Assembly (NCBI RefSeq): GCF_000019525.1
Contig: NC_010506.1
Span: 4,774,001-4,838,000, forward strand
Length of the DNA stretch: 64,000 nt
Source: Shewanella woodyi ATCC 51908
GTDB taxonomy: Bacteria; Pseudomonadota; Gammaproteobacteria; Enterobacterales; Shewanellaceae
Direction of reading: 5' to 3'
In this document: piece by piece, positions 1 through 64,000 of the stretch
Layout of the letters: each line of letters opens with the position of its first letter
How positions within the stretch are numbered: position 1 is the first letter of the stretch
Made by a program: the position numbers and the translations under genes
The notes under the pieces: generated by a model
Seen by the model: the letters and a program-made list of their open reading frames with translations, nothing else
Database searches by the model: none
What the model was told of the DNA's origin: nothing

Positions 1-1232
1 GCTTTGACAGTGACACCTCTTCATCTCGCACTGGCGCCGATGAGCCCGTAGAGGGACACAGCTTTATCCATGTCGACACAAGTAGGATGGATGATTTTAT
101 TAGCGAGGGCGATCATGTTGCCATGCTCAGCCCCTGCTTTGATTTCACCACTAAGAACTCACCAACAATGGCGTTTTACTTCTCTATGTACGGTGAGGAT
201 ATGGGCACCCTCTCCATTGAAGCCACATTAGATAATGGCCAGAGCTGGCTTCCTGTTTGGCAGATGATAGGTCAAAAGCACACAGATGGAGAGTGGGAGC
301 AGGTTAATGTGGATCTCGATGAGTACGCTGGAAAGAAGGTTCAGTTTAGACTCGATTACCAAGTTCAGGGAGAAAAAGGTGATGCCTCTTTCGATAGCAT
401 ACAGCTAGATGCCATATCTCAGGACAAGGTACATGCAGTATTAAGCAGCGATAGCGTTGCCGAAGATGGCATGAGTTTCACCTTTACCCTACAAAGAGAG
501 GGCAGCGTTGCTGGTGAAACCTCGATTCAAGTCGCTACCCAAGATCTGACAGCCATGGCTGGCATCCATTATGAGGCCATCGACACTCATGTTGTTTTTG
601 CTGCTGACGAAACCACTAAAACACTAACCATTAATATCTTAGATAACGATAATCTGGAAGGTGATACTCAGTTCAACATTATTCTCTCGGGCGCTAATGC
701 CCCTGTCGATAATCCACCTCTACTGATCACTATCATCGAAGATGAAGAGGAGAATATCGCCCCTGTCGCTAGCTTTGACTTTAATGTCAAAAACAGTAAG
801 GTCAGCTTTACTAGCACCGCTAGTGATGAGGATGGCGAGATAGTCAGTTATCTGTGGGACCTTGGTGATGGAAGCAGTGCAGATACCGAAACCTTGACCC
901 ATCGCTATGCTCAAAGCGGCGATTATCTGGTGAGCCTCACCGTGACCGACGATGACGGCCTGTCTCACACCAGCTCTCAAACAGTCTCAGTATCTAAAAA
1001 GAGTAAACCTACCGCTGTGATTAAGCATATAAACCTATGGTTTATCGATGTTTTTGTATCGCTTAGCTATGATGACGATGGCTATATCACCCAGCACAGA
1101 TGGAAATTTAATGATGGCAGCAAAGCCTCTGGCCCAGTTGCAGTTAAATTTGGTAATCGCGCCTCTAAGGTAAAACTTATCGTCAAAGACAATGACAACC
1201 TTAAAGGCAGAGCAAAACTCAAATTTAGATAA
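1..1232 (+). CDS. Secreted MAM-like/Calx-beta/PKD protein, 5' truncated by window
   Basis: The reading frame is open from the first bases of the window, so this is the C-terminal part of a larger protein, not a gene starting at the ATG at 87. Visible domains in order: a jelly-roll MAM-like region (about the first 135 residues, ending in FDSIQLDAI); a Calx-beta repeat (TLTINILDNDNLEGDTQF); a clear PKD domain (SYLWDLGDGS, then YLVSLTVTDDDG); and a second degenerate PKD-like repeat ending at the stop. These modules are common at the C-termini of secreted metalloproteases and adhesins of marine bacteria, where they bind substrate or cell surface. The catalytic part, if any, lies outside the window. 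No membrane anchor or sorting tail is seen at the C-terminus. Domain assignment is by eye; a protease identity is inference. Confidence 0.75.
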   Translation, partial: FDSDTSSSRTGADEPVEGHSFIHVDTSRMDDFISEGDHVAMLSPCFDFTTKNSPTMAFYFSMYGEDMGTLSIEATLDNGQSWLPVWQMIGQKHTDGEWEQVNVDLDEYAGKKVQFRLDYQVQGEKGDASFDSIQLDAISQDKVHAVLSSDSVAEDGMSFTFTLQREGSVAGETSIQVATQDLTAMAGIHYEAIDTHVVFAADETTKTLTINILDNDNLEGDTQFNIILSGANAPVDNPPLLITIIEDEEENIAPVASFDFNVKNSKVSFTSTASDEDGEIVSYLWDLGDGSSADTETLTHRYAQSGDYLVSLTVTDDDGLSHTSSQTVSVSKKSKPTAVIKHINLWFIDVFVSLSYDDDGYITQHRWKFNDGSKASGPVAVKFGNRASKVKLIVKDNDNLKGRAKLKFR

Positions 1233-1273
1233 GCTATACAACAAGTCTTAAAAAATCTCAGGGTAAAGTGTAA

Positions 1274-1312
1274 AGAGCCAGTATCAACGAATGTTGATAC
1301 TGGCTCTCTTTT
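1274..1312. terminator. Bidirectional hairpin terminator
   Basis: Perfect 15-bp stem (1274-1288 with 1293-1307) and a 4-base loop, followed by CTTTT. It lies between two convergent genes and can serve both the PKD protein gene and the cupin gene. Confidence 0.8.
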
Positions 1313-1335
1313 ATCAGCTTAAAGCTTTTATCAAG

Positions 1336-1824
1336 CTAACGACTAAGGCGGGTGATAACCTCTTTATGCTGAGGATATTGAGTCAGTAGCCACTCTTGGC
1401 TAAACAGCTCAAAATCATCGAACGTAAAGCCTGGTGACACCATGCAACCTACTAGTGAGAAACCAGGGTTATTCATGGCCGAACCAAAAATACACCCTTT
1501 GGGCACCAAAAATTGTGGCCGTTCACCAGCAGCAAAATTTAATCCAAGTTGAGCGGTTGTTAGCTCCCCAGCCTCATCAATCATGTAAATCGTAAGCGAT
1601 TGACCTGCATGGAAATACCACATCTCATCGGCTGTTAAGCGGTGAAAGTTAGATACCTCCCCAGTGCGCAACAGAAAGTAGATACTTGTCCAAAGAGGCC
1701 GAGTATCATCAAACTGCTCATCAGAGCGATATGAAGAACGGAAATAACCCCCTTCGACATGCTGCTCTAATTTCAAATGCTCAATAAATGAGTCCGCAGT
1801 TTCCAAAGATAACTTGTCAGTCAT
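1336..1824 (-). CDS. DUF985 / cupin_5 family protein
   Basis: A 162-residue cytoplasmic protein of the cupin_5 (DUF985) family. The family pattern runs the whole length: EGGYFRSSYRS near residue 24, then SIYFLLRTGEVSNFHRL, DEMWYFHAG, QFLVPKGCIFGSA and a late SLVGCMVSPGFTFDDFE. His and Glu residues typical of a cupin metal site are present. No substrate is established for most members. The ATG at 1824 has a GAGTG-type ribosome site. The small unknown gene at 1864-2112 is upstream on the same strand with about a 40-base gap, so the two may be cotranscribed. Family call is confident; function unknown. Confidence 0.8.
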   Translation of the reverse strand: MTDKLSLETADSFIEHLKLEQHVEGGYFRSSYRSDEQFDDTRPLWTSIYFLLRTGEVSNFHRLTADEMWYFHAGQSLTIYMIDEAGELTTAQLGLNFAAGERPQFLVPKGCIFGSAMNNPGFSLVGCMVSPGFTFDDFELFSQEWLLTQYPQHKEVITRLSR

Positions 1825-1863
1825 AACATCACTCTATTGGTGCTAATACTTTGCTGTTTTACT

Positions 1864-2112
1864 TTAGTGCTTAGGCCTTACACCGTCACGCACCATCTCT
1901 TTACCATTTTCATACACTTCATCGGTCACCCAACGCGCATGTAAAAGCTTATGGTTAGCATCAAACACTGCAACAAAGTGACGGCCATCGGCATTATTTG
2001 TTGCCATACCCACGCCTTCAACACCTTGAAGACCTAAACCACCGGTTTCAACTGATACCAAAAAGCGTCTTAAATCATCTAGGTTGTCGATAATATTCTG
2101 TTCATCATTCAT
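1864..2112 (-). CDS. Small conserved-looking protein of unknown function
   Basis: Encodes 82 residues, acidic at the N-terminus, with no signal peptide or membrane segment. It holds a Gly-rich stretch (GGLGLQGVEGVGMA, about residues 24-37) followed by a beta-rich segment (HFVAVFDANHKLLHARWV). AAGAG lies about 10 bases before the ATG. It precedes the cupin gene on the same strand. I do not recognise a family. Codon use looks ordinary for the region, so I take it as a real gene with a housekeeping or stress role unknown. Confidence 0.55.
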   Translation of the reverse strand: MNDEQNIIDNLDDLRRFLVSVETGGLGLQGVEGVGMATNNADGRHFVAVFDANHKLLHARWVTDEVYENGKEMVRDGVRPKH

Positions 2113-2178
2113 CTGATTAGTACTCTTAATTCCTATTCGTTCAATGGAGCAAAGTCTCTCATAATCAGCCGCTTTTTA

Positions 2179-2216
2179 CACTGACAAAAGCCTGCAACTA
2201 TTACAGGCTTTCAGTG
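2179..2216. terminator. Hairpin between TonB receptor gene and small gene
   Basis: Inner 8-bp stem AAAGCCTG/CAGGCTTT (2187-2194 with 2204-2211), flanked by an outer CACTG/CAGTG pair. It sits 30 bases past the receptor stop codon. No long T-run follows, so terminator function is likely but not certain. Confidence 0.45.
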
Positions 2217-2247
2217 ACAGCTTAAAAAACAATGATCAAATTACTCT

Positions 2248-4293
2248 TTAGAACTGGTAAGTCATTGAGACACGGATATCTCGACCAGCCTCATAGAGGC
2301 CTGCAACCCCTTCCCAACCCTTGATTTTGTTATAATCACCAACACTTGAATGATCACGATACTGCTCATTAAACAGGTTTTGTACCGCGAGGTTTACCGT
2401 CAAGCTTTCACTACTTAGCGGAACCCATTGAACATAGATATCATGGACCTGATAACCTGGCTTATCGATAGTTTGAGTCTGCTCTATCCAACCTATCTCT
2501 ACGCCACGTTGAAGAACCTCGATATCATTGAGATCACTGACGTAACTAAAGTTCCATCCCATCTCAAGATTATCAGAAAGCGCATAGTTAACATTTAAAC
2601 CTAAGGTATCACCACGAGCATTAGCCAAACCAATATGCTCATAGCCCTCGACAGTATTTCCGTTTAGCTCAGCATCATTATTACTGTAGCTGGCTTGTAC
2701 ACGCCAATCCTCATACCAGTAAACAGCTTTTAGCTCGAAACCTTTGGTTTCTAACTGACCAATATTCTCAAAATAGACGTCACGGCCTAGTTGATCATAG
2801 ATAACATCATCGATATCAGATTGATACACTGAAGCGGTCACCTGCCAATGCTCGTCATGGTAGTTCAAACCAATTTCGGTGTTATCCACCTTTTCAGCAT
2901 CGAGATCAGGATCGATTGATATCCAATCTGGCGCTTGCGCTAAGGTAAAGGCATCACCGACCTCTTTGCCCCGCATCGCTTGAGCATACCCTAAGGTCAA
3001 CCTCCAGTTCGGATGGAAGTCATAATTCAGGCCTATATTCGGGCTAACACCATCGCTGTCGGTCTGATTATCATAAGTTACCTGCTCAACATCATATTGA
3101 TCGTAGCGCACACCAAAGCTGAGTAAGAGTTCATTATTGATCTGCCAGTGATCCTGCAGATACATACCTTTAACTTCCCCCTCCTCTTGGAACTTACCGA
3201 TATTAGGATCCCAAGCCCACTTCTGCCATACGCTGGCATCGGCAAGATACTCACTGCTGACCTTGTCTTTACGATACTCAATACCATAGGTCAGGGTGTG
3301 ATCACCCAATAGGCTGATATTACAAATATCAAAGCCATAGGTTTTCATCTCTGCACCATAGAGCCCCCAACGATCGAAGCGATTCTGCTCCACCGAGGAT
3401 TGAGTATGGAACAAGCTTGTTTCAAGATTAATTAAGTCATTAGCAGAAAAAAGATGATTTAACACAAAGGTCTCACGCTCACCCTCCATAGGAAATAACG
3501 TGTCTCCCTCTAAGGTTGGCCAGTTAGGTCTTGCTCCAAACTCCCCCTCCTCATTACGCTTCTCATAACTGAGACTCAAAGTCTGCTTATCGGTCAATTC
3601 ACCATTAACCTTAACGTAGCCTAAACTCTGCTCAGCCGAGGTGCCGTAGAGTTCGTTGCCATCACCATCTTCCATATTGTCACGGTCAATATAAATGTAA
3701 GATCCTAATACTCCCCAGCTATCCGAAAGCCTTCCATAAAAGGTACCACTGGTTTTATAACCGTCATTACTGAAGTAACCCGCTTTAATCGTTCCACCAA
3801 ACTGCTCATCAGAACTAAGCAGGTCATCGACTCCTTTGGTTTTAAAGCGGATCGCTCCACCAATAGCACCTGCGCCACTGGTTGCCTCCCCAGCACCCGC
3901 CTGCACTTCGACCTCTTTTAACAGCTCAGGATCGATAGCCACGCGACCAATATGGTGAAATAGTGTGCCAGTTTGCGGCGCGCCGTCGACGGTAACATTG
4001 AATAAGGTGTCTTCTAGACCACGAATATAGACCTTCTGTGCGACCCCTAAAGAGCCTCCCACAGAGACTGAAGGTACAAATCTAAAAATATCCGCAAGAT
4101 CATTGGCTTGATACTTCTCAAGCTCATCGGGGGTGATCTCAGTGTTGGTCGTCTGGCCGACAACAGCAATCGACTCAATCACCTTGCTCTCGTTAACTGC
4201 TGACTCTTCTGCGTACACATTACTCGCCGCCAGTGCCAGCGAGATAGCTAATGTGAGAGGCTTTACTCCTCTCCCCGAGTGAAACGATGTCAT
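2248..4293 (-). CDS. TonB-dependent outer-membrane receptor, probably for an iron compound
   Basis: About 681 residues from the ATG at 4293, which has AGGCG at a fitting distance and begins a clean signal peptide (cleavage near NVYA-EES). An in-frame start 11 codons upstream has no ribosome site and lies in the putative Fur box. The plug domain holds VYIRGLEDTLFNVTVDGAP and an Ala/Gly-rich EVQAGAGEATSGAGAIGGAIRF stretch (split here only by the family plug end). The barrel ends in an aromatic YQF, as expected for outer-membrane insertion. A motif resembling the NPDL box of haem/transferrin receptors (DPDLDAEKVDNTE) is present, but the partner FRAP box is not clear, so the ligand is open. The sensor kinase and response regulator genes lie upstream on the same strand, as in PfeA/PfeRS-type siderophore systems. 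Confidence 0.85.
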   Translation of the reverse strand: MTSFHSGRGVKPLTLAISLALAASNVYAEESAVNESKVIESIAVVGQTTNTEITPDELEKYQANDLADIFRFVPSVSVGGSLGVAQKVYIRGLEDTLFNVTVDGAPQTGTLFHHIGRVAIDPELLKEVEVQAGAGEATSGAGAIGGAIRFKTKGVDDLLSSDEQFGGTIKAGYFSNDGYKTSGTFYGRLSDSWGVLGSYIYIDRDNMEDGDGNELYGTSAEQSLGYVKVNGELTDKQTLSLSYEKRNEEGEFGARPNWPTLEGDTLFPMEGERETFVLNHLFSANDLINLETSLFHTQSSVEQNRFDRWGLYGAEMKTYGFDICNISLLGDHTLTYGIEYRKDKVSSEYLADASVWQKWAWDPNIGKFQEEGEVKGMYLQDHWQINNELLLSFGVRYDQYDVEQVTYDNQTDSDGVSPNIGLNYDFHPNWRLTLGYAQAMRGKEVGDAFTLAQAPDWISIDPDLDAEKVDNTEIGLNYHDEHWQVTASVYQSDIDDVIYDQLGRDVYFENIGQLETKGFELKAVYWYEDWRVQASYSNNDAELNGNTVEGYEHIGLANARGDTLGLNVNYALSDNLEMGWNFSYVSDLNDIEVLQRGVEIGWIEQTQTIDKPGYQVHDIYVQWVPLSSESLTVNLAVQNLFNEQYRDHSSVGDYNKIKGWEGVAGLYEAGRDIRVSMTYQF

Positions 4294-4306
4294 AACGCGC
4301 CTATGT

Positions 4307-4341
4307 AAATGATAAAATGTAAACAAGAATTATTATCATTT
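4307..4341 (-). promoter_or_regulatory. Fur-box-like inverted repeat upstream of the TonB receptor
   Basis: AAATGATAA (4307-4315) and TTATCATTT (4333-4341) form a 9-bp inverted repeat. The right arm extends into GAATTATTATCATT, which resembles the Fur consensus built from GATAAT units. It starts 13 bases before the receptor ATG, on the promoter side, so iron repression is likely. Confidence 0.6.
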
Positions 4342-4432
4342 AAAGCGGTAATGACAGTGATTTTACAATTGTTACATTTACCAAGTCATCAATGACCCAT
4401 TAAAGCGAGTTGTAAGAGTGATATTCATGGTA

Positions 4433-5788
4433 TTAAACTTTGGGGATTTTAATGGTCATACATAGGCCAGAGCCTTCTCCTTCTCCCCTGTTTTGAGCAG
4501 TAACACTTGAGCGAATTGCGGCTAACTGCCTCTGAGCTAAGGCTAAACCTAAACCGAAACTGCTTCCCTCTGCTCCACGAGAACTGTCTAAACGAAAGAA
4601 AGGTTTGAAAATGGCACTTAAAAATTGATCTGGCACACCTGGTCCTTGGTCGAGAATATCGATTTGAAAAACATCACCCAGATCAGTCAAGATAACGTGT
4701 ACTACTTTACCACTGGGTGTGTAACGTAAAGCATTACGTAAAATGTTTTCCAGAGCCTGCCCAGCAGCTCTGTGGCTTGAGTTTTCAACCAAGGCACTGT
4801 CGGGAAGCTGAGTGACCATCTCCCTATCGGGAAATTCAAACTTGGCATCATCAATCAGGACGTCCAAAAGGTCGATCAGCTCTAGAGACTCCTGTTGTAA
4901 CTCCGGCTGCTCATTCTCAAGCCAGGCAAGGGTTAAGGTATCTTCCACTAGCTTGCGAATATGACTAGACTCTCTGTCGATCCGTTCAATATTTTCATCC
5001 TCTCCCCTCTCTTTTACCGCTCCTAACGCGATATCTAATCGCGTTAATGGGGTACGAAGCTCATGGGAGAGATCGGCAATTAGCTGACGTTGGCTAATTA
5101 TCTGCTCACCAATTCGGACAGCCATCTGATCGAAAGCTCCGGCTAAGTCGGAGAACTCATCATTTCGCTCCCCCATTAAGGCTTTCGCCCGCACATCAAA
5201 CTTTCCCTTGCTGAAGCGACGAGTGGCCAACTGTAGTTGCAGCAAGGGTTTCATAATGTGTCGGTAAAGAATAAAAGAGAGCAGAGCTAATAGAATAGTA
5301 GGTAAGATAATTTGAAAGGTAAGCTCTGTATGACGCCAGTAAACGCCCGGTCTCATTCTCTCTGGCAGCCGAATTAAGAAGCTCACCTGTTGATCGGTAA
5401 AAGGCACTTCCATAGTAGGGTTAGCAGCAAAGTAGAGATGTACTTTCCACTCCACATTACGGCCTAAATTGTAGCCCTGACTGAATTTATCTCCTAGATC
5501 GCCACCAGCTAAGTGTTTTACATCATAGCTTGCAACCGCAGCCCAAGTATTCTCCTCTCGTTGCAAATTAGCTAACCACAAGGCCAGCTTTTTCTCGTCA
5601 CCAGCTAAGTAGAGGGCTTGTGCCTCTTTTCCCCATGCGGTCAAGGTTTGTCTGTCCTCAACAGCCAACAAGCTCATCCCCTCCTCAGTGCGGGAGGTCA
5701 ACAAACCAATCACATAGAAGAGTGCAACGACTCCAGTAGCAATAATCAAGCAAAGCTTCCAAAACAGTTTACGGCTCATACCAAGCAA
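4433..5788 (-). CDS. Membrane sensor histidine kinase (PfeS/EnvZ-like)
   Basis: A 451-residue inner-membrane kinase. One membrane helix lies near residues 10-27, followed by a periplasmic sensor region of about 130 residues. A second helix (about 155-172) leads into a HAMP domain. The H box is DLSHELRTPLTRLD. N, G1 and G2 boxes are present (ENILRNALRYTP, DQGPGVP, FGLGLALAQRQ). The start overlaps the end of the response regulator gene by 13 bases, so the two are translated as a pair. The TonB receptor gene follows 139 bases downstream on the same strand. By analogy with PfeR/PfeS this kinase may sense the receptor's ligand in the periplasm; that is inference. Confidence 0.88.
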   Translation of the reverse strand: MLGMSRKLFWKLCLIIATGVVALFYVIGLLTSRTEEGMSLLAVEDRQTLTAWGKEAQALYLAGDEKKLALWLANLQREENTWAAVASYDVKHLAGGDLGDKFSQGYNLGRNVEWKVHLYFAANPTMEVPFTDQQVSFLIRLPERMRPGVYWRHTELTFQIILPTILLALLSFILYRHIMKPLLQLQLATRRFSKGKFDVRAKALMGERNDEFSDLAGAFDQMAVRIGEQIISQRQLIADLSHELRTPLTRLDIALGAVKERGEDENIERIDRESSHIRKLVEDTLTLAWLENEQPELQQESLELIDLLDVLIDDAKFEFPDREMVTQLPDSALVENSSHRAAGQALENILRNALRYTPSGKVVHVILTDLGDVFQIDILDQGPGVPDQFLSAIFKPFFRLDSSRGAEGSSFGLGLALAQRQLAAIRSSVTAQNRGEGEGSGLCMTIKIPKV

Positions 5789-6471
5789 TACCCTTTACCG
5801 TGGCATGTTTGCAGTCGCTCTCCCTGCCAGTCGGCATCATTAAGCTTACGTCTCACTCGACTCAAGTGCATATCTAAGCTTCTGTCATAAGCTCCAATAT
5901 TTCGATTCAACACCTTCTGGTAAAGGTAGGCTTTACTGAGCACTTCACCTCTGTGTAGCAGCAGCTCCCACAGTAACTTAAATTGGATCGGGGTAAATTC
6001 TAGCACCTGCTCACAGACCATGACTGTCTGCTCACGGTAGTTGATCTGTAAACTATCCAGTATCAGCTCATGGGATATCAATTCGTTCTTTAAAGTATGG
6101 CTACGACGCAATAATGCTTCGATACGTAATAGCAACTCAGTACTACTGAAAGGTTTTGCCACGTAGTCATCAGCACCTTGACTAAACCCTTGAATTCTTT
6201 CCTCTTCGGCGCCTTTAGCTGTCACCATGATCACTGGAGTTTGGCAAGACTTACGCAACATTTTAAGCAGTGAGAAACCATCACGGCCCGGTAACATCAC
6301 ATCGAGTAGGATAAGCTGGTACAGCTTAGATGATGCTTGCAGTAACCCATCCTCACCGTCAAAACTTTGATTAACAAGATAGCCTTTGGCTCGCAGTAGT
6401 TCAGCTAATTGGGCATTGAGAAGCTTGTCATCCTCAATCACCAAAATTTTAATCGGGTCCATGGTACTCAT
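5776..6471 (-). CDS. OmpR-family response regulator
   Basis: About 231 residues. The receiver domain begins KILVIEDDKLL, with the phospho-acceptor Asp in LILLDVMLPGRDG and the conserved Lys in VAKPFS. A C-terminal winged-helix DNA-binding domain ends in LSRVRRKLNDADW...HGKGYCLV. The longest frame starts at a GTG at 6501; the ATGs at 6474/6471 or 6462 fit the usual family N-terminus better, so 6471 is chosen with some doubt. It is translationally coupled to the sensor kinase. Likely target: the TonB receptor gene downstream of the pair. Confidence 0.88.
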   Translation of the reverse strand: MSTMDPIKILVIEDDKLLNAQLAELLRAKGYLVNQSFDGEDGLLQASSKLYQLILLDVMLPGRDGFSLLKMLRKSCQTPVIMVTAKGAEEERIQGFSQGADDYVAKPFSSTELLLRIEALLRRSHTLKNELISHELILDSLQINYREQTVMVCEQVLEFTPIQFKLLWELLLHRGEVLSKAYLYQKVLNRNIGAYDRSLDMHLSRVRRKLNDADWQGERLQTCHGKGYCLV

Positions 6472-6735
6472 CATTGCAAGGTCAGAGAAGAATATGGCCA
6501 CACAGTGTAATCATTTGAAACATAGACGCAACATTAGCCAAAGGCATTTACAAATCAAATATCGCAGAAATTATTGGATGGTAAATAGGTGAACACACAG
6601 GCGTATTGATAGAGATAGATACTTCACTGAAAATGGTTTCACAGTATCTAAAATCGACTCGAAAAAACGTCCTCTTAAAAATACACAACAACTAGGTTAA
6701 ATAACTGCTTTACACCCATTTTGGACACAGAGATA

Positions 6736-6755
6736 TAGATAGGTTATCTTATCTA
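6736..6755 (+). promoter_or_regulatory. Inverted repeat upstream of the lipoprotein operon
   Basis: TAGATA (6736-6741) and TATCTA (6750-6755) are a perfect 6-bp inverted repeat with an 8-base spacer, 58 bases before the first lipoprotein ATG. The rest of the 341 bases between the divergent response regulator and lipoprotein genes is AT-rich, with no other clear signal. A candidate operator only. Confidence 0.35.
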
Positions 6756-6812
6756 AAATGTGAATTTAAGGTTACAAACCTTACAAGAACAACTGTCATC
6801 GAAGGGAACACG

Positions 6813-7352
6813 ATGCATGTAACAGACTACAAGCATTGGCTAGCACACCTTATCTTAACTGGCTTTATGCTGTTAGTAAGTGGCTGCTCCTTCAATAATT
6901 TTGGCATAGCTAGTGAGTCTCACATAGCACTTTATCAGCATGCTAAAATTGTCACCAATCAAGCCTCTGGATTACATATCTATACAGAGCCGATGTTAGG
7001 TATTCAGCTTGGACATATAGAGCAGCGACTCGTCTACCCTTTGCTCAGCACAGAGCACTCTGTATGCATCGACCAAATCCTCGATAACACCTCAAAGATT
7101 GATGAGCCAGAGAAAGTACAGAAGTATGCTAATACACCAGTGATTGTCAGTAGCCAAAAGGCAGGACTAGGTTTTTCAGCCTCTCCTTACCATATTCGTG
7201 TAGACCTAGGATCCTCCTCGCGCAAAACACTCAGGGTTGACCAAAAAGACTCAATATCTATTTACTACTTAAATGCAGCACAGAAACGAGATGAAGATAT
7301 CTGCGCTGTGCTCAAAATAAAACCAACTGATAGGGATATTAATGATGAATAA
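6813..7352 (+). CDS. Lipoprotein of unknown function, first gene of a four-gene operon
   Basis: Encodes 179 residues with a hydrophobic signal segment ending in a lipobox (LLVSGC, Cys near residue 25), so the product is expected to be lipid-anchored. After the Cys comes ESHIALYQHAKIV, then LGIQLGHIEQRLVYP. This pattern recurs in the next two proteins. Two further cysteines (SVCIDQI, DICAVLK) could form a disulfide. GGGAACACG lies upstream of the ATG as a weak ribosome site. The end overlaps the next gene by 11 bases. I recognise no family. Confidence 0.65.
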   Translation: MHVTDYKHWLAHLILTGFMLLVSGCSFNNFGIASESHIALYQHAKIVTNQASGLHIYTEPMLGIQLGHIEQRLVYPLLSTEHSVCIDQILDNTSKIDEPEKVQKYANTPVIVSSQKAGLGFSASPYHIRVDLGSSSRKTLRVDQKDSISIYYLNAAQKRDEDICAVLKIKPTDRDINDE

Positions 7353-7695
7353 ACAGATGTTATGCCCACTACTCGTTATGTTTTTAGGTGGTTGCCAAGC
7401 CAACCACCTAGTCTATGTGCAGGAAACCTCCTTTGGGTTAACCATAGCTGCCAGCACTGAAGGAAGTAACAAGATGTCATTGGGTTACGATAGGGATATC
7501 TACGCCATCGTACCTAAGAAAACAGATGAAACAGATGCCATGTCACTATTTTCAGTGAACAAGGTAAAAGTAAAAGGACTGGATGATATGGAAGTTTCAG
7601 AGTTTGTTGCAAGTGGAGATGCCGCAGAGGAATTAGCTAAAAGTGCAAACTCTATCGATAAACTACGCGAAAAAGTATATGGAGATGTAAAATAA
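7342..7695 (+). CDS. Small lipoprotein of unknown function, second gene of the operon
   Basis: Encodes 117 residues with a short signal peptide and lipobox (FLGGC, Cys near 18). It has the shared module: ETSFGLTIAAS followed by MSLGYDRDIYAIVPKK. The C-terminal half is charged and probably helical (DAAEELAKSANSIDKLREKVYGD). The ATG lies inside the end of the preceding gene (ATGATG; either may be used), and the stop overlaps the next start by one base, so translation is coupled. No family recognised. Confidence 0.65.
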   Translation: MMNKQMLCPLLVMFLGGCQANHLVYVQETSFGLTIAASTEGSNKMSLGYDRDIYAIVPKKTDETDAMSLFSVNKVKVKGLDDMEVSEFVASGDAAEELAKSANSIDKLREKVYGDVK

Positions 7696-8519
7696 TGAGA
7701 ACTATCACCTTAGCACTCATCCCATTCTTGGCATTAACGCACTTATCAGGCTGCAGCAATGCGGTTACCTACCACCACTCAGAGCGAAACAGCATCGCCC
7801 TTGAAACTCGCGCGACAGACCCTCAACAGCCAGTTCAAGGCACCATCGGGATTAAAACCCGCACTATAGTGGTCACTCCTAAAGTTGATAAAACAAATGG
7901 TAATGCAACCAATGTAGTGAGTGACTTTGAGCTGAAACGAAAATCAAGTGGACACTGGTATGGAACCACAGAGATAAACAGTGCATTTATGACAGGCAAA
8001 GCAGCTAAAGATGCCAGCACTCGAAGTATACTTGCCGTTAAAGGAGGTTTAGGCAGTGGCCATTTAGGGCCGTTAAATACCCATAAAAAAATGATATTGC
8101 AAAATATGTACGACACCCTAGTTGATCTAACAGAAGACAAAGGTGCTGTTAAACTTCAAACACAATTAGATAACCTGCATAAATTACTCCCCGATGTAAG
8201 CAAAATGACCTTCTATCATCTCACGAATAGCAAAAAAAATTTAACAGATGTCAAAGGTAACCAAGTCAACAGTATATCGGCAGATTTCAATGGTGTGATG
8301 AACTATCTAGAATTAGTCGACACCAGCTTATTAGCCCTCAATTATATGCTGAATAACAGAGCAGTAACTTACAAAAGCAAAGATATTGATGGGACGCAAT
8401 TAAACAGCTTAAAGCAAGCCAAAGAGCTAAAAAACAAGGAGAGAGAAGCCTTCAATACAACCATAGGTAATAGCCCATCAATTGATAACACTATTACCTT
8501 TATTACAGACATTCTATAG
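7695..8519 (+). CDS. Lipoprotein of unknown function, third gene of the operon
   Basis: Encodes 274 residues with a signal peptide and lipobox (LTHLSGC, Cys near 20). The shared module appears as ERNSIALETRA, then GTIGIKTRTIVVTPKV. A Gly/Ser-rich central part (LAVKGGLGSGHLGPLNTHK) is followed by a long, probably helical C-terminal region with Leu heptads (VKLQTQLDNLHKLLPDV) and a Lys/Glu-rich stretch. It starts with a one-base TAATG overlap. No family recognised. The three lipoproteins could assemble together at the outer membrane. Confidence 0.65.
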   Translation: MRTITLALIPFLALTHLSGCSNAVTYHHSERNSIALETRATDPQQPVQGTIGIKTRTIVVTPKVDKTNGNATNVVSDFELKRKSSGHWYGTTEINSAFMTGKAAKDASTRSILAVKGGLGSGHLGPLNTHKKMILQNMYDTLVDLTEDKGAVKLQTQLDNLHKLLPDVSKMTFYHLTNSKKNLTDVKGNQVNSISADFNGVMNYLELVDTSLLALNYMLNNRAVTYKSKDIDGTQLNSLKQAKELKNKEREAFNTTIGNSPSIDNTITFITDIL

Positions 8520-8529
8520 GGGTTAAGCA

Positions 8530-8784
8530 ATGAATGTTAATGAGATAACCCGCCAAGAGTGGGAAGAGAGTTCAACGCTCTCCCCCACACAGGAAAATAT
8601 AAAGTTCTTTCGATTAGAAGATTGGGAAACCCTTGAAATAGAGACAGAAATAGAAAACATTAAAGACTATGCAAAAGCCTTGCAGCGCGTTGCACAAAAA
8701 ATAAAAAGCCATGGCTACGGTATTATTGAAGCTAAACGAAATGATAAAGATGATGCTTGGCTATGTAAATGCATAACGCCATAG
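8530..8784 (+). CDS. Small acidic cytoplasmic protein, fourth gene of the operon
   Basis: Encodes 84 residues with no signal peptide. It begins 10 bases after the third lipoprotein stop, with AGGGGT upstream. Acidic first half (EEWEESS, LEIETEIENIKDYAKALQRVAQKIKSHGYG), a single CKC near the C-terminus. Unlike its three exported neighbours it should stay in the cytoplasm, so it may be a chaperone or regulator for them; this is a guess from position only. No family recognised. Confidence 0.55.
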   Translation: MNVNEITRQEWEESSTLSPTQENIKFFRLEDWETLEIETEIENIKDYAKALQRVAQKIKSHGYGIIEAKRNDKDDAWLCKCITP

Positions 8785-8848
8785 TGCTGAATAAGTAGGA
8801 GAGCAACTAGCTCCAAATACTTTAGCCCTCCATAAACCCCTTAAAGCG

Positions 8849-8874
8849 GATAAGCCCAAGATCTTGGGCTTATC
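8849..8874 (+). terminator. 26-bp perfect palindrome after the lipoprotein operon
   Basis: Two 13-base arms (8849-8861 and 8862-8874) are exactly complementary and meet without spacer, with core AAGCCCAAG/CTTGGGCTT. No T-run follows, so it may be a factor-dependent terminator, an RNA end stabiliser or a protein site. It lies 65 bases past the last gene of the operon. Confidence 0.5.
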
Positions 8875-9010
8875 TCAGCCAGTATATAAATATAATCTAT
8901 CGATAAATATATTTAATCTGATGATAAAAATAACTCAGCTCACGTACACTTGATATCACAGCCAAAGTGGTTATGTTAAATAAAATAACTACAAGTTTTG
9001 AGATGATGAG

Positions 9011-10699
9011 ATGACAGAGATACGGGACGCTGGAATTTGGAAGTCAGCAAAGGGCAAAGGGCGTGCAACACCTAAGGGACGCCAACTTTCAGAGGGGGCG
9101 TTCAATGAAGTTCAACAACTTATAAAAGATATGCCGCTCAGGCGTGATCTACTGATTGAATACCTTCACAGAGTTCAGGACACATTTGGTCACCTTAGCG
9201 CTCCACACATTAAAGCCCTTGCAGATCACCTTAATATTGGCGAGGCTGAGGTCTATGAAGTTGCCAGTTTCTACGCCCACTTCGATCTAATAAAAGAGGG
9301 ACAAACACCTCCCCCCGCAACGACGCTTCGCGTGTGTAACAGCCTCTCCTGTACAATGGCCGGAGCTGATGAGTTAGCCGATGAGTTAAATAAGACCCTA
9401 GACAACCAAGAGGTTCGCGTATTGCGCGCTCCCTGTATGGGCCGCTGCAATACCGCGCCCACCGTAGCCCTTGGCCGTAACCATATCGATCACGCCACAC
9501 CCGCTAAACTTCAACAAGCGATATCGTCAAACGCCTTTACTGCCCCAATCCCTTGCTATCAATCCCTGACTGATTACCTCGCAGGGGGCGGATATCAGTT
9601 CTACGAGCAGATGAAAGCCAGTACTTTAGACCCCATTGAGGTCGAGGATAAGGTGTTCTCAGCTGGCCTCAGGGGCATGGGCGGTGCAGGATTCCCCTCG
9701 GGGAAAAAGTGGAGTTTTGTGCGCGCCGAATCAGGCCCAAGATACATGGCCGTTAACGGTGATGAGGGGGAACCCGGTACTTTTAAAGATAGGTATTATC
9801 TGGAAACTCAGCCTCACCTTTTTATGGAGGGGATGCTGATCGCCGCACAAGCCGTTGAAGCTGAGCATATCTACCTCTATCTTCGTGATGAGTACCCAGC
9901 AGCGCTTACCATACTCAAACGTGAAATAGCCGAACTGGAATCAGCCAATATCGTCCCTATTGGCTATATCGAACTTCGCCGAGGTGCAGGTGCCTATATC
10001 TGCGGTGAAGAGAGTGCCATGATTGAGTCCATCGAAGGCAAACGCGGACTGCCGCGACATCGTCCACCGTTTGTGGCTCAAAAGGGAATTTTTAACCAGC
10101 CCACCTTAGTTCATAATATAGAGACTCTCTACTGGGTCGCACGGATCTGCCGCGAAGGTGGCGAGATACTGACCTCTGTCAGCAAAAATGGCCGCACAGG
10201 ACTGCGCAGTTATTCGGTGTCAGGCAGAGTCATTAATCCCGGCGTCTATCTTCTACCTGCAGGCTCGACCATTACCGATCTCATTGAGGCAGCTGGCGGC
10301 ATGATCCAAGGTCATCGGCTGAAAGCTTATCAACCTGGTGGCCCCTCCTCCGGCATTTTGCCCGCCAGTTTAGCCGATGTGCCACTGGACTTTGATACCC
10401 TACAACCCCATGGTTCACTCATAGGCTCTGCCGCAGTTTTGGTATTATCGGATAAAGACAGCATCCGCGACGCCGCCCTTAATATGATGGAGTTTTTCGA
10501 TCATGAAAATTGTGGTCAATGTACGCCTTGTCGCGTTGGCTGTGAAAAAGCGGTCAAGTTAATGCGTGAAGATAAATGGGATACCAGCTTATTGTCAGAG
10601 CTTAGCAGTGTCATGGAGGACGCCTCTATTTGCGGCTTAGGCCAAGCAGCACCAAACCCCATTCGTCTTACCATCAAACATTTTCCCGATGAGGTGTAA
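9011..10699 (+). CDS. NAD-dependent formate dehydrogenase, fused gamma-beta (NuoE/NuoF-like) subunit
   Basis: A 562-residue soluble diaphorase subunit that passes electrons from formate to NAD+ through FMN. Residues about 30-165 are a NuoE/FdsG-type thioredoxin-fold 2Fe-2S domain (CNSLSC and CMGRC). The rest is a NuoF/FdsB type: FMN/NAD segment RGMGGAGFPSGKKW, NAD-site GAYICGEESAMIESIEGKRG, and a C-terminal 4Fe-4S site (CGQCTPCRVGC ... CGLG). In Rhodobacter/Cupriavidus FDHs these are two proteins (FdsG, FdsB); here they are one. The Mo subunit gene starts four bases after the stop. The ribosome site is weak (GAGATGATGAG). Confidence 0.88.
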   Translation: MTEIRDAGIWKSAKGKGRATPKGRQLSEGAFNEVQQLIKDMPLRRDLLIEYLHRVQDTFGHLSAPHIKALADHLNIGEAEVYEVASFYAHFDLIKEGQTPPPATTLRVCNSLSCTMAGADELADELNKTLDNQEVRVLRAPCMGRCNTAPTVALGRNHIDHATPAKLQQAISSNAFTAPIPCYQSLTDYLAGGGYQFYEQMKASTLDPIEVEDKVFSAGLRGMGGAGFPSGKKWSFVRAESGPRYMAVNGDEGEPGTFKDRYYLETQPHLFMEGMLIAAQAVEAEHIYLYLRDEYPAALTILKREIAELESANIVPIGYIELRRGAGAYICGEESAMIESIEGKRGLPRHRPPFVAQKGIFNQPTLVHNIETLYWVARICREGGEILTSVSKNGRTGLRSYSVSGRVINPGVYLLPAGSTITDLIEAAGGMIQGHRLKAYQPGGPSSGILPASLADVPLDFDTLQPHGSLIGSAAVLVLSDKDSIRDAALNMMEFFDHENCGQCTPCRVGCEKAVKLMREDKWDTSLLSELSSVMEDASICGLGQAAPNPIRLTIKHFPDEV

Positions 10700-10703
10700 C
10701 ACC

Positions 10704-13478
10704 ATGGATATTAAACTGCACACCATCGCCTTTACCTTAGATGATGTTGAGGTCACAGCAAGCCCCGATGAAACACTATGGCAAGTCGCCAAACGCCAGG
10801 GAAATAAGCTACCTCACCTCTGCTTTACTGACAGTTCAGGTTATCGACCCGACGGTAACTGCCGAGCCTGCATGGTTGAGATAGAGGGAGAGCGGGTTCT
10901 TGCCGCCTCCTGTCTGCGCAAACCTACTCAAGGCATGGTGGTGCATAGTCAAAGTTCTCGAGCAACACGCTCTCGAAAAATGGTGATGGAGTTATTGTTA
11001 ACCGATCAACCAAAGCAGATCAGTGACAGTGGCTCCCATCTTTCCCAAATGGCACAGTTACAAGATATTGATGCCAGTCGATTTCCAAAAATAGAGCCAA
11101 AGCGAGTCCCCCTAACCGACGACAGTCATGTCGCCATGAGTGTTAATCTTGATGCGTGCATCCAGTGTAATTTGTGCGTACGAGCATGTCGGGAGGTGCA
11201 GGTTAACGATGTTATCGGCATGGCCAATCGAGGCCGAGATAGCGCCATCATCTTCGATCAAAGTGATGAGATGGCAGAGTCTAGCTGCGTCGCCTGTGGT
11301 GAGTGTGTGCAGGTATGTCCAACCGATGCCCTAATGCCAGCATCTATTGCTAACAATACCAACATGACCTGTGAGCAATCAATCGATAAAGCGGTCTCAT
11401 CTGTATGTCCATTTTGTGGTGTTGGGTGTCAGATATCTTTGAAGGTAAAAGATAATAAGGTTCAGTATGTCGACGGATTAGATGGTCCAGCGAATGAATC
11501 TCGTCTCTGTGTTAAAGGACGCTTTGGTTACGATTATATCCACCATGCTCACCGACTAACTAAGCCGCTTATCAGACTCAAAGATGCCCCCAAGGGGTTA
11601 AATGTTGACCCTGCTAATCCTCTTACTCACTTTAGAGAAGCCAGTTGGCAAGAGGCGATAGAGGTCGCCGCCAAGGGGCTGTCAACACTTAAAAAAAATC
11701 ATGGCGGTGAGAGTGTGGCGGGATTTGGCTCAGCCAAGTGCACCAATGAAGAAGCTTACCTATTCCAGAAATTAATTCGCCAAGGTTTTGGCCATAACAA
11801 TGTCGATCACTGCACTCGTTTGTGTCATGCCTCTTCTGTAGCGGCCCTGATTGAAAATATTGGCTCAGGGGCCGTGACCGCCTCATTCAACGAGATAGAG
11901 CACGCTGATGTTGCTATCGTAATAGGGTGTAACCCCACAGAAAATCACCCAGTCGCAGCCACTTATTTTAAACAGTTTGTGCGCCGAGGCGGCAAGTTAA
12001 TCGTGATGGATCCTCGCGGCACAGCCATGAAGCGTTTCGCCACGCATATGCTGCAGTTTAGACCCGGCACCGATGTAGCTCTACTTAACGCCATCATGCA
12101 TATCATTGTGGATGAGGGGCTGCAAAACCAAGCCTATATCGATGAGCACACGGAAAACTGGCAAGCTCAGAAAGATCACCTTGTTGGCTTCTCGCCCGAA
12201 AAGATGGCACCTTTGTGCGGCATAGATGCACAGACACTTCGTCAGGTAGCACGCACCTTCGCTAAAGGCAAAGCGGGCATGATCTTCTGGGGCATGGGGG
12301 TCAGTCAACATATTCACGGTACCGATAACTCTCGCTGCCTCATCTCACTCGCCCTCATGTGTGGCCATGTGGGTCGTAGCGGCAGTGGCTTGCATCCTCT
12401 CAGGGGGCAAAACAATGTCCAAGGCGCATCAGATGCTGGCCTTATTCCCATGTTTCTCCCTGACTATCAAACTGTGAAAGATAACAATATCCGCGCACAC
12501 TTTGATGAGATCTGGCAAGAGGAGAGTGACGCGATAGCGGTATCAGCAACCCCAGGTCTCACAGTGGTGGAGATTATCGATGCCATCCATAAGGATATGA
12601 TCCGCGGCATGTACATTCTCGGTGAAAACCCTGCGATGTCAGACCCCGATGTTAGCCATGCGCGTAATGCATTAGCTAAACTGGAGCACTTAATCGTTCA
12701 GGATATCTTCTTAACCGAAACCGCCAGTTTCGCAGATGTTATCTTCCCTGCCGCTGCCTTTGCCGAAAAAGATGGCACTGTGACCAATACCAATCGTCAG
12801 GTGCAGATGGGGAGAAAAGCGCTGGATGCGCCGGGAGAAGCCAAGCAAGATTGGGCGATACTGATTGAGCTTGCCAACGCCCTAGGGCTTAACTGGCAAT
12901 ATCCTTCACCCCGCGAGATCTTCAATGAGATGAAGCTGGGCATGAGTTCATTAGACAATATTAGTTGGGAAAGGCTATCGAGTGAAAACGCAGTCACTTA
13001 CCCCTGTAATGGTGAAAACCAACCCGGTGAAGCCATTGTATTTGGTGATGGTTTTCCCCGCCAGAGTGGCCGAGCAAAGTTTACCCCGGCCAGTGTTATT
13101 GCCCCCGACGAACTGCCGGATAAGGAGTACCCTTTGATTATGACCACAGGTCGTCAATTGGAGCATTGGCATACGGGCAGTATGACACGTCGCTCCAAAG
13201 TCTTAGATGCAGTAGAGCCTGAGGCCAACTGCTCACTTCATCCCAAGACATTAAGGCGCTTAGGAATCTCGCCAGGTGGAATGATCCGCTTACTCTCTCG
13301 CCGCGGTGAGATAGAGCTGCTCGCCCGCGCAGATAGAGCTGTTGCCGAAGATATGGTATTTGTCCCCTTCGCTTATGTGGAAGCGGCGGCAAATTTACTG
13401 ACCAACCCAGCACTGGATCCCGTAGGAAAAATTCCAGAGTTTAAGTTTGCAGCCGTACGTGGAGAAGCGGTTAATTAG
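10704..13478 (+). CDS. NAD-dependent formate dehydrogenase, molybdopterin (alpha) subunit
   Basis: About 924 residues. N-terminus: ferredoxin-type 2Fe-2S domain (CFTDSSGYRPDGNCRACM...C). Then two 4Fe-4S motifs (CIQCNLCVRAC and CVACGECVQVCP), a catalytic-subunit 4Fe-4S motif (CPFCGVGC), and the molybdopterin guanine dinucleotide domains. The predicted Mo ligand is Cys374 in DHCTRLCH, the position filled by selenocysteine in E. coli FdhF. The start at 10704 has GAGGT at good spacing; an in-frame ATG five codons earlier does not. The enzyme oxidises formate to CO2 in the cytoplasm. No fdhD or FDH gamma membrane gene lies in the window. Confidence 0.9.
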   Translation: MDIKLHTIAFTLDDVEVTASPDETLWQVAKRQGNKLPHLCFTDSSGYRPDGNCRACMVEIEGERVLAASCLRKPTQGMVVHSQSSRATRSRKMVMELLLTDQPKQISDSGSHLSQMAQLQDIDASRFPKIEPKRVPLTDDSHVAMSVNLDACIQCNLCVRACREVQVNDVIGMANRGRDSAIIFDQSDEMAESSCVACGECVQVCPTDALMPASIANNTNMTCEQSIDKAVSSVCPFCGVGCQISLKVKDNKVQYVDGLDGPANESRLCVKGRFGYDYIHHAHRLTKPLIRLKDAPKGLNVDPANPLTHFREASWQEAIEVAAKGLSTLKKNHGGESVAGFGSAKCTNEEAYLFQKLIRQGFGHNNVDHCTRLCHASSVAALIENIGSGAVTASFNEIEHADVAIVIGCNPTENHPVAATYFKQFVRRGGKLIVMDPRGTAMKRFATHMLQFRPGTDVALLNAIMHIIVDEGLQNQAYIDEHTENWQAQKDHLVGFSPEKMAPLCGIDAQTLRQVARTFAKGKAGMIFWGMGVSQHIHGTDNSRCLISLALMCGHVGRSGSGLHPLRGQNNVQGASDAGLIPMFLPDYQTVKDNNIRAHFDEIWQEESDAIAVSATPGLTVVEIIDAIHKDMIRGMYILGENPAMSDPDVSHARNALAKLEHLIVQDIFLTETASFADVIFPAAAFAEKDGTVTNTNRQVQMGRKALDAPGEAKQDWAILIELANALGLNWQYPSPREIFNEMKLGMSSLDNISWERLSSENAVTYPCNGENQPGEAIVFGDGFPRQSGRAKFTPASVIAPDELPDKEYPLIMTTGRQLEHWHTGSMTRRSKVLDAVEPEANCSLHPKTLRRLGISPGGMIRLLSRRGEIELLARADRAVAEDMVFVPFAYVEAAANLLTNPALDPVGKIPEFKFAAVRGEAVN

Positions 13479-13704
13479 TTTTCTCGGACTCTCGTTTAAC
13501 GAGAATAAAGGTTAGGTACATTTTTGTAGGAAGAGAGAGCGCCATACCAAAAGCCACACAAACGGCGCTAATGATGATCCCTTTAACCCCCATAGCTTCG
13601 ATGGCCTCATTGAAGTTATGGAAATAGATCCCAAGTAGGATTAAGCAGATACCAACTGCGATACAACACTTTAGGATCAAAATTAGCTTGTTATCAGTCA
13701 TCAT
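13471..13704 (-). CDS. Small two-helix membrane protein of unknown function
   Basis: About 77 residues with two hydrophobic segments (KLILILKCCIAVGICLILLG and GIIISAVCVAFGMAL) and a charged C-terminal tail (KRESEKTN). ATGATG at 13704 is preceded by GAGGCGCTT, a good ribosome site, which favours this over the longer frame. Its 3' end overlaps the formate dehydrogenase alpha gene by 8 bases tail to tail. No family recognised. Confidence 0.55.
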   Translation of the reverse strand: MMTDNKLILILKCCIAVGICLILLGIYFHNFNEAIEAMGVKGIIISAVCVAFGMALSLPTKMYLTFILVKRESEKTN

Positions 13705-13793
13705 AAGCGCCTCAATCATCAGTATCGTATTTGACTAATATAATGAGACCTAATCGGAAATGCTACCTTGATTGAGATCAAGGCTATAGCCAC

Positions 13794-13823
13794 AAAAAAG
13801 CGAACCATAAGGTTCGCTTTTTT
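13794..13823. terminator. Bidirectional hairpin terminator
   Basis: AAAAAAGCGAACC (13794-13806), ATAA loop, then GGTTCGCTTTTTT. The A-run and T-run allow use on both strands; on the minus strand it ends the OsmC-YcaO gene. The same stem occurs twice after gcvP (60868 and 61048). Confidence 0.85.
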
Positions 13824-13839
13824 GCTCTAGTACAGTCGA

Positions 13840-16026
13840 TTATTCTGCGGCGCTCTTTGCTCGTGCGCTATGCAGTTTCTTGTAGCTTTCAATCAGTCTC
13901 AGATGTGGCTCAATTCCCTCTAAGGCCATACTGGTCTTGGTCAAGCCATAAAAACGAACATCACCATTAACCGAGCCAACCACATTTTGCATCACATCGA
14001 TACCAAACATACGGTTAAAGTTATTGATGAAGTGCTCAAGCTCAAGAGTTTCATCTAAGGTCACTTCCAATACAGCATTCACCGCTTGATAGAACAGACC
14101 ACGCTCAACCGTATTATCGTTAAACTGCAGGAAGTCACCAACTAACTCTATCGCTTCCTCGTGAGCACCAAGTGCTAGATAGATAAGAATTTTAAGCTCG
14201 ATAATGGTGAGCTGCCCCCAAACGGTATTCTCATCGAACACGATACCTATCATGGTACGAATATCGGTGTAGTTATCCTGCTGACTCTCCTCTAAACGAT
14301 TGACCAGATCCACCAGCTCATCATCAGACAGGGAATGTAGATTTAAGATATCTTCACGGTATTCAAGCGACTTATTGGTGTTATCCCAAATCAGATCATC
14401 GACTGGGTAGACCTCTGAAAAATCAGGCACTAGCATACGGCACGCCGACGCACCTAAGTCGTTAAACTCAGCGGTGTATACCTCTTTACCTAAGTCAGCA
14501 AGAATACCAAACAGGCTATCAGCTTCCTCTTGGTTAGTGCCTGAGAAATCCCACTCGCAGAACTCAAACTCAGCATTACTGCTAAAGAAGCGCCATGAGA
14601 TCACGCCGGTTGAATCGATAAAGTGCTCAACAAAGTTTTCAGGCTCAGTCACGGCCATGCTGTTAAAAGTAGGCTTAGGTACATCATTTAGCCCTTCGAA
14701 GCTTCGGCCTTGCAGCAACTCAGTTAAGCTGCGCTCTAGTGCGACCTCAAGACTTGGATGAGCACCAAATGAGGCAAATACACCGCCAGTCTTTGGATTC
14801 ATTAAGGTCACACACATCACAGGAAACTGACCACCTAGTGAGGCATCTTTAACGACAATAGGGAAGCCTTGCTCCTCTAGTCCCTTAATTCCAGCCAAGA
14901 TACTTGGGTACTTCTCTAACACTGTTTGTGGCACGTCCGGCAAGACTATCTCTTGCTCGATGATCTGGCGCTTAACGGCGCGCTCAAAGATCTCAGACAG
15001 ACACTGAACTTGTGCTTCCTGCAGGTTATTACCCGCGCTCATGCCATTACTTAAAAACAGGTTCTCTATTAGGTTTGATGGGAAGTACACTGTCTCACCA
15101 TCTGAGTGACGCGTATAGGGAATGGTACAGATCCCACGGTCGATATTGCCCGAGTTGGTATCAATCAGGTTAGAGCCTGCAAGCTCGCCATCTGGGTTAT
15201 AAATCTCTAAACAATATTCATCTAACATACCCGCAGGAAGTGAATCATCGTCAGTTAACTCAAACCACTTCTCATTTGGGTAATGAACAAATTCGCTATT
15301 GGCAATCTCTTCACCAAAGAACTGATCATTATAGAAAAAGTTGCAGTTAAGACGCTCGATAAACTCACCTAACGCAGAGCAAAGTGCGCTCTCTTTGGTC
15401 GCCCCTTTACCATTGGTAAAACACATAGGCGATGCAGCATCACGAATATGCAGTGACCATACGTTGGGTACGATATTACGCCATGAGGAGATCTCTATCT
15501 TCATTCCAAGATCCGCCAAGATGCCGGTCATATTGGAGATGGTCTGCTCAAGTGGCAAATCTTTACCTAAGATATAGGTGTTCGCGTCGCTATCACCTTG
15601 TCCCATGAGCATCGCATTGGCATCGGCATCTAAATTTTCAACAGTCTCAATCTTAAATTCAGGGCCTGTTTGCACCACTTTCTTAACGGTACAACGCTCA
15701 ATGGAACGCAAAATCCCCTGGCGATCTTTCTCTGAGATATCCTCAGGTAACTCAACCTGAATTTGGAAAATCTGGTTATAGCGATCTTCAGGATCGACAA
15801 TATTATTCTGTGACAATCTAATGTTTTCAGTCGGAATATCACGCGCCTTGCAGTACACCTTTATAAAATAGGCGGCACACAAGGCAGACGATGCTAAGAA
15901 ATAATCGAAAGGACTCGGCGCCGAGCCGTCACCCTTGTAGCGAATAGGCTGATCTGCTGTGACAGTAAAGTCATCGAACTTAGCTTCCAATCTCAGATTG
16001 TCGAGAAAATTAACTTTGATTTCCAT
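13840..16026 (-). CDS. ycaO: OsmC-YcaO fusion protein
   Basis: About 728 residues from the ATG at 16026; a longer frame would need a GTG five codons upstream. Residues about 1-140 are an OsmC-type peroxidase fold with the two expected cysteines (SSALCAAYF, SIERCTVKKV). The YcaO ATP-grasp-like cyclodehydratase domain follows, with its Glu-rich ATP/Mg motifs (SALGEFIERLNCNFF, EAQVQCLSEIFERAVKRQ). The last 130 residues are helical, TPR-like. E. coli YcaO (about 586 residues, no OsmC part) is linked to beta-methylthiolation of ribosomal protein S12 with RimO. In this lineage the OsmC fusion is the usual form (known family architecture). No peptide substrate or RiPP genes are nearby. Confidence 0.88.
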   Translation of the reverse strand: MEIKVNFLDNLRLEAKFDDFTVTADQPIRYKGDGSAPSPFDYFLASSALCAAYFIKVYCKARDIPTENIRLSQNNIVDPEDRYNQIFQIQVELPEDISEKDRQGILRSIERCTVKKVVQTGPEFKIETVENLDADANAMLMGQGDSDANTYILGKDLPLEQTISNMTGILADLGMKIEISSWRNIVPNVWSLHIRDAASPMCFTNGKGATKESALCSALGEFIERLNCNFFYNDQFFGEEIANSEFVHYPNEKWFELTDDDSLPAGMLDEYCLEIYNPDGELAGSNLIDTNSGNIDRGICTIPYTRHSDGETVYFPSNLIENLFLSNGMSAGNNLQEAQVQCLSEIFERAVKRQIIEQEIVLPDVPQTVLEKYPSILAGIKGLEEQGFPIVVKDASLGGQFPVMCVTLMNPKTGGVFASFGAHPSLEVALERSLTELLQGRSFEGLNDVPKPTFNSMAVTEPENFVEHFIDSTGVISWRFFSSNAEFEFCEWDFSGTNQEEADSLFGILADLGKEVYTAEFNDLGASACRMLVPDFSEVYPVDDLIWDNTNKSLEYREDILNLHSLSDDELVDLVNRLEESQQDNYTDIRTMIGIVFDENTVWGQLTIIELKILIYLALGAHEEAIELVGDFLQFNDNTVERGLFYQAVNAVLEVTLDETLELEHFINNFNRMFGIDVMQNVVGSVNGDVRFYGLTKTSMALEGIEPHLRLIESYKKLHSARAKSAAE

Positions 16027-16472
16027 TGAATAGATTTCCACTTATATAGCGAGTGTCACTCAGCCCTGAGTCTTACGTGACCCTAGCGCAAATGAACTTA
16101 ATTGTGGGGAATTATCGGTGTTTTTGACTCATTAGTCTTGGGTTAATTACATATGCTGACTACAAAGACCGATAAATTCAAAAAACAAGCCTGAATATCT
16201 CAGTTAAAAAGCTTACAGGCAGGTGAAAGTAGCGAATCTAGATGACCAAATTAAGTCGCCAGCAAAAAGCCATGCCGCACAAAAAAGTAAACCTTTATAT
16301 GAATTGGCACGTATAGATAATAGCGATTACTCATCTGCGGGCTCACCTTGTCATTATATCGAATCATCTCATGCCTTAATGGCTTCATTACCAATAAGGT
16401 TATATCAGAAAAGCAATACAGGATTGCTTTCTCAGCGTTAGCTGTTCGAAAGAGAATTGAAGAGGAAGGTAG
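16027..16472. other. Intergenic region between ycaO and photolyase genes
   Basis: 446 bases separating divergent genes, presumably containing both promoters. A GTG-started 72-codon frame at 16223-16441 has no convincing ribosome site and no recognisable product. The photolyase ribosome site (AGGAAGG) is just before 16473. Nothing else seen. Confidence 0.4.
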
Positions 16473-18068
16473 ATGAGTCTATTAGGAAGTCAACCAACAC
16501 AAAAACTTAGACTTATTCTCGGTGATCAACTTAACGCCGAGCACTCTTGGTATAAAGATAAGTCTCCCAACACCTTATATTTGATTGCGGAGCTATATCA
16601 AGAAACAAACTACACCCGGCATCATATCCAAAAAGTGTCAGCCTTTTTTGCAGCAATGGCAGCCTTTGCTAATGCACTTGAGCAAGCAGGGCATAGTGTA
16701 TTGCACCTTACATTAGATGAAACAGCCCAATATCAAGACTTACCTACACTATTAAACGAGCTTATTGATCGTCACCAAATTGAAGAGTTTGAATACCAGC
16801 TCCCCGATGAATATCGCTTAAGACAGCAGCTATCTCTGTTTTCTCGCTCTATAGATATAAGTGTTAAAACCTATGAAAGTGAACATTTCTATTTGTCTGA
16901 TGCTGAATTAGTTGATTACTTTAAAGTGGGTAAAAAGCACCGTTTAGAACCGTTTTATCGAAAATTGAGAGCCAGATTTAACTTGTTAATGGAGCAAGGA
17001 AGCCCTCTTGGTGGGAAATGGAATTTTGATGCCGATAATCGACAAAAAATCAAAGTGACAGACTTTTACGATGTGCCAACTCCCCTATTATTCGCTAATG
17101 ATGTCAGCACTATTTTACAACGAGTTGAGCGCCATAACGTTGCGACAATAGGGGTTGTCCAAGCTAACTTACTCTGGCCAATTACGCGTCATCAAGCTAA
17201 TAAACTCCTTGAACATTTTTGCCGATATTGCTTAGTCAGATTTGGGCAGTTTCAAGATGCGATGACAGCTAAACTAGATCTTAAGTTAGGTGCATTAAGC
17301 GAAGACAGGCAGTGGACCTTATATCACTCACGATTATCATTTGCGCTCAACGCCAAGCTGCTCAGTCCTAAACATGTTATTGATACAGCCATTACCGCTT
17401 ATCAGGCAGCAAAAGGAGAGATAACTTTAGCGCAAATAGAGGGTTTTGTAAGACAAATACTAGGCTGGCGAGAGTTCGTTAGAGGCGTGTATTGGGCAAA
17501 CATGCCCGAGTATGCAGAACTTAATAGATTGTCAGCGACGCGCGCGCTCCCCACTTGGTTTTGGAGTGGCGACACTAAAATGAACTGTTTACATCATGCC
17601 ATTAAGCAATCGCTAGAGTATTCCTACGCTCACCACATCCAACGCTTAATGGTGACAGGCAATTTTTGTTTAATTTCAGGTGTAGCTCCTGACCAAGTTG
17701 ATGATTGGTACTTAGGGGTTTATATCGATGCTATTGAGTGGGTCGAGATGCCAAATACCCGAGGAATGAGCCAATTTGCCGATGGTGGAATAGTAGGTTC
17801 TAAAGCCTATGCTGCCAGTGGAAACTATATCAATAAAATGAGTGATTACTGCACAAACTGTCACTATCAGGTAAAACAAAGTCACACTAACAAGGCCTGT
17901 CCTCTCAACGCTTTGTACTGGCGGTTTATGGCTCAACACTTCGATGATTTTAGTACCAATCCGCGAACTAAAATGGTTTATGCCAATTGGTTAAAAAAGC
18001 CCGTAGAGGATAGAGAGTTAATATTATCCCATGCAGAAAATCTACTCTGCCATATCGAAGAGCTATAA
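16473..18068 (+). CDS. FeS bacterial cryptochrome/(6-4) photolyase (PhrB-type)
   Basis: A 531-residue photolyase-related protein of the FeS-BCP class, which repairs UV photoproducts using FAD and light. The N-terminus LRLILGDQLN is the class signature. The four 4Fe-4S ligands are Cys372, Cys460, Cys463 and Cys476. Their spacing (88, 3, 13) equals that of Agrobacterium PhrB Cys350/438/441/454. The FAD-binding helical domain carries GWREFVRGVYW and PNTRGMSQFADGG. AGGAAGG gives a strong ribosome site. A flavin reductase gene follows after 35 bases on the same strand. Confidence 0.9.
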   Translation: MSLLGSQPTQKLRLILGDQLNAEHSWYKDKSPNTLYLIAELYQETNYTRHHIQKVSAFFAAMAAFANALEQAGHSVLHLTLDETAQYQDLPTLLNELIDRHQIEEFEYQLPDEYRLRQQLSLFSRSIDISVKTYESEHFYLSDAELVDYFKVGKKHRLEPFYRKLRARFNLLMEQGSPLGGKWNFDADNRQKIKVTDFYDVPTPLLFANDVSTILQRVERHNVATIGVVQANLLWPITRHQANKLLEHFCRYCLVRFGQFQDAMTAKLDLKLGALSEDRQWTLYHSRLSFALNAKLLSPKHVIDTAITAYQAAKGEITLAQIEGFVRQILGWREFVRGVYWANMPEYAELNRLSATRALPTWFWSGDTKMNCLHHAIKQSLEYSYAHHIQRLMVTGNFCLISGVAPDQVDDWYLGVYIDAIEWVEMPNTRGMSQFADGGIVGSKAYAASGNYINKMSDYCTNCHYQVKQSHTNKACPLNALYWRFMAQHFDDFSTNPRTKMVYANWLKKPVEDRELILSHAENLLCHIEEL

Positions 18069-18103
18069 ACATCTAGCTATATTTCTTAAGGAGATAATGA
18101 TTA

Positions 18104-18763
18104 ATGATGAAACATTTAACAACAATCGACATTGCTCAAATGCAGCAACGAAATCGAGCAAGATTAATCAATAGTCTATCAGGCTTCAAAAGCGCAAATC
18201 TGGTTGGCAGCCAAGATGCTCATGGCTGCAGTAACTTATCTATGGTCAGTTCAGTATTTCATCTTGGTGCTAACCCTGCACTAATGGGGATGATTATTCG
18301 ACCTGATGGCGTTCCACGAGATACGCTAAGTAATATCAAGCAAACTAAAAGCTACACCATTAACCATGTCACATCTGAAATTTACCGCAAAGCTCATCAA
18401 ACATCAGCTCGTTATGATGCCAATGTGTCTGAGTTTACTGAGGTTGGGTTAACAGAGGAATATGTTGAAGGGATCATTGCCCCTTTTGTAATGGAAAGTA
18501 AGCTTAAATTCTCACTTGAAGTCCGTGAAATGACTCAATTGATGATTAACAACACCACCCTAGTGATAGGTGAAATAAAGCACGTTATTGTTGATGCCTT
18601 GGGAATTAAATCAGATGGGTATATCGATATTGAAGCACTTGATACCATTACCGTATCTGGTCTCGATAGTTATCACCAGACAAAGCGTTTAACGCGTTTA
18701 AGTTACGCTAAACCAAACAAACACCTTGAAAAACTACCACTAAGTGGCGGCGAAGACGCCTAG
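18104..18763 (+). CDS. Flavin reductase-like FMN-binding split-barrel protein
   Basis: A 219-residue cytoplasmic protein with the flavin-reductase split-barrel pattern: NLVGSQDAHGCSNLSMVSSVFHLGANPALMGMI (described in pieces: NLVGSQD, GCSNLSMVSS, NPALMGMIIRP) and TKSYTINHV. ATGATG start with AAGGAG upstream. The 35-base gap after the photolyase gene suggests one transcript, so it may supply reduced flavin or act in the same light or redox response. The exact substrate is not visible. It could also be a member that carries FMN without turnover. Confidence 0.75.
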   Translation: MMKHLTTIDIAQMQQRNRARLINSLSGFKSANLVGSQDAHGCSNLSMVSSVFHLGANPALMGMIIRPDGVPRDTLSNIKQTKSYTINHVTSEIYRKAHQTSARYDANVSEFTEVGLTEEYVEGIIAPFVMESKLKFSLEVREMTQLMINNTTLVIGEIKHVIVDALGIKSDGYIDIEALDTITVSGLDSYHQTKRLTRLSYAKPNKHLEKLPLSGGEDA

Positions 18764-18798
18764 TGTCTTCGCCAATTTAAATATTGTTTAAGGCTGAT

Positions 18799-19143
18799 TT
18801 ACAACACCAATAACAACGAAAGTAATAAAGTCATGCCAGCAGGAATCGCATCAGTCCATTTATCAAATTTAAAATGAAAGAAAAGCGCACCTAAAGAGGT
18901 CAATCCAAGAAGCCATGCCCCCAAAAATTGATATTCATGAAGAGAAGTCATCAAGAATAAGATTAATAGCAAGGCTCCTGTTAATTCAATCAAGCCAACA
19001 ATAAACATCATGGCTCTATTTAGTCCATATTTTAAGAAAAAACTTAACTGAGTCTCAAAAATTAACTTTTGCCAACCAAGTAGCTTTATTGAGCTAGCAA
19101 ATATAAAAAAAATAGCGAGTAACGTAGCAATAACTTGGCTCAT
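18799..19143 (-). CDS. DoxX-like integral membrane protein
   Basis: About 114 residues with four predicted membrane helices: VIATLLAIFFIFASSIKLLG, AMMFIVGLIELTGALLLILF, FLGAWLLGLTSLGALFF and the C-terminal LLLSLLLVL. The pattern matches the DoxX_2 family. The ATG at 19143 has a strong AGGAGAAG site, whereas an in-frame start 16 codons upstream has none. It is divergent from a LysR gene, which often means that regulator controls it. Function in this family is poorly known. Confidence 0.75.
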   Translation of the reverse strand: MSQVIATLLAIFFIFASSIKLLGWQKLIFETQLSFFLKYGLNRAMMFIVGLIELTGALLLILFLMTSLHEYQFLGAWLLGLTSLGALFFHFKFDKWTDAIPAGMTLLLSLLLVL

Positions 19144-19221
19144 GGTTCTTCTCCTGTATTTAATAAGCAGATTAAAACATTCTAAAAACAAACGATAAAT
19201 GCTATTTTTTACCTAACATAA

Positions 19222-19236
19222 ATTCCAAAATGGAAT
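19222..19236. promoter_or_regulatory. Palindrome at the LysR start, candidate operator
   Basis: ATTCCA-AAA-TGGAAT is a perfect 15-bp palindrome of T-N11-A form, typical of LysR-type sites. It overlaps the start codon of the LysR gene and lies 79 bases upstream of the divergent DoxX gene, fitting autoregulation plus control of doxX. Confidence 0.5.
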
Positions 19237-20137
19237 GCATATGGATAAGTATGAATCTATGCAGCTATTTATTCACACATCTCGGTCAGGAAGTTTTACG
19301 GCTGCAGCTGATGAGCTGAATCTGACACAAAGTGCTGTTAGCAAAAAAATAGCTTGGTTAGAAAAAAAATTAGGCTTTACGCTTTTTCACCGAAACAGTC
19401 GCAAAATCCAATTAACAACCCAAGGGAAAAACTACTTAAGTTATTGCAAGCAGGCACTCGATGAAATGACCTATATAGAGTCTCAGTTGAAAGGCGAGCT
19501 AAACGCAGTAATAGGTGAACTTAGGCTGTCAGTGCCAAGTGCGATGGCGACTCAAATTCTAGCGAAACCAATCAGTGACTTCATGGCTATCCACCCACAG
19601 CTAACAGTTAATATCTCTGTCAACGATCGTCAAGTTGATTTAATCGAAAGTAAGGTAGATATTGCGATCCGAGTTGCAACCCTCCCAGACTCAGGCTACA
19701 AAGCTCGGTTTCTTTTCAATAACCAAAGCATCATGTTTGCCTCTCCAAGTTACCTAAAAGATAAAGGAACCCCTAAAACTGCTGAGGAGTTAACCACACA
19801 TCAATGCCTTGTCTACTCTCTAAAGGCACCATCGAATATATGGTCACTAACCGATAGTAATAACACTACAGTCAAAGTTAAGGTAAAGGAAAGGGTTAAA
19901 AGTGATAGCGCCGAAATGCTTTTAAAGATGTCCCTTATGGGACACGGCATATCAGCCCTACCCAACTGGATGGTAAAACAACACATAGATAATGGGAGAC
20001 TCACGGCAATATTGGTTGATTACCAATCAATGAGCTTACCCATGTACGCCGTATTTAAAGCCGATGGCTACCAGCCATACAGAATTCAGGCATTTGTAAA
20101 CTTTTTGGCCGAATACTTCCAAGATAATATCGATTAA
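19235..20137 (+). CDS. LysR-family transcriptional regulator
   Basis: A 300-residue regulator. The N-terminal winged helix-turn-helix is clear (MQLFIHTSRSGSFTAAADEL, NLTQSAVSKKIAWLEKKLG, LFHRNSRKIQLT). The C-terminal periplasmic-binding-protein-like effector domain is typical of the AaeR/DmlR-like group. ATG at 19235 or 19241; no strong ribosome site for either. Divergent from doxX with a palindrome at its own start, so autoregulation and control of doxX are likely. Confidence 0.88.
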   Translation: MHMDKYESMQLFIHTSRSGSFTAAADELNLTQSAVSKKIAWLEKKLGFTLFHRNSRKIQLTTQGKNYLSYCKQALDEMTYIESQLKGELNAVIGELRLSVPSAMATQILAKPISDFMAIHPQLTVNISVNDRQVDLIESKVDIAIRVATLPDSGYKARFLFNNQSIMFASPSYLKDKGTPKTAEELTTHQCLVYSLKAPSNIWSLTDSNNTTVKVKVKERVKSDSAEMLLKMSLMGHGISALPNWMVKQHIDNGRLTAILVDYQSMSLPMYAVFKADGYQPYRIQAFVNFLAEYFQDNID

Positions 20138-20175
20138 CAATCAAGGTTTGGTCGGTTTTAGGGATCCGTCAATGA

Positions 20176-20358
20176 GCAATAACAGCGCAACCCGAGGCTC
20201 CCCTAGCTTTAGTGACAAGCTATAGCGATGACTTTGTTCACACTTAGCCAAACCTAACAGAGATAACCGTAAACGGTGCTCACTTTATTCAAGAAGACTT
20301 CCCACAGGAAATAGGTCTAGCAACTTCAGAGTGGCTAAAAGATCTGAATATCCGTTAA
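20176..20358 (+). pseudogene. Decayed 3' end of a haloalkane dehalogenase-like gene
   Basis: No intact frame is open, yet the frame ending at the TAA at 20356 reads SDDFVHT, a TAG stop (20245-20247), then PNLTEITVNGAHFIQEDF and PQEIGLATSEWLKDLNIR. This is the C-terminal signature of haloalkane dehalogenases (family pattern RDFVRSWPN..EITV.G.HF.QEDSP.EIG). The TAG sits where the family has Trp, so one TGG-to-TAG change explains it. The catalytic His would be the H of GAHFIQED. The 5' part (nucleophile Asp, cap domain) is missing upstream, where the LysR gene ends at 20137. A remnant, not a functional gene. Confidence 0.7.
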
Positions 20359-20360
20359 TA

Positions 20361-20750
20361 CTACCAAGCATCACTGTTTAGTCGTGCGGTTCTGGCTTCT
20401 GCTAAGGTGCAATCTGTAATGTGTATTAACTCAGCCAAAGTAATATTGGAGTTAGCAGCTATCAAACGCGCAAGCTTTACCTCTAAAGGCTCCAACTTAT
20501 CACTATGGCTGAGCAGTCCAGTATCAACCTTCTTAATAAGAAAGTTAAAACGACCATCTCCCTGATTTTTCAACTCAGTAGAGAAGGATTGGATCTTGAT
20601 AGCTTCGCCAATCACTTCCCAGTTGCGTGAACGACGCACACGCTTGAGATCACAATCAAATTGATTCGCGATAGCTTGAGCCTGTTTAACCGCTTCACGG
20701 CCAATTCGATGAATAAGCGAGGGTAGTGAAATGGTGATATTTGGTTTCAT
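20361..20750 (-). CDS. RRF_GI-type small protein ('ribosome recycling factor family')
   Basis: A 129-residue basic protein with no signal peptide. The N-terminus (ITISLPSLIHRIGREAVKQA, then CDLKRVRRSRNWEVIGEA) matches, from memory, a family often annotated as ribosome recycling factor-like on genomic islands (RRF_GI). It is much shorter than true RRF (185 residues), and a role in ribosome recycling is not shown. The C-terminal third (ARLIAANSNITLAELIHITDCTLAEARTAR) looks like a helix-turn-helix. It ends two bases past the dehalogenase remnant. Confidence 0.5.
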   Translation of the reverse strand: MKPNITISLPSLIHRIGREAVKQAQAIANQFDCDLKRVRRSRNWEVIGEAIKIQSFSTELKNQGDGRFNFLIKKVDTGLLSHSDKLEPLEVKLARLIAANSNITLAELIHITDCTLAEARTARLNSDAW

Positions 20751-21039
20751 AGTTATAGTTTTATTGAATTTAAATACTGGCTAGGAGTTAGCTTTTCAGT
20801 CTAACTGAGCAAAACCCAAGTGATAAACTACTACAACAGCCTGAATAATTAAGACTGAAGCAGAGCAGCAAAAGTGCTACAATACCACAGCAGTATAAAC
20901 CAGCATCTTCTCCATTATTTAATGACAAGACTTAAAGCCTTTGCGGCTCACAATATTTTATTGAACGTACCTTGGTAACAACACCTATCAAAGACCTAGT
21001 TGTATCCAAAATATACTCATTCAATTAATGTGAGGCTTT

Positions 21040-21651
21040 ATGTCTATATCTATTTTTATGACCCTTTTTATGGTGTCATTACTCGGTGCTATGTCACCAG
21101 GCCAGTCGGTCATTATGGTTGCAAGAAATACCCTTGCTGGTGGTAGAGCGCAAGGTATCATTACAGCTTGTGCCCACTCTATCGGAGTTGGACTCTATGC
21201 TGGACTCTCTTTAGCAGGACTTGCCCTAGTATTAAAAAACTCCCCTTTGTTTTATAACACCATCACTTACCTAGGTGCTGCATATCTGGCTTGGCTAGGT
21301 ATTTGTTCTTTACGATCAAAAGGTGGAATAACCGATAAACTAAATAGCGGCAAACAAATGAGCCTTTATCAAGCTGCAAGGAGTGGCTTTGTTATCTCTA
21401 TACTTAACCCTAAAATCATCATTTTCTATCTCGCATTGTTTAGTCAATTCGTGGAAAACGCAGATAGTATGGTTAATCGAATAATTATTGTCACAACACC
21501 GACGGTTCTTGATGCAGTCTGGTACATATTTATCGCCTGCATGTTATCAAAACCAACAACATTGATAAGACTAAGGCAGCACGCTCAAACAATCGATAAG
21601 GTATCAGGCATGCTACTGCTCCTCTTAGCTGGGCGCATCCTAATCAGCTAA
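21040..21651 (+). CDS. LysE/RhtB-family amino-acid exporter
   Basis: A 203-residue inner-membrane protein with about six helices and the LysE signature near the N-terminus (LGAMSPGQSVIMVARNTLAGG). A central NPKIIIFYLALFSQFV segment is also typical. Expected to export an amino acid or homoserine lactone-like compound; the substrate cannot be read from sequence. GAGG lies at good spacing before the ATG. Monocistronic in appearance. Confidence 0.85.
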   Translation: MSISIFMTLFMVSLLGAMSPGQSVIMVARNTLAGGRAQGIITACAHSIGVGLYAGLSLAGLALVLKNSPLFYNTITYLGAAYLAWLGICSLRSKGGITDKLNSGKQMSLYQAARSGFVISILNPKIIIFYLALFSQFVENADSMVNRIIIVTTPTVLDAVWYIFIACMLSKPTTLIRLRQHAQTIDKVSGMLLLLLAGRILIS

Positions 21652-21795
21652 CAATCTAGAGGGTACCACTTAGCGAAGTCGAAATTGTGTCGGCTTCGCA
21701 CTACTAATGTAACGCTCTATTCACTGAGCTAAATTCACTAATCAAATTTCACTCGCTTCAAACAGTAAACCCAACAAGCCCACACAACAAACCGA

Positions 21796-21809
21796 TGACA
21801 ACGCTGTCA
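21796..21809 (+). promoter_or_regulatory. TGACAACGCTGTCA operator, copy 1
   Basis: A 14-bp near-perfect palindrome (TGACA-N4-TGTCA) located 136 bases before the ATG of the first halogenase gene. Two more copies lie at 29754 and 31095. CG-centred palindromes of this type are bound by LacI-family repressors. Confidence 0.65.
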
Positions 21810-21944
21810 ATTATTGATAACATCCGCTGTATTACTAAGCGATAAACAGTGTATTAAAACCCCTGTTCACCTAGAGAGCACTGTCGTTTCAATCTATTGA
21901 TAAGGCTCCAGCAATATCAAAATAAGCAGAGCAAGGATATTAAG

Positions 21945-23480
21945 ATGACGAAACCAATCACACAGGTGATCATTGTCGGTGGTGGCACAGCCGGATGGAT
22001 GTCGGCAGCAAGCTTAGGCAGATACGCACAGGGGAAGAATCTAACGATAACTGTGATTGAGTCATCTCAACTTCCCACTGTTGGTGTAGGTGAAGCAACA
22101 ATACCTAATATCGTAGAGTTCAATCACAGTATTGGTTTGAATGAGATAGAGTTTATCAAGGCGACGCAAGCCTCCTTCAAACTGGGCATAAAGTTTGAAA
22201 ACTGGAGCCAGACTTCCCCCAGCTTTTTTCACCCTTTCTCTGATTATGGTTTACCAATCAACAAGGTTGATTTCCATCAATACGTCAACCGCTTAGCTAT
22301 AGAAAACTATAAACTAGAAGGGCATAAGCTAGAAGGTCATAATTTTAAGCTAGAAGATTATAGCTTCTCAAGCGTACTTGCTCAGCAGGGTAACTTTGCT
22401 CAACCTCACCCCAACCCCCCCTCTCCTCTTGCAGACTACTCCTATGCTTACCATTTTGACGCTGGGCTCTACGCCGAGCTGTTAAAATCACACTCCTTAA
22501 AGATGGGTGTCGAGCATGTAGATGCAACCATTGATCAAGTGAACCTGCATAAAAATGGGTTTATCGAGTCAGTGTCACTGCATGATGGTCGGGTGCTCGA
22601 AGCCGATCTCTTTATTGATTGCTCAGGTTTTAAAGCACTACTTATCGAGCAGGCGATGAAGACAGGTTTTGATGATTGGAGCGAATGGTTACTGTGTGAT
22701 ACCGCCTTAGCCGTGCAAACTAAATCAACAAGCTCCCCCAACCCCTACACTCGCTCGATAGCCCACAATAGTGGTTGGCAGTGGCATATTCCGCTGCAGC
22801 ATCGTACGGGAAATGGCTACATTTTTAGCAGCCAATTTGAAAATAAAGCCTCAGCGGAGCAGAACTTACTCACCAGTCTCACTGGCGAACCCATCTCTCA
22901 AATTAGGCAGTTTTCATTCACTCCGGGGAGAAGAAAGCAGATCTGGAATAAAAACTGCTTTGCGGTAGGGCTTTCCAGCGGTTTTCTTGAGCCAATTGAA
23001 TCGACCAGTATTTCGCTGATACAGAGTGCAATAGCTAAGCTATTGAGCTTTTTCCCTGATACTAGCTTCAATGAACATGATATCAATGAAGTAAACAGAT
23101 TACATAACAGTGAATTGGAACATGTAAGAGACTTTATTATCCTGCACTACAAGCTAGCAAGTGGAATAGACTCCCCATTTTGGCAATACTGCCAAGAGAT
23201 GAGAGTGCCTGAGACCCTGTCTCATAAGATTGACGTCTACCGTAGCCAAGGACATATCATCCTACGTGAAAATGAGTCCTTCGAAGCGGCCAGCTGGCTG
23301 ACCATGTATCACGCATTTGGTGTATTACCTAACCGCTACGACCCAAGAGTAGATGCCATCCCTTTAGAGACTGTTAAGCAAAACCTAGCACAGATGAAGC
23401 ACTCAATAATCAATGCTGCGAGCCAGTCTGTTAGCCATCAAACCTTTATTGATAGACACTGCAAAGCAGTGTCTCAATAG
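21945..23480 (+). CDS. Tryptophan-halogenase-like flavoprotein, paralogue 1
   Basis: About 511 residues from the ATG at 21945 (AAGGAT upstream); the longer frame would start at TTG. FAD-binding GGGTAGWMSAASL lies at the N-terminus. WxWxIP, diagnostic of flavin-dependent halogenases, appears as WQWHIP. The catalytic Lys falls at residue 79 in ASFKLGIKF, the same number as PrnA Lys79. The active-site Glu is in EPIEST (about 352). Such enzymes make HOCl or HOBr from reduced FAD, O2 and halide to halogenate an aromatic ring. A short Gly-Lys-rich near-repeat (LEGHKLEGHNFKLED) is inserted around residue 126. It ends 6 bases from the convergent paralogue 2. The substrate is unknown. Confidence 0.85.
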   Translation: MTKPITQVIIVGGGTAGWMSAASLGRYAQGKNLTITVIESSQLPTVGVGEATIPNIVEFNHSIGLNEIEFIKATQASFKLGIKFENWSQTSPSFFHPFSDYGLPINKVDFHQYVNRLAIENYKLEGHKLEGHNFKLEDYSFSSVLAQQGNFAQPHPNPPSPLADYSYAYHFDAGLYAELLKSHSLKMGVEHVDATIDQVNLHKNGFIESVSLHDGRVLEADLFIDCSGFKALLIEQAMKTGFDDWSEWLLCDTALAVQTKSTSSPNPYTRSIAHNSGWQWHIPLQHRTGNGYIFSSQFENKASAEQNLLTSLTGEPISQIRQFSFTPGRRKQIWNKNCFAVGLSSGFLEPIESTSISLIQSAIAKLLSFFPDTSFNEHDINEVNRLHNSELEHVRDFIILHYKLASGIDSPFWQYCQEMRVPETLSHKIDVYRSQGHIILRENESFEAASWLTMYHAFGVLPNRYDPRVDAIPLETVKQNLAQMKHSIINAASQSVSHQTFIDRHCKAVSQ

Positions 23481-23486
23481 ACAAGT

Positions 23487-24995
23487 TTAAATTTTAGGAG
23501 CTGGGCAATAGGTGCGTAAAAACTCATCATGGCTTGGCTGAGTAGCTGCGCTGGTTTGGATTGCCGTTTTGCCACTATGTAAACTTTGCTTCAATTTGTG
23601 GTAATCAATGGCATCCAATGTCGGATTATAGCCAACGGGCTCAACCCCCATACCATCAAAAACTGCATACCAACTCGTGGGCTGGAATAGCTCTTCAGTC
23701 CCAGGAATAAGCCCCCCATGAACCTTAAACAGATCAAGCTTGGCTTTTAATTTCACAGGGAGCTCCATCTGCTGACACCAGCGCCAAAAAGGAGTGTCAT
23801 CCCTTTGTGTCGTGCAGTAGTGCAACACCAAAAAGTCTCTGATCTCCTCATAATCTTGACGTACTCTGCGGTTAAACTCATCACTTAATTGAGTATCACA
23901 TTCAGCGGTTGGAAACAGACGCACAAATAGCGCCAAAGACTTAGAAACAAGATGAATCGCAGTGGACTCCAAAGGTTCAAGAAACCCTTGCGCTAGACCT
24001 AATGCTAAACAATTTTGATTCCACGCTTTATGGCGAACTCCTGTGGTAAAGGGGATAACTCTAGGCTCAGTAAGCGGCTGCCCCTCTATCGAACTAAGCA
24101 GAGTCTCTATCGCTTCCTCATCACTGCAATATTTATCACAAAATACATAACCATTTCCGGTTCTGTGTTGCAGTGGAATTCGCCACGTCCACCCCGCTGC
24201 TCTGGCTGTCGCTATGGTGTAAGGGGTGGTATCACCCATATTCTCAGTTTGAACCGTTACAGCTCTATTGCAGGGAAGAAATTCAGACCAATCTTCATAG
24301 CCAGTTTCTAACGCCTCCTCGATCAGCAAGCCCTTAAAACCACTACAGTCGATAAAGAAATCTCCAGCGATCTCAACGCCGCTTTGTAGCGTCACACTCT
24401 TGATTAAGCCTTTATCACTTCTGGACACAGATTCGACTAAGCCTTCTGTACGCTTTACTCCTGATTTTTCTGCAAATTTTCGTAAATACTTCCCAGCCAG
24501 AACCGCATCTAAATGCAGAGCAAATGTCGTAGAAGCCAGCGGAGTTCCTTGAGCTTCAAAGGGCAGGAAAAAACGCCCTTGCTGGGCAAGTACTGCCTCG
24601 GGAGAGTGAGCCATTAATGGGGTATCATCACCCTCTGCTTTTGATTTTAGCCAGCACTGGAAAAAGTCATGGCCATCGATTGAGCGGCCAAGCGTACCAA
24701 AAGGGTGAAAATACCCCTCACCGATAGTGTGCCAATCATCGAACTGTATTCCTAGCTTAAAACTCGCTTGAGTGTGTTTAATAAAGTCGACCAGATCGAT
24801 CCCTAAGCTCTCTAAAATCGTCAGCAAAGGGGGAATGGTCGCCTCTCCTACTCCAATAACACCGATATCATCAGACTCGACTAACTCAATCTCAACCTCT
24901 GAGTGACGAAAAATATTTCCTAGTGTCGCTGCCGCAATCCAACCCGCTGTTCCGCCACCAACAATGACAAATTTTTTAATAGATTCTGGGGTCAT
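23487..24995 (-). CDS. Tryptophan-halogenase-like flavoprotein, paralogue 2
   Basis: A 502-residue flavin-dependent halogenase homologue. FAD motif GGGTAGWIAAATL, catalytic Lys in ASFKLGIQF, WTWRIP motif, and EPLEST carrying the active-site Glu are all kept. GAGGAT lies before the ATG. It starts 35 bases after paralogue 3 on the same strand, so the two form an operon downstream of the large TonB receptor. Similar genes occur next to TonB receptors in Caulobacter, Xanthomonas and Brevundimonas (BrvH); their natural substrates are mostly unknown. Confidence 0.85.
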   Translation of the reverse strand: MTPESIKKFVIVGGGTAGWIAAATLGNIFRHSEVEIELVESDDIGVIGVGEATIPPLLTILESLGIDLVDFIKHTQASFKLGIQFDDWHTIGEGYFHPFGTLGRSIDGHDFFQCWLKSKAEGDDTPLMAHSPEAVLAQQGRFFLPFEAQGTPLASTTFALHLDAVLAGKYLRKFAEKSGVKRTEGLVESVSRSDKGLIKSVTLQSGVEIAGDFFIDCSGFKGLLIEEALETGYEDWSEFLPCNRAVTVQTENMGDTTPYTIATARAAGWTWRIPLQHRTGNGYVFCDKYCSDEEAIETLLSSIEGQPLTEPRVIPFTTGVRHKAWNQNCLALGLAQGFLEPLESTAIHLVSKSLALFVRLFPTAECDTQLSDEFNRRVRQDYEEIRDFLVLHYCTTQRDDTPFWRWCQQMELPVKLKAKLDLFKVHGGLIPGTEELFQPTSWYAVFDGMGVEPVGYNPTLDAIDYHKLKQSLHSGKTAIQTSAATQPSHDEFLRTYCPAPKI

Positions 24996-25030
24996 CTGTT
25001 ATTTATCCTCAATCTTGTATCTAAAACCAG

Positions 25031-26548
25031 TTACGCCTCATCTGCTGCAACTTGAGCGAGAAACTCAGCATGTGTCGGCGCCAACTCAACGGCGTTATCG
25101 ATGCTGCTCTTCATAAAGTTCAGATGTTTTTTCAGATAACCCAGCTCCATATTCAGAGCTTTAGGACTAAAATTATCCGGCCTAAAATCAAAACCGTCAT
25201 AGATCGCAAGCCAACTATCTTTACCAAAGATCTCCCAAGGGTAAGATTTGATACTACCGTCGCGGCTAAAGGCCTGCATTTTCGATGCAAGCTCCTCTGG
25301 AATAGCCATCTGCTGGCAGTAACGCCACATTGCAGAATCTGTTCGATGAGTGAGCTTGTAATGTAAAATGATAAAATCTCTTACCCGCTCATATTCAAGC
25401 GCTGTCACTTGATTAAAACGATCCCTTACCTGCTCGGTATAACTTGCATCTTTTACTGATAGCAGAATTTTCTCTATAGCAGTTTCTACCAAAGCGATAC
25501 TCGTGCTCTCTAACGGCTCTAAGAAGCCTGAGGATAACCCCACAGCAATACAGTTTTTATTCCACGCTTTCTCGGCTCGGCCTGGGGTAAAACTAAACAT
25601 TCTTGGCGTGTGCAGCATCTCGCCATCAAGCTGCTCCACCAGTGTAGAGGTTGCCTCATCATCTGAGATAAACTGACTCGAATAGACATGACCATTACCC
25701 GTTCTATGCTGCAGTGGGATCTTCCAAGTCCAGCCGGACTCTTGTGCTTGAGAGATTGTACGTACAATAGGATTTTCTCGCGCCTGAGTTTGCACTGCCA
25801 CTGCGCGATCGCAAACAAGATAGTCACTCCAGTCTTGATAACCTGTTTTCAATGCCTCTTGTAACAGCAGCGACTTAAACCCAGAACAGTCGACAAATAG
25901 ATCGCCTTCAACCAGCTCACCACTGTCAAGTGTCACACTGGCAATATTGCCTGTACTTTGCGCGACATTAACCTTCTCAACCACATTATCTTTAAGCATC
26001 ACACCGTGGGCAAGTGAAAACTCTTTCATCAAGTTAGCAAACAGGGCTGCATCGAAATGAAGCGCCCAATCAAAGATATCTAACTGACTCGATGGAGTAA
26101 TTGACGGCAGTACAAACTTATTATTAAGGGCAAGGGATGCCCCTAGGGAAAACTCGGAAAGTAATTCAGCCTCACCGGCTAGCCGAGCTCGGTTCCAATA
26201 GTGATGAAAATCAACCTCTTTTGTCCCCTGACCAAACAGCCCAAACGGATGAATAAAGCGGCTGCCTTTTTGCTTCCAATCCTTAAACTCAATGCCTAGT
26301 TTACAAGTGGCATTGGTCGCCTTTATCACATCAAAATCACTAAAGCCTAGCTTGCTGTAGAAACGCCTTAAGGTTGGGATTGTCGCTTCGCCTACACCAA
26401 TAGTACCTATTGTAGAGGACTCAATTAAGGTTAACTTAACGGGTTTATCCTTAAAGAAATGACTCAATGCAGCCGCAGTCATCCACCCAGATGTGCCGCC
26501 TCCAACGATAACAATTGACCTTATCACCTGTTTTGAATTTTCCATCAT
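25031..26548 (-). CDS. Tryptophan-halogenase-like flavoprotein, paralogue 3
   Basis: About 505 residues from ATGATG at 26548/26545; a GTG three codons earlier is less likely. FAD motif GGGTSGWMTAAAL, WTWKIP, catalytic Lys in ATCKLGIEF (Cys replaces the Phe seen in the two paralogues) and EPLEST are present. Located between the receptor gene upstream (133 bases, holding a strong hairpin) and paralogue 2 downstream (35 bases). All three paralogues differ throughout, so duplication is old. Confidence 0.85.
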   Translation of the reverse strand: MMENSKQVIRSIVIVGGGTSGWMTAAALSHFFKDKPVKLTLIESSTIGTIGVGEATIPTLRRFYSKLGFSDFDVIKATNATCKLGIEFKDWKQKGSRFIHPFGLFGQGTKEVDFHHYWNRARLAGEAELLSEFSLGASLALNNKFVLPSITPSSQLDIFDWALHFDAALFANLMKEFSLAHGVMLKDNVVEKVNVAQSTGNIASVTLDSGELVEGDLFVDCSGFKSLLLQEALKTGYQDWSDYLVCDRAVAVQTQARENPIVRTISQAQESGWTWKIPLQHRTGNGHVYSSQFISDDEATSTLVEQLDGEMLHTPRMFSFTPGRAEKAWNKNCIAVGLSSGFLEPLESTSIALVETAIEKILLSVKDASYTEQVRDRFNQVTALEYERVRDFIILHYKLTHRTDSAMWRYCQQMAIPEELASKMQAFSRDGSIKSYPWEIFGKDSWLAIYDGFDFRPDNFSPKALNMELGYLKKHLNFMKSSIDNAVELAPTHAEFLAQVAADEA

Positions 26549-26620
26549 TAGTACCACGCTGATGTGTTGTTATTATTTTATAAAGTATCTGTAAAAATCA
26601 GTATGTCATTCATTTTACAC

Positions 26621-26648
26621 AAAAAGGCGCCGCATATGCGGCGCCTTT
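26621..26648 (-). terminator. Hairpin and T-run between the TonB receptor and halogenase genes
   Basis: A 26-bp perfect palindrome (26623-26648, core GGCGCCGC/GCGGCGCC) followed on the minus strand by TTTTTGTG. It lies 33 bases past the receptor stop and 75 before the next gene start, so it should terminate most receptor transcripts and lower the expression of the two halogenases downstream. Confidence 0.8.
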
Positions 26649-26680
26649 CATTATGTACATCAATCGATAACTTTCATCGA

Positions 26681-29600
26681 TTAGAATGTCATGCGGGCAC
26701 CTAATGTCCAACGCGCTTCATAGACATTCTGGAACGCCTTTTGAGATGAGTTTTCTAGGTAAGTTTGCTGATACTCTTCAAGAATATTAGAACCATAAAC
26801 ATAGAAGCTAAACATCTCATTCAGGTTGTACGTTGCACTGAAATCAAGTTGTGAGTAAGTATCTTGATACAGAGTTTGTCCACCAACACCAGCACCGCCA
26901 GTTGTGATTAAACGTGGGCTAACTGAGTTCCAAGCCAGACGTGTAGAGAAGTCCTCCTGTTCATACCAAAGTACAAAGTTGTAGGTATCTTCTGACATGC
27001 CAGGGAAAGGTAAGTCACTACCATAGACATCTTTTGCAAGATCACTGTCTTGGGTACTATCTGAGTAGGTATAGTTAGCATCTAGACCAAAGTTAGATAG
27101 TACTGGTACATCGATGAAATCATCAAAAGCCACACGAGCACCAAGCTCTAGCCCTTTAATGCTTCCGCCTTCAGCTTGTACTGGTGTAGAAAAAGGCCAA
27201 GGACCACGTTTAACACCATCATCATCAGGCTCATCGATCATCACAGTACCAGAACCAACAAAGCTCTCAATGTCGATGTTAAAGGCTGAGATAAACATCA
27301 TAGAGGCATCGCCGTTATACCACTCAGCCGATACTGAGTAGTTGGTTGAGCGCCAAGGGTCTAGATCTGGGCTACCCGCTAAGCTGCCCTCTACAACACG
27401 TAAACAACCACACTCTTCATTAAATACCTTACCGACAGATTTACCGCCACCAAGTGCACCTAAATTAAGCGGCATCATGTTTTTCGCGTAGGCAGCACGC
27501 AAAATCACATCATCAGTAACCGCTGCAGCAACGTTAATCGATGGCAATACATCGGTATAATCACGCTCAGTAACCACATCTCCGATATCTGGGTTCAAAC
27601 CTGAGTGGGGTAAGCTAGGCCCAACTAAGTTCTGCTTAACATACTGCTCAGTTTCCACCACTTTCACACCGAAGTTACCGCTGAAGATCCCCTCTTCAAA
27701 GTTAGCCTGTAGGAAGTAGCTAAACTCATTTAGGTTAACATCGTAGGTACGACCAGCATTTTCAACTCGCTGAACATTACCAAACACATCTTTTTGGAAC
27801 TGACGTGGGTCGCGGAAGTTCTCAGGATCTATCACCCAAACACCTGGAATACCTGTGACATTACCAAAATCAGTCTGGTATGAAACACTTGTGTGCTCAT
27901 CAAGACGGGTCGGTGCAAGTAGTGTATAAGGTGTCCATTCACCATCTACCATCTCACCAGCGCCATCTACACCGACACACTCATCACCATAGAATTGGTC
28001 AACGGCTTTCCACTGTGCAATATCACACCCACCACCAAATTCAGAGGTATAGGTAAATTGGTCATGGTCGACCTTACGCTCTTCATAACGAACACCGAAA
28101 TCAACACTCGTGATAAATGGCATATCATCAAACGCGTAGTTCCAAGCAGTACTAAAGGTGTTGATCTCACCAACATCATCGGTATTACCTTCAGAGGAGA
28201 ACGCACCAACATGGTAGGAGTCGAGGTCTGACATATAGTCACCTACAGAGCGCATCCCTTTACCGCCATTAACCATCTGGTTAAAACCGGAGAAGTGAGG
28301 ATGCTCACCGCGAGCATCATAGTTCAGCATAAACTGATCTTGAATGCCTTGAGAGTATTGTGCGAAACATCCACCTTGGTCGCCCACAATCTCTTCGCCA
28401 TTATTACAGTAACTGGCAGGTGCAAGACCACCAGGACCGGTAACAAGTGTTCCTTGGTCAATGCTTAAGATATCACCTTCACCATAAGCGTGACGCATTG
28501 AAGCTTCAGCTTTAGCGCGTGTCATACGCACGCCACCTGTAAGCGCTCCGCCATTGTCGTAATCAAGCTGCAGGTTGTAGTTCTGCGACTCCTCTTCATT
28601 GATATTAACCTGAGTAAACGACTGCATACGGTAAGACTTCATATCGAACGCATTAACGCCACGCCACTCATTGCCATCATCATCGGTAAAAGGAGCATCG
28701 TCGGTAAAACCATCGCTTGGGAAGGCATAGTCATTGAATGACTGCCAGCGGTTATTTTGCGAGAAACCACTACGATTATTAAAGCGTTCCTGCTTAGAGT
28801 AGAACGCATCAGCCGTTAAGGTGAAGCCTTCACCTAAGTCTGCTTGAACAGAGAGCTGGAACGCATCACGGTCGCGCTCCTCCTGCTTATTAAATGCAGC
28901 AAAGCCTTGTGGTACAACGTGGCGAATATCACCACTGTTAGGACCAGCGCCCCAAGTGTGACTGTTATTTGCTGCACCGATACCACCATCTTCAGAGGTA
29001 TCAAAATATCCATTATAATCTGTGGCTAGCGTCGCTTGCTGCTTTGCTGCAGAAAATAGCACACCAAACTTGTCATTATTGAAGCTAACAAGCCCATTGA
29101 AATTAGGATCTGTCTCTTCACTGATTGAACCTTGACTCGCTTCAGCTGCGGCATTAAAAGTCCAGCCTGTATCCATATCGAAAGGACGACGTGTTTTTAG
29201 ATCTACAGAGCCTGAGATACCTTTAGCACTGCGGCTAGCTTCAGCACTCTTAAATACTTCAAGACCAGAGAAAAGCTGTGCAGGAAGGTCGCCAAAGTTA
29301 GCGCCAGAGGTGTCGATGGTCGTCGCACTTAAGAAAACCTCACCATTCATTGTGGTGCCAACTTGAGGCAAACCACGAATGGCTATCGTACCGCCTTCAC
29401 CAGCAGAGCGGGTGATCTGAACACCAGTAATACGTTGCAGTGAATCAGCAATGGTGACATCTGGTAGTTTACCGATATCTTCCGCTGTGATGCCATCAAC
29501 TTGCGATGTGGCAAAACGTTTTTGGTTTATGCTGGCTTTAGAACTGGCTCGAATACCAGTAACTTCAATGATCTCAATATTATCATCAGCATTAGTCTCT

Positions 29601-29692
29601 TCGGCAGCAATCGCAAGCGAAGGTGAGCTACTGGTCAAAACAACGGCAATACTCGTTGCTAGAACGCTTTTCTTAAAATTAGTACGTCGCAT
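26681..29692 (-). CDS. Large TonB-dependent receptor (Caulobacter-type carbohydrate family)
   Basis: About 1003 residues from the ATG at 29692, which has GGGA and begins a signal peptide (KKSVLATSIAVVLTSSSPSLAIAA). A TonB-box-like EIIEVTG follows, then the plug (DVTIADSLQRITGVQI, TIAIRGLPQV) and a long barrel ending in MTF. Size and plug pattern match the TIGR01782 group, typical of oligosaccharide uptake. The operator palindrome lies 62 bases upstream. With GH20 and SMP-30 neighbours under the same motif, a chitin or GlcNAc-glycan substrate is plausible (inference). Confidence 0.85.
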   Translation of the reverse strand: MRRTNFKKSVLATSIAVVLTSSSPSLAIAAEETNADDNIEIIEVTGIRASSKASINQKRFATSQVDGITAEDIGKLPDVTIADSLQRITGVQITRSAGEGGTIAIRGLPQVGTTMNGEVFLSATTIDTSGANFGDLPAQLFSGLEVFKSAEASRSAKGISGSVDLKTRRPFDMDTGWTFNAAAEASQGSISEETDPNFNGLVSFNNDKFGVLFSAAKQQATLATDYNGYFDTSEDGGIGAANNSHTWGAGPNSGDIRHVVPQGFAAFNKQEERDRDAFQLSVQADLGEGFTLTADAFYSKQERFNNRSGFSQNNRWQSFNDYAFPSDGFTDDAPFTDDDGNEWRGVNAFDMKSYRMQSFTQVNINEEESQNYNLQLDYDNGGALTGGVRMTRAKAEASMRHAYGEGDILSIDQGTLVTGPGGLAPASYCNNGEEIVGDQGGCFAQYSQGIQDQFMLNYDARGEHPHFSGFNQMVNGGKGMRSVGDYMSDLDSYHVGAFSSEGNTDDVGEINTFSTAWNYAFDDMPFITSVDFGVRYEERKVDHDQFTYTSEFGGGCDIAQWKAVDQFYGDECVGVDGAGEMVDGEWTPYTLLAPTRLDEHTSVSYQTDFGNVTGIPGVWVIDPENFRDPRQFQKDVFGNVQRVENAGRTYDVNLNEFSYFLQANFEEGIFSGNFGVKVVETEQYVKQNLVGPSLPHSGLNPDIGDVVTERDYTDVLPSINVAAAVTDDVILRAAYAKNMMPLNLGALGGGKSVGKVFNEECGCLRVVEGSLAGSPDLDPWRSTNYSVSAEWYNGDASMMFISAFNIDIESFVGSGTVMIDEPDDDGVKRGPWPFSTPVQAEGGSIKGLELGARVAFDDFIDVPVLSNFGLDANYTYSDSTQDSDLAKDVYGSDLPFPGMSEDTYNFVLWYEQEDFSTRLAWNSVSPRLITTGGAGVGGQTLYQDTYSQLDFSATYNLNEMFSFYVYGSNILEEYQQTYLENSSQKAFQNVYEARWTLGARMTF

Positions 29693-29753
29693 TTCAAGTC
29701 CCTTAATATAATTTCTTATCGTTATGTTACTCATGCCCACTTCCTTGCTGGAA

Positions 29754-29769
29754 ATGACAACGCTGTCAT
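29754..29769 (-). promoter_or_regulatory. ATGACAACGCTGTCAT operator, copy 2
   Basis: The best copy of the palindrome (16 bp, only the two bases beside the CG centre break symmetry), 62 bases before the receptor ATG, in position to act as a repressor site. Confidence 0.7.
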
Positions 29770-30162
29770 AAGTAGTTCAAATACTACACAATGCGCAACA
29801 AGATCTCTACATCTAATTAACCCAAAAGAGCTAGAATGAGCACAAGATGCTGATACTAAAAAGCTAAACACAAATGATAATACGAATATACACAACATCT
29901 AAAAAATTGATTTAAATCAATTTTTATAATATTCGATGTGACTAGGTATTGAAATTGACCGAAGGAAAAATGGTTAGAATAGTATTGGTTTATGTGAGAA
30001 TAGTACTTGTTGCAAACTTTAACATTATTAACAAACATAGTGATTGATGAGTAAGTTTACATCCAAAACTTATCTATTTTGCCACTCTAATCCCTATGTA
30101 GAGAGGCTTTTGTCAGTCAAACAATCTAGCTTAGCGCTGCTTTGAAACGCAGCAATAGAGAG
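29770..30162. other. Intergenic region between SMP-30-like and TonB receptor genes
   Basis: About 390 AT-rich bases. Two 15-base direct repeats (AGAATAGTATTGGTT at 29976-29990 and a 13/15 match at 29997-30011) start 21 bases apart, two helical turns, so could bind an activator. No coding frame of note. Confidence 0.4.
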
Positions 30163-31050
30163 TCACATAAAAGTTCTACCGGCATATTTAACACGAACAT
30201 GTTCTATAGCCCCACGTTTTTGCATCGTGATAAACAAGCTATGTCCATCCTCTCCACCAAATGCGACATTAGTCGGATGCTGTCCCTTAAGTCTGATCTC
30301 TTCAAGCAGTTCGCCACTCGCAGAGACAACAGCAACAACACCGGCTCCATAACGGGCAATGTATAAATTGCCGTGGATATCGGTGCGCATTCCATCCAAG
30401 CCATGATCTGCAAACTCAATCAACAAGCGTTTATTGCTGATCTCACCTTGCATATTTAGATCATACACCCAGACTTTTCGTTGAACACTTTCATTCACAT
30501 AGAGCCTTTTATTATCTGGGCTCACTTCAACACCATTTGTTGTGCCCATGTCAGACTCTAACAGTTGAGTCACTCCATCGGTGTCAATACGCCATAACTG
30601 ACCAGAACTATTCGACCAATTAGGATCACTGGCAAAGAGAATACCTGAATCCATCATTGCAATATCATTAGGTTGATTCATCTTTGGCTGATGGGAGAAA
30701 ACGTAAGCGACCTCAGTGCCAGCGTCCACTCTTAGAATGTTATGGCCCGCATAATCGGCTATATACATATTATCTTGTTTATCAAAGCGGATCCCATTAC
30801 CCACTGAGCCTTCGGGTAAAGTCATAAAGTGTGAAGCTTTGTGCTGAGCCGTCACCTTGCCTATTGTCCCCTCTTTGGCGAAATTAACCGCAAATAGCTC
30901 CCCCTTGCTATTTACTGCTGGCCCCTCAACACCAGAAGTAAAAACCTGATCTTTAACCCAGTCTTCACTATGACGTTGATCCGCTAAGAGTGTGCCCATT
31001 GGACTCAATAACAACAATGCTATGCAGCTTAGAAAACTGACGCCTTTCAT
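30163..31050 (-). CDS. Exported SMP-30/gluconolactonase-like beta-propeller protein
   Basis: A 295-residue protein with a signal peptide (LSCIALLLLSPMGTLLA) and six-bladed propeller repeats: EGPAVNSKGELFAVNF, GNGIRFDKQDNMYIADY, PNDIAMMDSGILFASDP, TNGVEVSPDNKRLYVNES, LDGMRTDIHGNLYIARYG, PTNVAFGGEDG. The Glu of EGPAV, and the Asn and Asp residues of PND and NGVEVSPD, are the expected divalent-metal ligands. Family members hydrolyse lactones in sugar pathways. Strong AGGGGA ribosome site. It is divergent from the GH20 gene and shares the palindromic operator with it. Confidence 0.8.
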   Translation of the reverse strand: MKGVSFLSCIALLLLSPMGTLLADQRHSEDWVKDQVFTSGVEGPAVNSKGELFAVNFAKEGTIGKVTAQHKASHFMTLPEGSVGNGIRFDKQDNMYIADYAGHNILRVDAGTEVAYVFSHQPKMNQPNDIAMMDSGILFASDPNWSNSSGQLWRIDTDGVTQLLESDMGTTNGVEVSPDNKRLYVNESVQRKVWVYDLNMQGEISNKRLLIEFADHGLDGMRTDIHGNLYIARYGAGVVAVVSASGELLEEIRLKGQHPTNVAFGGEDGHSLFITMQKRGAIEHVRVKYAGRTFM

Positions 31051-31094
31051 AAAATCCCCTTTACTATTCGATAATTAAAATGTTGACCACAAAT

Positions 31095-31109
31095 AGACAA
31101 CGCTGTCAT
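31095..31109. promoter_or_regulatory. AGACAACGCTGTCAT operator, copy 3
   Basis: Same palindrome as at 21796 and 29754, with one mismatch in the left arm. It sits in the 163-base gap between the divergent SMP-30-like and GH20 genes, 45 bases from the former's start and 105 from the latter's, so can control both. Confidence 0.65.
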
Positions 31110-31213
31110 TATTTAGTCAAAGTTGCAACTCAAACTGAGTCAATTTGCAACCTAATCCCGCTGAAATGGCAAAGAGCATGGATAATTGAGTAGATCTAAA
31201 AGGAGTTAATTCG

Positions 31214-33649
31214 ATGTGGCAACAACTGGTAATTTTTCTAAATAGTGTCCTCTTGGTGTCAGTTTGCATAAATGCAAATGCCAAACCTATTAATATTATG
31301 CCGCTTCCAGCCGAGCTAAAAATAGCTCCCGACTCAACTCATTTTCATATCTCTCCAGCGCTATCATTTGCCACCTCTGGTATCCCTGATAACAATGCGC
31401 TGCAATTTAAACAAACCATGCAAGAGCTCTTAGCAGCCAGAATCCAAACGAATTTAACACTCAACTCCATCAATGACGATGTCAAAAGTAGTGATAAGCC
31501 AGATGTTCTAGTTAAACTGACGCAGCAACCACTAAACCGTCCACCTCAACTCGGTGATGATGAAAGTTATGAGCTAGATATCAGCTCAACACAGCTCACC
31601 CTTATTGCTAGCAATGAGCTAGGTATCAAACATGGGCTTAACACTCTCAGCCAGCTACTACTAACGACACCGCAGGGGATAGGTAAAGCAGATATCCCTG
31701 CGATCGTGATAAAAGATAAACCTCGTTATCCTTGGCGCGGCTTGCTGATTGATAGTGTGCGTCACTTTATGCCAATTGAAACCATTAAGCGTCAACTCGA
31801 CGGTATGGCTTCGGCAAAGCTCAATGTTTTTCATTGGCACCTAACTGACGATCAAGGCTGGAGGATCGAATCAAAAATCTACCCAGCACTGCATCAAAAG
31901 GCATCTGATGGAAAGTTCTATACTCAAGCTGAGATAACCTCGATTGTTGAGTACGCCTCTCACAAAGGGATCCGTGTAGTGCCAGAGTTAGATCTACCAG
32001 GGCATGCTTCAGCAATCGCGGTGGCCTATCCAGAGTTAATGAGCGCAGAAGGCCCCTATGAAATGGAGCGGCAATGGGGGGTATTTGAGCCTATTCTCGA
32101 TCCTACAAACCCCGAGGTTTATCAGTTTATCGATAAACTAGTCGGTGAGTTGACCACTCTTTTTCCCGATCATTACTTGCATATAGGCGGCGATGAGGTC
32201 CCACCGACTCAGTGGCTCAATAATGAAAGTATCACAGAGTATATGCAAAAGAATGCGTTGCTTAATGCAGAAGATCTTCAGGCACACTTTAATCAAAAAG
32301 TGAATAAGATCTTGGCTCAACACAAACGATTTATGATGGGCTGGGATGAGATATTTCATCCTAAATTACCTTCAGATATATTGGTACAGTCATGGCGTGG
32401 GCTCGACTCACTTTCGCAAATTACCGCCGCTGGATATCAAGGCTTGCTCTCAACAGGCTTTTATATCGATCAGGCACAATATACTGACTATCACTATCGC
32501 AATGACCCACAAAGTGAGCCCGCCCCCTTAGTAGCCTTATTGCCCGCAGATGTTCAGGGCGAGGTATGGCAATTTACTATGCCAAGGTATAAAGGCTCTC
32601 CTATTCATGGTGAGTTATTGATTGTTCACGATAGCCAACCCTATGCTTACCTGAGCCTCAACGGGAAATTATCCAAAAAAGTCAATAAACTCATACTCTC
32701 AGAGAATAAGATTGAGTACCGTATAGATACCTGGATGGGGCCAACCACAGCGGAGTTCACCATATCGAACGACACTGTTTTAGCCGGGCACATATTTGTC
32801 GGCAACACGCTTTACCCAATCACAGGACAACGCTCAGCGCTAGCTCAGGCAAGTCAGTTAACTAAAGCAAAATTAAAACAAGCTCCTGTAGAGCTCATTG
32901 CTGATCATAATAAGGTTTTAGGTGGTGAGGCGACGATATGGTCTGAGCTTATCACCCATGAAAATATCGACATCAGAGTCTGGCCACGACTATATGCTAT
33001 CGCTGAGCGTTTGTGGTCGCCAAAAGAGCTCACCGATAGTCAAAATATGTATCAACGTTTAGCTTCAATAAGCAGCTATAGCCAGCGCTATATCGGCCTT
33101 GAACATAAACAGCAGCAACAGCAAGGGCTACAAAACTTAGTCGCTCAAAATAGCGACATATCGCCTTTACAACTGCTGGCTGAAACGGTGGAACCTGCAC
33201 ACTACTACACTCGCCACCACCTCAAATTTCAAGCCAATGAGTATCATCAGCAAGCGCCACTGAATCGATTTGTGGACTACCTTGATGTTGAGAGCCTGCC
33301 ATTGATTTTTTTACATCAAGGGTTAGCGAAGGCAAAAGATAAGGAGAGTCTAGAGTTCGCCAATGCTCTAAATCTGATTGAGACAGCACTGCTAAAGTGG
33401 CAAAAAAATCAACCAAGGTTAAAGCAACTCATTGACCAATCGCCCAAGTTACACAGTATCAAGCAGGTAGCAGAGCTAAATGATAAAACCCTCAACTTAG
33501 GCATCGAACTAGTTAAACTATGCCGCAACAACAGCTTAACTGAACTTAGTGCCCTAGATGATGAGTTAATCTCAATCTTGTCTTATAAAGGAGAGGTTGT
33601 CCTAGCATCGGCTCACTTGCTACGCGAACTGATAAGGAGATGTCGCTAA
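31214..33649 (+). CDS. Secreted GH20 beta-N-acetylhexosaminidase with inserted domain
   Basis: An 811-residue enzyme with a signal peptide, cleaving terminal GlcNAc/GalNAc from chito-oligosaccharides or glycans. A GH20b N-terminal domain is followed by the TIM barrel starting at PRYPWRGLLIDSVRHF. FHWHLTDDQGWRIE is conserved, and the catalytic pair is Asp327-Glu328 in HIGGDEVPP. The barrel end (GGEATIWSELI, RVWPRLYAIAERLWSP, from about residue 569) is canonical. About residues 430-565 are extra relative to minimal GH20 enzymes and look beta-rich, perhaps carbohydrate-binding. AAAAGGAG precedes the ATG. Under the same operator as the SMP-30-like gene. Confidence 0.9.
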   Translation: MWQQLVIFLNSVLLVSVCINANAKPINIMPLPAELKIAPDSTHFHISPALSFATSGIPDNNALQFKQTMQELLAARIQTNLTLNSINDDVKSSDKPDVLVKLTQQPLNRPPQLGDDESYELDISSTQLTLIASNELGIKHGLNTLSQLLLTTPQGIGKADIPAIVIKDKPRYPWRGLLIDSVRHFMPIETIKRQLDGMASAKLNVFHWHLTDDQGWRIESKIYPALHQKASDGKFYTQAEITSIVEYASHKGIRVVPELDLPGHASAIAVAYPELMSAEGPYEMERQWGVFEPILDPTNPEVYQFIDKLVGELTTLFPDHYLHIGGDEVPPTQWLNNESITEYMQKNALLNAEDLQAHFNQKVNKILAQHKRFMMGWDEIFHPKLPSDILVQSWRGLDSLSQITAAGYQGLLSTGFYIDQAQYTDYHYRNDPQSEPAPLVALLPADVQGEVWQFTMPRYKGSPIHGELLIVHDSQPYAYLSLNGKLSKKVNKLILSENKIEYRIDTWMGPTTAEFTISNDTVLAGHIFVGNTLYPITGQRSALAQASQLTKAKLKQAPVELIADHNKVLGGEATIWSELITHENIDIRVWPRLYAIAERLWSPKELTDSQNMYQRLASISSYSQRYIGLEHKQQQQQGLQNLVAQNSDISPLQLLAETVEPAHYYTRHHLKFQANEYHQQAPLNRFVDYLDVESLPLIFLHQGLAKAKDKESLEFANALNLIETALLKWQKNQPRLKQLIDQSPKLHSIKQVAELNDKTLNLGIELVKLCRNNSLTELSALDDELISILSYKGEVVLASAHLLRELIRRCR

Positions 33650-33687
33650 GCCTTCTTGAAAGTACAACAAAACAAGAGGCTTAGCGA
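33643..33687. terminator. Bidirectional hairpin between hexosaminidase and glnD
   Basis: A stem of about 15 bp with one bulged T (33643-33658 with 33673-33687) and a 14-base loop. It overlaps the hexosaminidase stop codon and lies just past the glnD stop on the other strand. No long T-run. Confidence 0.55.
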
Positions 33688-33694
33688 TAACAGA

Positions 33695-36301
33695 TCAGGC
33701 TGTGGGCTGCTCCTTAATGAAATCAACAAAGAAGGACTTTAAGGTTTGCTTACTCTCATCGTCGAGAGACTGGCCATCTTTATCTGAAACAAGAAAGACA
33801 TTATCGACCTGCTCACCCACTGTAGTGATTTTGGCCGAGTGGATATTGAGCTCAAACTGCCTGAATCCATTACAGAAGTGGCTCATAAATTGTGGATTAT
33901 CCAGAGCCGTCACACTAATCAAGGTTCTGTCTTTTTTGCGCGAATGCAAAAACTCCACTTTAGGCTCACTGACAAATGAGTCCAAGTTACTGTTAAGGCG
34001 CTGTTTAGAGACCTTCTTATTCTGAAATAACACCTGCTCCAGCTTCAGCTTAATACTTTCACGTCGACCAGCAGTACGTATAGGGTGCTGGTCATAATCG
34101 AGTATTTTTAACGACTCCACCACGTAACCATCTTTTGTCTTAGAGATATTAGCTTGCTGCACAGAGATCTGCAGCGATGCTAAAGTGTTAAACAGGGTAA
34201 CAAACAGACCCGGTTTATCCTTCATATAGACAAATAGATCACTACAGCCCTTAGTGCTGCCCTCATCCAATAAAATAAGTGCATGCTCTGCTGGGTACTG
34301 GATCATAGCTTGGGAGTAACGAGCAATATCGCTGGGTTGAGCATTACTAAAAAATGATAAAGGCAGGCGTTTCCAGAGCAGTTTAATCTCTTCGGAAATT
34401 TCACTCATCCCCATCAACTCTAGGGCTTCATTCTTATGTTCACGGACAATTGTTCGCTGCTCTAACACGTTTTCTAAGCCATTACGTAGGGCAAAGCTTA
34501 TCGACATATATAGATCACGAAGTAACGTGGCCTTCCAATTTGTCCACAGATCATCATTGGTTGCTTTAATATCCGCAACGGTTAAACAGTAGAGAGCATC
34601 GAGTCTGGCTTTAGTTCCTATGGTTTTAGCAAGGTTCTTCACTTCCGAAGGATCATAAATATCGAGTCGTTGTGAGGAGAGAGATAGCAGCAGATGATTC
34701 TGCACTAACCAGGCAATAACTTTAGCTTGAGATGGTTTCAATTCATGAAACTTGGCAAACTGCATCGCATCAACCGCGCCCAACTCACTATGATCGCCAC
34801 CACGACCTTTGGCGAGATCATGGAACAGTGCAGCTAACAGTAGCACCTCTTTATTCTCAATCGCTTTGTAAACCGCACTAGGTTGTACAAGCGAGGCCGA
34901 CTCAGGCTTGTCTTTTAAGGAGTAGAGGTTTTTAAGTAATTTATGAGTATGCTCGTCAACGGGGTAAACATGATAAAGATCGAACTGCATCTGCCCTACG
35001 ATCTCACGCCATTGGGGTAGATATGAGGCTAGAACACCATGTTTAAGCATTAATGATAGTGCCAGCCCCATCCCTTCTGGATGGCGAAATAGAGAGATAA
35101 ACTCCTTCCGACAACGATGAAAATCTTGTAGATCCCCAAGCAAACGGCGTCTTACTTGACGGATCAAACGAATCGTTTGTGGTGAAATACCATCAATATC
35201 ATCTGCATTTTCTGCAATATGAATAAAGAGTGCCATCAGCTGAGTACGGTCAACAAAAACATCATCATGGCGTGCATTAATGAGTCGGCTATTTATCTCA
35301 AAATGTTCATTTAACAGGGTCGTCTTTTTATCAGTTTGCGCTAAAAGCTCATCCTTAAAATAGAGCAGTAGCATCTGGTTAAGTTCGCTAATTCGCCTCA
35401 TAGCACGGTATAGCTGACGCATCATCTTTTCGATAGCCAGGTGACTGTTGTCGCCAAACCCCATAAGGCGCGCGACATCACTTTGCAAAGAAATAAGCAG
35501 ACGATTTTCAGAACGCTGCGCTGCAGCATGCAGTGCCCAACGAGTTCGCCAAATAAAGTTCTGTGATTCTAGCAACTCCGAGTACTCATCAGAGGTAAAG
35601 AAACCAAAGCGCCTTAAAGCCGCCATATCTTCAGCGGAAAAATACTTACGGGTAACCCAGATAAGGGTTTGAATATCGCGCATTCCCCCTGGGCTATTTT
35701 TTAAGTTTGGCTCTAGGCTAAAAGCACTGCCTTGGGCTTTTTGGTGGCGCTCATCTTGCTCAATCACCTTTGCATTAAAAAAGGCTTCACTGCTCCAGAG
35801 ATTATCGCCATATAGTCGACTTAACACCTCTTCAGCATGGGATTTTGGACCCGTTAAGTGACGCATCTCGAACAGTGAGGTCGCGGTAGAGATATCCTCT
35901 TTACAGGCTTTATCTACCTCACTCAATCCCAATACACTATGACCAAGCTCTAAACCAAGATCCCACAACTGGGTAAAGAAAAGACCAATTTGAGACTCCT
36001 CTTGGGGCGTGAGCGTTTGGGAGAAAAGTACACAGATATCGATATCAGAATGAAGATGTAGGGTTTGACGGCCATAGCCACCAACGGCGTTGAGAGAGAT
36101 ATTGTCGGAGGTTAGCTCGGCGCACTCCCATAGGTGAAGCAGCAGAGTATCAAAGAAATCGGCACGTAACTTTACAATTTCATCAATAGCAATATAGGTA
36201 AAGTTATCATTAAAGTAGTTGTCAGCATCTTGAATTATTTTTTTATAATCACTAATGCTCATTTTGGAACTGAATTGAGGCGATATATCTGAGTCTGACA
36301 T
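33695..36301 (-). CDS. glnD: Bifunctional uridylyltransferase/uridylyl-removing enzyme GlnD
   Basis: An 868-residue protein (E. coli about 890). It adds UMP to PII proteins when glutamine is low and removes it when high, setting nitrogen assimilation. The nucleotidyltransferase motif GGYGRQTLHLHSDID lies near residue 66; the HD phosphohydrolase motif LFHDLAKGRGGDHS is around residue 490; two C-terminal ACT domains (from about 690) sense glutamine. AGGAGAAGC precedes the ATG. It stands alone here, without the map-rpsB neighbours seen in many genomes. Confidence 0.95.
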   Translation of the reverse strand: MSDSDISPQFSSKMSISDYKKIIQDADNYFNDNFTYIAIDEIVKLRADFFDTLLLHLWECAELTSDNISLNAVGGYGRQTLHLHSDIDICVLFSQTLTPQEESQIGLFFTQLWDLGLELGHSVLGLSEVDKACKEDISTATSLFEMRHLTGPKSHAEEVLSRLYGDNLWSSEAFFNAKVIEQDERHQKAQGSAFSLEPNLKNSPGGMRDIQTLIWVTRKYFSAEDMAALRRFGFFTSDEYSELLESQNFIWRTRWALHAAAQRSENRLLISLQSDVARLMGFGDNSHLAIEKMMRQLYRAMRRISELNQMLLLYFKDELLAQTDKKTTLLNEHFEINSRLINARHDDVFVDRTQLMALFIHIAENADDIDGISPQTIRLIRQVRRRLLGDLQDFHRCRKEFISLFRHPEGMGLALSLMLKHGVLASYLPQWREIVGQMQFDLYHVYPVDEHTHKLLKNLYSLKDKPESASLVQPSAVYKAIENKEVLLLAALFHDLAKGRGGDHSELGAVDAMQFAKFHELKPSQAKVIAWLVQNHLLLSLSSQRLDIYDPSEVKNLAKTIGTKARLDALYCLTVADIKATNDDLWTNWKATLLRDLYMSISFALRNGLENVLEQRTIVREHKNEALELMGMSEISEEIKLLWKRLPLSFFSNAQPSDIARYSQAMIQYPAEHALILLDEGSTKGCSDLFVYMKDKPGLFVTLFNTLASLQISVQQANISKTKDGYVVESLKILDYDQHPIRTAGRRESIKLKLEQVLFQNKKVSKQRLNSNLDSFVSEPKVEFLHSRKKDRTLISVTALDNPQFMSHFCNGFRQFELNIHSAKITTVGEQVDNVFLVSDKDGQSLDDESKQTLKSFFVDFIKEQPTA

Positions 36302-36642
36302 GCTTCTCCTGTGGTTGTTTACATAGGGAATAACTAAGGTTTCTTAATGAATCAAACCGTTATGTAATGGCCTTTGTATGACAAATAGGGTAGATGATCT
36401 CAATAGACATTACAAATAAACAACACCCCATGAATCTTATCAGAGCCAGTAAATGAGCCTGTTAACCTCATCATTAACCATTATAGAAATGCTCCACACA
36501 AACAAAAATTAAAACTTACTACGTATATTTTAGTTTAAAGAAGTGTAAAACCACTTTAATAATATTTATATCACTATAAAAATGGTGTTGCGCATATTTA
36601 AAACAGGTAAGGGTTTACACACTAACAATGAAGGAGGGCTTT
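36302..36642. other. Intergenic region between glnD and the beta-helix lipoprotein gene
   Basis: 341 bases, AT-rich, separating divergent genes. Presumed promoters for both. No repeat, hairpin or coding frame worth reporting, apart from AGGAGG just before the lipoprotein ATG. Confidence 0.3.
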
Positions 36643-37866
36643 ATGTTTACTCCCACAAAACTACTTAGACAACTTGCTATATTTAGTATCACCTTAACGC
36701 TTGTAGGTTGCTCTACAACCTCGATAGCCAACGATAAACAATGGACTTTGGATGCTGCAGAGATCAACACCTCGACATTAAACAGCACTATTGAAGAGGC
36801 AATTGCCTACCTTAAAATAGCTGAAAACAAAAACAGTATCGCTACTATAAGCTTACCAGCAGGGGAGTTTAACCTCTCCTCCAATCAAAATGAGCCTGGG
36901 ACATTGGTATTCAGTGGCCTTGAAACCGGAAACAATGGAAAGCTACTTTTCAAAGGTAAGGGACGCAGTAAAACAACATTAGTATTTAGTGACTTTGAAC
37001 AGATTGCCGTATACGGAAAAATGACTCAAGGACTAACACTGCAAGGGCTGCACTTTACCCGTGAACATTACTCAGCGACTCAGGGAGAAGTGGTCAGTAC
37101 ATCACCTGGCGAGATCATTATCAAAATCCACAAAGGTTTCCCTAAACCTGATTTTCTCTGGCGTTACCACGATATGGGACATTACCTTAAACGTGCAACC
37201 AACAGCCAAAGCAATCCGAAAATTATTCAACAAGCAAATAAGCAGGTCAAATACGGTTACCGCAGTGGTTCAGCCTATCCTCCTGAACACGTTAAAGGCC
37301 TTCAGTGGAGATTTCACCTTGCCAACGCTAATCAAGATTTAGCAGATAATGGCTATACCAGAGGCAGCTATGTTGCGATTAAAGCAAAAAAATCCGCCTT
37401 TCCCTATAGCTTTAAAGGTGGAGAGCGACTCACTATGGACAATATTAAATGGACCCACAGTACCAGAGGCATTATCAGGGGGACAAAGGATAAAACGGGC
37501 AATCAAGTTGCCATTAAAGATATCACCATCAGCAACTGTAGAATGGTGAGAGCTGCACCAATTTTTGATCAAACGCCAATACTTTCAGCCAGCGGCGGCG
37601 GTATTCAACTAAATCAGCCCAATGATCTGCCCGCAACCAATATCTTAGTCAGAAATTGCATACTGGACTCAAGCGGAGACGACAATATCGCACTATTTAA
37701 TGTCGATGGAGTGAAGCTTGAAAATATCACCAGTAAGAACGCCTTCGCACGAAGCATACTCATCACAGATAAAGCCAAAAATGTATGCGGGACTAATATC
37801 AAGGTAATCAATGGTGTGATTGAAAATGATAAGCATCAGGCAGTGACAATTCCCGCTTGCCCATAA
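36643..37866 (+). CDS. Lipoprotein with right-handed beta-helix
   Basis: About 407 residues from the ATG at 36643, with AGGAGG five bases upstream; an ATG five codons earlier lies in that ribosome site. Signal peptide and lipobox LTLVGC (Cys near 23). The body has the regular short beta-strand turns of a pectate-lyase-like parallel beta-helix (KLLFKGKGRSKTTLVF, LTLQGLHF, ITISNCRMV, NILVRNCILDSSGDDNIALFNVDGVKLENI, ending in IKVINGVIEND). SSGDDNIALF resembles an active-site or Ca-binding turn of polysaccharide lyases and GH28-type hydrolases. The substrate is not evident, and no other polysaccharide genes adjoin it. Confidence 0.7.
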   Translation: MFTPTKLLRQLAIFSITLTLVGCSTTSIANDKQWTLDAAEINTSTLNSTIEEAIAYLKIAENKNSIATISLPAGEFNLSSNQNEPGTLVFSGLETGNNGKLLFKGKGRSKTTLVFSDFEQIAVYGKMTQGLTLQGLHFTREHYSATQGEVVSTSPGEIIIKIHKGFPKPDFLWRYHDMGHYLKRATNSQSNPKIIQQANKQVKYGYRSGSAYPPEHVKGLQWRFHLANANQDLADNGYTRGSYVAIKAKKSAFPYSFKGGERLTMDNIKWTHSTRGIIRGTKDKTGNQVAIKDITISNCRMVRAAPIFDQTPILSASGGGIQLNQPNDLPATNILVRNCILDSSGDDNIALFNVDGVKLENITSKNAFARSILITDKAKNVCGTNIKVINGVIENDKHQAVTIPACP

Positions 37867-37990
37867 TGCTCACTCATATCTCACAAGCAGCAGGTAAAAC
37901 AAACTGTGGCAGGTAGTGATTTGAGATAGAATATCTGGCCACCCAAGATATGAGTGGCGCCTTCAATATCTGCCTTAATAGCAGCTATCT

Positions 37991-38239
37991 TTAACGATAG
38001 AAGGCTTCAACCGTGCCTTTAATTGTCATCAAAAGTGGCTGGCCACGACGATCTAGCGCTTTAGATGATGGCACTTTAACCCAAGATTCACTGATGCAAT
38101 ACTCTTCAACATCAAAGCGCTCTTTACCGTTCACTTTAATGCCAATATCGTGTTCAAAAATTGCTGCCACATGGTGTGGGCTACGAGGATTAACCGAAAG
38201 ACGATCCGGTAAAGTTGGTTGTGATGTTGTGTCGTTCAT
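37991..38239 (-). CDS. DUF3297 family protein
   Basis: An 82-residue soluble protein matching DUF3297 along its full length: LPDRLSVNPRSPHHVAAIFE, then GIKVNGKER, DVEEYCISESWVKVP, ALDRRGQPLLMTIKGTVEAF. The family is very conserved in Proteobacteria, but its function is unknown. It is convergent with the beta-helix gene and divergent from the dCMP deaminase gene. Confidence 0.9.
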   Translation of the reverse strand: MNDTTSQPTLPDRLSVNPRSPHHVAAIFEHDIGIKVNGKERFDVEEYCISESWVKVPSSKALDRRGQPLLMTIKGTVEAFYR

Positions 38240-38502
38240 GGTGTGACCCCAAATATAGAGTTGGAAATTGGAATAAAAAAATGTGCGCTATTGTAGGCAA
38301 TACGCGGCTTATGCTCAAGAACAAGAATCACAAATGTTGATTACTTCCCTAAGCCATAGCCCATCACAATTGACTCCAAACCATCATAAAAACATAGCGA
38401 GAGTTAAAATAAAACCTAGAGGTTGATTTATCACTATTCTAAATAGAAAATAACTTCTAGTTCGCAATTTATTCAGTGGCATAGAACAGGAGTCTGTAAA
38501 AG

Positions 38503-38940
38503 ATGATGACAAAATGGGACGTACGTTTTCTACAGATGGCTGAGCTCGTAGCATCTTGGAGTAAAGACCCCTCAACTCAAGTGGGCGCGGTGATCACCGA
38601 AGATAACCGTATAGTCTCTTTAGGCTTCAACGGCTACCCCCACGGGATCTCCGATAGTGCAGAAACAGATAATCGAGAGATGAAGCTTCTCAAAACCCTG
38701 CACGCAGAGGAGAACGCCATTCTTTATGCTAAGCGAGATCTCAGCGGCTGCGAAATTTGGGTGACTCACTTTCCCTGCCCTAACTGTGCAGCTAAGATCA
38801 TCCAAACAGGATTGACAACAGTACACAGTCCACAACCTAGCGAAGACTTCCTGTCACGCTGGGGTGACAAAATAAAGATTAGCCAAGATATGTTCGACCA
38901 ATCAGGCGTTAAAGTCGACTGGATGCAGGTCGGCAAATAA
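38503..38940 (+). CDS. dCMP deaminase-family zinc deaminase
   Basis: A 145-residue protein of the deoxycytidylate deaminase family, which makes dUMP for thymidylate synthesis. SWSKDPSTQVGAVI is the family opening; HAEEN carries the zinc His and the catalytic Glu, and PCPNCAAKI the two zinc cysteines. ATGATG start with GGAG about 10 bases upstream. A hairpin terminator follows directly. Confidence 0.88.
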   Translation: MMTKWDVRFLQMAELVASWSKDPSTQVGAVITEDNRIVSLGFNGYPHGISDSAETDNREMKLLKTLHAEENAILYAKRDLSGCEIWVTHFPCPNCAAKIIQTGLTTVHSPQPSEDFLSRWGDKIKISQDMFDQSGVKVDWMQVGK

Positions 38941-38960
38941 ATTCAGTCTTGAACATAAAG

Positions 38961-38986
38961 AAGGACGCCCAAGTGGCGTCCTTTTT
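38961..38986 (+). terminator. Rho-independent terminator after the dCMP deaminase gene
   Basis: AAGGACGCC, CAAGT loop, GGCGTCCTT and a T-run; 20 bases past the stop codon. Confidence 0.9.
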
Positions 38987-39158
38987 CATTTCGTATACTT
39001 ATTGCTTAACGAAACGTTATGGCCTAAATCAAGCCAAGGGAATGTTACGGCTTGTGGTTACCTGTTAACGCAGTGGCTAAACAAACTTACCCACTCAGTA
39101 CATCGCATCAAAGCGATAAAGGCTAAGTAAGCTACAAATTAAGGCTGTACATAAATAT

Positions 39159-39569
39159 CTAAGACAAAGCCAGTAAACCATGTTGGCTCGCTACCACATT
39201 GGCAACACTCGTCATTCTGTCTTTTATCGCCTGTTCAATGCCAACACCATCCTCAAGCAGATCATCAACCGCTATAAAGGCAATCGTCATTAAATGGCTG
39301 CTCTGATAGTGATACGCATAACCCTGCTTCACGACCCAACTCTCAGCACTTTCATTACTATCCGCTCCAGTAGCTGTGATCTGTTGTACTTTCTCATCCA
39401 ATGACCTGACCAAAGTAAAATCAAAAGAGAGGATAAAATCTTCATTACCGTACCAATCCGCTTTTAGCGCTTGAAAATTGATCCACATCTCCAGCTTCAT
39501 CAACAGGGGCTTAAGCGCACTTGAGAATTGGCCATCGGCCGCTATCGTAATGGGAAGATCTTCCTGCAT
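39159..39569 (-). CDS. Protein of unknown function
   Basis: About 136 residues from the ATG at 39569 (AAGAG upstream); a longer frame needs a TTG 20 codons earlier. No signal peptide. Content: ADGQFSSALKPLLMKLEMWI, then a central beta-rich part with several aromatic residues (ADWYGNEDFILSFDFTLV, QGYAYHYQSSHLMTIAFIAV) and a helical C-terminus. I do not recognise a family. Codon use is similar to that of its neighbours. Confidence 0.5.
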   Translation of the reverse strand: MQEDLPITIAADGQFSSALKPLLMKLEMWINFQALKADWYGNEDFILSFDFTLVRSLDEKVQQITATGADSNESAESWVVKQGYAYHYQSSHLMTIAFIAVDDLLEDGVGIEQAIKDRMTSVANVVASQHGLLALS

Positions 39570-40254
39570 ATCACTCTTTTCCTTTGCTTTGTCGTAAAAC
39601 GTAAACCTTGAACTGCTTCTCACACTCAAGATAACGTTAGAGTCTGCGACTTAACAACCACAGATGCAACCACAACAATGACATAGCACCAAGGAACTCG
39701 CTATTAAACAGCGGCATTGTTTACACATGGAGGACCACTGAAAGGGTCATTAGAACAGGTATGCTAACGCAACAGCGTAAACTAACTTAAAAACAGCCAA
39801 AAAAGACTGGATTAACATAAATGCAAACTTAATTAACCCTAACTTCGCACAAAAAAACACAAAAAAAAGAAACTTAAACTATAATAAACAACATCTTGAG
39901 GCTACACCTCGTTATTTCCGAGGTATAGAGTAAGAATATCCGAGTTTACACTAACTAGCCATTTACTCTTAACTGGTAAAAATCGAAGAGAAAGGATGCC
40001 GAACAATTAATATACGAGTTATTAGTATATTAGTAGGAAAAATAGCTAAGCTCATAGTATGTTAATTCTATGATCAGGTAACAATTAGCTATACAGGCAG
40101 CTGAAGATCCATCAGAGTCAATATCTAGAAGTTTAGGTGTGTATCAGCATAAAAAATAACAATAAAGAGATTATGCTTGCCAATAACATATAACTATTTT
40201 GCTTTAGATACAGTTATGACAATCGGATAAGTCAAATTATAACAAGGGGTTAAA
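39570..40254. other. Long AT-rich intergenic region
   Basis: 685 bases without a convincing gene. One small hairpin (ACCTCG, 39906-39911, with CGAGGT, 39919-39924) sits in an A-rich stretch. AAGGGG before 40255 is the ribosome site of the next gene. No tRNA, repeat array or degraded gene recognised. Confidence 0.3.
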
Positions 40255-40686
40255 ATGAAAAGCAGCCAAATATTACTAGTACTAACATTAGTTTTACCCT
40301 TTTCCTTACTTGCTGCCCCAACAGATCTGACCAATGAAGAAAGAGTTGTACTTGAATCTTGTACATCGCTTAACAATACAACTAAAGAGCTCACAGCTGC
40401 CCCTTGTGTTTACTACGTCAGAGGATTTCTAGCTGGTTCCCTAAGCACAAAATCAACTTTTATCGTGCGTGAAACATCAGGTGAGTTTCTCGATAGAGCC
40501 TATCGAACTAGAGTGGGCAAGCAGACTTCGGAAGAGCAACCGATCCAATTATGCTTACCTAAAGATAAAAATATTGAACAGTTAACCCAGCGCCTCATTG
40601 AGCATTTTTCGCCCCCTATCGAGTCGATGGAAGCACTACACACACAGATTTCAGATGCACTCGGCGTGGAACTACCATGTTCGTAA
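40255..40686 (+). CDS. Secreted Rap1a/Tai-like small protein
   Basis: A 143-residue protein with a signal peptide cleaved near LLAAP. The mature part has the Rap1a pattern: C in LESCTSL, C and G in APCVYYVRGFLAGS, C in QLCLPKDKNIEQL, and a helical tail ending LPCS. Rap1a/Tai domain proteins are periplasmic; some are immunity proteins for type VI amidase effectors (Serratia Rap1a), but many are orphans. No effector gene adjoins this one, so an immunity role is unsupported. Good AAGGGG ribosome site. Confidence 0.55.
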   Translation: MKSSQILLVLTLVLPFSLLAAPTDLTNEERVVLESCTSLNNTTKELTAAPCVYYVRGFLAGSLSTKSTFIVRETSGEFLDRAYRTRVGKQTSEEQPIQLCLPKDKNIEQLTQRLIEHFSPPIESMEALHTQISDALGVELPCS

Positions 40687-40753
40687 CCAACAGAATATAA
40701 GTATTCAATTTAATAGCGAAGCCATGTATCAGCCCTAGTCAACCCAATAACTC

Positions 40754-41293
40754 ATGAGTAAAAGTGAGAAAATGACAATGAATGATGATAAATCAACGTT
40801 CGAAGAGAGAGCGAAGTATTTACCGAGCCATACACTAAGTCTCAGTGTAACCCTGTCTCTCTTTTGGTGGATAAACTCAAATTACGGCAACCTACTTCTG
40901 CTGTCACTCGGAGCCTCTTCTATCCTGCTCGTTATCTATATTGCATACAGGATGAACGTAATCGACCATGAGTCTCAGCCAATTCACCTTTCAATAAAAA
41001 TTCCAGGCTACCTGCTATGGCTAACCAAAGAGATAGTCCTTGCAAATATCTCTGTGGTCAAGCACATCTGGCTTGGTAATAGCAGCATCTCCCCCACCCT
41101 TGAAACGATAGATGCCAGTCAACACACAGATCTGGGCAAGGTTATTTACGCCAACTCCATCACCTTAACGCCGGGGACAGTCACTGTGGATTTAGTAGAT
41201 GACCGAATGACCATACACTCATTGATCAAAGAAAATATCGATACTTTAAAAGCCGGCGAGATGGATAGCCGAGTAACTGAATTGGAAAAATAA
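40754..41293 (+). CDS. mnhE: Mrp-type antiporter subunit E
   Basis: A 179-residue MnhE/MrpE-family protein: two N-terminal membrane helices (LSLSVTLSLFWWINSNYGNL, LLSLGASSILLVIYIAYRM) and a cytoplasmic part with YLLWLTKEIVLANISVVKHIW and ANSITLTPGTVTVDL, a family signature. Starts at 40754, 40772 and 40778 are all possible; the last is best spaced from GTGAG. First gene of a nine-gene overlapping antiporter operon; it overlaps mnhF by one base. Confidence 0.85.
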   Translation: MSKSEKMTMNDDKSTFEERAKYLPSHTLSLSVTLSLFWWINSNYGNLLLLSLGASSILLVIYIAYRMNVIDHESQPIHLSIKIPGYLLWLTKEIVLANISVVKHIWLGNSSISPTLETIDASQHTDLGKVIYANSITLTPGTVTVDLVDDRMTIHSLIKENIDTLKAGEMDSRVTELEK

Positions 41294-41589
41294 TGTTAGC
41301 TGCCGCCACAATTGCAATTCTCGTCGTTATGTTGCTAGCTATTGCTCGCTGCATCATCGGCCCGACTCTGTACGATCGCATATTAGCCTTCAACATGTTT
41401 GGTACCAAAACGGTACTGCTGATCTCAGTATTAGGCTTTTTAATGGGACGACCAGAGTTCCTCGACATCGCGCTCGTCTATGCCCTGATTAATTTTATCA
41501 GTGTCGTAGGCGTATTGCGCTTTTCTGACTCCGCCGAGTTCAAGGTTACCCCCTATGAACGCCAATCAACCAAGGAGGGTGAGGAATGA
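41293..41589 (+). CDS. mnhF: Mrp-type antiporter subunit F
   Basis: A 98-residue MnhF/MrpF protein with three membrane helices (TIAILVVMLLAIARCIIGP, FGTKTVLLISVLGFLMG, IALVYALINFISVVGVLRF). LAIARCIIGPTLYDRILAFN is the family hallmark. It starts in a TAATG overlap with mnhE and ends overlapping mnhG by four bases. Part of the membrane complex that exchanges Na+ or other cations for H+. Confidence 0.9.
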   Translation: MLAAATIAILVVMLLAIARCIIGPTLYDRILAFNMFGTKTVLLISVLGFLMGRPEFLDIALVYALINFISVVGVLRFSDSAEFKVTPYERQSTKEGEE

Positions 41590-41927
41590 ACCTCTTTCTC
41601 GAAATCAGCAGTGGACTTTGCCTACTTATTGGCTGCTTCCTCTGCTTTTCAGGTGGTATAGGGATTTTACGTTTTCCTGACTTTTACACCCGCATGCACG
41701 CAGTGAGCATCACAGATACCTTAGGTGCAGGCTTAGTGTTATTAGGATTAATGCTGCAAAGTCCCGACGGTTTAGTACTCATTAAACTAATACTAATTTT
41801 ACTGTTCACCCTATTTATCAATCCGTCAGCTAGCCATGCATTAGCTAAAGCCGCACTGCATAATGGCCTGTCACCGCAAGAAGATAAGGGGACAAATAAA
41901 GGAGGGGACAAGCCATCGAAACTTTAG
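41586..41927 (+). CDS. mnhG: Mrp-type antiporter subunit G
   Basis: A 113-residue MnhG/MrpG protein with three helices and the family motif GGIGILRFPDFYTRMHAVSITDTLGAG. Start overlaps mnhF by ATGA. Its last 13 bases overlap the proposed start of the next gene. Confidence 0.9.
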   Translation: MNLFLEISSGLCLLIGCFLCFSGGIGILRFPDFYTRMHAVSITDTLGAGLVLLGLMLQSPDGLVLIKLILILLFTLFINPSASHALAKAALHNGLSPQEDKGTNKGGDKPSKL

Positions 41928-42949
41928 TTGATATCGTACTGTTAACCTTTCTGGTGGTCATAGCCATCGCAATTGTCCGCACTAGAGATCTATTAGCGGT
42001 CGTCATGTTAACCGGGATCTATGGCTTACTCTCTGCCAACTTCTTTGTGGTACTTGATGCGGTAGATGTTGCCTTTACCGAAGCCTCTGTTGGGGCTGGA
42101 ATATCTGGTTTGTTGATGCTGACGGCCATAACCATGACAGGGCGAAAAGAAGCTCCTAGACGTCATAAACCATTTCTTGCACTCTTTGTAGTACTCGTCA
42201 CTGGCAGTATGCTGATCTACGGCACCATGGATATGCCCTATTTTGGTGCCGTTGACGCCCCAGTTCATCAACATGTTGCACCTCGCTATATTCATCAATC
42301 AATGGAGGAGGTTGGTGTCCCCAATATTGTTACTGCGGTTTTAGGCAGTTATCGTGCATTCGATACTTTAGGGGAAGTGGCGGTTATCTTTACCGCAGGT
42401 ATAGGTGTGCTCTCTTTGCTGTCACTGCCTCGTCGCCGCAGGGCCGTCAAATCTGATGAGGCAACGGTAGAGCAGATGCATGAGCGCCATATGGTGCTTC
42501 GTATTGTAAGCAAGGTTCTTATTCCTTTCATCTTGCTGTTTGCTCTCTATGTGCAATTTCATGGCGACTTCGGTCCCGGTGGCGGCTTCCAGGCCGGTGT
42601 GATATTCGCAGCAGCGATTATTCTCTACACCATGTTATTTGGTTTAGAAACCGCTAAGAAGGTGTTTAACCCGTCGATAATCCAGCTGCTCGCAGCGGTT
42701 GGATTGCTGATCTACGCCTGCGTTGGGGTGGTATCCATGCTCAATGGCGCCAACTTCTTAGATTATAACGTGCTGGCTGATGACCCAGTTGCAGGTCAAC
42801 ATATAGGGATCTTGCTGATTGAATTAGGGGTAGGTATTACAGTCGCAGCAGTGATGTTGAGTATCTTTTTTAACTTTGATGGTCGCAGACAAGCACAGCA
42901 ACACTGCACAGAACAAAAAGGGGAGCATGATGTTTCTCGGACTCTATAA
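41915..42949 (+). CDS. mnhB: MrpA C-terminal (DUF4040) plus MnhB fusion subunit, probable AUC start
   Basis: A membrane protein of about 344 residues. The first 75 residues are the DUF4040/MbhD-like end of MrpA (AIVRTRDLLAVVMLTGIYGLL, SVGAGISGLLMLTAI); the second half is MnhB (FALYVQFHGDFGPGGGFQAGVIFAAAIIL in pieces: HGDFGPGGGFQAGV). No ATG, GTG or TTG opens the frame early enough: the first in-frame GTG is at 41954, inside the first helix. The ATC at 41915 has GGAGGGG nine bases upstream and gives the expected ETLVDIVLLTFLVV. An AUC start is therefore proposed. It overlaps mnhG by 13 bases, as the other genes of the operon overlap. Confidence 0.75.
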   Translation: METLVDIVLLTFLVVIAIAIVRTRDLLAVVMLTGIYGLLSANFFVVLDAVDVAFTEASVGAGISGLLMLTAITMTGRKEAPRRHKPFLALFVVLVTGSMLIYGTMDMPYFGAVDAPVHQHVAPRYIHQSMEEVGVPNIVTAVLGSYRAFDTLGEVAVIFTAGIGVLSLLSLPRRRRAVKSDEATVEQMHERHMVLRIVSKVLIPFILLFALYVQFHGDFGPGGGFQAGVIFAAAIILYTMLFGLETAKKVFNPSIIQLLAAVGLLIYACVGVVSMLNGANFLDYNVLADDPVAGQHIGILLIELGVGITVAAVMLSIFFNFDGRRQAQQHCTEQKGEHDVSRTL

Positions 42950-43292
42950 CTATTGGATCGTAGTACTCTTGATGATGATTGGTTTTTATATCGTTATCGC
43001 CCACGGAAATTTGATAAAGAAACTAGTCGGACTGACTATTTTTCAAACCTCAGTGTTTATTTTTTATATCAGTGTCGGCATGGTCGAGCGCGGCAGCGCA
43101 CCGATTTTGGCAGAGGGGATTAGTGATTACTCTAACCCGCTACCCCATGTATTGATCCTAACTGCCATTGTGGTGGGGATAGCCACCACCGCACTTGGAC
43201 TGGCACTGGCCGTCAGAATCAAAGAATCCTACGGCAGTGTAGAAGAGGATGAGATCCAAAGACAGGATCAGCTTAACGAGGATAAATCATAG
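42927..43292 (+). CDS. mnhC: Mrp-type antiporter subunit C (NuoK-like)
   Basis: About 122 residues from ATGATG at 42927/42930, with GGGGAG just upstream; the frame opens earlier but has no ribosome site there. Three membrane helices and the MnhC/NuoK pattern GLTIFQTSVFIFYI, PLPHVLILTAIVVGIATTALGLAL. It overlaps mnhB by about 20 bases. NuoK homologues form part of the proton path. Confidence 0.9.
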   Translation: MMFLGLYNYWIVVLLMMIGFYIVIAHGNLIKKLVGLTIFQTSVFIFYISVGMVERGSAPILAEGISDYSNPLPHVLILTAIVVGIATTALGLALAVRIKESYGSVEEDEIQRQDQLNEDKS

Positions 43293-44770
43293 TGTTAGCT
43301 CACCTACCTATTTTGCAAGTCGTGCTACCACTAATGGCTGCGCCGTTATGCTGGTTTTTAAATCGCTCGAAGCTAGTGTGGATGTTTGCCTTATTGGTCT
43401 GTGCTGCCACCAGTGTCAACAGCATACTGTTACTGATAGAGGTCATGAAATCTGGCCCTATTATCTATGAGTTAGGTGGCTGGGAGGCACCTTGGGGAAT
43501 AGAGTATCGTATCGATCAACTTAACGCCTTCTTACTGCTCATCATCTCCACCATAGGCACTGTGGTGTTGTTTGCTGCTCAAACAAGCATCCAAAAAGAG
43601 TTAGATGAAGACCGTCATACCCTATTTTACAGTCTCTATCTGTTGTCCTTAACCGGCATGTTCGGCATTGTGGCGACTGGTGATGCATTTAACGTATTCG
43701 TATTTTTAGAGATATCTTCACTATCTGCCTATGCCTTAATCGCCTTAGGCAGAGACAGACGAGCATTATGGGCTGCCTACCAATACCTGATAATGGGCAC
43801 CATTGGTGCCACCTTTATTCTGATTGGTATCGGCATGCTCTACCAGATGACTGGCACGCTCAACATGAGCGATTTGGCCACTCGACTAGTCGATGTTGGC
43901 CACACCCGCACGGTATTTGCAGCATTTGCCTTCTTAATCGTCGGGATCTGCTTAAAGCTGGCACTGTTCCCACTTCACCTGTGGTTGCCCAATGCTTATG
44001 CCTATGCGCCTTCAATCGTAACCGCATTTTTAGCGGCCACCGCAACTAAGGTGGCGGTGTATCTGCTGATCCGCTTTACCTTTACCGTATTCGGCATCTC
44101 TTTCTCATTCACCACCCTGCCCCTGCAGAGCATTTTGATGGTGCTAGGTCTTATGGGGGTATTTGCCGCCTCTATCACCGCGATATATCAGCAAAATGTT
44201 AAGCATATCTTGGCCTACTCGAGTATCGCTCAAGTGGGCTATATGATTATCGGTTACTCCATCAATACCAGCACTGGGGTAATGGCAAGCTTACTGCACC
44301 TGTTTAACCACGCCTTAATGAAGGGGGCGCTCTTCTTAGCGTTAGGCGCAGTAATGTACCGCATCGGCAGCGTGCAGCTCAGTCAATTCCAAGGGCTGGG
44401 ACGACAGATGCCATTGACCATGTCAGCCATTGTTATCGGCGGGTTGAGTCTGATTGGTGTGCCATTAACCGTAGGCTTTGTCAGTAAATGGTATCTGCTT
44501 ATCGCCAGCGTCGAAGCAGGCATGTGGCCTGTGGCTGTACTGATTCTATTAGGGTCACTACTGGCGATTGTGTATATCTGGCGTATTGTGGAAACTGCCT
44601 ATTTTAGGCCACCACTTCCAGGGCGTGAAGCGGTCAAAGAAGCACCTTGGACCTTCCTTGGCCCTATTTGGCTCCTCGTTATCGCTAACATCTATTTTGG
44701 TATCGATACTCGTCTGAGTGTGCAGGTCGCACAGGCGGCTTCTCAAAGTTTGTTTGGAATTAACCCATGA
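43292..44770 (+). CDS. mnhD: Mrp-type antiporter subunit D (first ND4/ND5-like pump)
   Basis: A 492-residue polytopic protein (about 14 helices) of the proton-conducting membrane transporter family shared by MrpD and NuoL/M/N. Key features: FVFLEISSLSAYALIAL (Glu of the pump), FALFPLHLWLPNAYAYAPS-type loop (LKLALFPLHLWLPNAY), KHILAYSSIAQVGYMIIGY and HALMKGALFL with its Lys. GTG start in TAGTG overlap with mnhC. Confidence 0.9.
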   Translation: MLAHLPILQVVLPLMAAPLCWFLNRSKLVWMFALLVCAATSVNSILLLIEVMKSGPIIYELGGWEAPWGIEYRIDQLNAFLLLIISTIGTVVLFAAQTSIQKELDEDRHTLFYSLYLLSLTGMFGIVATGDAFNVFVFLEISSLSAYALIALGRDRRALWAAYQYLIMGTIGATFILIGIGMLYQMTGTLNMSDLATRLVDVGHTRTVFAAFAFLIVGICLKLALFPLHLWLPNAYAYAPSIVTAFLAATATKVAVYLLIRFTFTVFGISFSFTTLPLQSILMVLGLMGVFAASITAIYQQNVKHILAYSSIAQVGYMIIGYSINTSTGVMASLLHLFNHALMKGALFLALGAVMYRIGSVQLSQFQGLGRQMPLTMSAIVIGGLSLIGVPLTVGFVSKWYLLIASVEAGMWPVAVLILLGSLLAIVYIWRIVETAYFRPPLPGREAVKEAPWTFLGPIWLLVIANIYFGIDTRLSVQVAQAASQSLFGINP

Positions 44771-46260
44771 ATCTTTCTTTGGCGCTGATGTTACAGCTAA
44801 CTATCCTATTGCCGCTGCTGGCAACCTTTGCAATAGCAGTAACGGGACAGAAACCTAATCTTCGTGAAGCGGTCACCATAAGTACCAGTCTGGCGGTGCT
44901 TTACTGCGTGGTCAATCTCTACCAAGCACTCAATGCCGGAGCCAGCATTAGCGTCTCATGGTGGGCACTTATGCCCGGTTTAGAGATAAGCTTTGTTGTT
45001 GAACCACTGGGTATGTTGTTCGCACTTATTGCCAGCTTTCTGTGGCTTATCACCACCATTTACGCCATCGGCTATATGCGTGGGCATGGAGAAGAGAACC
45101 AAACCCGTTTTTACATCTGTTTTGCGTTGGCGATTAGTGCAGTAATGGGGCTCGCCTTTTCGGCGAACTTATTTACCCTGTTCATCTTTTACGAAGTGAT
45201 AACGCTATCAACCTACCCGCTGGTTACCCACGCGGGTACCGAAAAAGCTAAGCAAGGTGGCAGGGTCTATCTGGGTATCTTACTCAGCACTTCTATCGCT
45301 TTTTTCCTACTGGCCATCATCTTGACCTGGTTTGTCAGCGGTAGCCTTGAATTTAAAGCGGGCGGTGTGTTTGATGACAATGTCAATACCACAGTCGCAG
45401 GCGCTATCTTAGTACTGTTTGTATTTGGTATAGGAAAAGCGGCAATAATGCCATTTCATCGTTGGTTACCAGCTGCGATGGTGGCACCAACACCGGTCAG
45501 TGCCCTGCTCCATGCCGTGGCGGTAGTAAAGGCAGGGGTATTTACGGTACTTAAGGTCTGTATCTTCATTTTTGGACTCGACCTACTGCCTAAGTTACCC
45601 ACCACTGAGTTTTTACTATATTTAGCAGCCATTTCGGTGCTATTAGCCTCTATTGTGGCCATGCGACAAGACAACTTAAAAGCCAGATTAGCCTACTCGA
45701 CGGTGAGCCAACTTGGCTATATCACCATCGGTGCGCTGCTAGCGACCTCATCGGGCGTTATCGGCAGCTCTATGCATATCGCCTCCCACGCATTTGGCAA
45801 AATTACTCTGTTCTTTTGTGCTGGCGCGATTTTGGTGGCCAGTCATAAATCAAAGATCAGTGAGATGCGCGGCTTAGGCTTTGCGATGCCGATCACTATG
45901 GCTGCATTTTTCATTGCTAGCCTAAGCATTATTGGCGTTCCACCAGCTGGCGGCACATGGAGTAAATGGTTCCTGTTAATGGGCACTGTAGAAACCGGTT
46001 ATTGGTTCATCATGGTCACACTGATGCTCAGTTCTTTACTTAATATCGCCTACCTACTGCCCATTCCTTACCACGCCTTTTTCCCAGGTAAGGATCACCC
46101 AGCAGCATCAAGCGGCGGTATTAAAGAGGCACCGTTACCGTCATTGATTGCATTAACCATCACCACCTTAGGCTGCTTAACTATGTTCATCTATCCACAG
46201 CCCTTTTATGAATTAGCAAAAGCTATCTTGACTGTATCTGGAGTCAGCCATGGACAATGA
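44767..46260 (+). CDS. Mrp-type antiporter subunit, second ND4/ND5-like pump
   Basis: A 497-residue paralogue of the preceding pump. It has FIFYEVITLSTYPLVTHAG, GKAAIMPFHRWLPAAMVAPTPVSALLHAVAVVKAG (in pieces: MPFHRWLPAAM, VSALLHAVAVVKAG) and LAYSTVSQLGYITIG. HAVAVVKAGVF is closer to NuoL/MrpA than to MrpD, so it may stand in for the missing N-terminal part of MrpA. ATGA overlap with mnhD. Confidence 0.85.
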   Translation: MNLSLALMLQLTILLPLLATFAIAVTGQKPNLREAVTISTSLAVLYCVVNLYQALNAGASISVSWWALMPGLEISFVVEPLGMLFALIASFLWLITTIYAIGYMRGHGEENQTRFYICFALAISAVMGLAFSANLFTLFIFYEVITLSTYPLVTHAGTEKAKQGGRVYLGILLSTSIAFFLLAIILTWFVSGSLEFKAGGVFDDNVNTTVAGAILVLFVFGIGKAAIMPFHRWLPAAMVAPTPVSALLHAVAVVKAGVFTVLKVCIFIFGLDLLPKLPTTEFLLYLAAISVLLASIVAMRQDNLKARLAYSTVSQLGYITIGALLATSSGVIGSSMHIASHAFGKITLFFCAGAILVASHKSKISEMRGLGFAMPITMAAFFIASLSIIGVPPAGGTWSKWFLLMGTVETGYWFIMVTLMLSSLLNIAYLLPIPYHAFFPGKDHPAASSGGIKEAPLPSLIALTITTLGCLTMFIYPQPFYELAKAILTVSGVSHGQ

Positions 46261-46606
46261 GAAGCAGTACCTTTTTGATAATCCCAAAAATATCCAGCGT
46301 GTTTTATATCTGTTGTACGCCTGCTGCACATTGCTTGTGATACTTGATTTCGTCATCCACCGCCATGTCTACCATAGCTGGGAAAATCTACCTATTTTTT
46401 ATCCTATCTATGGCTTTGTCGGCTGTGTCATCTTGGTATTGATAGCCAGCTGGATGCGCACCTTTCTGATGCGCCCAGAAGGCTATTATGATGAGCCTGA
46501 AGCCGATGACAACAACCACTCAACCCCAACTTCAGATGATGACGCTGTAAGCGGCCATGCAACTGATGCTAAAAAGGATATAGGTGACCGCAATGTGGAT
46601 GCTTGA
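46250..46606 (+). CDS. Small membrane protein of the antiporter operon
   Basis: 118 residues with two membrane helices (LYLLYACCTLLVILDFVIH and IYGFVGCVILVLIASW) and an acidic, low-complexity C-terminal tail of about 40 residues (DEPEADDNNHS, SDDDAVSGH). Overlaps both neighbours (11 bases before, about 14 after), so it is surely translated as part of the operon. It is not one of the canonical Mrp subunits; it may be an accessory subunit of this complex type. Confidence 0.75.
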   Translation: MDNEKQYLFDNPKNIQRVLYLLYACCTLLVILDFVIHRHVYHSWENLPIFYPIYGFVGCVILVLIASWMRTFLMRPEGYYDEPEADDNNHSTPTSDDDAVSGHATDAKKDIGDRNVDA

Positions 46607-48293
46607 GCTACCGCCCTTTGTACTGTTTTTAATTGGCGGACTAATTGCTGCAACAACACGCGGGAAGCTGCGTGGTGCATTGATGATTGCCATTCCAGTT
46701 ATCAGTGGATTACATCTGTGGACCGTACCTGAAGGCGTCCACTTACAGTTGATGTTTTTAGACTATCAACTGGTCCCCTACCGCGCCGACAAATTAAGCC
46801 TGATGTTTGGCTATATTTTCCATATTGCCGCCTTTATTGCCATCATCTATTCACTGCACGTTAAAGACACAGTTCAGCAGGTAGCGGCCATGCTCTATGC
46901 GGGCAGCGCCATAGGTGCGGTGTTTGCGGGTGATCTGCTTACCCTGTTTGTATTCTGGGAACTATTGGCCTTTACCTCAGTATTTCTAATTTGGGCTCGC
47001 CGTACCCCTCAAGCCTACAGCGCAGGTATGAGATATTTGATCATGCAGGTGCTCTCAGGGGTAATTCTGCTAGTTGGAGCCCTGTTTTATATTGCAGACA
47101 CTGGCAGTATCTCCTTCGACTTTATCGGCCTAGAGGGTATTGCTGGCTGGCTTATCTTTATCGCCTTTGGCATTAAGTGCGCCTTTCCTTTTGCCCACAC
47201 TTGGCTTACCGATGCCTACCCTGAAGCGACACCGACCGGTACCGTATTACTCAGTGCATTTACCACTAAGGTGGCGGTTTATGCTCTGGCTCGCGGCTAC
47301 CCCGGCACGGAACTGCTGGTTTATATTGGCGCGGCTATGACCTGCTTCCCCATCTTCTTTGCGGTGATAGAAAACGATCTTCGTCGAGTACTGGCTTATA
47401 GCTTGATTAACCAAGTTGGCTTTATGGTGGTTGGGATCGGTATTGGTACAGCCTTAGCACTTAATGGTGCGGTATCTCACGCCTTTAATGATGTGATCTT
47501 TAAAGGCTTACTGTTTATGAGCATGGGTGCAGTGCTGCATATGACAGGTCGAATAAATGGCTCAGATCTCGGCGGCCTCTATAAGACCATGCCCAAAACC
47601 ACGATACTGTGTATTGTCGGCGCAGCCTCTATCTCGGCATTCCCACTATTTAGCGGCTTTGTCAGTAAATCTATGGTGATGACTGCCGCCATTGAAACTG
47701 GTCATGACTGGGTTTGGTTAATGCTGCTATTTGCCTCTGCAGGGGTATTCCACCATGCAGGTATCAAGATCCCCTACTTTGCATTTTTCGCCCATGATTC
47801 AGGGATTAGAGCCAACGATCCGCCAAACAACATGGTATTGGCCATGTTCATTGCAGCTTGTTTGTGTATCGGCATTGGTATCTACCCTGCGGCGCTCTAC
47901 TCACTGCTGCCATACGATACTGGTTACAACCCCTATGATGCGACCCATGTGCTCGCACAGACCCAGTTACTGCTGTTCTCGGCACTGGCCTTCGTCTGGT
48001 TGAACCTAAAAGGTATGTACCCGCCAGAGCTGCGCTCGACTCATCTGGATGTGGATTGGGTCTACAGACGCCTAGTCCCTAATGCCCTGCAGCGGATGTT
48101 TGCGGTGGTCTGGAAAGTGGATGGAGAAGTGCGTCAAGCAGTCCTTGGTAAGCTTAACCAAGGTCAGCAACTGTTAACACGCAAGAGCAAAGGAGCGGGA
48201 AGCTTTATCTCCAGTACCTACCCCTCTGGCAATATGGTGCTTTGGGTTGCCATCATTCTAGCTGCCTACCTGTTTATGGTCTTTATTGGCTAA
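46593..48293 (+). CDS. Mrp-type antiporter subunit, third ND4/ND5-like pump
   Basis: About 566 residues from the ATG at 46593. Third member of the NuoL/M/N-MrpA/D family here: FVFWELLAFTSVFLIW, IKCAFPFAHTWLTDAYPEATP, LRRVLAYSLINQVGFMVVGIG, NDVIFKGLLFMSMGA, with the pump Glu and Lys kept. A C-terminal extension of about 100 residues ends in another membrane helix (VLWVAIILAAYLFMVFIG), as in NuoL-like lateral-helix subunits. Last gene of the operon; a strong terminator follows. Confidence 0.88.
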   Translation: MWMLELPPFVLFLIGGLIAATTRGKLRGALMIAIPVISGLHLWTVPEGVHLQLMFLDYQLVPYRADKLSLMFGYIFHIAAFIAIIYSLHVKDTVQQVAAMLYAGSAIGAVFAGDLLTLFVFWELLAFTSVFLIWARRTPQAYSAGMRYLIMQVLSGVILLVGALFYIADTGSISFDFIGLEGIAGWLIFIAFGIKCAFPFAHTWLTDAYPEATPTGTVLLSAFTTKVAVYALARGYPGTELLVYIGAAMTCFPIFFAVIENDLRRVLAYSLINQVGFMVVGIGIGTALALNGAVSHAFNDVIFKGLLFMSMGAVLHMTGRINGSDLGGLYKTMPKTTILCIVGAASISAFPLFSGFVSKSMVMTAAIETGHDWVWLMLLFASAGVFHHAGIKIPYFAFFAHDSGIRANDPPNNMVLAMFIAACLCIGIGIYPAALYSLLPYDTGYNPYDATHVLAQTQLLLFSALAFVWLNLKGMYPPELRSTHLDVDWVYRRLVPNALQRMFAVVWKVDGEVRQAVLGKLNQGQQLLTRKSKGAGSFISSTYPSGNMVLWVAIILAAYLFMVFIG

Positions 48294-48344
48294 GTTCGAG
48301 TAGAGATATGCTGACGATGACGTTTAGCTTATTAACATGAATAC

Positions 48345-48378
48345 AAGCGGCTTGCATAGTGATATGCAAGCCGCTTTG
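48345..48378 (+). terminator. Terminator of the antiporter operon
   Basis: A 14-bp perfect stem (48345-48358 with 48363-48376), GTGA loop, then TGTT; 52 bases past the operon's last stop. Confidence 0.85.
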
Positions 48379-48494
48379 TTATGCTATTCTATCTATATCA
48401 TTGATTTATAATTGGTAGATGAGCTAGAACTACAGCTTGAAAACACACGATGACTTCTGTTGGTGTTCGGTAACTTTTAAAAAGAAGCCTAAAT

Positions 48495-49475
48495 ATGAAT
48501 CTGTTATTGAAAGTCCACATGTTAATTGCTATCTACCTCTTGGTAGGAGCCTGTGCGCCCAACAAAACAAAGTTCAGTGATTTACCATTAAGTAATATCA
48601 ACAGATTGCCCAATCCAGATGTCACCACGCGTATTTCCTCACTAAGTAATTGCACCTCTAAGGACAGTGACCAACTAAACCTGAACTCTCAAGAACCTGT
48701 AACAGTGATAGTCCATGGCTGTTTTGCTTCAGCCGGCATGTTTCGCAAGCTGGCTGATGTGTATGCCTTTCATGGTCAGCAGACAGTTTGTTTCAACTAT
48801 GATGATCGTGAACGACTAACAAGTGGCGCTGCTGCACTGGCGAAGGCACTTAAAGAGCTCTCCTCAGTGCTTCAGCAACCTAAAATCGTGGTGATTGGCC
48901 ACAGTCAAGGCGGACTGATTGCTCGCCGAGCATTGATAGATGAGCCCTCAGATAGTACAGCTGTTGGGGATATTGAGATAGATCTAGTGACGATATCAAC
49001 CCCCTTTGGTGGTATTGAAGCTGCCGACCATTGTGGCTCAACAACCTTGGCATGGTTATCTTTAGGGCTCACTAAGCCCATTTGTCAGTTGATCACTGGC
49101 AGAAAATATCGAGACATTACAGCCAATTCAGATTTTATATCAAGACCTGGAAACCTGCAGTCCTCGGTCAATAGACATTTTAAGATAATCACAGACGAAG
49201 CGAACACCTGTCGTGTCCACAATAATCAAGGCACATGTATTGAAGATGATTTTGTCTTTAGTCTCGATGAACAAAATCAGAGAGTTGTAGACTCACAAGC
49301 GGTTACTACATCGCAGGTGGTTAAAGCAGGTCATGTGGAGATTGTAGGTGACTTAGAAACAGTACCAATTAAGCTTATAGGGCTTTTGCAACAACAAGGG
49401 CTGTTAAGGAGTACCCCACCGCAATCCCAAGGTGAATTAACTAGGCTACTCGAGGATATATATATCTCCCCTTAG
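48495..49475 (+). CDS. Lipoprotein alpha/beta-hydrolase (lipase-like)
   Basis: A 326-residue protein with signal peptide and lipobox (LLVGAC, Cys near 20). The hydrolase fold is shown by VTVIVHGCFASAGMF (oxyanion turn) and the nucleophile elbow GHSQGGLIARRAL; the acid and His partners lie further on, with the His probably in VVKAGHVEIVGD. IVVIGHSQGG and ISTPFGGIEAA resemble PGAP1/lipase class proteins that act on lipids or esters at the cell surface. Extra cysteines (CTSKD, CFNYDD, CRVHNNQGTC) suggest disulfides. Monocistronic. Confidence 0.8.
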   Translation: MNLLLKVHMLIAIYLLVGACAPNKTKFSDLPLSNINRLPNPDVTTRISSLSNCTSKDSDQLNLNSQEPVTVIVHGCFASAGMFRKLADVYAFHGQQTVCFNYDDRERLTSGAAALAKALKELSSVLQQPKIVVIGHSQGGLIARRALIDEPSDSTAVGDIEIDLVTISTPFGGIEAADHCGSTTLAWLSLGLTKPICQLITGRKYRDITANSDFISRPGNLQSSVNRHFKIITDEANTCRVHNNQGTCIEDDFVFSLDEQNQRVVDSQAVTTSQVVKAGHVEIVGDLETVPIKLIGLLQQQGLLRSTPPQSQGELTRLLEDIYISP

Positions 49476-49636
49476 TCACATCCCATGAGTCATTATGAAT
49501 ATTTTTTGCTAATTAATTGGACTAATTAGTATTTTATCTACTAAAGAATATAGGTAGTACTTTTTATTGTACCGCTTCTATATTTCACCATATGAGTATC
49601 AGCGCCGAAAATTGAGCCTGATAAGGATTATTGTTC

Positions 49637-50938
49637 ATGTTTAACGATAAACTAAAAAAAGAACTCAAGGCCTGCCAGAACGCTATGACTCGCAATCAGG
49701 CAGTTATTGATGCTATTAATAACAGTGTTGCTACCATTCTCTTCACTCCAGAAGGCATAGTAAAAGACGCAAACTTGCTCTTTTTAGATGTGGTTGGCTT
49801 TTCTTTGGATGCCCTAAAAGGAAAGCATCATCGAGAGCTTTGTGACTCAGATTATGCTCAAACTAGTGAATACCAAAAATTCTGGGAGCGTTTGAGAAGT
49901 GGTGAAGTCATATCTGGCACCTTTCCCAGAAATGACATTAATGGTGACAGGTTGTGGCTTGAAGCAACTTACTTCCCAATCAAGAAAAACGGAACAATCA
50001 CTGAAGTGATGAAAATTGCGGCTGAAGTCACTGAGAAAAAAGCCAAACTTGACGAACAAGAAGCCGTTTTTATTGCCTTGGATAAATCAATGGCAGTTAT
50101 AGAGTTTAATCCTGATGGCACAATTCTTAAAGCCAACAGTAATTTTCTTGGCGCAGTTGGCTATAACTTAGAGCAAATTAAAGGCAAGCATCATCGCATG
50201 TTTTGCCCAGACTCTTTCTACCATGAAAACCCCAATTTTTGGGCGGAACTCGCATCCGGCGACTTTAAGGCTGGCCAATTTGAACGAAAAGACAGCACCG
50301 GTCGCGTACTTTGGCTTCGTGCCACTTACAATCCAGTCTTTGACGAATCAGGCAAAGTGGTTCGGGTCGTAAAGTTTGCCACCAACATCACCGAAAAAGT
50401 TGAGCAAGAGCGAGCTATTCGTGAAGCAGCAGAAGTCGCATATTCGACATCAGTGAAAACCGCAGAGATAGCGACAAAAGGTGCCGACGTGCTGGAGTCT
50501 ACCGTGTCGACTTCTGAGTCTATTTCGGATCAAGTAGTTGAAACCTCATCGTCTATTTCTCAACTGAATGAACAGTCAAAAAGCATTGAAGCTATCGTCT
50601 CGACCATCAGTGACATCGCAGATCAAACCAATCTGTTGGCACTTAATGCAGCCATCGAAGCGGCGCGAGCGGGCGATCAAGGTCGAGGGTTTGCCGTTGT
50701 GGCTGACGAAGTCAGGCAACTTGCGGCGCGAACTAGCCAATCGACCGCAGAAATTGCTGATGTAGTGAAGAAAAACCGAGAGCTAACTACTGAGGCTACG
50801 GGCAAAATGTCCAGTGTTTCTGAAAGTGCCGATAAAGGTAAACAGCAGATTTCACAAGCCTCAGCAGTAATGGAAGAGATACGAGTAGGCGCAGAAAATG
50901 TAGCTAAAACCGTTTCAGGGTTGAATGTAGCTAACTAA
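49637..50938 (+). CDS. Soluble PAS-PAS methyl-accepting chemotaxis protein (BdlA/Aer-like)
   Basis: About 433 residues from the ATG at 49637 (AAGGAT upstream; a TTG two codons earlier is less likely). No membrane helix. Two similar PAS domains (about 20-135 and 140-258) each have the [18 protein letters not shown] core and a KGKHHR turn, a pattern seen in haem- or FAD-binding PAS sensors. The MCP signalling hairpin follows, with the tip [23 protein letters not shown]. The C-terminal helix is short, as in the BdlA class. Expected to sense redox, oxygen or an internal signal and to feed CheA or a c-di-GMP pathway. Confidence 0.88.
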
Positions 50939-50963
50939 TTTTAAAACGGTCAAAAACTCACAA

Positions 50964-50988
50964 ACGCGCCTAGTGGCGCGTTTTTTCT
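50964..50988 (+). terminator. Rho-independent terminator after the chemotaxis gene
   Basis: AAACGCGCC, TAGT loop, GGCGCGTTT and a T-run, 26 bases past the stop codon. Confidence 0.9.
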
Positions 50989-51060
50989 TACAAACAGAGA
51001 GAGCTACTCAGCGACACCCAGAGGAGCAAAAGAGACTTAGTAGAAACAGCTAAAAAGCAG

Positions 51061-51097
51061 TCCACCACGGAGGTCACAGAGGAACACGGAGAGGAGA
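51061..51097 (+). repeat. Small repeat R1, 3' part only
   Basis: CCACCACGGAGG and GAACACGGAGAGGAG here are the same as the 3' end of the longer repeats at 51677 and 53954. The 5' part is absent and an extra GTCACAGAG is present. Confidence 0.55.
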
Positions 51098-51152
51098 ACA
51101 AACGCACCAATTAAGGGTGCGTTTTACCTAACTGAGTTAATGATGAATCTCG

Positions 51153-51545
51153 CTATTTGCATGAGTCATTACGGCAAAGTGAGTAATTACGCCAGTGGGC
51201 AAAAACCAAAAGGAAGCTGGCAGCGAGTGTCGCTAGTTTCTCTCCGGTTTCACCTAACAAATCATGTCCATAAATCGCAGTGATGCCAAGCCCGATGATG
51301 CCGAAGAAAGCTAACACTAATACCATAGGATCTTTATGTCGTGTGCAGCCAAGTAATACAGCAATAGAGCTTGTCGGGATAACAAACCACACCATGAGAA
51401 TATGATAAAAATGGTCATCGACAGGAAGCGCAAGCAGTGACGGAAACAAGACTAATAACATTGGCCCCGCTATACAGTGCAATGCACATAATGCAGAGCC
51501 AGTAATGGCAAGACGGTCTAATAATATTTGTGCAGGCTTATTCAT
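51153..51545 (-). CDS. MerC-family membrane protein
   Basis: About 130 residues from the ATG at 51545 (TTGAG site), with four membrane helices. The MerC pattern is clear: LCALHCIAGPMLLVLFP near the N-terminus holds the paired Cys and the His, followed by HFYHILMVWFVIPTSSIAVLLGC. MerC proteins carry Hg2+ or other thiophilic metals across the inner membrane. No mer operon genes are nearby, so an orphan MerC handling Zn, Cu or Hg is likely. It overlooks a repeat-rich region on both sides. Confidence 0.8.
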   Translation of the reverse strand: MNKPAQILLDRLAITGSALCALHCIAGPMLLVLFPSLLALPVDDHFYHILMVWFVIPTSSIAVLLGCTRHKDPMVLVLAFFGIIGLGITAIYGHDLLGETGEKLATLAASFLLVFAHWRNYSLCRNDSCK

Positions 51546-51676
51546 ATCAATTCTCAACGTAATGATTGTACTTAACGCCTCAATGAGGCACCACTGATGA
51601 CTACTTTCGAGCAACCTAACATTAACATTATGAGTAGACAATAAGCAGCCCCTTATATCCTTCAAGATTTACAATG

Positions 51677-51758
51677 CCATTAAGAGATATGGCCAACTCA
51701 CACCGATGAGTTTACAAAAAGAGAAACGATCCACCACAGAGGACACGGAGAAGAGCTG
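51677..51758 (+). repeat. Direct repeat R1, copy 1
   Basis: About 82 bases almost identical to 53954-54036 (around seven differences and one indel). It includes the hairpin AACTCA-CACCGA-TGAGTT and ends CACGGAGAAGAGC. The rest of 51546-52273 is AT-rich, with the MITE-like R2 fragment at 52212 and no convincing gene. Confidence 0.75.
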
Positions 51759-52211
51759 GAGCATGCCAAAGAAGGCATGACTATGGAAATGATAAATTTA
51801 AACATGAGATTGAAGCACTAACTAGATACTCTATGAGGCCAAACGAGGAAGACCAAGCCAGAAATAGGGAGCAAAGCTTAACCTGACTCCAACACTCGCA
51901 GCCACCCAGTTATTAATACTCAAAATTCTTTTCAATATAGTTAACTAAACCATTATCAGAGATATAAACGAGATAAGGTATTGAGTGACTTGGCGTAACA
52001 CTGGTATGTTATTGATTAACAATGGCTGGCTAATGTTTCTATGATGCAAGGGTCAGCCCGCCGGCTGGGCTATCAAACAGATACAAATGAGAACATTTTG
52101 AGTCGTTCTAAAGTCACAGGTACAGATGCTAGTGTAAATCAGGACCTAGTCCAAAAAACATGGGGTAACTGTGAAAAATTGGAGATAAAATTCTCCCCGT
52201 ATCGAGTAAAG

Positions 52212-52250
52212 AATAACTAAGACATCCATAATAATTTGTCGCAACTAAGG
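52212..52250 (+). repeat. MITE-like repeat R2, left end only
   Basis: AATAACTAAGACATCCATAA and the following ATTTGTCGCAACT match the left end of the complete element at 53859-53950. It lies just before the unknown gene at 52274 and may carry its promoter or leader. Confidence 0.65.
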
Positions 52251-52273
52251 ATAGAGCGGAGAAAACATAACAT

Positions 52274-53179
52274 ATGATTTTCAAGAGTTTGCTCTTCACT
52301 GGCGTCCTAGCACTTTTCAACAACACAGTCGCCAATCAAGAGGTTAAAATGGAAGAGTTAAGATACCTAGCTGCATTCAACACAAACAAAAGCTACTGCT
52401 TTTCAACGGTTAATGGAGTTCCAACTTCAAGGAATACATTTACCAGCTCAGGGACAATTTCTACGGGCTTTAACATTACTAGTATCATAGAGAATGGAAC
52501 AAACTCCATGTCAGTACAAATGGTCGCTCTAGAAGCTCCTGATAATCTTGATTTAGAGCTAGATTCAAGCTGCGAACTACTGATATCCGCGAATTCTAAG
52601 AAAAATCGCTACAATATAGCCAGCGTTATCGCGACAGCGGACGACAAATTACAACCTACGGGAAGGAGCACACCTGAATATTCTGGAAACAATCATGTAG
52701 GCCCGGTCAAAGAAGATTTCATGCATGATTCTTACCTTTATGAGGTGCAAAGAACATTTGAAGCTAAAGGCATTCCTCAGTGGAAGTGGACAACTGCAAC
52801 TTCTTTTGTTGATACGAAAGAGAACGTACAAAAACTAAAAGATAAGTATCTCGATATTTGGCTTTTGTTTAAAAACGAGGATTTAGACATTATCAAACAT
52901 GAGTCTCAAATCTCCAATCAAGAGATGGCACAAACTGAAGGTATGAGCCCTGACGAGTGGTGGGATACTCTTTCAGTGAAAGAAATGTTGTCTTCAGATA
53001 AGTCAATTATCCCCATCAGGTGGGATGAATATGAGTTAAAAACATACAACAAAGGACGATTAGTAAGATTTGAAGACATGGATGGTGACTCTCCTCTTCG
53101 CGTCGAATATAACGATAGAATTAAAACATATAATCCTTATTTCTCACTTATTAACGGCAAGTTAGTCATAACAAGGTAG
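52274..53179 (+). CDS. Exported protein of unknown function
   Basis: Encodes 301 residues with a signal peptide (KSLLFTGVLALFNNTVA). The mature protein is acidic and mixed, with DDKLQPTGRSTPEYSGNNH, a Trp-rich GIPQWKWTTATSF and GMSPDEWWDTLSVKEML. Only two cysteines (CFSTVNG, CELLIS) are visible. No family recognised. GGAG lies 12 bases before the ATG, a little far. It is followed after 10 bases by a membrane protein gene, and the pair is flanked by repeats, so may be an acquired cassette. Confidence 0.6.
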   Translation: MIFKSLLFTGVLALFNNTVANQEVKMEELRYLAAFNTNKSYCFSTVNGVPTSRNTFTSSGTISTGFNITSIIENGTNSMSVQMVALEAPDNLDLELDSSCELLISANSKKNRYNIASVIATADDKLQPTGRSTPEYSGNNHVGPVKEDFMHDSYLYEVQRTFEAKGIPQWKWTTATSFVDTKENVQKLKDKYLDIWLLFKNEDLDIIKHESQISNQEMAQTEGMSPDEWWDTLSVKEMLSSDKSIIPIRWDEYELKTYNKGRLVRFEDMDGDSPLRVEYNDRIKTYNPYFSLINGKLVITR

Positions 53180-53189
53180 TCTGGTTTAA

Positions 53190-53813
53190 ATGAACAGAGA
53201 TAAACAGCGCAATTCGAAGAAAGAGCTAGACAAAGAGAAAAATAGCTCAGATTCTAATGCTTTGAAAATCACGCCAGATGAAAAGAAAGGCCTGATTAAG
53301 TTTGGCTTAACCATAGGAACCATTCCTGTAGCCATTGCCGCCGCCATTTTCTCTGACAATGGCGGACAAATTCTCACAGCTTGGTTTGCGGGGATTGTGG
53401 GATTAGCTGGAATACTGATGGTGCATAAACACCTTAAACAAGCTCAGTGGCAATATAAAATAGTTCAGGGTGAGATAGCGGGCTTTACACATATTGAGCA
53501 CTACGAGAAAGTGCACGAAGACTCAATTCGGGAAGAGCGCACGGTGAGTTTTAGCAGTGTCTTTTATTTTCGATTTCAAGGTCGCGGGTATCTTGTCGAG
53601 CATGTGATTTCAATGAATGGCCTGATGTTGAGGTTATTAGGATACAAAGCAGGAAAGCCTGTTGAAATGTGGGTACCCATACATAAACCGACCCTTGCGA
53701 GAAAAAACAGTGTCTTTGGTCGATACATCTACTTAAGTACAGGACTGTTTTTCACTGCTATTTCAGCAGTGCTTTGGTATTTTGTATTCACGAGTGATTT
53801 CTTGCCATATTGA
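53190..53813 (+). CDS. Membrane protein of unknown function
   Basis: Encodes 207 residues: a charged N-terminus (DKQRNSKKELDKEKNSS), three hydrophobic segments (GLTIGTIPVAIAAAIF, LTAWFAGIVGLAGILMV, and STGLFFTAISAVLWYFVF near the C-terminus), with about 90 residues of mixed beta structure between the second and third (TVSFSSVFYFRFQGRGYLVE). That middle part resembles the DUF3592 style of small beta domains, but the match is weak. AAGGTAG gives the ribosome site. Probably cotranscribed with the exported protein upstream. Confidence 0.6.
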   Translation: MNRDKQRNSKKELDKEKNSSDSNALKITPDEKKGLIKFGLTIGTIPVAIAAAIFSDNGGQILTAWFAGIVGLAGILMVHKHLKQAQWQYKIVQGEIAGFTHIEHYEKVHEDSIREERTVSFSSVFYFRFQGRGYLVEHVISMNGLMLRLLGYKAGKPVEMWVPIHKPTLARKNSVFGRYIYLSTGLFFTAISAVLWYFVFTSDFLPY

Positions 53814-53858
53814 GGCAGAGCTTCTTATTCCTACTAGCAACAAAAGATAGCCAATAAA

Positions 53859-53950
53859 GATAACTAAAACATCCATAATAATTTGTTGCACTGCAAGGTT
53901 GAACGCGACAGAAGGAAGTCTGCATCCACAATTGTGGGGGTTTTAGTTAT
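53859..53950. repeat. MITE-like repeat R2, complete copy
   Basis: About 92 bases with imperfect terminal inverted repeats: ATAACTAAAACATCCATAAT at the left, and at the right the complement of ATAACTAAAACCCCCACAAT (17 of 20 match). Too short to code for a transposase. Lies 45 bases past the unknown membrane protein gene. Confidence 0.7.
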
Positions 53951-53953
53951 TCC

Positions 53954-54036
53954 CCATTAAGAAATATGGCCAACTCACACCGATGAGTTAACAAAAAGAG
54001 AAGCGATTCACCACGGAGGAACACGGAGAGGAGCAG
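53954..54036 (+). repeat. Direct repeat R1, copy 2
   Basis: Near-identical to 51677-51758, including AACTCA-CACCGA-TGAGTT. Directly abuts the right end of the complete R2 element. The two R1 copies bracket the unknown two-gene cassette. The remaining 54037-54410 is AT-rich with no gene seen. Confidence 0.75.
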
Positions 54037-54527
54037 AGAGAAAAACTGACTAAATCCATTCAACTAGCAGTTCCCACCAACTACCTATAAAAGTCAGTCA
54101 AACTCCTTATATTTCAGCGAACTAGATCAATGCATATTGAATACCATAGAATATGTAAGGTATTATCCAGCCTATTAGGGAATGCAGGTAAGACTCTAAG
54201 TTATTACATTAACAGACATTAGTAATCGCTTAATAAAGAGTTAAACCAATCAGGGAAGAAAGCAGCTCCACGTACCCAAGGTGCAAAGAGTAAGCACTCC
54301 ATTAATGATTTACACAAGCAATGGATTTAAATCAATCTTCCCCACCCATTCATCACAGACTTGTGACGAACACACATATCCCGAAAACAACAAATAAGTT
54401 AGATTTAACAATGGGTGTCTTGGTTATTTCTCTGACCCCAGTACTATCGCGTATCCTCCATACTAACTAGCGCCTTTCTTGGTGTCGGCATAACAAACTC
54501 CCCTCTTCAGCTTTAACGAAAGCCTAG

Positions 54528-54650
54528 TAGAGGAAGTCTATACCCACAATTGTGGATGTCTTAGTTATTGTTTTGTAGAGGGAATCTGTACCCACAATTG
54601 TGGGTGTCTTAGTTATTGGTGTTAGTTATTGGTGGGTGTCTTAGTTATTG
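54528..54650. repeat. MITE-like repeat R2, three right-end copies in tandem
   Basis: Right ends of the R2 element appear at 54528-54570, 54575-54618 and 54619-54650, each ending GTGTCTTAGTTATTG or close to it. The middle copy holds the perfect 16-bp palindrome ACCCACAATTGTGGGT (54590-54605). Another fragment (GGGTGTCTTGGTTATT) lies near 54413. They sit just past the response regulator gene and may act as its terminator. Confidence 0.65.
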
Positions 54651-54691
54651 AAATTATTTACTTAGTTTAAAGTTGTTGTAGCAGTGCAGTA

Positions 54692-55357
54692 TTACGGCAG
54701 CACAAACCGATAACCTACTCCATAAACCGAGCCGATAAAGTCGTGTTTTAGTTGGCTAGCAAGAAGTTTTTTGCGTAAGTTAGCAACGTGGCTGTCGACG
54801 GTTCTGTCGCTTACTTCTCGGTAATCGTCGTACATTTTATTGAGTAGTTGCTCACGATTCCATACGTTGTCAGGTTTAGACGTAAACGCATGTAGAATAC
54901 GGAATTCGACTGGCGTTAACGGTAATTCAATATTTTGCAATTTAGCTCGCTGGCTGACTACGTCCAGCTGAAATAACGAGTCGGGTGCTTTAGTCGGAAC
55001 ACGTCTTAATATGGTTTTGATCCGCGCCATGACTTCTTTTGGGCTGAATGGTTTACAGATGTAGTCGTCTGCACCAATTTCTAAACCTAACAGTCGGTCG
55101 ATTTCTTCCACTTTTGCGGTGGCCATTAAAACCGGCACTTCGCTAAATTCTCTTATTTGTTTGCACAATTCAGTGCCAGAGACGTTTGGCAGCATGATGT
55201 CTAACAATATCGCATCAGGCTCGTTTGCTTTGACCCAACTTATCACCTCTGCGCCATCATTTATGATGTGGTGGTTGTAACCAGAACCTTGTGCGTATTT
55301 TGCCAATATTGTTGCAATTTTTTCGTCGTCTTCAACAATTAAAATTTTGTTCGTCAT
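54692..55357 (-). CDS. OmpR-family response regulator (BaeR/CpxR-like)
   Basis: About 221 residues. Receiver: KILIVEDDEKIA, phospho-acceptor in AILLDIMLPNVSG, Lys in ICKPFSP. C-terminal winged helix: LTPVEFRILHAF, VWNREQLLNKMY, RTVDSHVANLRKKL, GVGYRFVLP. The ATG at 55357 is chosen; a TTG two codons earlier has better spacing from AGAGGG and is a real alternative. Upstream genes on the same strand encode the sensor kinase and two Spy-like proteins, suggesting an envelope stress system. Confidence 0.88.
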   Translation of the reverse strand: MTNKILIVEDDEKIATILAKYAQGSGYNHHIINDGAEVISWVKANEPDAILLDIMLPNVSGTELCKQIREFSEVPVLMATAKVEEIDRLLGLEIGADDYICKPFSPKEVMARIKTILRRVPTKAPDSLFQLDVVSQRAKLQNIELPLTPVEFRILHAFTSKPDNVWNREQLLNKMYDDYREVSDRTVDSHVANLRKKLLASQLKHDFIGSVYGVGYRFVLP

Positions 55358-55377
55358 GTTCAAATGTACCCTCTGAA

Positions 55378-56742
55378 TTAAATAATTGAACTTACGGGTA
55401 ATGTCATAGAGACCGCCAAACCGTTGAGTGATGAATAGGTAGCGCGGATCTTGCCCCCATGAGCTTCAACTATCGCAGTGCAGATAGCTAAGCCAAGACC
55501 ACTGCCACCAGAGAATTTATTGCGGGATTCATCGACACGATAGAGTCGGTCGAACAATTTAGGCAGAGATTCTTCCGATATTTCTGGAGCGGTATTTTCA
55601 ATCACCAAGGTGACAAATTGATTGTCTTGGCTTGCGGAGATTCGAATGTCACCCGCTATGTCGGTATAACGGGCGCAATTTTCAAATAGGTTAACCAACA
55701 CTTGTTGCAATCGAGTTTTATCGACGTGAGCTATTAACGAGCTTGGCAGTTGATTAGTCGTGGTTATGTCTCTTTCGGTAAAAATAGGTTGGTACTTTTG
55801 CAGACATTTTTGAACCATTTCGCTGATGTTGTTTGGTTGGCACTCCAAGCGTAATTCGCCCTGCTCCGCTATAGTTAATTGGTGTAAATCCGCCACCAGC
55901 TTATTAAGCCCTGAGACTTCCTCTTTCAACGAGGTCACGGCCTTGCTGTCAAAAGGCGTGAGTCCATCTTCCAAGCATTCCAGTTCACCCATCATAATGG
56001 TAATGGGTGTACGTAATTCGTGGGATATATCCGTTATCCAGCGTTGACGAGAATCTCGGTTTTGCTCAAGTGTATTGGCTAAATAGTTTACATCGGAGGA
56101 TAACTGGCCAAGTTCATTGCTATGTTTGTATTCACTACGCGTTGAAAAGTCGCCTTTACGAAGATTGTTCAATACATTGGCGATATCGGAAATCGGTCTG
56201 GTGAGCTTACGGGAAAAGAAATAAGCTGATAACAACGCGGTAAGCAGGGTTAGAAGTGTAATGAAAATGAGACTTCTGATCTGCTGCTTAACAAAGTGGC
56301 TATCGAGCTCAGCTTTGACCTCACTGTTATCTTTTACCGCAAGAAAGCCAACCTCTTCGTTTTGATGGAAAATAGCGGTTAATTGCATGTTTGATTCAAA
56401 CTCGCCAATTAGCTCGGCATTGTTTGCGTCTAATATTGCGACGCCACGAGGAAAATCGAACCATAGCAACCATTTGTTTAGTCGTTCTAAATTCTGTTCA
56501 TCTGCTGTATTGTTATCAGAATTTGCCGTATCAAACTGATCCGTGAGAAATTGCCAGTTACCTGTTTCCGCAAAACCGTCTGTTAATCTCAGGTGCAGTT
56601 TTTCAATTCGCTCTGTTCGACTTTTGCTCATGTACTCGTTAAACGCATAACTAAACCTAATTTGTTGTAACAGAAGTAGAAAAATAGTGCTGATTAAAGC
56701 GGTAGCAAAGATAGCAATAAATACCGAGTTTCGTAATTTCAT
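55378..56742 (-). CDS. Membrane sensor histidine kinase (BaeS-like)
   Basis: A 454-residue kinase with a first membrane helix (SVFIAIFATALISTIFLLLL), a periplasmic region of about 130 residues, and a second helix (SLIFITLLTLLTALLSAYFF) leading to HAMP. H box ITDISHELRTPITIMMGE; N box ENCARYTDI; G box GGSGLGLAICTAIVEAHGG. No strong ribosome site before the ATG. The response regulator gene follows after about 20 bases. BaeS-type kinases detect envelope damage or misfolded protein. Confidence 0.88.
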   Translation of the reverse strand: MKLRNSVFIAIFATALISTIFLLLLQQIRFSYAFNEYMSKSRTERIEKLHLRLTDGFAETGNWQFLTDQFDTANSDNNTADEQNLERLNKWLLWFDFPRGVAILDANNAELIGEFESNMQLTAIFHQNEEVGFLAVKDNSEVKAELDSHFVKQQIRSLIFITLLTLLTALLSAYFFSRKLTRPISDIANVLNNLRKGDFSTRSEYKHSNELGQLSSDVNYLANTLEQNRDSRQRWITDISHELRTPITIMMGELECLEDGLTPFDSKAVTSLKEEVSGLNKLVADLHQLTIAEQGELRLECQPNNISEMVQKCLQKYQPIFTERDITTTNQLPSSLIAHVDKTRLQQVLVNLFENCARYTDIAGDIRISASQDNQFVTLVIENTAPEISEESLPKLFDRLYRVDESRNKFSGGSGLGLAICTAIVEAHGGKIRATYSSLNGLAVSMTLPVSSII

Positions 56743-56795
56743 GTTTGTTTAAACCCAAATACGTAAGTTAACGGCGTTAATACCAGTTAGAGAAT

Positions 56796-57221
56796 TTATC
56801 GTGCAGCTCTGATTCTACTGCGAATTTTGCTGGCAATTTCTTCTTGAATTTCTTCATATTCCACTAGCTGCTCATCTGTAAGCACAGTTTTAAGTTCTGT
56901 CAGTGTATGAGAGCGAACTTCATCCATTTCATTTTTCAATTTACGAGCCTCACGAAACCCTATTTTTTGACCTGATTTGGTCTTTTGATTTTCAAGGTCA
57001 ATGCCATAGCTTTTTAGGGTTGATTGTCGTTTTTCCATGCTTTTTTTAAAGATAGGTGTAACTTGCTCTTTTTGTTCTTCTGTCAAATTCAAACGTGCTT
57101 TTATCTCTTCAATTTGTTGCTCTGCTTGAGTATGCTTTTCTGAACCATCACCAGCGCTAGCAGTCACTGCAAAGACAGTAAAAAAAGAAGCGAGTAAAAT
57201 GTTTAAAACTCGTTTTTTCAT
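56796..57221 (-). CDS. Spy/CpxP-like periplasmic protein 1
   Basis: A 141-residue helical protein with a signal peptide (LASFFTVFAVTASA). The LTxxQ motif appears as NLTEEQKEQV and again as LTDEQLVEYE, typical of the Spy/CpxP periplasmic chaperone family. Rich in Lys and Glu. AAGGAAAAACAC precedes the ATG. The kinase gene follows after 53 bases on the same strand, so it is probably part of the signalling operon and may restrain the kinase as CpxP does. Confidence 0.8.
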   Translation of the reverse strand: MKKRVLNILLASFFTVFAVTASAGDGSEKHTQAEQQIEEIKARLNLTEEQKEQVTPIFKKSMEKRQSTLKSYGIDLENQKTKSGQKIGFREARKLKNEMDEVRSHTLTELKTVLTDEQLVEYEEIQEEIASKIRSRIRAAR

Positions 57222-57460
57222 GTGTTTTTCCTTTTATTTAAGTTCCATATCAACAATATGGTGATTGGTATTGAAGATATTTGTTAATTTGATATTCACT
57301 ATACTACTTATTTACTAGTAAAAAGGGTGAATTGGAGTTGCTTACGCTTAGCTCTTAACTATTAGGTGTTAGTTCTTTTGATTATTATCTACACCGAGGT
57401 TAGTTAGCTTCAGTATCACAGCCGAAACTAACTTAGCTCATGGAATATTTATTCATTACT

Positions 57461-57859
57461 TTATTTGTTGCTGATGAATTTTTTCAACCGTTCTTTTTTC
57501 TCTGTCATATGATCACGAATTTCAGCTAACGTACCTATTTGCTCTTTAGTTAAAAAGCTCGTCAACTCTGTTTTTAGTGCATACATGGTACGAACTTTTT
57601 TCTCTGCTTGTTGGCCTGCTAAAATTGCAGCACCATCAATATCACCAGAACTGGCAAGGGCTTTGATTTGCTCTCTGATTTTTAATCCATCTTCCATCTG
57701 AGCTTTGCGCTTAGATTGAACTTCTTGGAACTGAACTGTTTGCTCAGGCGTTAAATCAAGTTTGCTGGCAATTCTGTCACCAAAACCTGTTGCATAAGCC
57801 TGAGTTGCAGCTGCTACTGTGAATGTTAAGGCAATGATTGCACCTGTTAATTTTTTCAT
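57461..57859 (-). CDS. Spy/CpxP-like periplasmic protein 2
   Basis: A 132-residue helical protein with a signal peptide (IIALTFTVAAATQAYA). LTxxQ motif DLTPEQTVQFQ, then FLTKEQIGTLAEIRDHM. Otherwise like the Spy-family protein at 56796. AGGAG precedes the ATG. Its upstream region (57887-57961) is closely similar to that of the esterase lipoprotein gene, suggesting one regulator. A 239-base gap separates it from Spy-like protein 1, so each may have its own promoter. Confidence 0.8.
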   Translation of the reverse strand: MKKLTGAIIALTFTVAAATQAYATGFGDRIASKLDLTPEQTVQFQEVQSKRKAQMEDGLKIREQIKALASSGDIDGAAILAGQQAEKKVRTMYALKTELTSFLTKEQIGTLAEIRDHMTEKKERLKKFISNK

Positions 57860-57886
57860 TTTATTTCTCCTAATCGAAGTAATATT

Positions 57887-57961
57887 GGTTGCCCTTTGTG
57901 GGCGTATCCTCAGTGGACAATTGTAAGATTAAGGAGTAAATGTTCAGGAAGTATGGAGATT
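57887..57961 (-). promoter_or_regulatory. Shared upstream element, copy 1 (Spy-like gene 2)
   Basis: The block at 57926-57961 contains AAGGAGTAAATGTTCAGGAA and differs at one position from the block at 60772-60807. A second conserved block nearer the gene (GGTTGCCCTTTG on the plus strand) can form a short GCCC/GGGC hairpin in the transcript leader. A likely response-regulator site plus promoter. The rest of 57962-58240 shows nothing. Confidence 0.65.
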
Positions 57962-58240
57962 GTGCAGTATTTTCATTTTGTTGCAGAGAGCGTAATTCAG
58001 GGGGGCTCTCTAATAAGGAATTGAGAAGGGGAAAATGTGCATAGGCGGACAGTGATCCGAGTTTAATTATCTCTTATCCGATATTTACTGAATTTAAAGA
58101 GTGGATATCTAGAGCTTATTCAATAGTCACAGCATAAAGGTTATTGCTAAATTTTAGTTGGACAAAAACGTGTCAGCTATTAATTCTGTTTCAAATAATC
58201 TGCTTATACGGAGTCAAGTCTCAATTTAATAATAAATTTA

Positions 58241-58268
58241 GTTGATGGTTCAAATTTGAACCATCAAC
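58241..58268 (-). terminator. 28-bp perfect palindrome after the esterase gene
   Basis: Arms 58241-58254 and 58255-58268 (GTTGATGGTTCAAA and its exact complement) lie 13 bases past the stop. No strong T-run on the minus strand; probable terminator. Confidence 0.6.
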
Positions 58269-58280
58269 TTGAGTTTTTAT

Positions 58281-60668
58281 TCAATCATTAATTTTTCCAT
58301 TCAGATCATAGCTTTCAAAAAAAGACCATATTTCTTCTGCTATATTAGTATCGCTGTCTCCCGCAGACCCAGGCCATATATGCTGACCACCTTCAATTCT
58401 TAAATGCTCAACAGATACACCGTTGTCTCCATTGCCGTACACATAACGCTGTACCGTGGTGCCATTCTCAGGGAATCTGTCCTCTAAATCAGTGATGACA
58501 GGTTCCAAATCCGTTTGATTAAAGTTAATCCACCACTGCAAGACAGTTTGAGCTTGTGCATAAGGAAGTTGATCGTCTGCGGTGCCATGAGTTTGCAGTA
58601 TTGGGATTGGACGCTCTGGTACGCAGTCGGCAGCCATAGCTGGTGTCATCACACCGGAAACCGGGGCGATTGCCGCAAATGTGTCGCTATACTGGCAAGC
58701 CAATTCAAAGGAAAAGAAGCCGCCTAATGAAAAGCCCGCCGCATAAATACGATTGGTATCGATGTTATACGCTGTTGATAGCTGCGCAATTAAGGCATCA
58801 ATGAAGCCCAGATCATTGGCATTACCACCTAGCGGAAATCCAGTCACATTCCAGCCATTAATCGCTTGCGGAGTGACTAATATGAAGTTCTCAGTTTCGG
58901 AAATCTGATTGAACTGACTGTCACTATATTGCACTTCTGCTGCGCTGTTTAATCCATGAAAATCAAACAATAAAGGCACGGGTACATCGCCCGTATAATT
59001 GCTAGACACATTCAACAAATATTCGCGTTCAATACCTTCAAATTGGAAAGTCATTAGGTTATCAGGCGCTTCAACGTTCTCAGATCCTGGGACGTAAGTC
59101 ACACGCATTGGATCATCTAAGGCAATGATCACCGGCTCAAGATCGCGTGGGCCAGGGGCTGAGTAACTCACGCCTTCGAAAGGGGTGCTACCTGGACCAC
59201 CTGGGTTATAAAATGCTGAATAACCTTCTTCTAAACTTGGGATTTCAAGTATGGTAATGTTTCTCGCTGCTTCTTCATCGCCAACCAAAATGATGTCGAT
59301 ATAGTTATCCCTGTCTTCACTGTAACAAGCATCAAATGTAACTTCGCCAATTTCAGGCTGACCTAGATCTGACAAACCAACCACTCTAAGCGTGCCCCCC
59401 TGCACAGCATATTCCTCTCCGACTTTATCGATAATGACCGTGTTGCCGTCCAACCCATTTGCGTGAATTCGAAAGAAACGTTCAAATTCGTTAGGTTTTA
59501 GACCACTTACACCATCTGGTGAAAAACCACCAGATGTTAACATTCTCAGCATGAAATCACCTTCATCGTATAAGACTGTGGCGTCATTTGCTGGAATTAA
59601 TGGTTGTAGTGTACTGATCCCTTCTCCATCCATCTGTCCCTCGATGCGATTTAACTTCGCACCGACTAATCTTGGACCGTTATTCTCATCATACGGACTG
59701 GAATCGGTTTCCCAGGTAAGCCCTACGGCACTGACGACTTGACCGCCTGGGCCAACCATCATCAATGGCGTGTCATCTTCAACAATTTCAAGCTTTATCG
59801 GGAAGCGAGCATCAGGATGGTCGCTTGGTAACCTGTTGCCAAATTCTCCAAAAGCTACCGGTGTATTTCGCTCATTGTCTTCAAAGTTAGGTAAGGGGCC
59901 TATAGCCAACGGCCTTACAATGTCACCAGTGTTTAATGTAAATTGAAAATCCGTGAGACTTAGAGTACGGGTATCAATCGGCCAACTAAGCACAATGGGC
60001 AAACCATCGAGACCGATAGCGTCGTCTTTTAGTTCCCCATAAGGAGTCTGAATAATATAAGCCCCAGAAACTTGATCGCGAGTTGAAGTTGCAGTGTAGT
60101 TTTGAGCGCCCGTACCACAATCAATGTCTGATGACCAAGCACCACCCGCCGCAAGGACAGAATCAATCGTTAACTCTGGAGCATCAATTGCGACAATGCC
60201 ATCAAAGCCCATGCCCGCCGACAAGATTTGTGGCTCTTCGGACCAATAATCTGCACCTTTCAAAACACCATCATAAAAGAATGAAAACGGTGCGCCTGGC
60301 GTGGTAATGGTTGCGCTTTGCGAGGTATCCTCTAGCACCACCACTGTTCTGGTAGCTTGAGACGAGTTACCACTGGCATCTGTTGCAATATAAGTCAGCT
60401 CATAGGTACCAGGCATACTGGTATCGACGGTTCCTTGCGTTGTTACGGTGATTGAACCATCTGTATCATCATGAGCTTCTGCACCCAAGTCACCAAATAC
60501 GGCGTTATACACAACTTCGATACTTTCGTTACCAACGAGAGTAATTACTGGTGGGGCACTGTCGGTTGGGGTACTGCTATCGTTATCACCATCGCTACCA
60601 CAGCCAGTAAGTTGGCTTGCCAAGATAAGCGCAATACAGTTCAGGGGAAAAGTTACCTTGTTTATCAT
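58281..60668 (-). CDS. Large lipoprotein esterase (PHB depolymerase/feruloyl-esterase-like) with DUF5011 domain
   Basis: About 795 residues from the ATG at 60668 (AAGGTG site; a GTG three codons earlier is less likely). Signal peptide and lipobox LTGC, then GSDGDNDSS. An Ig-like DUF5011/HYR domain follows (DGSITVTTQGTVDTSMPGTY in part). The middle 350 residues are beta-rich and unrecognised. The last 260 residues are an alpha/beta hydrolase of the LpqC/PHB-depolymerase type: LLFDFHGLNS, nucleophile elbow GFSLGGFFSF, Asp in GTADDQLPY and His in GGQHIWPG, so a full triad. It probably splits esters in exported polymers or plant or algal material. It shares upstream elements with Spy-like gene 2. 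Confidence 0.8.
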   Translation of the reverse strand: MINKVTFPLNCIALILASQLTGCGSDGDNDSSTPTDSAPPVITLVGNESIEVVYNAVFGDLGAEAHDDTDGSITVTTQGTVDTSMPGTYELTYIATDASGNSSQATRTVVVLEDTSQSATITTPGAPFSFFYDGVLKGADYWSEEPQILSAGMGFDGIVAIDAPELTIDSVLAAGGAWSSDIDCGTGAQNYTATSTRDQVSGAYIIQTPYGELKDDAIGLDGLPIVLSWPIDTRTLSLTDFQFTLNTGDIVRPLAIGPLPNFEDNERNTPVAFGEFGNRLPSDHPDARFPIKLEIVEDDTPLMMVGPGGQVVSAVGLTWETDSSPYDENNGPRLVGAKLNRIEGQMDGEGISTLQPLIPANDATVLYDEGDFMLRMLTSGGFSPDGVSGLKPNEFERFFRIHANGLDGNTVIIDKVGEEYAVQGGTLRVVGLSDLGQPEIGEVTFDACYSEDRDNYIDIILVGDEEAARNITILEIPSLEEGYSAFYNPGGPGSTPFEGVSYSAPGPRDLEPVIIALDDPMRVTYVPGSENVEAPDNLMTFQFEGIEREYLLNVSSNYTGDVPVPLLFDFHGLNSAAEVQYSDSQFNQISETENFILVTPQAINGWNVTGFPLGGNANDLGFIDALIAQLSTAYNIDTNRIYAAGFSLGGFFSFELACQYSDTFAAIAPVSGVMTPAMAADCVPERPIPILQTHGTADDQLPYAQAQTVLQWWINFNQTDLEPVITDLEDRFPENGTTVQRYVYGNGDNGVSVEHLRIEGGQHIWPGSAGDSDTNIAEEIWSFFESYDLNGKIND

Positions 60669-60710
60669 CTCTGTCACCTTAATTTGTTCATTTCAAATAC
60701 GTCAAAATTC

Positions 60711-60807
60711 GGTTACCCTTTGGGGATACATCCTTAGTAGAGCAGTTTGGATATCAATTCGAATTGGTATTAGATTAAGGAGTAAATGTTCAGGAAGTGT
60801 GGAGATT
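60711..60807 (-). promoter_or_regulatory. Shared upstream element, copy 2 (esterase gene)
   Basis: The block 60772-60807 matches 57926-57961 at 35 of 36 positions by eye. The nearer block GGTTACCCTTTG (60711 on) matches that at 57887. About 25 extra bases lie between the two blocks compared with copy 1. Confidence 0.65.
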
Positions 60808-60866
60808 ATTTAGAGAGATAAATATTTTTAAATAGAAACGTAAAAGTAGTGGATGACTATGGAAAC

Positions 60867-60955
60867 TAAAAAAGCGAACCGATTGGTTCGCTTTTCAAAT
60901 CTAGCTCCAGCCAAATGAAGCTAACTATTCCATAATTGCGTCGCTGGCGATGCTA
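60867..60955 (-). repeat. Terminator-containing direct repeat, copy A
   Basis: 89 bases nearly identical to 61047-61134. It begins with a hairpin (60868-60895, AAAAGCGAACC, GATT loop, GGTTCGCTTTT) oriented with its T-run on the minus strand. A second shared block, GGAGTTGACTCCAGTCAA, lies at 60984-61001. The rest is unexplained. Confidence 0.8.
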
Positions 60956-61046
60956 AGACAATGAAGTTTGACGTTTTCGCCGCGGAGTTGACTCCAGTCA
61001 AACTCTTTATTTCGAGATGTGCGAAAACTTGCCTTTTCTACCCCAA

Positions 61047-61134
61047 TAAAAAAGCGAACCAATCGGTTCGCTTTCAAATCTAGCTCCAGCCAAATGAAGC
61101 TAACTATTCCATAATTGCGTCGCTGGCGATGCTA
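61047..61134 (-). repeat. Terminator-containing direct repeat, copy B
   Basis: As copy A, with hairpin at 61048-61074. The loop is AATC instead of GATT, so the hairpin core reads as the inverse of copy A. The matching GGAGTTGACTCCAGTCAA block is at 61163-61180. This copy is nearest gcvP and should be its main terminator. Confidence 0.8.
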
Positions 61135-61230
61135 CTGCTAGGCGAACCGAAGGCTCTAGCCCGGAGTTGACTCCAGTCAATGAGGACTGGAGCCGAGGTT
61201 TAACACCGCAGTAGCGAGCCCAAGCAGCAA

Positions 61231-64000
61231 TTATTCGTAGTCAGAGATGGGTACACAGGCACAGAAAAGATTTCTATCCCCATACACATCATCAATACGA
61301 TTAACCGTTGGCCAGAATTTATTCTGCTTAACCGCTGCCGTCGGGAACACGGCCACTTCACGGCTATATGGACGTGAGTCAAACTCTGGATCCATAATAT
61401 CAGCGAGCGTGTGCGGTGCATTGTGCAGCGGGTTGTTGTCTACTGGCCACTCACCAGACTCGACTCGTGCCGCTTCGGCGCGAATTGAGACCATTGCTTC
61501 GATAAAGCGGTCCAGCTCAACTTTAGACTCAGACTCAGTTGGCTCAATCATTAAGGTACCCGCAACAGGGAAGCTCATGGTTGGCGCGTGGAAGCCGTAA
61601 TCGTTAAGACGCTTAGCGATATCCATCTCAGTCACACCTGAAGCCTCTTTCAATGGGCGCAGGTCGATGATGCACTCGTGAGCGACACGGTCGTTTCGGC
61701 CTGTATAGAGCACAGGGTAGTGCTCAGAGAGCTTCTTCATCATGTAGTTGGCATTTAGCAGTGCAACCTGAGTTGACTCACGCAGACCTTGTTTGCCTAA
61801 AAGCTTGATGTACATCCAAGTGATTGGCAGGATACCTGCGCTACCGTATGGCGCTGCAGATACGGCGCCATTACCGTCTGACTCAAGTCCGTGCTTAACC
61901 ACGCTGTGGCCAGATAGGAAAGGCGCTAGATGTTTTTTAACACCGATTGGGCCCATACCAGGTCCACCGCCACCGTGTGGAATAGCGAAGGTCTTGTGCA
62001 GGTTAAGGTGTGATACGTCAGCACCGATAAAGCCAGGTGATGTCAGACCCACCTGAGCATTCATGTTGGCACCATCGAGGTAAACCTGACCGCCATGCTG
62101 GTGAATAACTTCACAGATCTCACCAATTGTCTCTTCGTACACGCCGTGAGTCGACGGGTAGGTCACCATGATGCATGAGAGGTTATCAGCCACTTCAGCG
62201 GCTTTTGCCTTAAGATCTTCCATGTCGATGTTACCTGCTTTATCACAAGCGGTAACGACGATCTTCATGCCAGCAAGCTGAGCCGATGCTGGATTTGTAC
62301 CGTGAGCAGAGGATGGGATCAGACAGATATTTCTGTGTGCATCGCCGCGAGACTCGTGGTACTGCTTAATCGCAAGCAGACCCGCATATTCGCCCTGTGC
62401 GCCAGAGTTAGGCTGCAGTGATACCGCATCGTAACCTGTGATATCCACTAGCCACTCAGAGAGCTCACCAAGTAGTTGCGCGTAACCTTGCGCCTGATCT
62501 TGTGGGCAGAACGGGTGCATGTTACCAAACTCAGGCCAAGTGATTGGCATCATCTCTGTGGCAGCGTTCAGCTTCATGGTGCATGAACCAAGTGAGATCA
62601 TTGAGTGGTTAAGTGCCAGATCTTTATTCTCGAGACGCTTGATGTAACGCATCATCTCGGTTTCGCTGTGGTAGCGGTTAAATGTTGGGTGGGTCAAAAT
62701 AGCATCTTGACGAACAAGCTCTGCTGGCACTGAGGTGCTGTCTGCCATCACTTGCGCATCTAGTGCAGCAACATCCAGACCATGGCCTTCACCTAAGATG
62801 ACATCAAACAGTTGAGTCACATCAGTGCGAGTTGTGGTCTCGGCCAAGCTGACACCTAGCACTTGATCAGAGCTGCCATCACTCTCAGAACAAGAGTCGA
62901 CACGCAGGTTGATACCCGCTGCATCTGCGCGCTTTTGCACAGCTTTAGCATCTAAGCCTTTAATCGAAAGTGTGTCGAACCAAGTATTGTTAACTAGCTC
63001 TACGCCTTTGGCCGTTAAACCAGCGGCCAGAATATCAGTGAGACGGTGAATACGCTCAGCGATCACTTTCAGCCCTTGTGGACCGTGGAATACGGCGTAG
63101 AAAGAGGCCATGTTCGCTAATAGTACCTGCGCAGTACAGATGTTTGAGTTGGCTTTTTCGCGGCGAATATGCTGCTCACGAGTCTGCATCGCCATACGTA
63201 GTGCGCGATTACCACGAGTATCTTGTGATACACCGATAATACGACCTGGTAATGAGCGCTTGTGTGCGTCACGTGATACGAAGAATGCAGCGTGAGGCCC
63301 ACCGAATCCCATAGGTACACCAAAGCGCTGAGAGTTACCAAATACCACATCGGCGCCCATAGAGCCTGGAGATTTTAGCATCACCAGTGACATGATATCG
63401 GCAGCAACCGAGATAATTGCCTTCTTCTCATGCAGTGCGGTAAATAGCTCGGTGAAATCGGTGATCTGGCCATAACGGTTGGTGTACTGGAACAGGGCAC
63501 CAAATAGCTCGTAGTTAACCGCTTCTTCTGCAGGGCCTACAACCACTTCCATACCAAAACACTCGGCGCGAGTTTTAATCACATCCAGTGTTTGCGGGAA
63601 TACATCATCAGCAACGAAAAAGATATTGGCTTTCTTCGCTTTAGAAACACGCTTAGCCAGTGCCATCGCTTCCGCTGCTGCAGTCGCTTCATCAAGTAGA
63701 GATGAAGATGCTAAATCAAGACCGGTTAGATCCATCGACAACTGCTGGAAGTTAAGAATCGCTTCGAGACGACCTTGAGCTATTTCAGGCTGGTATGGCG
63801 TGTACGCTGTGTACCAACCTGGATTTTCAAGTACGTTACGCTGAATAACAGACGGAACCTCAGTACCGTAGTATCCCATGCCGATGTAGCTCTTAAACAC
63901 CTTGTTCTTATCCGCAATTTGGCGGATATAGGCTAGGCCTTCAGCTTCGCTAACATTATCGCCAACGGCAAGATCGCGATTAAGGCGGATCGACTCAGGA
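61231..64000 (-). CDS. gcvP: Glycine dehydrogenase (decarboxylating), P protein, 5' truncated by window
   Basis: The frame continues past the window edge (upstream codons read [20 protein letters not shown]), so about 923 residues of a roughly 960-residue protein are seen; the start lies outside. P protein of the glycine cleavage system, decarboxylating glycine and passing the aminomethyl group to lipoyl Gcv[21 protein letters not shown] and [15 protein letters not shown] are highly conserved. The PLP lysine is in [16 protein letters not shown] (codon 61993-61995). gcvT and gcvH usually precede gcvP on the same strand and would be off the window to the right. Confidence 0.97.

What the first reader, a model, noticed from the sequence alone, without database searches (positions are those of the whole stretch)
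6813..8784. Unrecognised four-gene operon: three lipoproteins sharing an N-terminal module plus a soluble partner
Three consecutive, overlapping lipoprotein genes differ in length (179, 117 and 274 residues), yet each has, soon after the lipid-anchor Cys, a stretch like (E/S)-x-S-(hydrophobic)-x-L followed about 15-25 residues later by (L/I)G(I/Y)-x6-V/I-V-x-P. Examples are LGIQLGHIEQRLVYP, MSLGYDRDIYAIVPKK and GTIGIKTRTIVVTPKV. The shared pattern suggests descent from a common unit or one common binding partner. Coupled translation and a fourth, cytoplasmic protein suggest a multi-part surface assembly. I recognise no known family in any of the four.
Basis: partly seen in the sequence, partly recalled or inferred. 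Interest (0 to 1): 0.7.

Follow-up and report, generated by a model that had tools for sequence, protein, structure and literature searches.

The report
Unnamed three-lipoprotein operon with swappable domain
Four neighbouring bacterial genes, three of them lipid-anchored envelope proteins that share a short sequence motif, occur together in scattered proteobacteria, match no named family found here, and one of them shows an exchange of its outer half between strains.

Summary
The four genes are real: lp1 (179 aa), lp2 (117) and lp3 (274) overlap by 11 and 1 nt; g4 (84 aa) follows after 10 nt. lp1-lp3 carry lipoboxes without Asp at +2 (predicted outer-membrane lipoproteins). No match above a curated Pfam or NCBIfam cut-off was found. 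The order lp1-lp2-lp3 holds in 5 of 5 loci read, a g4 relative in 4 of 5. The set is sporadic (2 of 129 Shewanella genomes); lp3 has no match in the phage, plasmid and viral sets searched.

The shared motif is real: a conserved hydrophobic-G-x8/9-P in strongly constrained parts of each family, twice in lp1. That it marks one homologous domain is unproven: tests were weak and mixed, some plainly negative.

New here: lp3 joins a near-invariant module (residues 21-63, 98-100% identical in five S. woodyi/S. hanedai-type sequences) to a divergent helical domain (45-48% between the window and three of them), and one sequence is recombinant, with its break near residue 120, the domain border. Best reading: an uncharacterised outer-membrane lipoprotein complex with conserved assembly parts and an allele-diverse binding domain. 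Complex, location and function are inferred.

The parts
6813..7352 (+). lp1: lipoprotein, 179 aa, Cys25; two copies of the short unit (about residues 44-77 and 109-143)
   Evidence: ORF and lipobox; purifying selection; 18 proteins at E<=0.001, self included; conserved G67/P76 and G133/P143 (in the window's own lp1 the second P is D)
7342..7695 (+). lp2: lipoprotein, 117 aa, Cys18; one unit (about residues 23-59), then strands and helix
   Evidence: 130 proteins at E<=0.001; invariant C18, G32, G48, P58, M67, G92, A95 in 90 rows; AF2 model mean pLDDT 73
7695..8519 (+). lp3: lipoprotein, 274 aa, Cys20; N-terminal module about 21-115, divergent helical C-domain about 125-274
   Evidence: 37 proteins at E<=0.001, self included; domain-wise identity; AF2 model
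7755..7883 (+). lp3 residues 21-63: most conserved stretch measured, contains the motif
   Evidence: 98-100% among window and P0002-P0005; dN 0.010 with pS 0.72 against S. hanedai; mean 77% over 136 pairs of loci
8067..8516 (+). lp3 C-terminal helical domain (residues 125-274), allele-diverse; exchanged as a block in P0002
   Evidence: Window against P0003-P0005: 45-48% where the N-module is 98-100%; P0003-P0005 among themselves 74-87%; mean 34% for residues 120-274 over 136 pairs, and break near residue 120
8530..8784 (+). g4: small protein without signal peptide, 84 aa, fast-evolving; in the genomes searched, relatives only in those with the operon
8849..8874 (.). perfect 26-nt palindrome downstream of g4, possible terminator
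   Evidence: read from the sequence; not reported by the terminator scan, which asks for a loop

Best explanation
An operon for a multi-subunit outer-membrane lipoprotein assembly of no named family. lp1, lp2 and lp3 are made together by overlapping genes, lipidated and, having no Asp at +2, sorted to the outer membrane. Their conserved parts, each holding the same short motif (twice in lp1), form the subunit interfaces. lp3's helical C-terminal domain projects from this platform and binds something variable, so it diverges and can be swapped while the platform stays fixed. g4 is a cytoplasmic accessory (regulator or pre-export partner). Shown: gene set, order, constraint, motif, one lp3 domain swap. 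Inferred: the complex, its orientation, the binding role of the C-domain, the role of g4.
For: Order lp1-lp2-lp3 in 5 of 5 loci read, a g4 relative in 4 of 5. 19 of 37 lp3 proteins have an lp2 protein of the same longest-contig length, and 6 of 18 lp1 proteins too (lengths typed; 119 of 120 listed lp2 rows have a length; one of the 19, P0033/P0111, looks doubtful). Neighbouring locus tags in Porticoccus (lp1, lp2, lp3), a Beijerinckiaceae MAG (lp1, lp2) and two other Shewanella and a Rheinheimera (lp2, lp3). One copy each in the own genome of lp2 (E<=10), lp3 and g4 (E<=0.001). Low dN in the motif regions, faster linkers. lp3 residues 21-63 100% but C-domain 46-48% between the window and two proteins named S. 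woodyi. P0002 is 93-100% to P0005 in every block up to residue 120, then 25-67%, where it is 53-100% to the window. The lp3 N-part is conserved yet modelled mostly below pLDDT 50 as a monomer, as expected of a part that folds with partners, but also of a thin alignment.
Against: No interaction, localisation or expression data. Sporadic occurrence: dispensable. G665 has no g4 relative and a 206-aa lp3 that matches only profile positions 7-159 of 281, so neither g4 nor the C-domain is essential to the set. Homology of the units is weak and fails in single-family tests.
Confidence: 0.5

Rival explanations
1. A periplasm-facing outer-membrane complex for envelope upkeep (peptidoglycan or lipid related). 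The C-domain binds a periplasmic ligand and diverges only through relaxed constraint.
For: Outer-membrane lipoproteins often face the periplasm (general knowledge). In G665 a DUF2272 gene lies downstream, a family I recall as cell-wall-hydrolase-like. lp3 C-domain dN is 0.46 with dS 1.84, so purifying selection, not positive selection.
Against: The DUF2272 neighbour was seen in 1 of 5 loci. Between the window and two proteins named S. woodyi the C-domain differs by over half while residues 21-63 are identical, more than relaxed constraint easily gives.
Confidence: 0.22
2. A horizontally spread defence or exclusion locus: the lipoproteins block a phage, plasmid or rival at the outer membrane, and the lp3 C-domain sets specificity.
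For: Scattered presence; an RHS gene beside the operon in one locus and an RHS-like end by eye in another, with a transposase-like ORF by eye; exchangeable allele-diverse domain.
Against: PADLOC: only two weak local matches, 0.0024 and 0.045, to proteins of other kinds. No lp3 match in 50,697 phage or 72,556 plasmid records, no lp2 match in plasmids, none confirmed in viral contigs by a few peptide patterns of lp3 and lp2. S. woodyi-type and S. hanedai loci share a nearby 82-aa gene, so the chromosomal place is partly kept.
Confidence: 0.15
3. Three unrelated lipoproteins kept in one operon; the shared motif is convergence on a common strand-turn-strand arrangement, not common descent.
For: Without signal peptides unit comparisons are weak: E 0.017-0.13, lp1 first unit against lp3 0.36. 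Combined unit profiles find lp3 (26 of 36 above the control 95th percentile) but not lp2 (9 of 90) or lp1 (1 of 20); lp2 alone finds 0 of 36 lp3 and 2 of 20 lp1; lp3 alone 0 of 90 lp2 (clean controls; the same but 28 of 36). Shuffled sequences come near the best true scores, and a control tops the lp1 profile's list.
Against: Conserved G and P at near-equal spacing in three families, twice in lp1. Longer profiles show mutual lp2/lp3 enrichment: 27% and 22% above 2 bits against 1% of 329 controls and 5-6% of 549 shuffles. lp1 units alone find 23 of 36 lp3. Same order of predicted strands, at low confidence.
Confidence: 0.4
4. The hairpins insert together into the outer membrane as an oligomeric beta-barrel pore.
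For: Conserved strand-rich parts near the lipid anchor.
Against: Charged residues lie in the predicted strand regions (K54, R56 in lp3; D50, R51 in lp2; read); the monomer models list only a few strands.
Confidence: 0.06

Closest known systems
Multi-lipoprotein outer-membrane assemblies in general (for example the Bam lipoproteins; recalled, not tested)
   Same: Several lipoproteins of unlike length, predicted for the outer membrane and made together
   Different: No PDB sequence match of lp1, lp2 or lp3 profiles; no integral barrel protein among the four genes
Variable surface lipoproteins that exchange their exposed domain (recalled class)
   Same: Invariant anchor part, divergent distal part, recombination at the domain border
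   Different: Surface exposure not shown; one copy in the own genome; one recombinant seen
RHS/CDI-type polymorphic toxin loci (recalled class)
   Same: Variable C-terminal domain followed by a small fast-evolving gene; RHS or RHS-like genes nearby in 2 of 5 loci (one by Pfam, one by eye)
   Different: No toxin family matched; the C-domains of the 36-row alignment are relatives of one another

Membership tests
Bacterial lipoproteins (signal peptidase II substrates) | Signal peptide ending in a lipobox with invariant Cys | tested here: met
   Cys invariant in lp2 over 90 rows, at least 90% conserved in lp1 and lp3; lipidation itself not testable here
Outer-membrane-sorted lipoproteins | No Asp at +2 (rule recalled from Enterobacteria) | tested here: met
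   +2 is Ser, Gln, Ser in lp1, lp2, lp3; location not shown
Any Pfam or NCBIfam family | Match above the curated cut-off | tested here: not met
   None for the four proteins. Of all rows, only single-member weak hits: Pfam 90, 20 and 36 rows, NCBIfam 36 lp3 rows; cut-offs are not shown in those four tables
Known anti-phage defence systems (PADLOC) | Match to a system's own core proteins | tested here: not met
   two weak local hits only (0.0024, 0.045); defence function itself not testable here
One homologous module shared by lp1, lp2 and lp3 | Significant profile similarity outside the signal peptide | tested here: inconclusive
One homologous module shared by lp1, lp2 and lp3 | Same fold of the aligned segments | tested here: inconclusive
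   Same strand order listed for lp2 and lp3, but lp3 N-part mostly below pLDDT 50, lp1 not modelled, models not superposed
Polymorphic toxin with immunity gene | C-terminal toxin domains unrelated between alleles | tested here: not met
   C-domains align throughout the 36-row A1 and match no toxin family; the shorter G665 lp3 was not in A1
Known solved fold | Clear structural match | tested here: inconclusive

The most novel reading that the evidence does not exclude
An undescribed surface-polymorphism system: a three-lipoprotein platform with an almost frozen assembly module displays an lp3 helical domain that strains exchange as a cassette at the module border, under pressure from phages, rivals or partners, with g4 matched to the cassette.
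Probability: 0.18. Interest if true: 0.65.

Novelty: new variant of a known kind. Interest (0 to 1): 0.4.

Why it matters
It defines a small, widely scattered set of proteobacterial envelope proteins that the family libraries searched do not name, gives exact motifs and residues to test, and shows one component with a frozen anchor module and a variable outer domain. If the complex and its exposure are confirmed, it would be a new surface structure whose variable part points to an unknown selective agent. Until then it is a well-described family of unknown function.

Tried and rejected
Family and PDB sequence searches gave nothing usable. Spanin idea: the only hit (E 0.14) covers lp3 residues 5-46, the signal peptide and the first part after it. 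Prophage, plasmid or virus cargo: no lp3 match in phages or plasmids, no lp2 match in plasmids, none confirmed in viral contigs; lp2 was not searched in phages, lp1 and g4 in none of these. Paralogues in the own genome: none of lp2 at E<=10, none of lp3 or g4 at E<=0.001; lp1 not searched. Empty-site test: the flanking formate-dehydrogenase-like gene (name by eye) in another Shewanella (L013) has other genes upstream, so no clean empty site. Widening by taxon drew few hits. Structure libraries named no fold. Shared promoter: S. hanedai upstream DNA aligns patchily except at the lp1 start; Rfam none. Repeats round the operon: only chance-like pairs. Papers: two searches, listings with abstract starts seen, none read; no title listed concerns this operon.

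Control faults found on checking: the background count included operon genes among its 81 ORFs, and one search's controls held one lp3 relative; one search repeats both with clean controls. The 11.8-bit and 14.5-bit control maxima vanish there (3.5 and 4.2). Negative control for hhalign, lp2 against lp3 C-domain: 37 of 80 shuffles as good.

Full report
What is there. The window lies in a 5,935,403-base single-contig genome of the genus of S. hanedai (G014's contig has the length of the S. hanedai contig; I recognise the size as S. woodyi ATCC 51908 from memory, which no call states). The four ORFs are as described: lp1 6813-7352, lp2 7342-7695, lp3 7695-8519, g4 8530-8784, all +. lp1/lp2 overlap by 11 nt, lp2/lp3 by 1 nt; g4 starts after a 10-nt gap. 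The first three have a signal peptide with a lipobox and no Asp at +2 (read). A perfect 26-nt palindrome at 8849-8874 may end the transcript (read).

They are genes. Against S. hanedai (L003), pS is 0.66-0.74, while dN is 0.27 (lp1), 0.11 (lp2), 0.31 (lp3) and 0.47 (g4). The DNA at the lp1 start is conserved where the rest of the upstream region is patchy.

No known family. Nothing above a curated cut-off in Pfam or NCBIfam for the four proteins; weak PHROG hits only, best 0.011 for g4 and 0.021 for lp3; two weak PADLOC matches; no PDB sequence match by profile for lp2, lp3 or lp1, E 0.7 for g4. Scanning the rows of the lp2, lp1 and lp3 alignments against Pfam (90, 20, 36) gave single-member hits or none.

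Distribution. At E<=0.001 lp3 has 37 proteins, lp2 130 (120 listed), lp1 18, self included where listed, among 5.8 billion. Named sources include Shewanella, Rheinheimera, Thalassotalea, Porticoccus, Nitrosomonas, a Beijerinckiaceae MAG and a 'Deltaproteobacteria' MAG. In genomes, own included: lp3 in 2 of 129 of the genus, 1 of 394 of the order sample, 3 of 369 of the class sample; lp2 in 1 of 398 of the phylum sample. Around other centres: lp2 in 1 of 53 of G611's family, 1 of 2 of G665's family and order. g4 in 2 of 126 of the genus and 2 of 369 of the class, only in genomes with the operon.

Gene order. I read five loci: window, S. hanedai (L002/L003), Porticoccus sp. W117 (L004), unnamed G611 (L005) and G665 (L006). 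All five have lp1-lp2-lp3 in order. A g4 relative follows in the first four; in G665 a different 99-aa ORF starts after a 9-nt gap, and lp3 is 206 aa, matching profile positions 7-159 of 281. In G611 lp1 has no ATG, GTG or TTG before its lipobox. One metagenome protein, P0123, runs lp1 into lp2, an in-frame deletion or an assembly error.

The shared motif. The strict common pattern is hydrophobic-G-x8/9-P, preceded 14-19 residues earlier by G/S-h-x-h, mostly with a basic residue 3-5 after the G (in the second lp1 unit only 40%). It is at lp1 G67-P76 and G133-P143, lp2 G48-P58, lp3 G52-P62, ends at least 85% conserved. Chance figures are in the observation check; the pattern was defined after looking. 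These regions are constrained: dN 0.15 and 0.17 in the lp1 parts 25-80 and 111-160 against 0.55 in 81-110, 0.056 in lp2 18-60, 0.010 in lp3 21-63 (the lp1 tail 161-179 is as low, 0.16, and lp2 61-95 is 0.071, so the motif is not the only constrained part).

Is it one domain? For: hhalign lp3 against lp2 E 1.9e-5, collinear over 101 columns, signal peptide included; the lp2 profile scores 27% of 37 lp3 N-parts above 2 bits and the lp3N profile 22% of 90 lp2, against 1% of 329 controls and 5-6% of 549 shuffles (family members are not independent). Against: lp1 against the others gave no convincing alignment; without signal peptides lp2/lp3N is E 0.071 with 4 of 80 shuffles as good, other tested unit pairs 1, 2, 4 and 26 of 80; best shuffles approach the best real scores, and a control tops the lp1 profile's list; with clean controls combined unit profiles find 26 of 36 lp3 but 9 of 90 lp2 and 1 of 20 lp1, and single-family ones 0 of 36 lp3 (from lp2), 0 of 90 lp2 (from lp3), 2 of 20 lp1 (from lp2), 10 of 90 lp2 and 23 of 36 lp3 (from lp1). 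Models: lp2 (mean pLDDT 73) has strands 22-29, 33-35, 43-45, 51-58, 69-79, 82-91 then helices; lp3 (N-part mostly below 50) has strands 56-64, 71-83, 91-99 then short helices. I put common descent at about 0.5.

lp3 is two-part. Residues 129-273 are mostly helical and mostly above pLDDT 80. Between the window and two proteins named S. woodyi (P0003, P0004), residues 21-63 are 100% identical and 125-274 48% and 46%; P0003, P0004 and P0005 share 74-87% of the C-domain. P0002 (no organism given) is 93-100% to P0005 in every block up to residue 120; beyond it 25-67%, and there 53-100% to the window. S. hanedai's own lp3 (L003) has P0005's sequence over that first part by eye. The lp1 with P0002's contig length (P0160) is S. 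hanedai-like. So the C-domain moved as a block with the break at the domain border. Over 136 pairs of 17 loci (16 of the 19 matched pairs plus the window; dropped: one doubtful, two not in A5) mean identities are lp3 21-63 77%, lp2 19-60 69%, lp3 70-118 56%, lp2 61-117 55%, lp3 120-274 34%. The C-domain is under purifying selection between window and S. hanedai, so positive selection is not claimed.

Mechanism. The most economical reading is an outer-membrane lipoprotein complex: overlapping genes for matched synthesis, conserved parts as interfaces, a variable projecting helical domain on lp3 as the binding part. g4 has no signal peptide and evolves fast; its role is open. Alternatives are given with their tests.

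Alignments used: A1 35 of 37 lp3 hits plus window (self and a truncated one dropped); A5 89 of 120 listed lp2 hits plus window (rows chosen by hand, mostly leaving out proteins from short contigs); A7 15 of 18 lp1 hits plus window and four loci (self, the Porticoccus duplicate and P0172 dropped).

Noticed in passing
L004:4509-5723 and L010:16679-17938, 19287-19871: RHS/YD-repeat-like pieces near the operon in two of five loci; by Pfam only L010:16679-17938 is a clear RHS match, the others by eye.
   Followed up: partly
L010:10895-14171: Downstream of the operon in G611: a membrane protein with a sub-threshold 8xMP match, a PAP2-superfamily protein and a retroviral-type aspartyl protease.
   Followed up: partly
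window 1864-2112 and L003:6531-6779: The same 82-aa gene lies near the operon in both Shewanella; in the window a TonB-receptor-like gene and a two-component pair (names by eye) lie between.
   Followed up: partly
L005:2746-3270: lp1 of G611 has no usual start codon between the upstream stop and its lipobox; a rare start or a sequence error.
   Followed up: no
P0123: Single metagenome protein in which lp1's second unit runs in frame into lp2.
   Followed up: no
window 13840-16041: 733-aa - strand ORF that looks by eye like an OsmC-YcaO fusion.
   Followed up: no
L006:2113-2412: In G665 a 99-aa ORF unlike g4 by eye sits in the fourth position, after a 9-nt gap from lp3.
   Followed up: no
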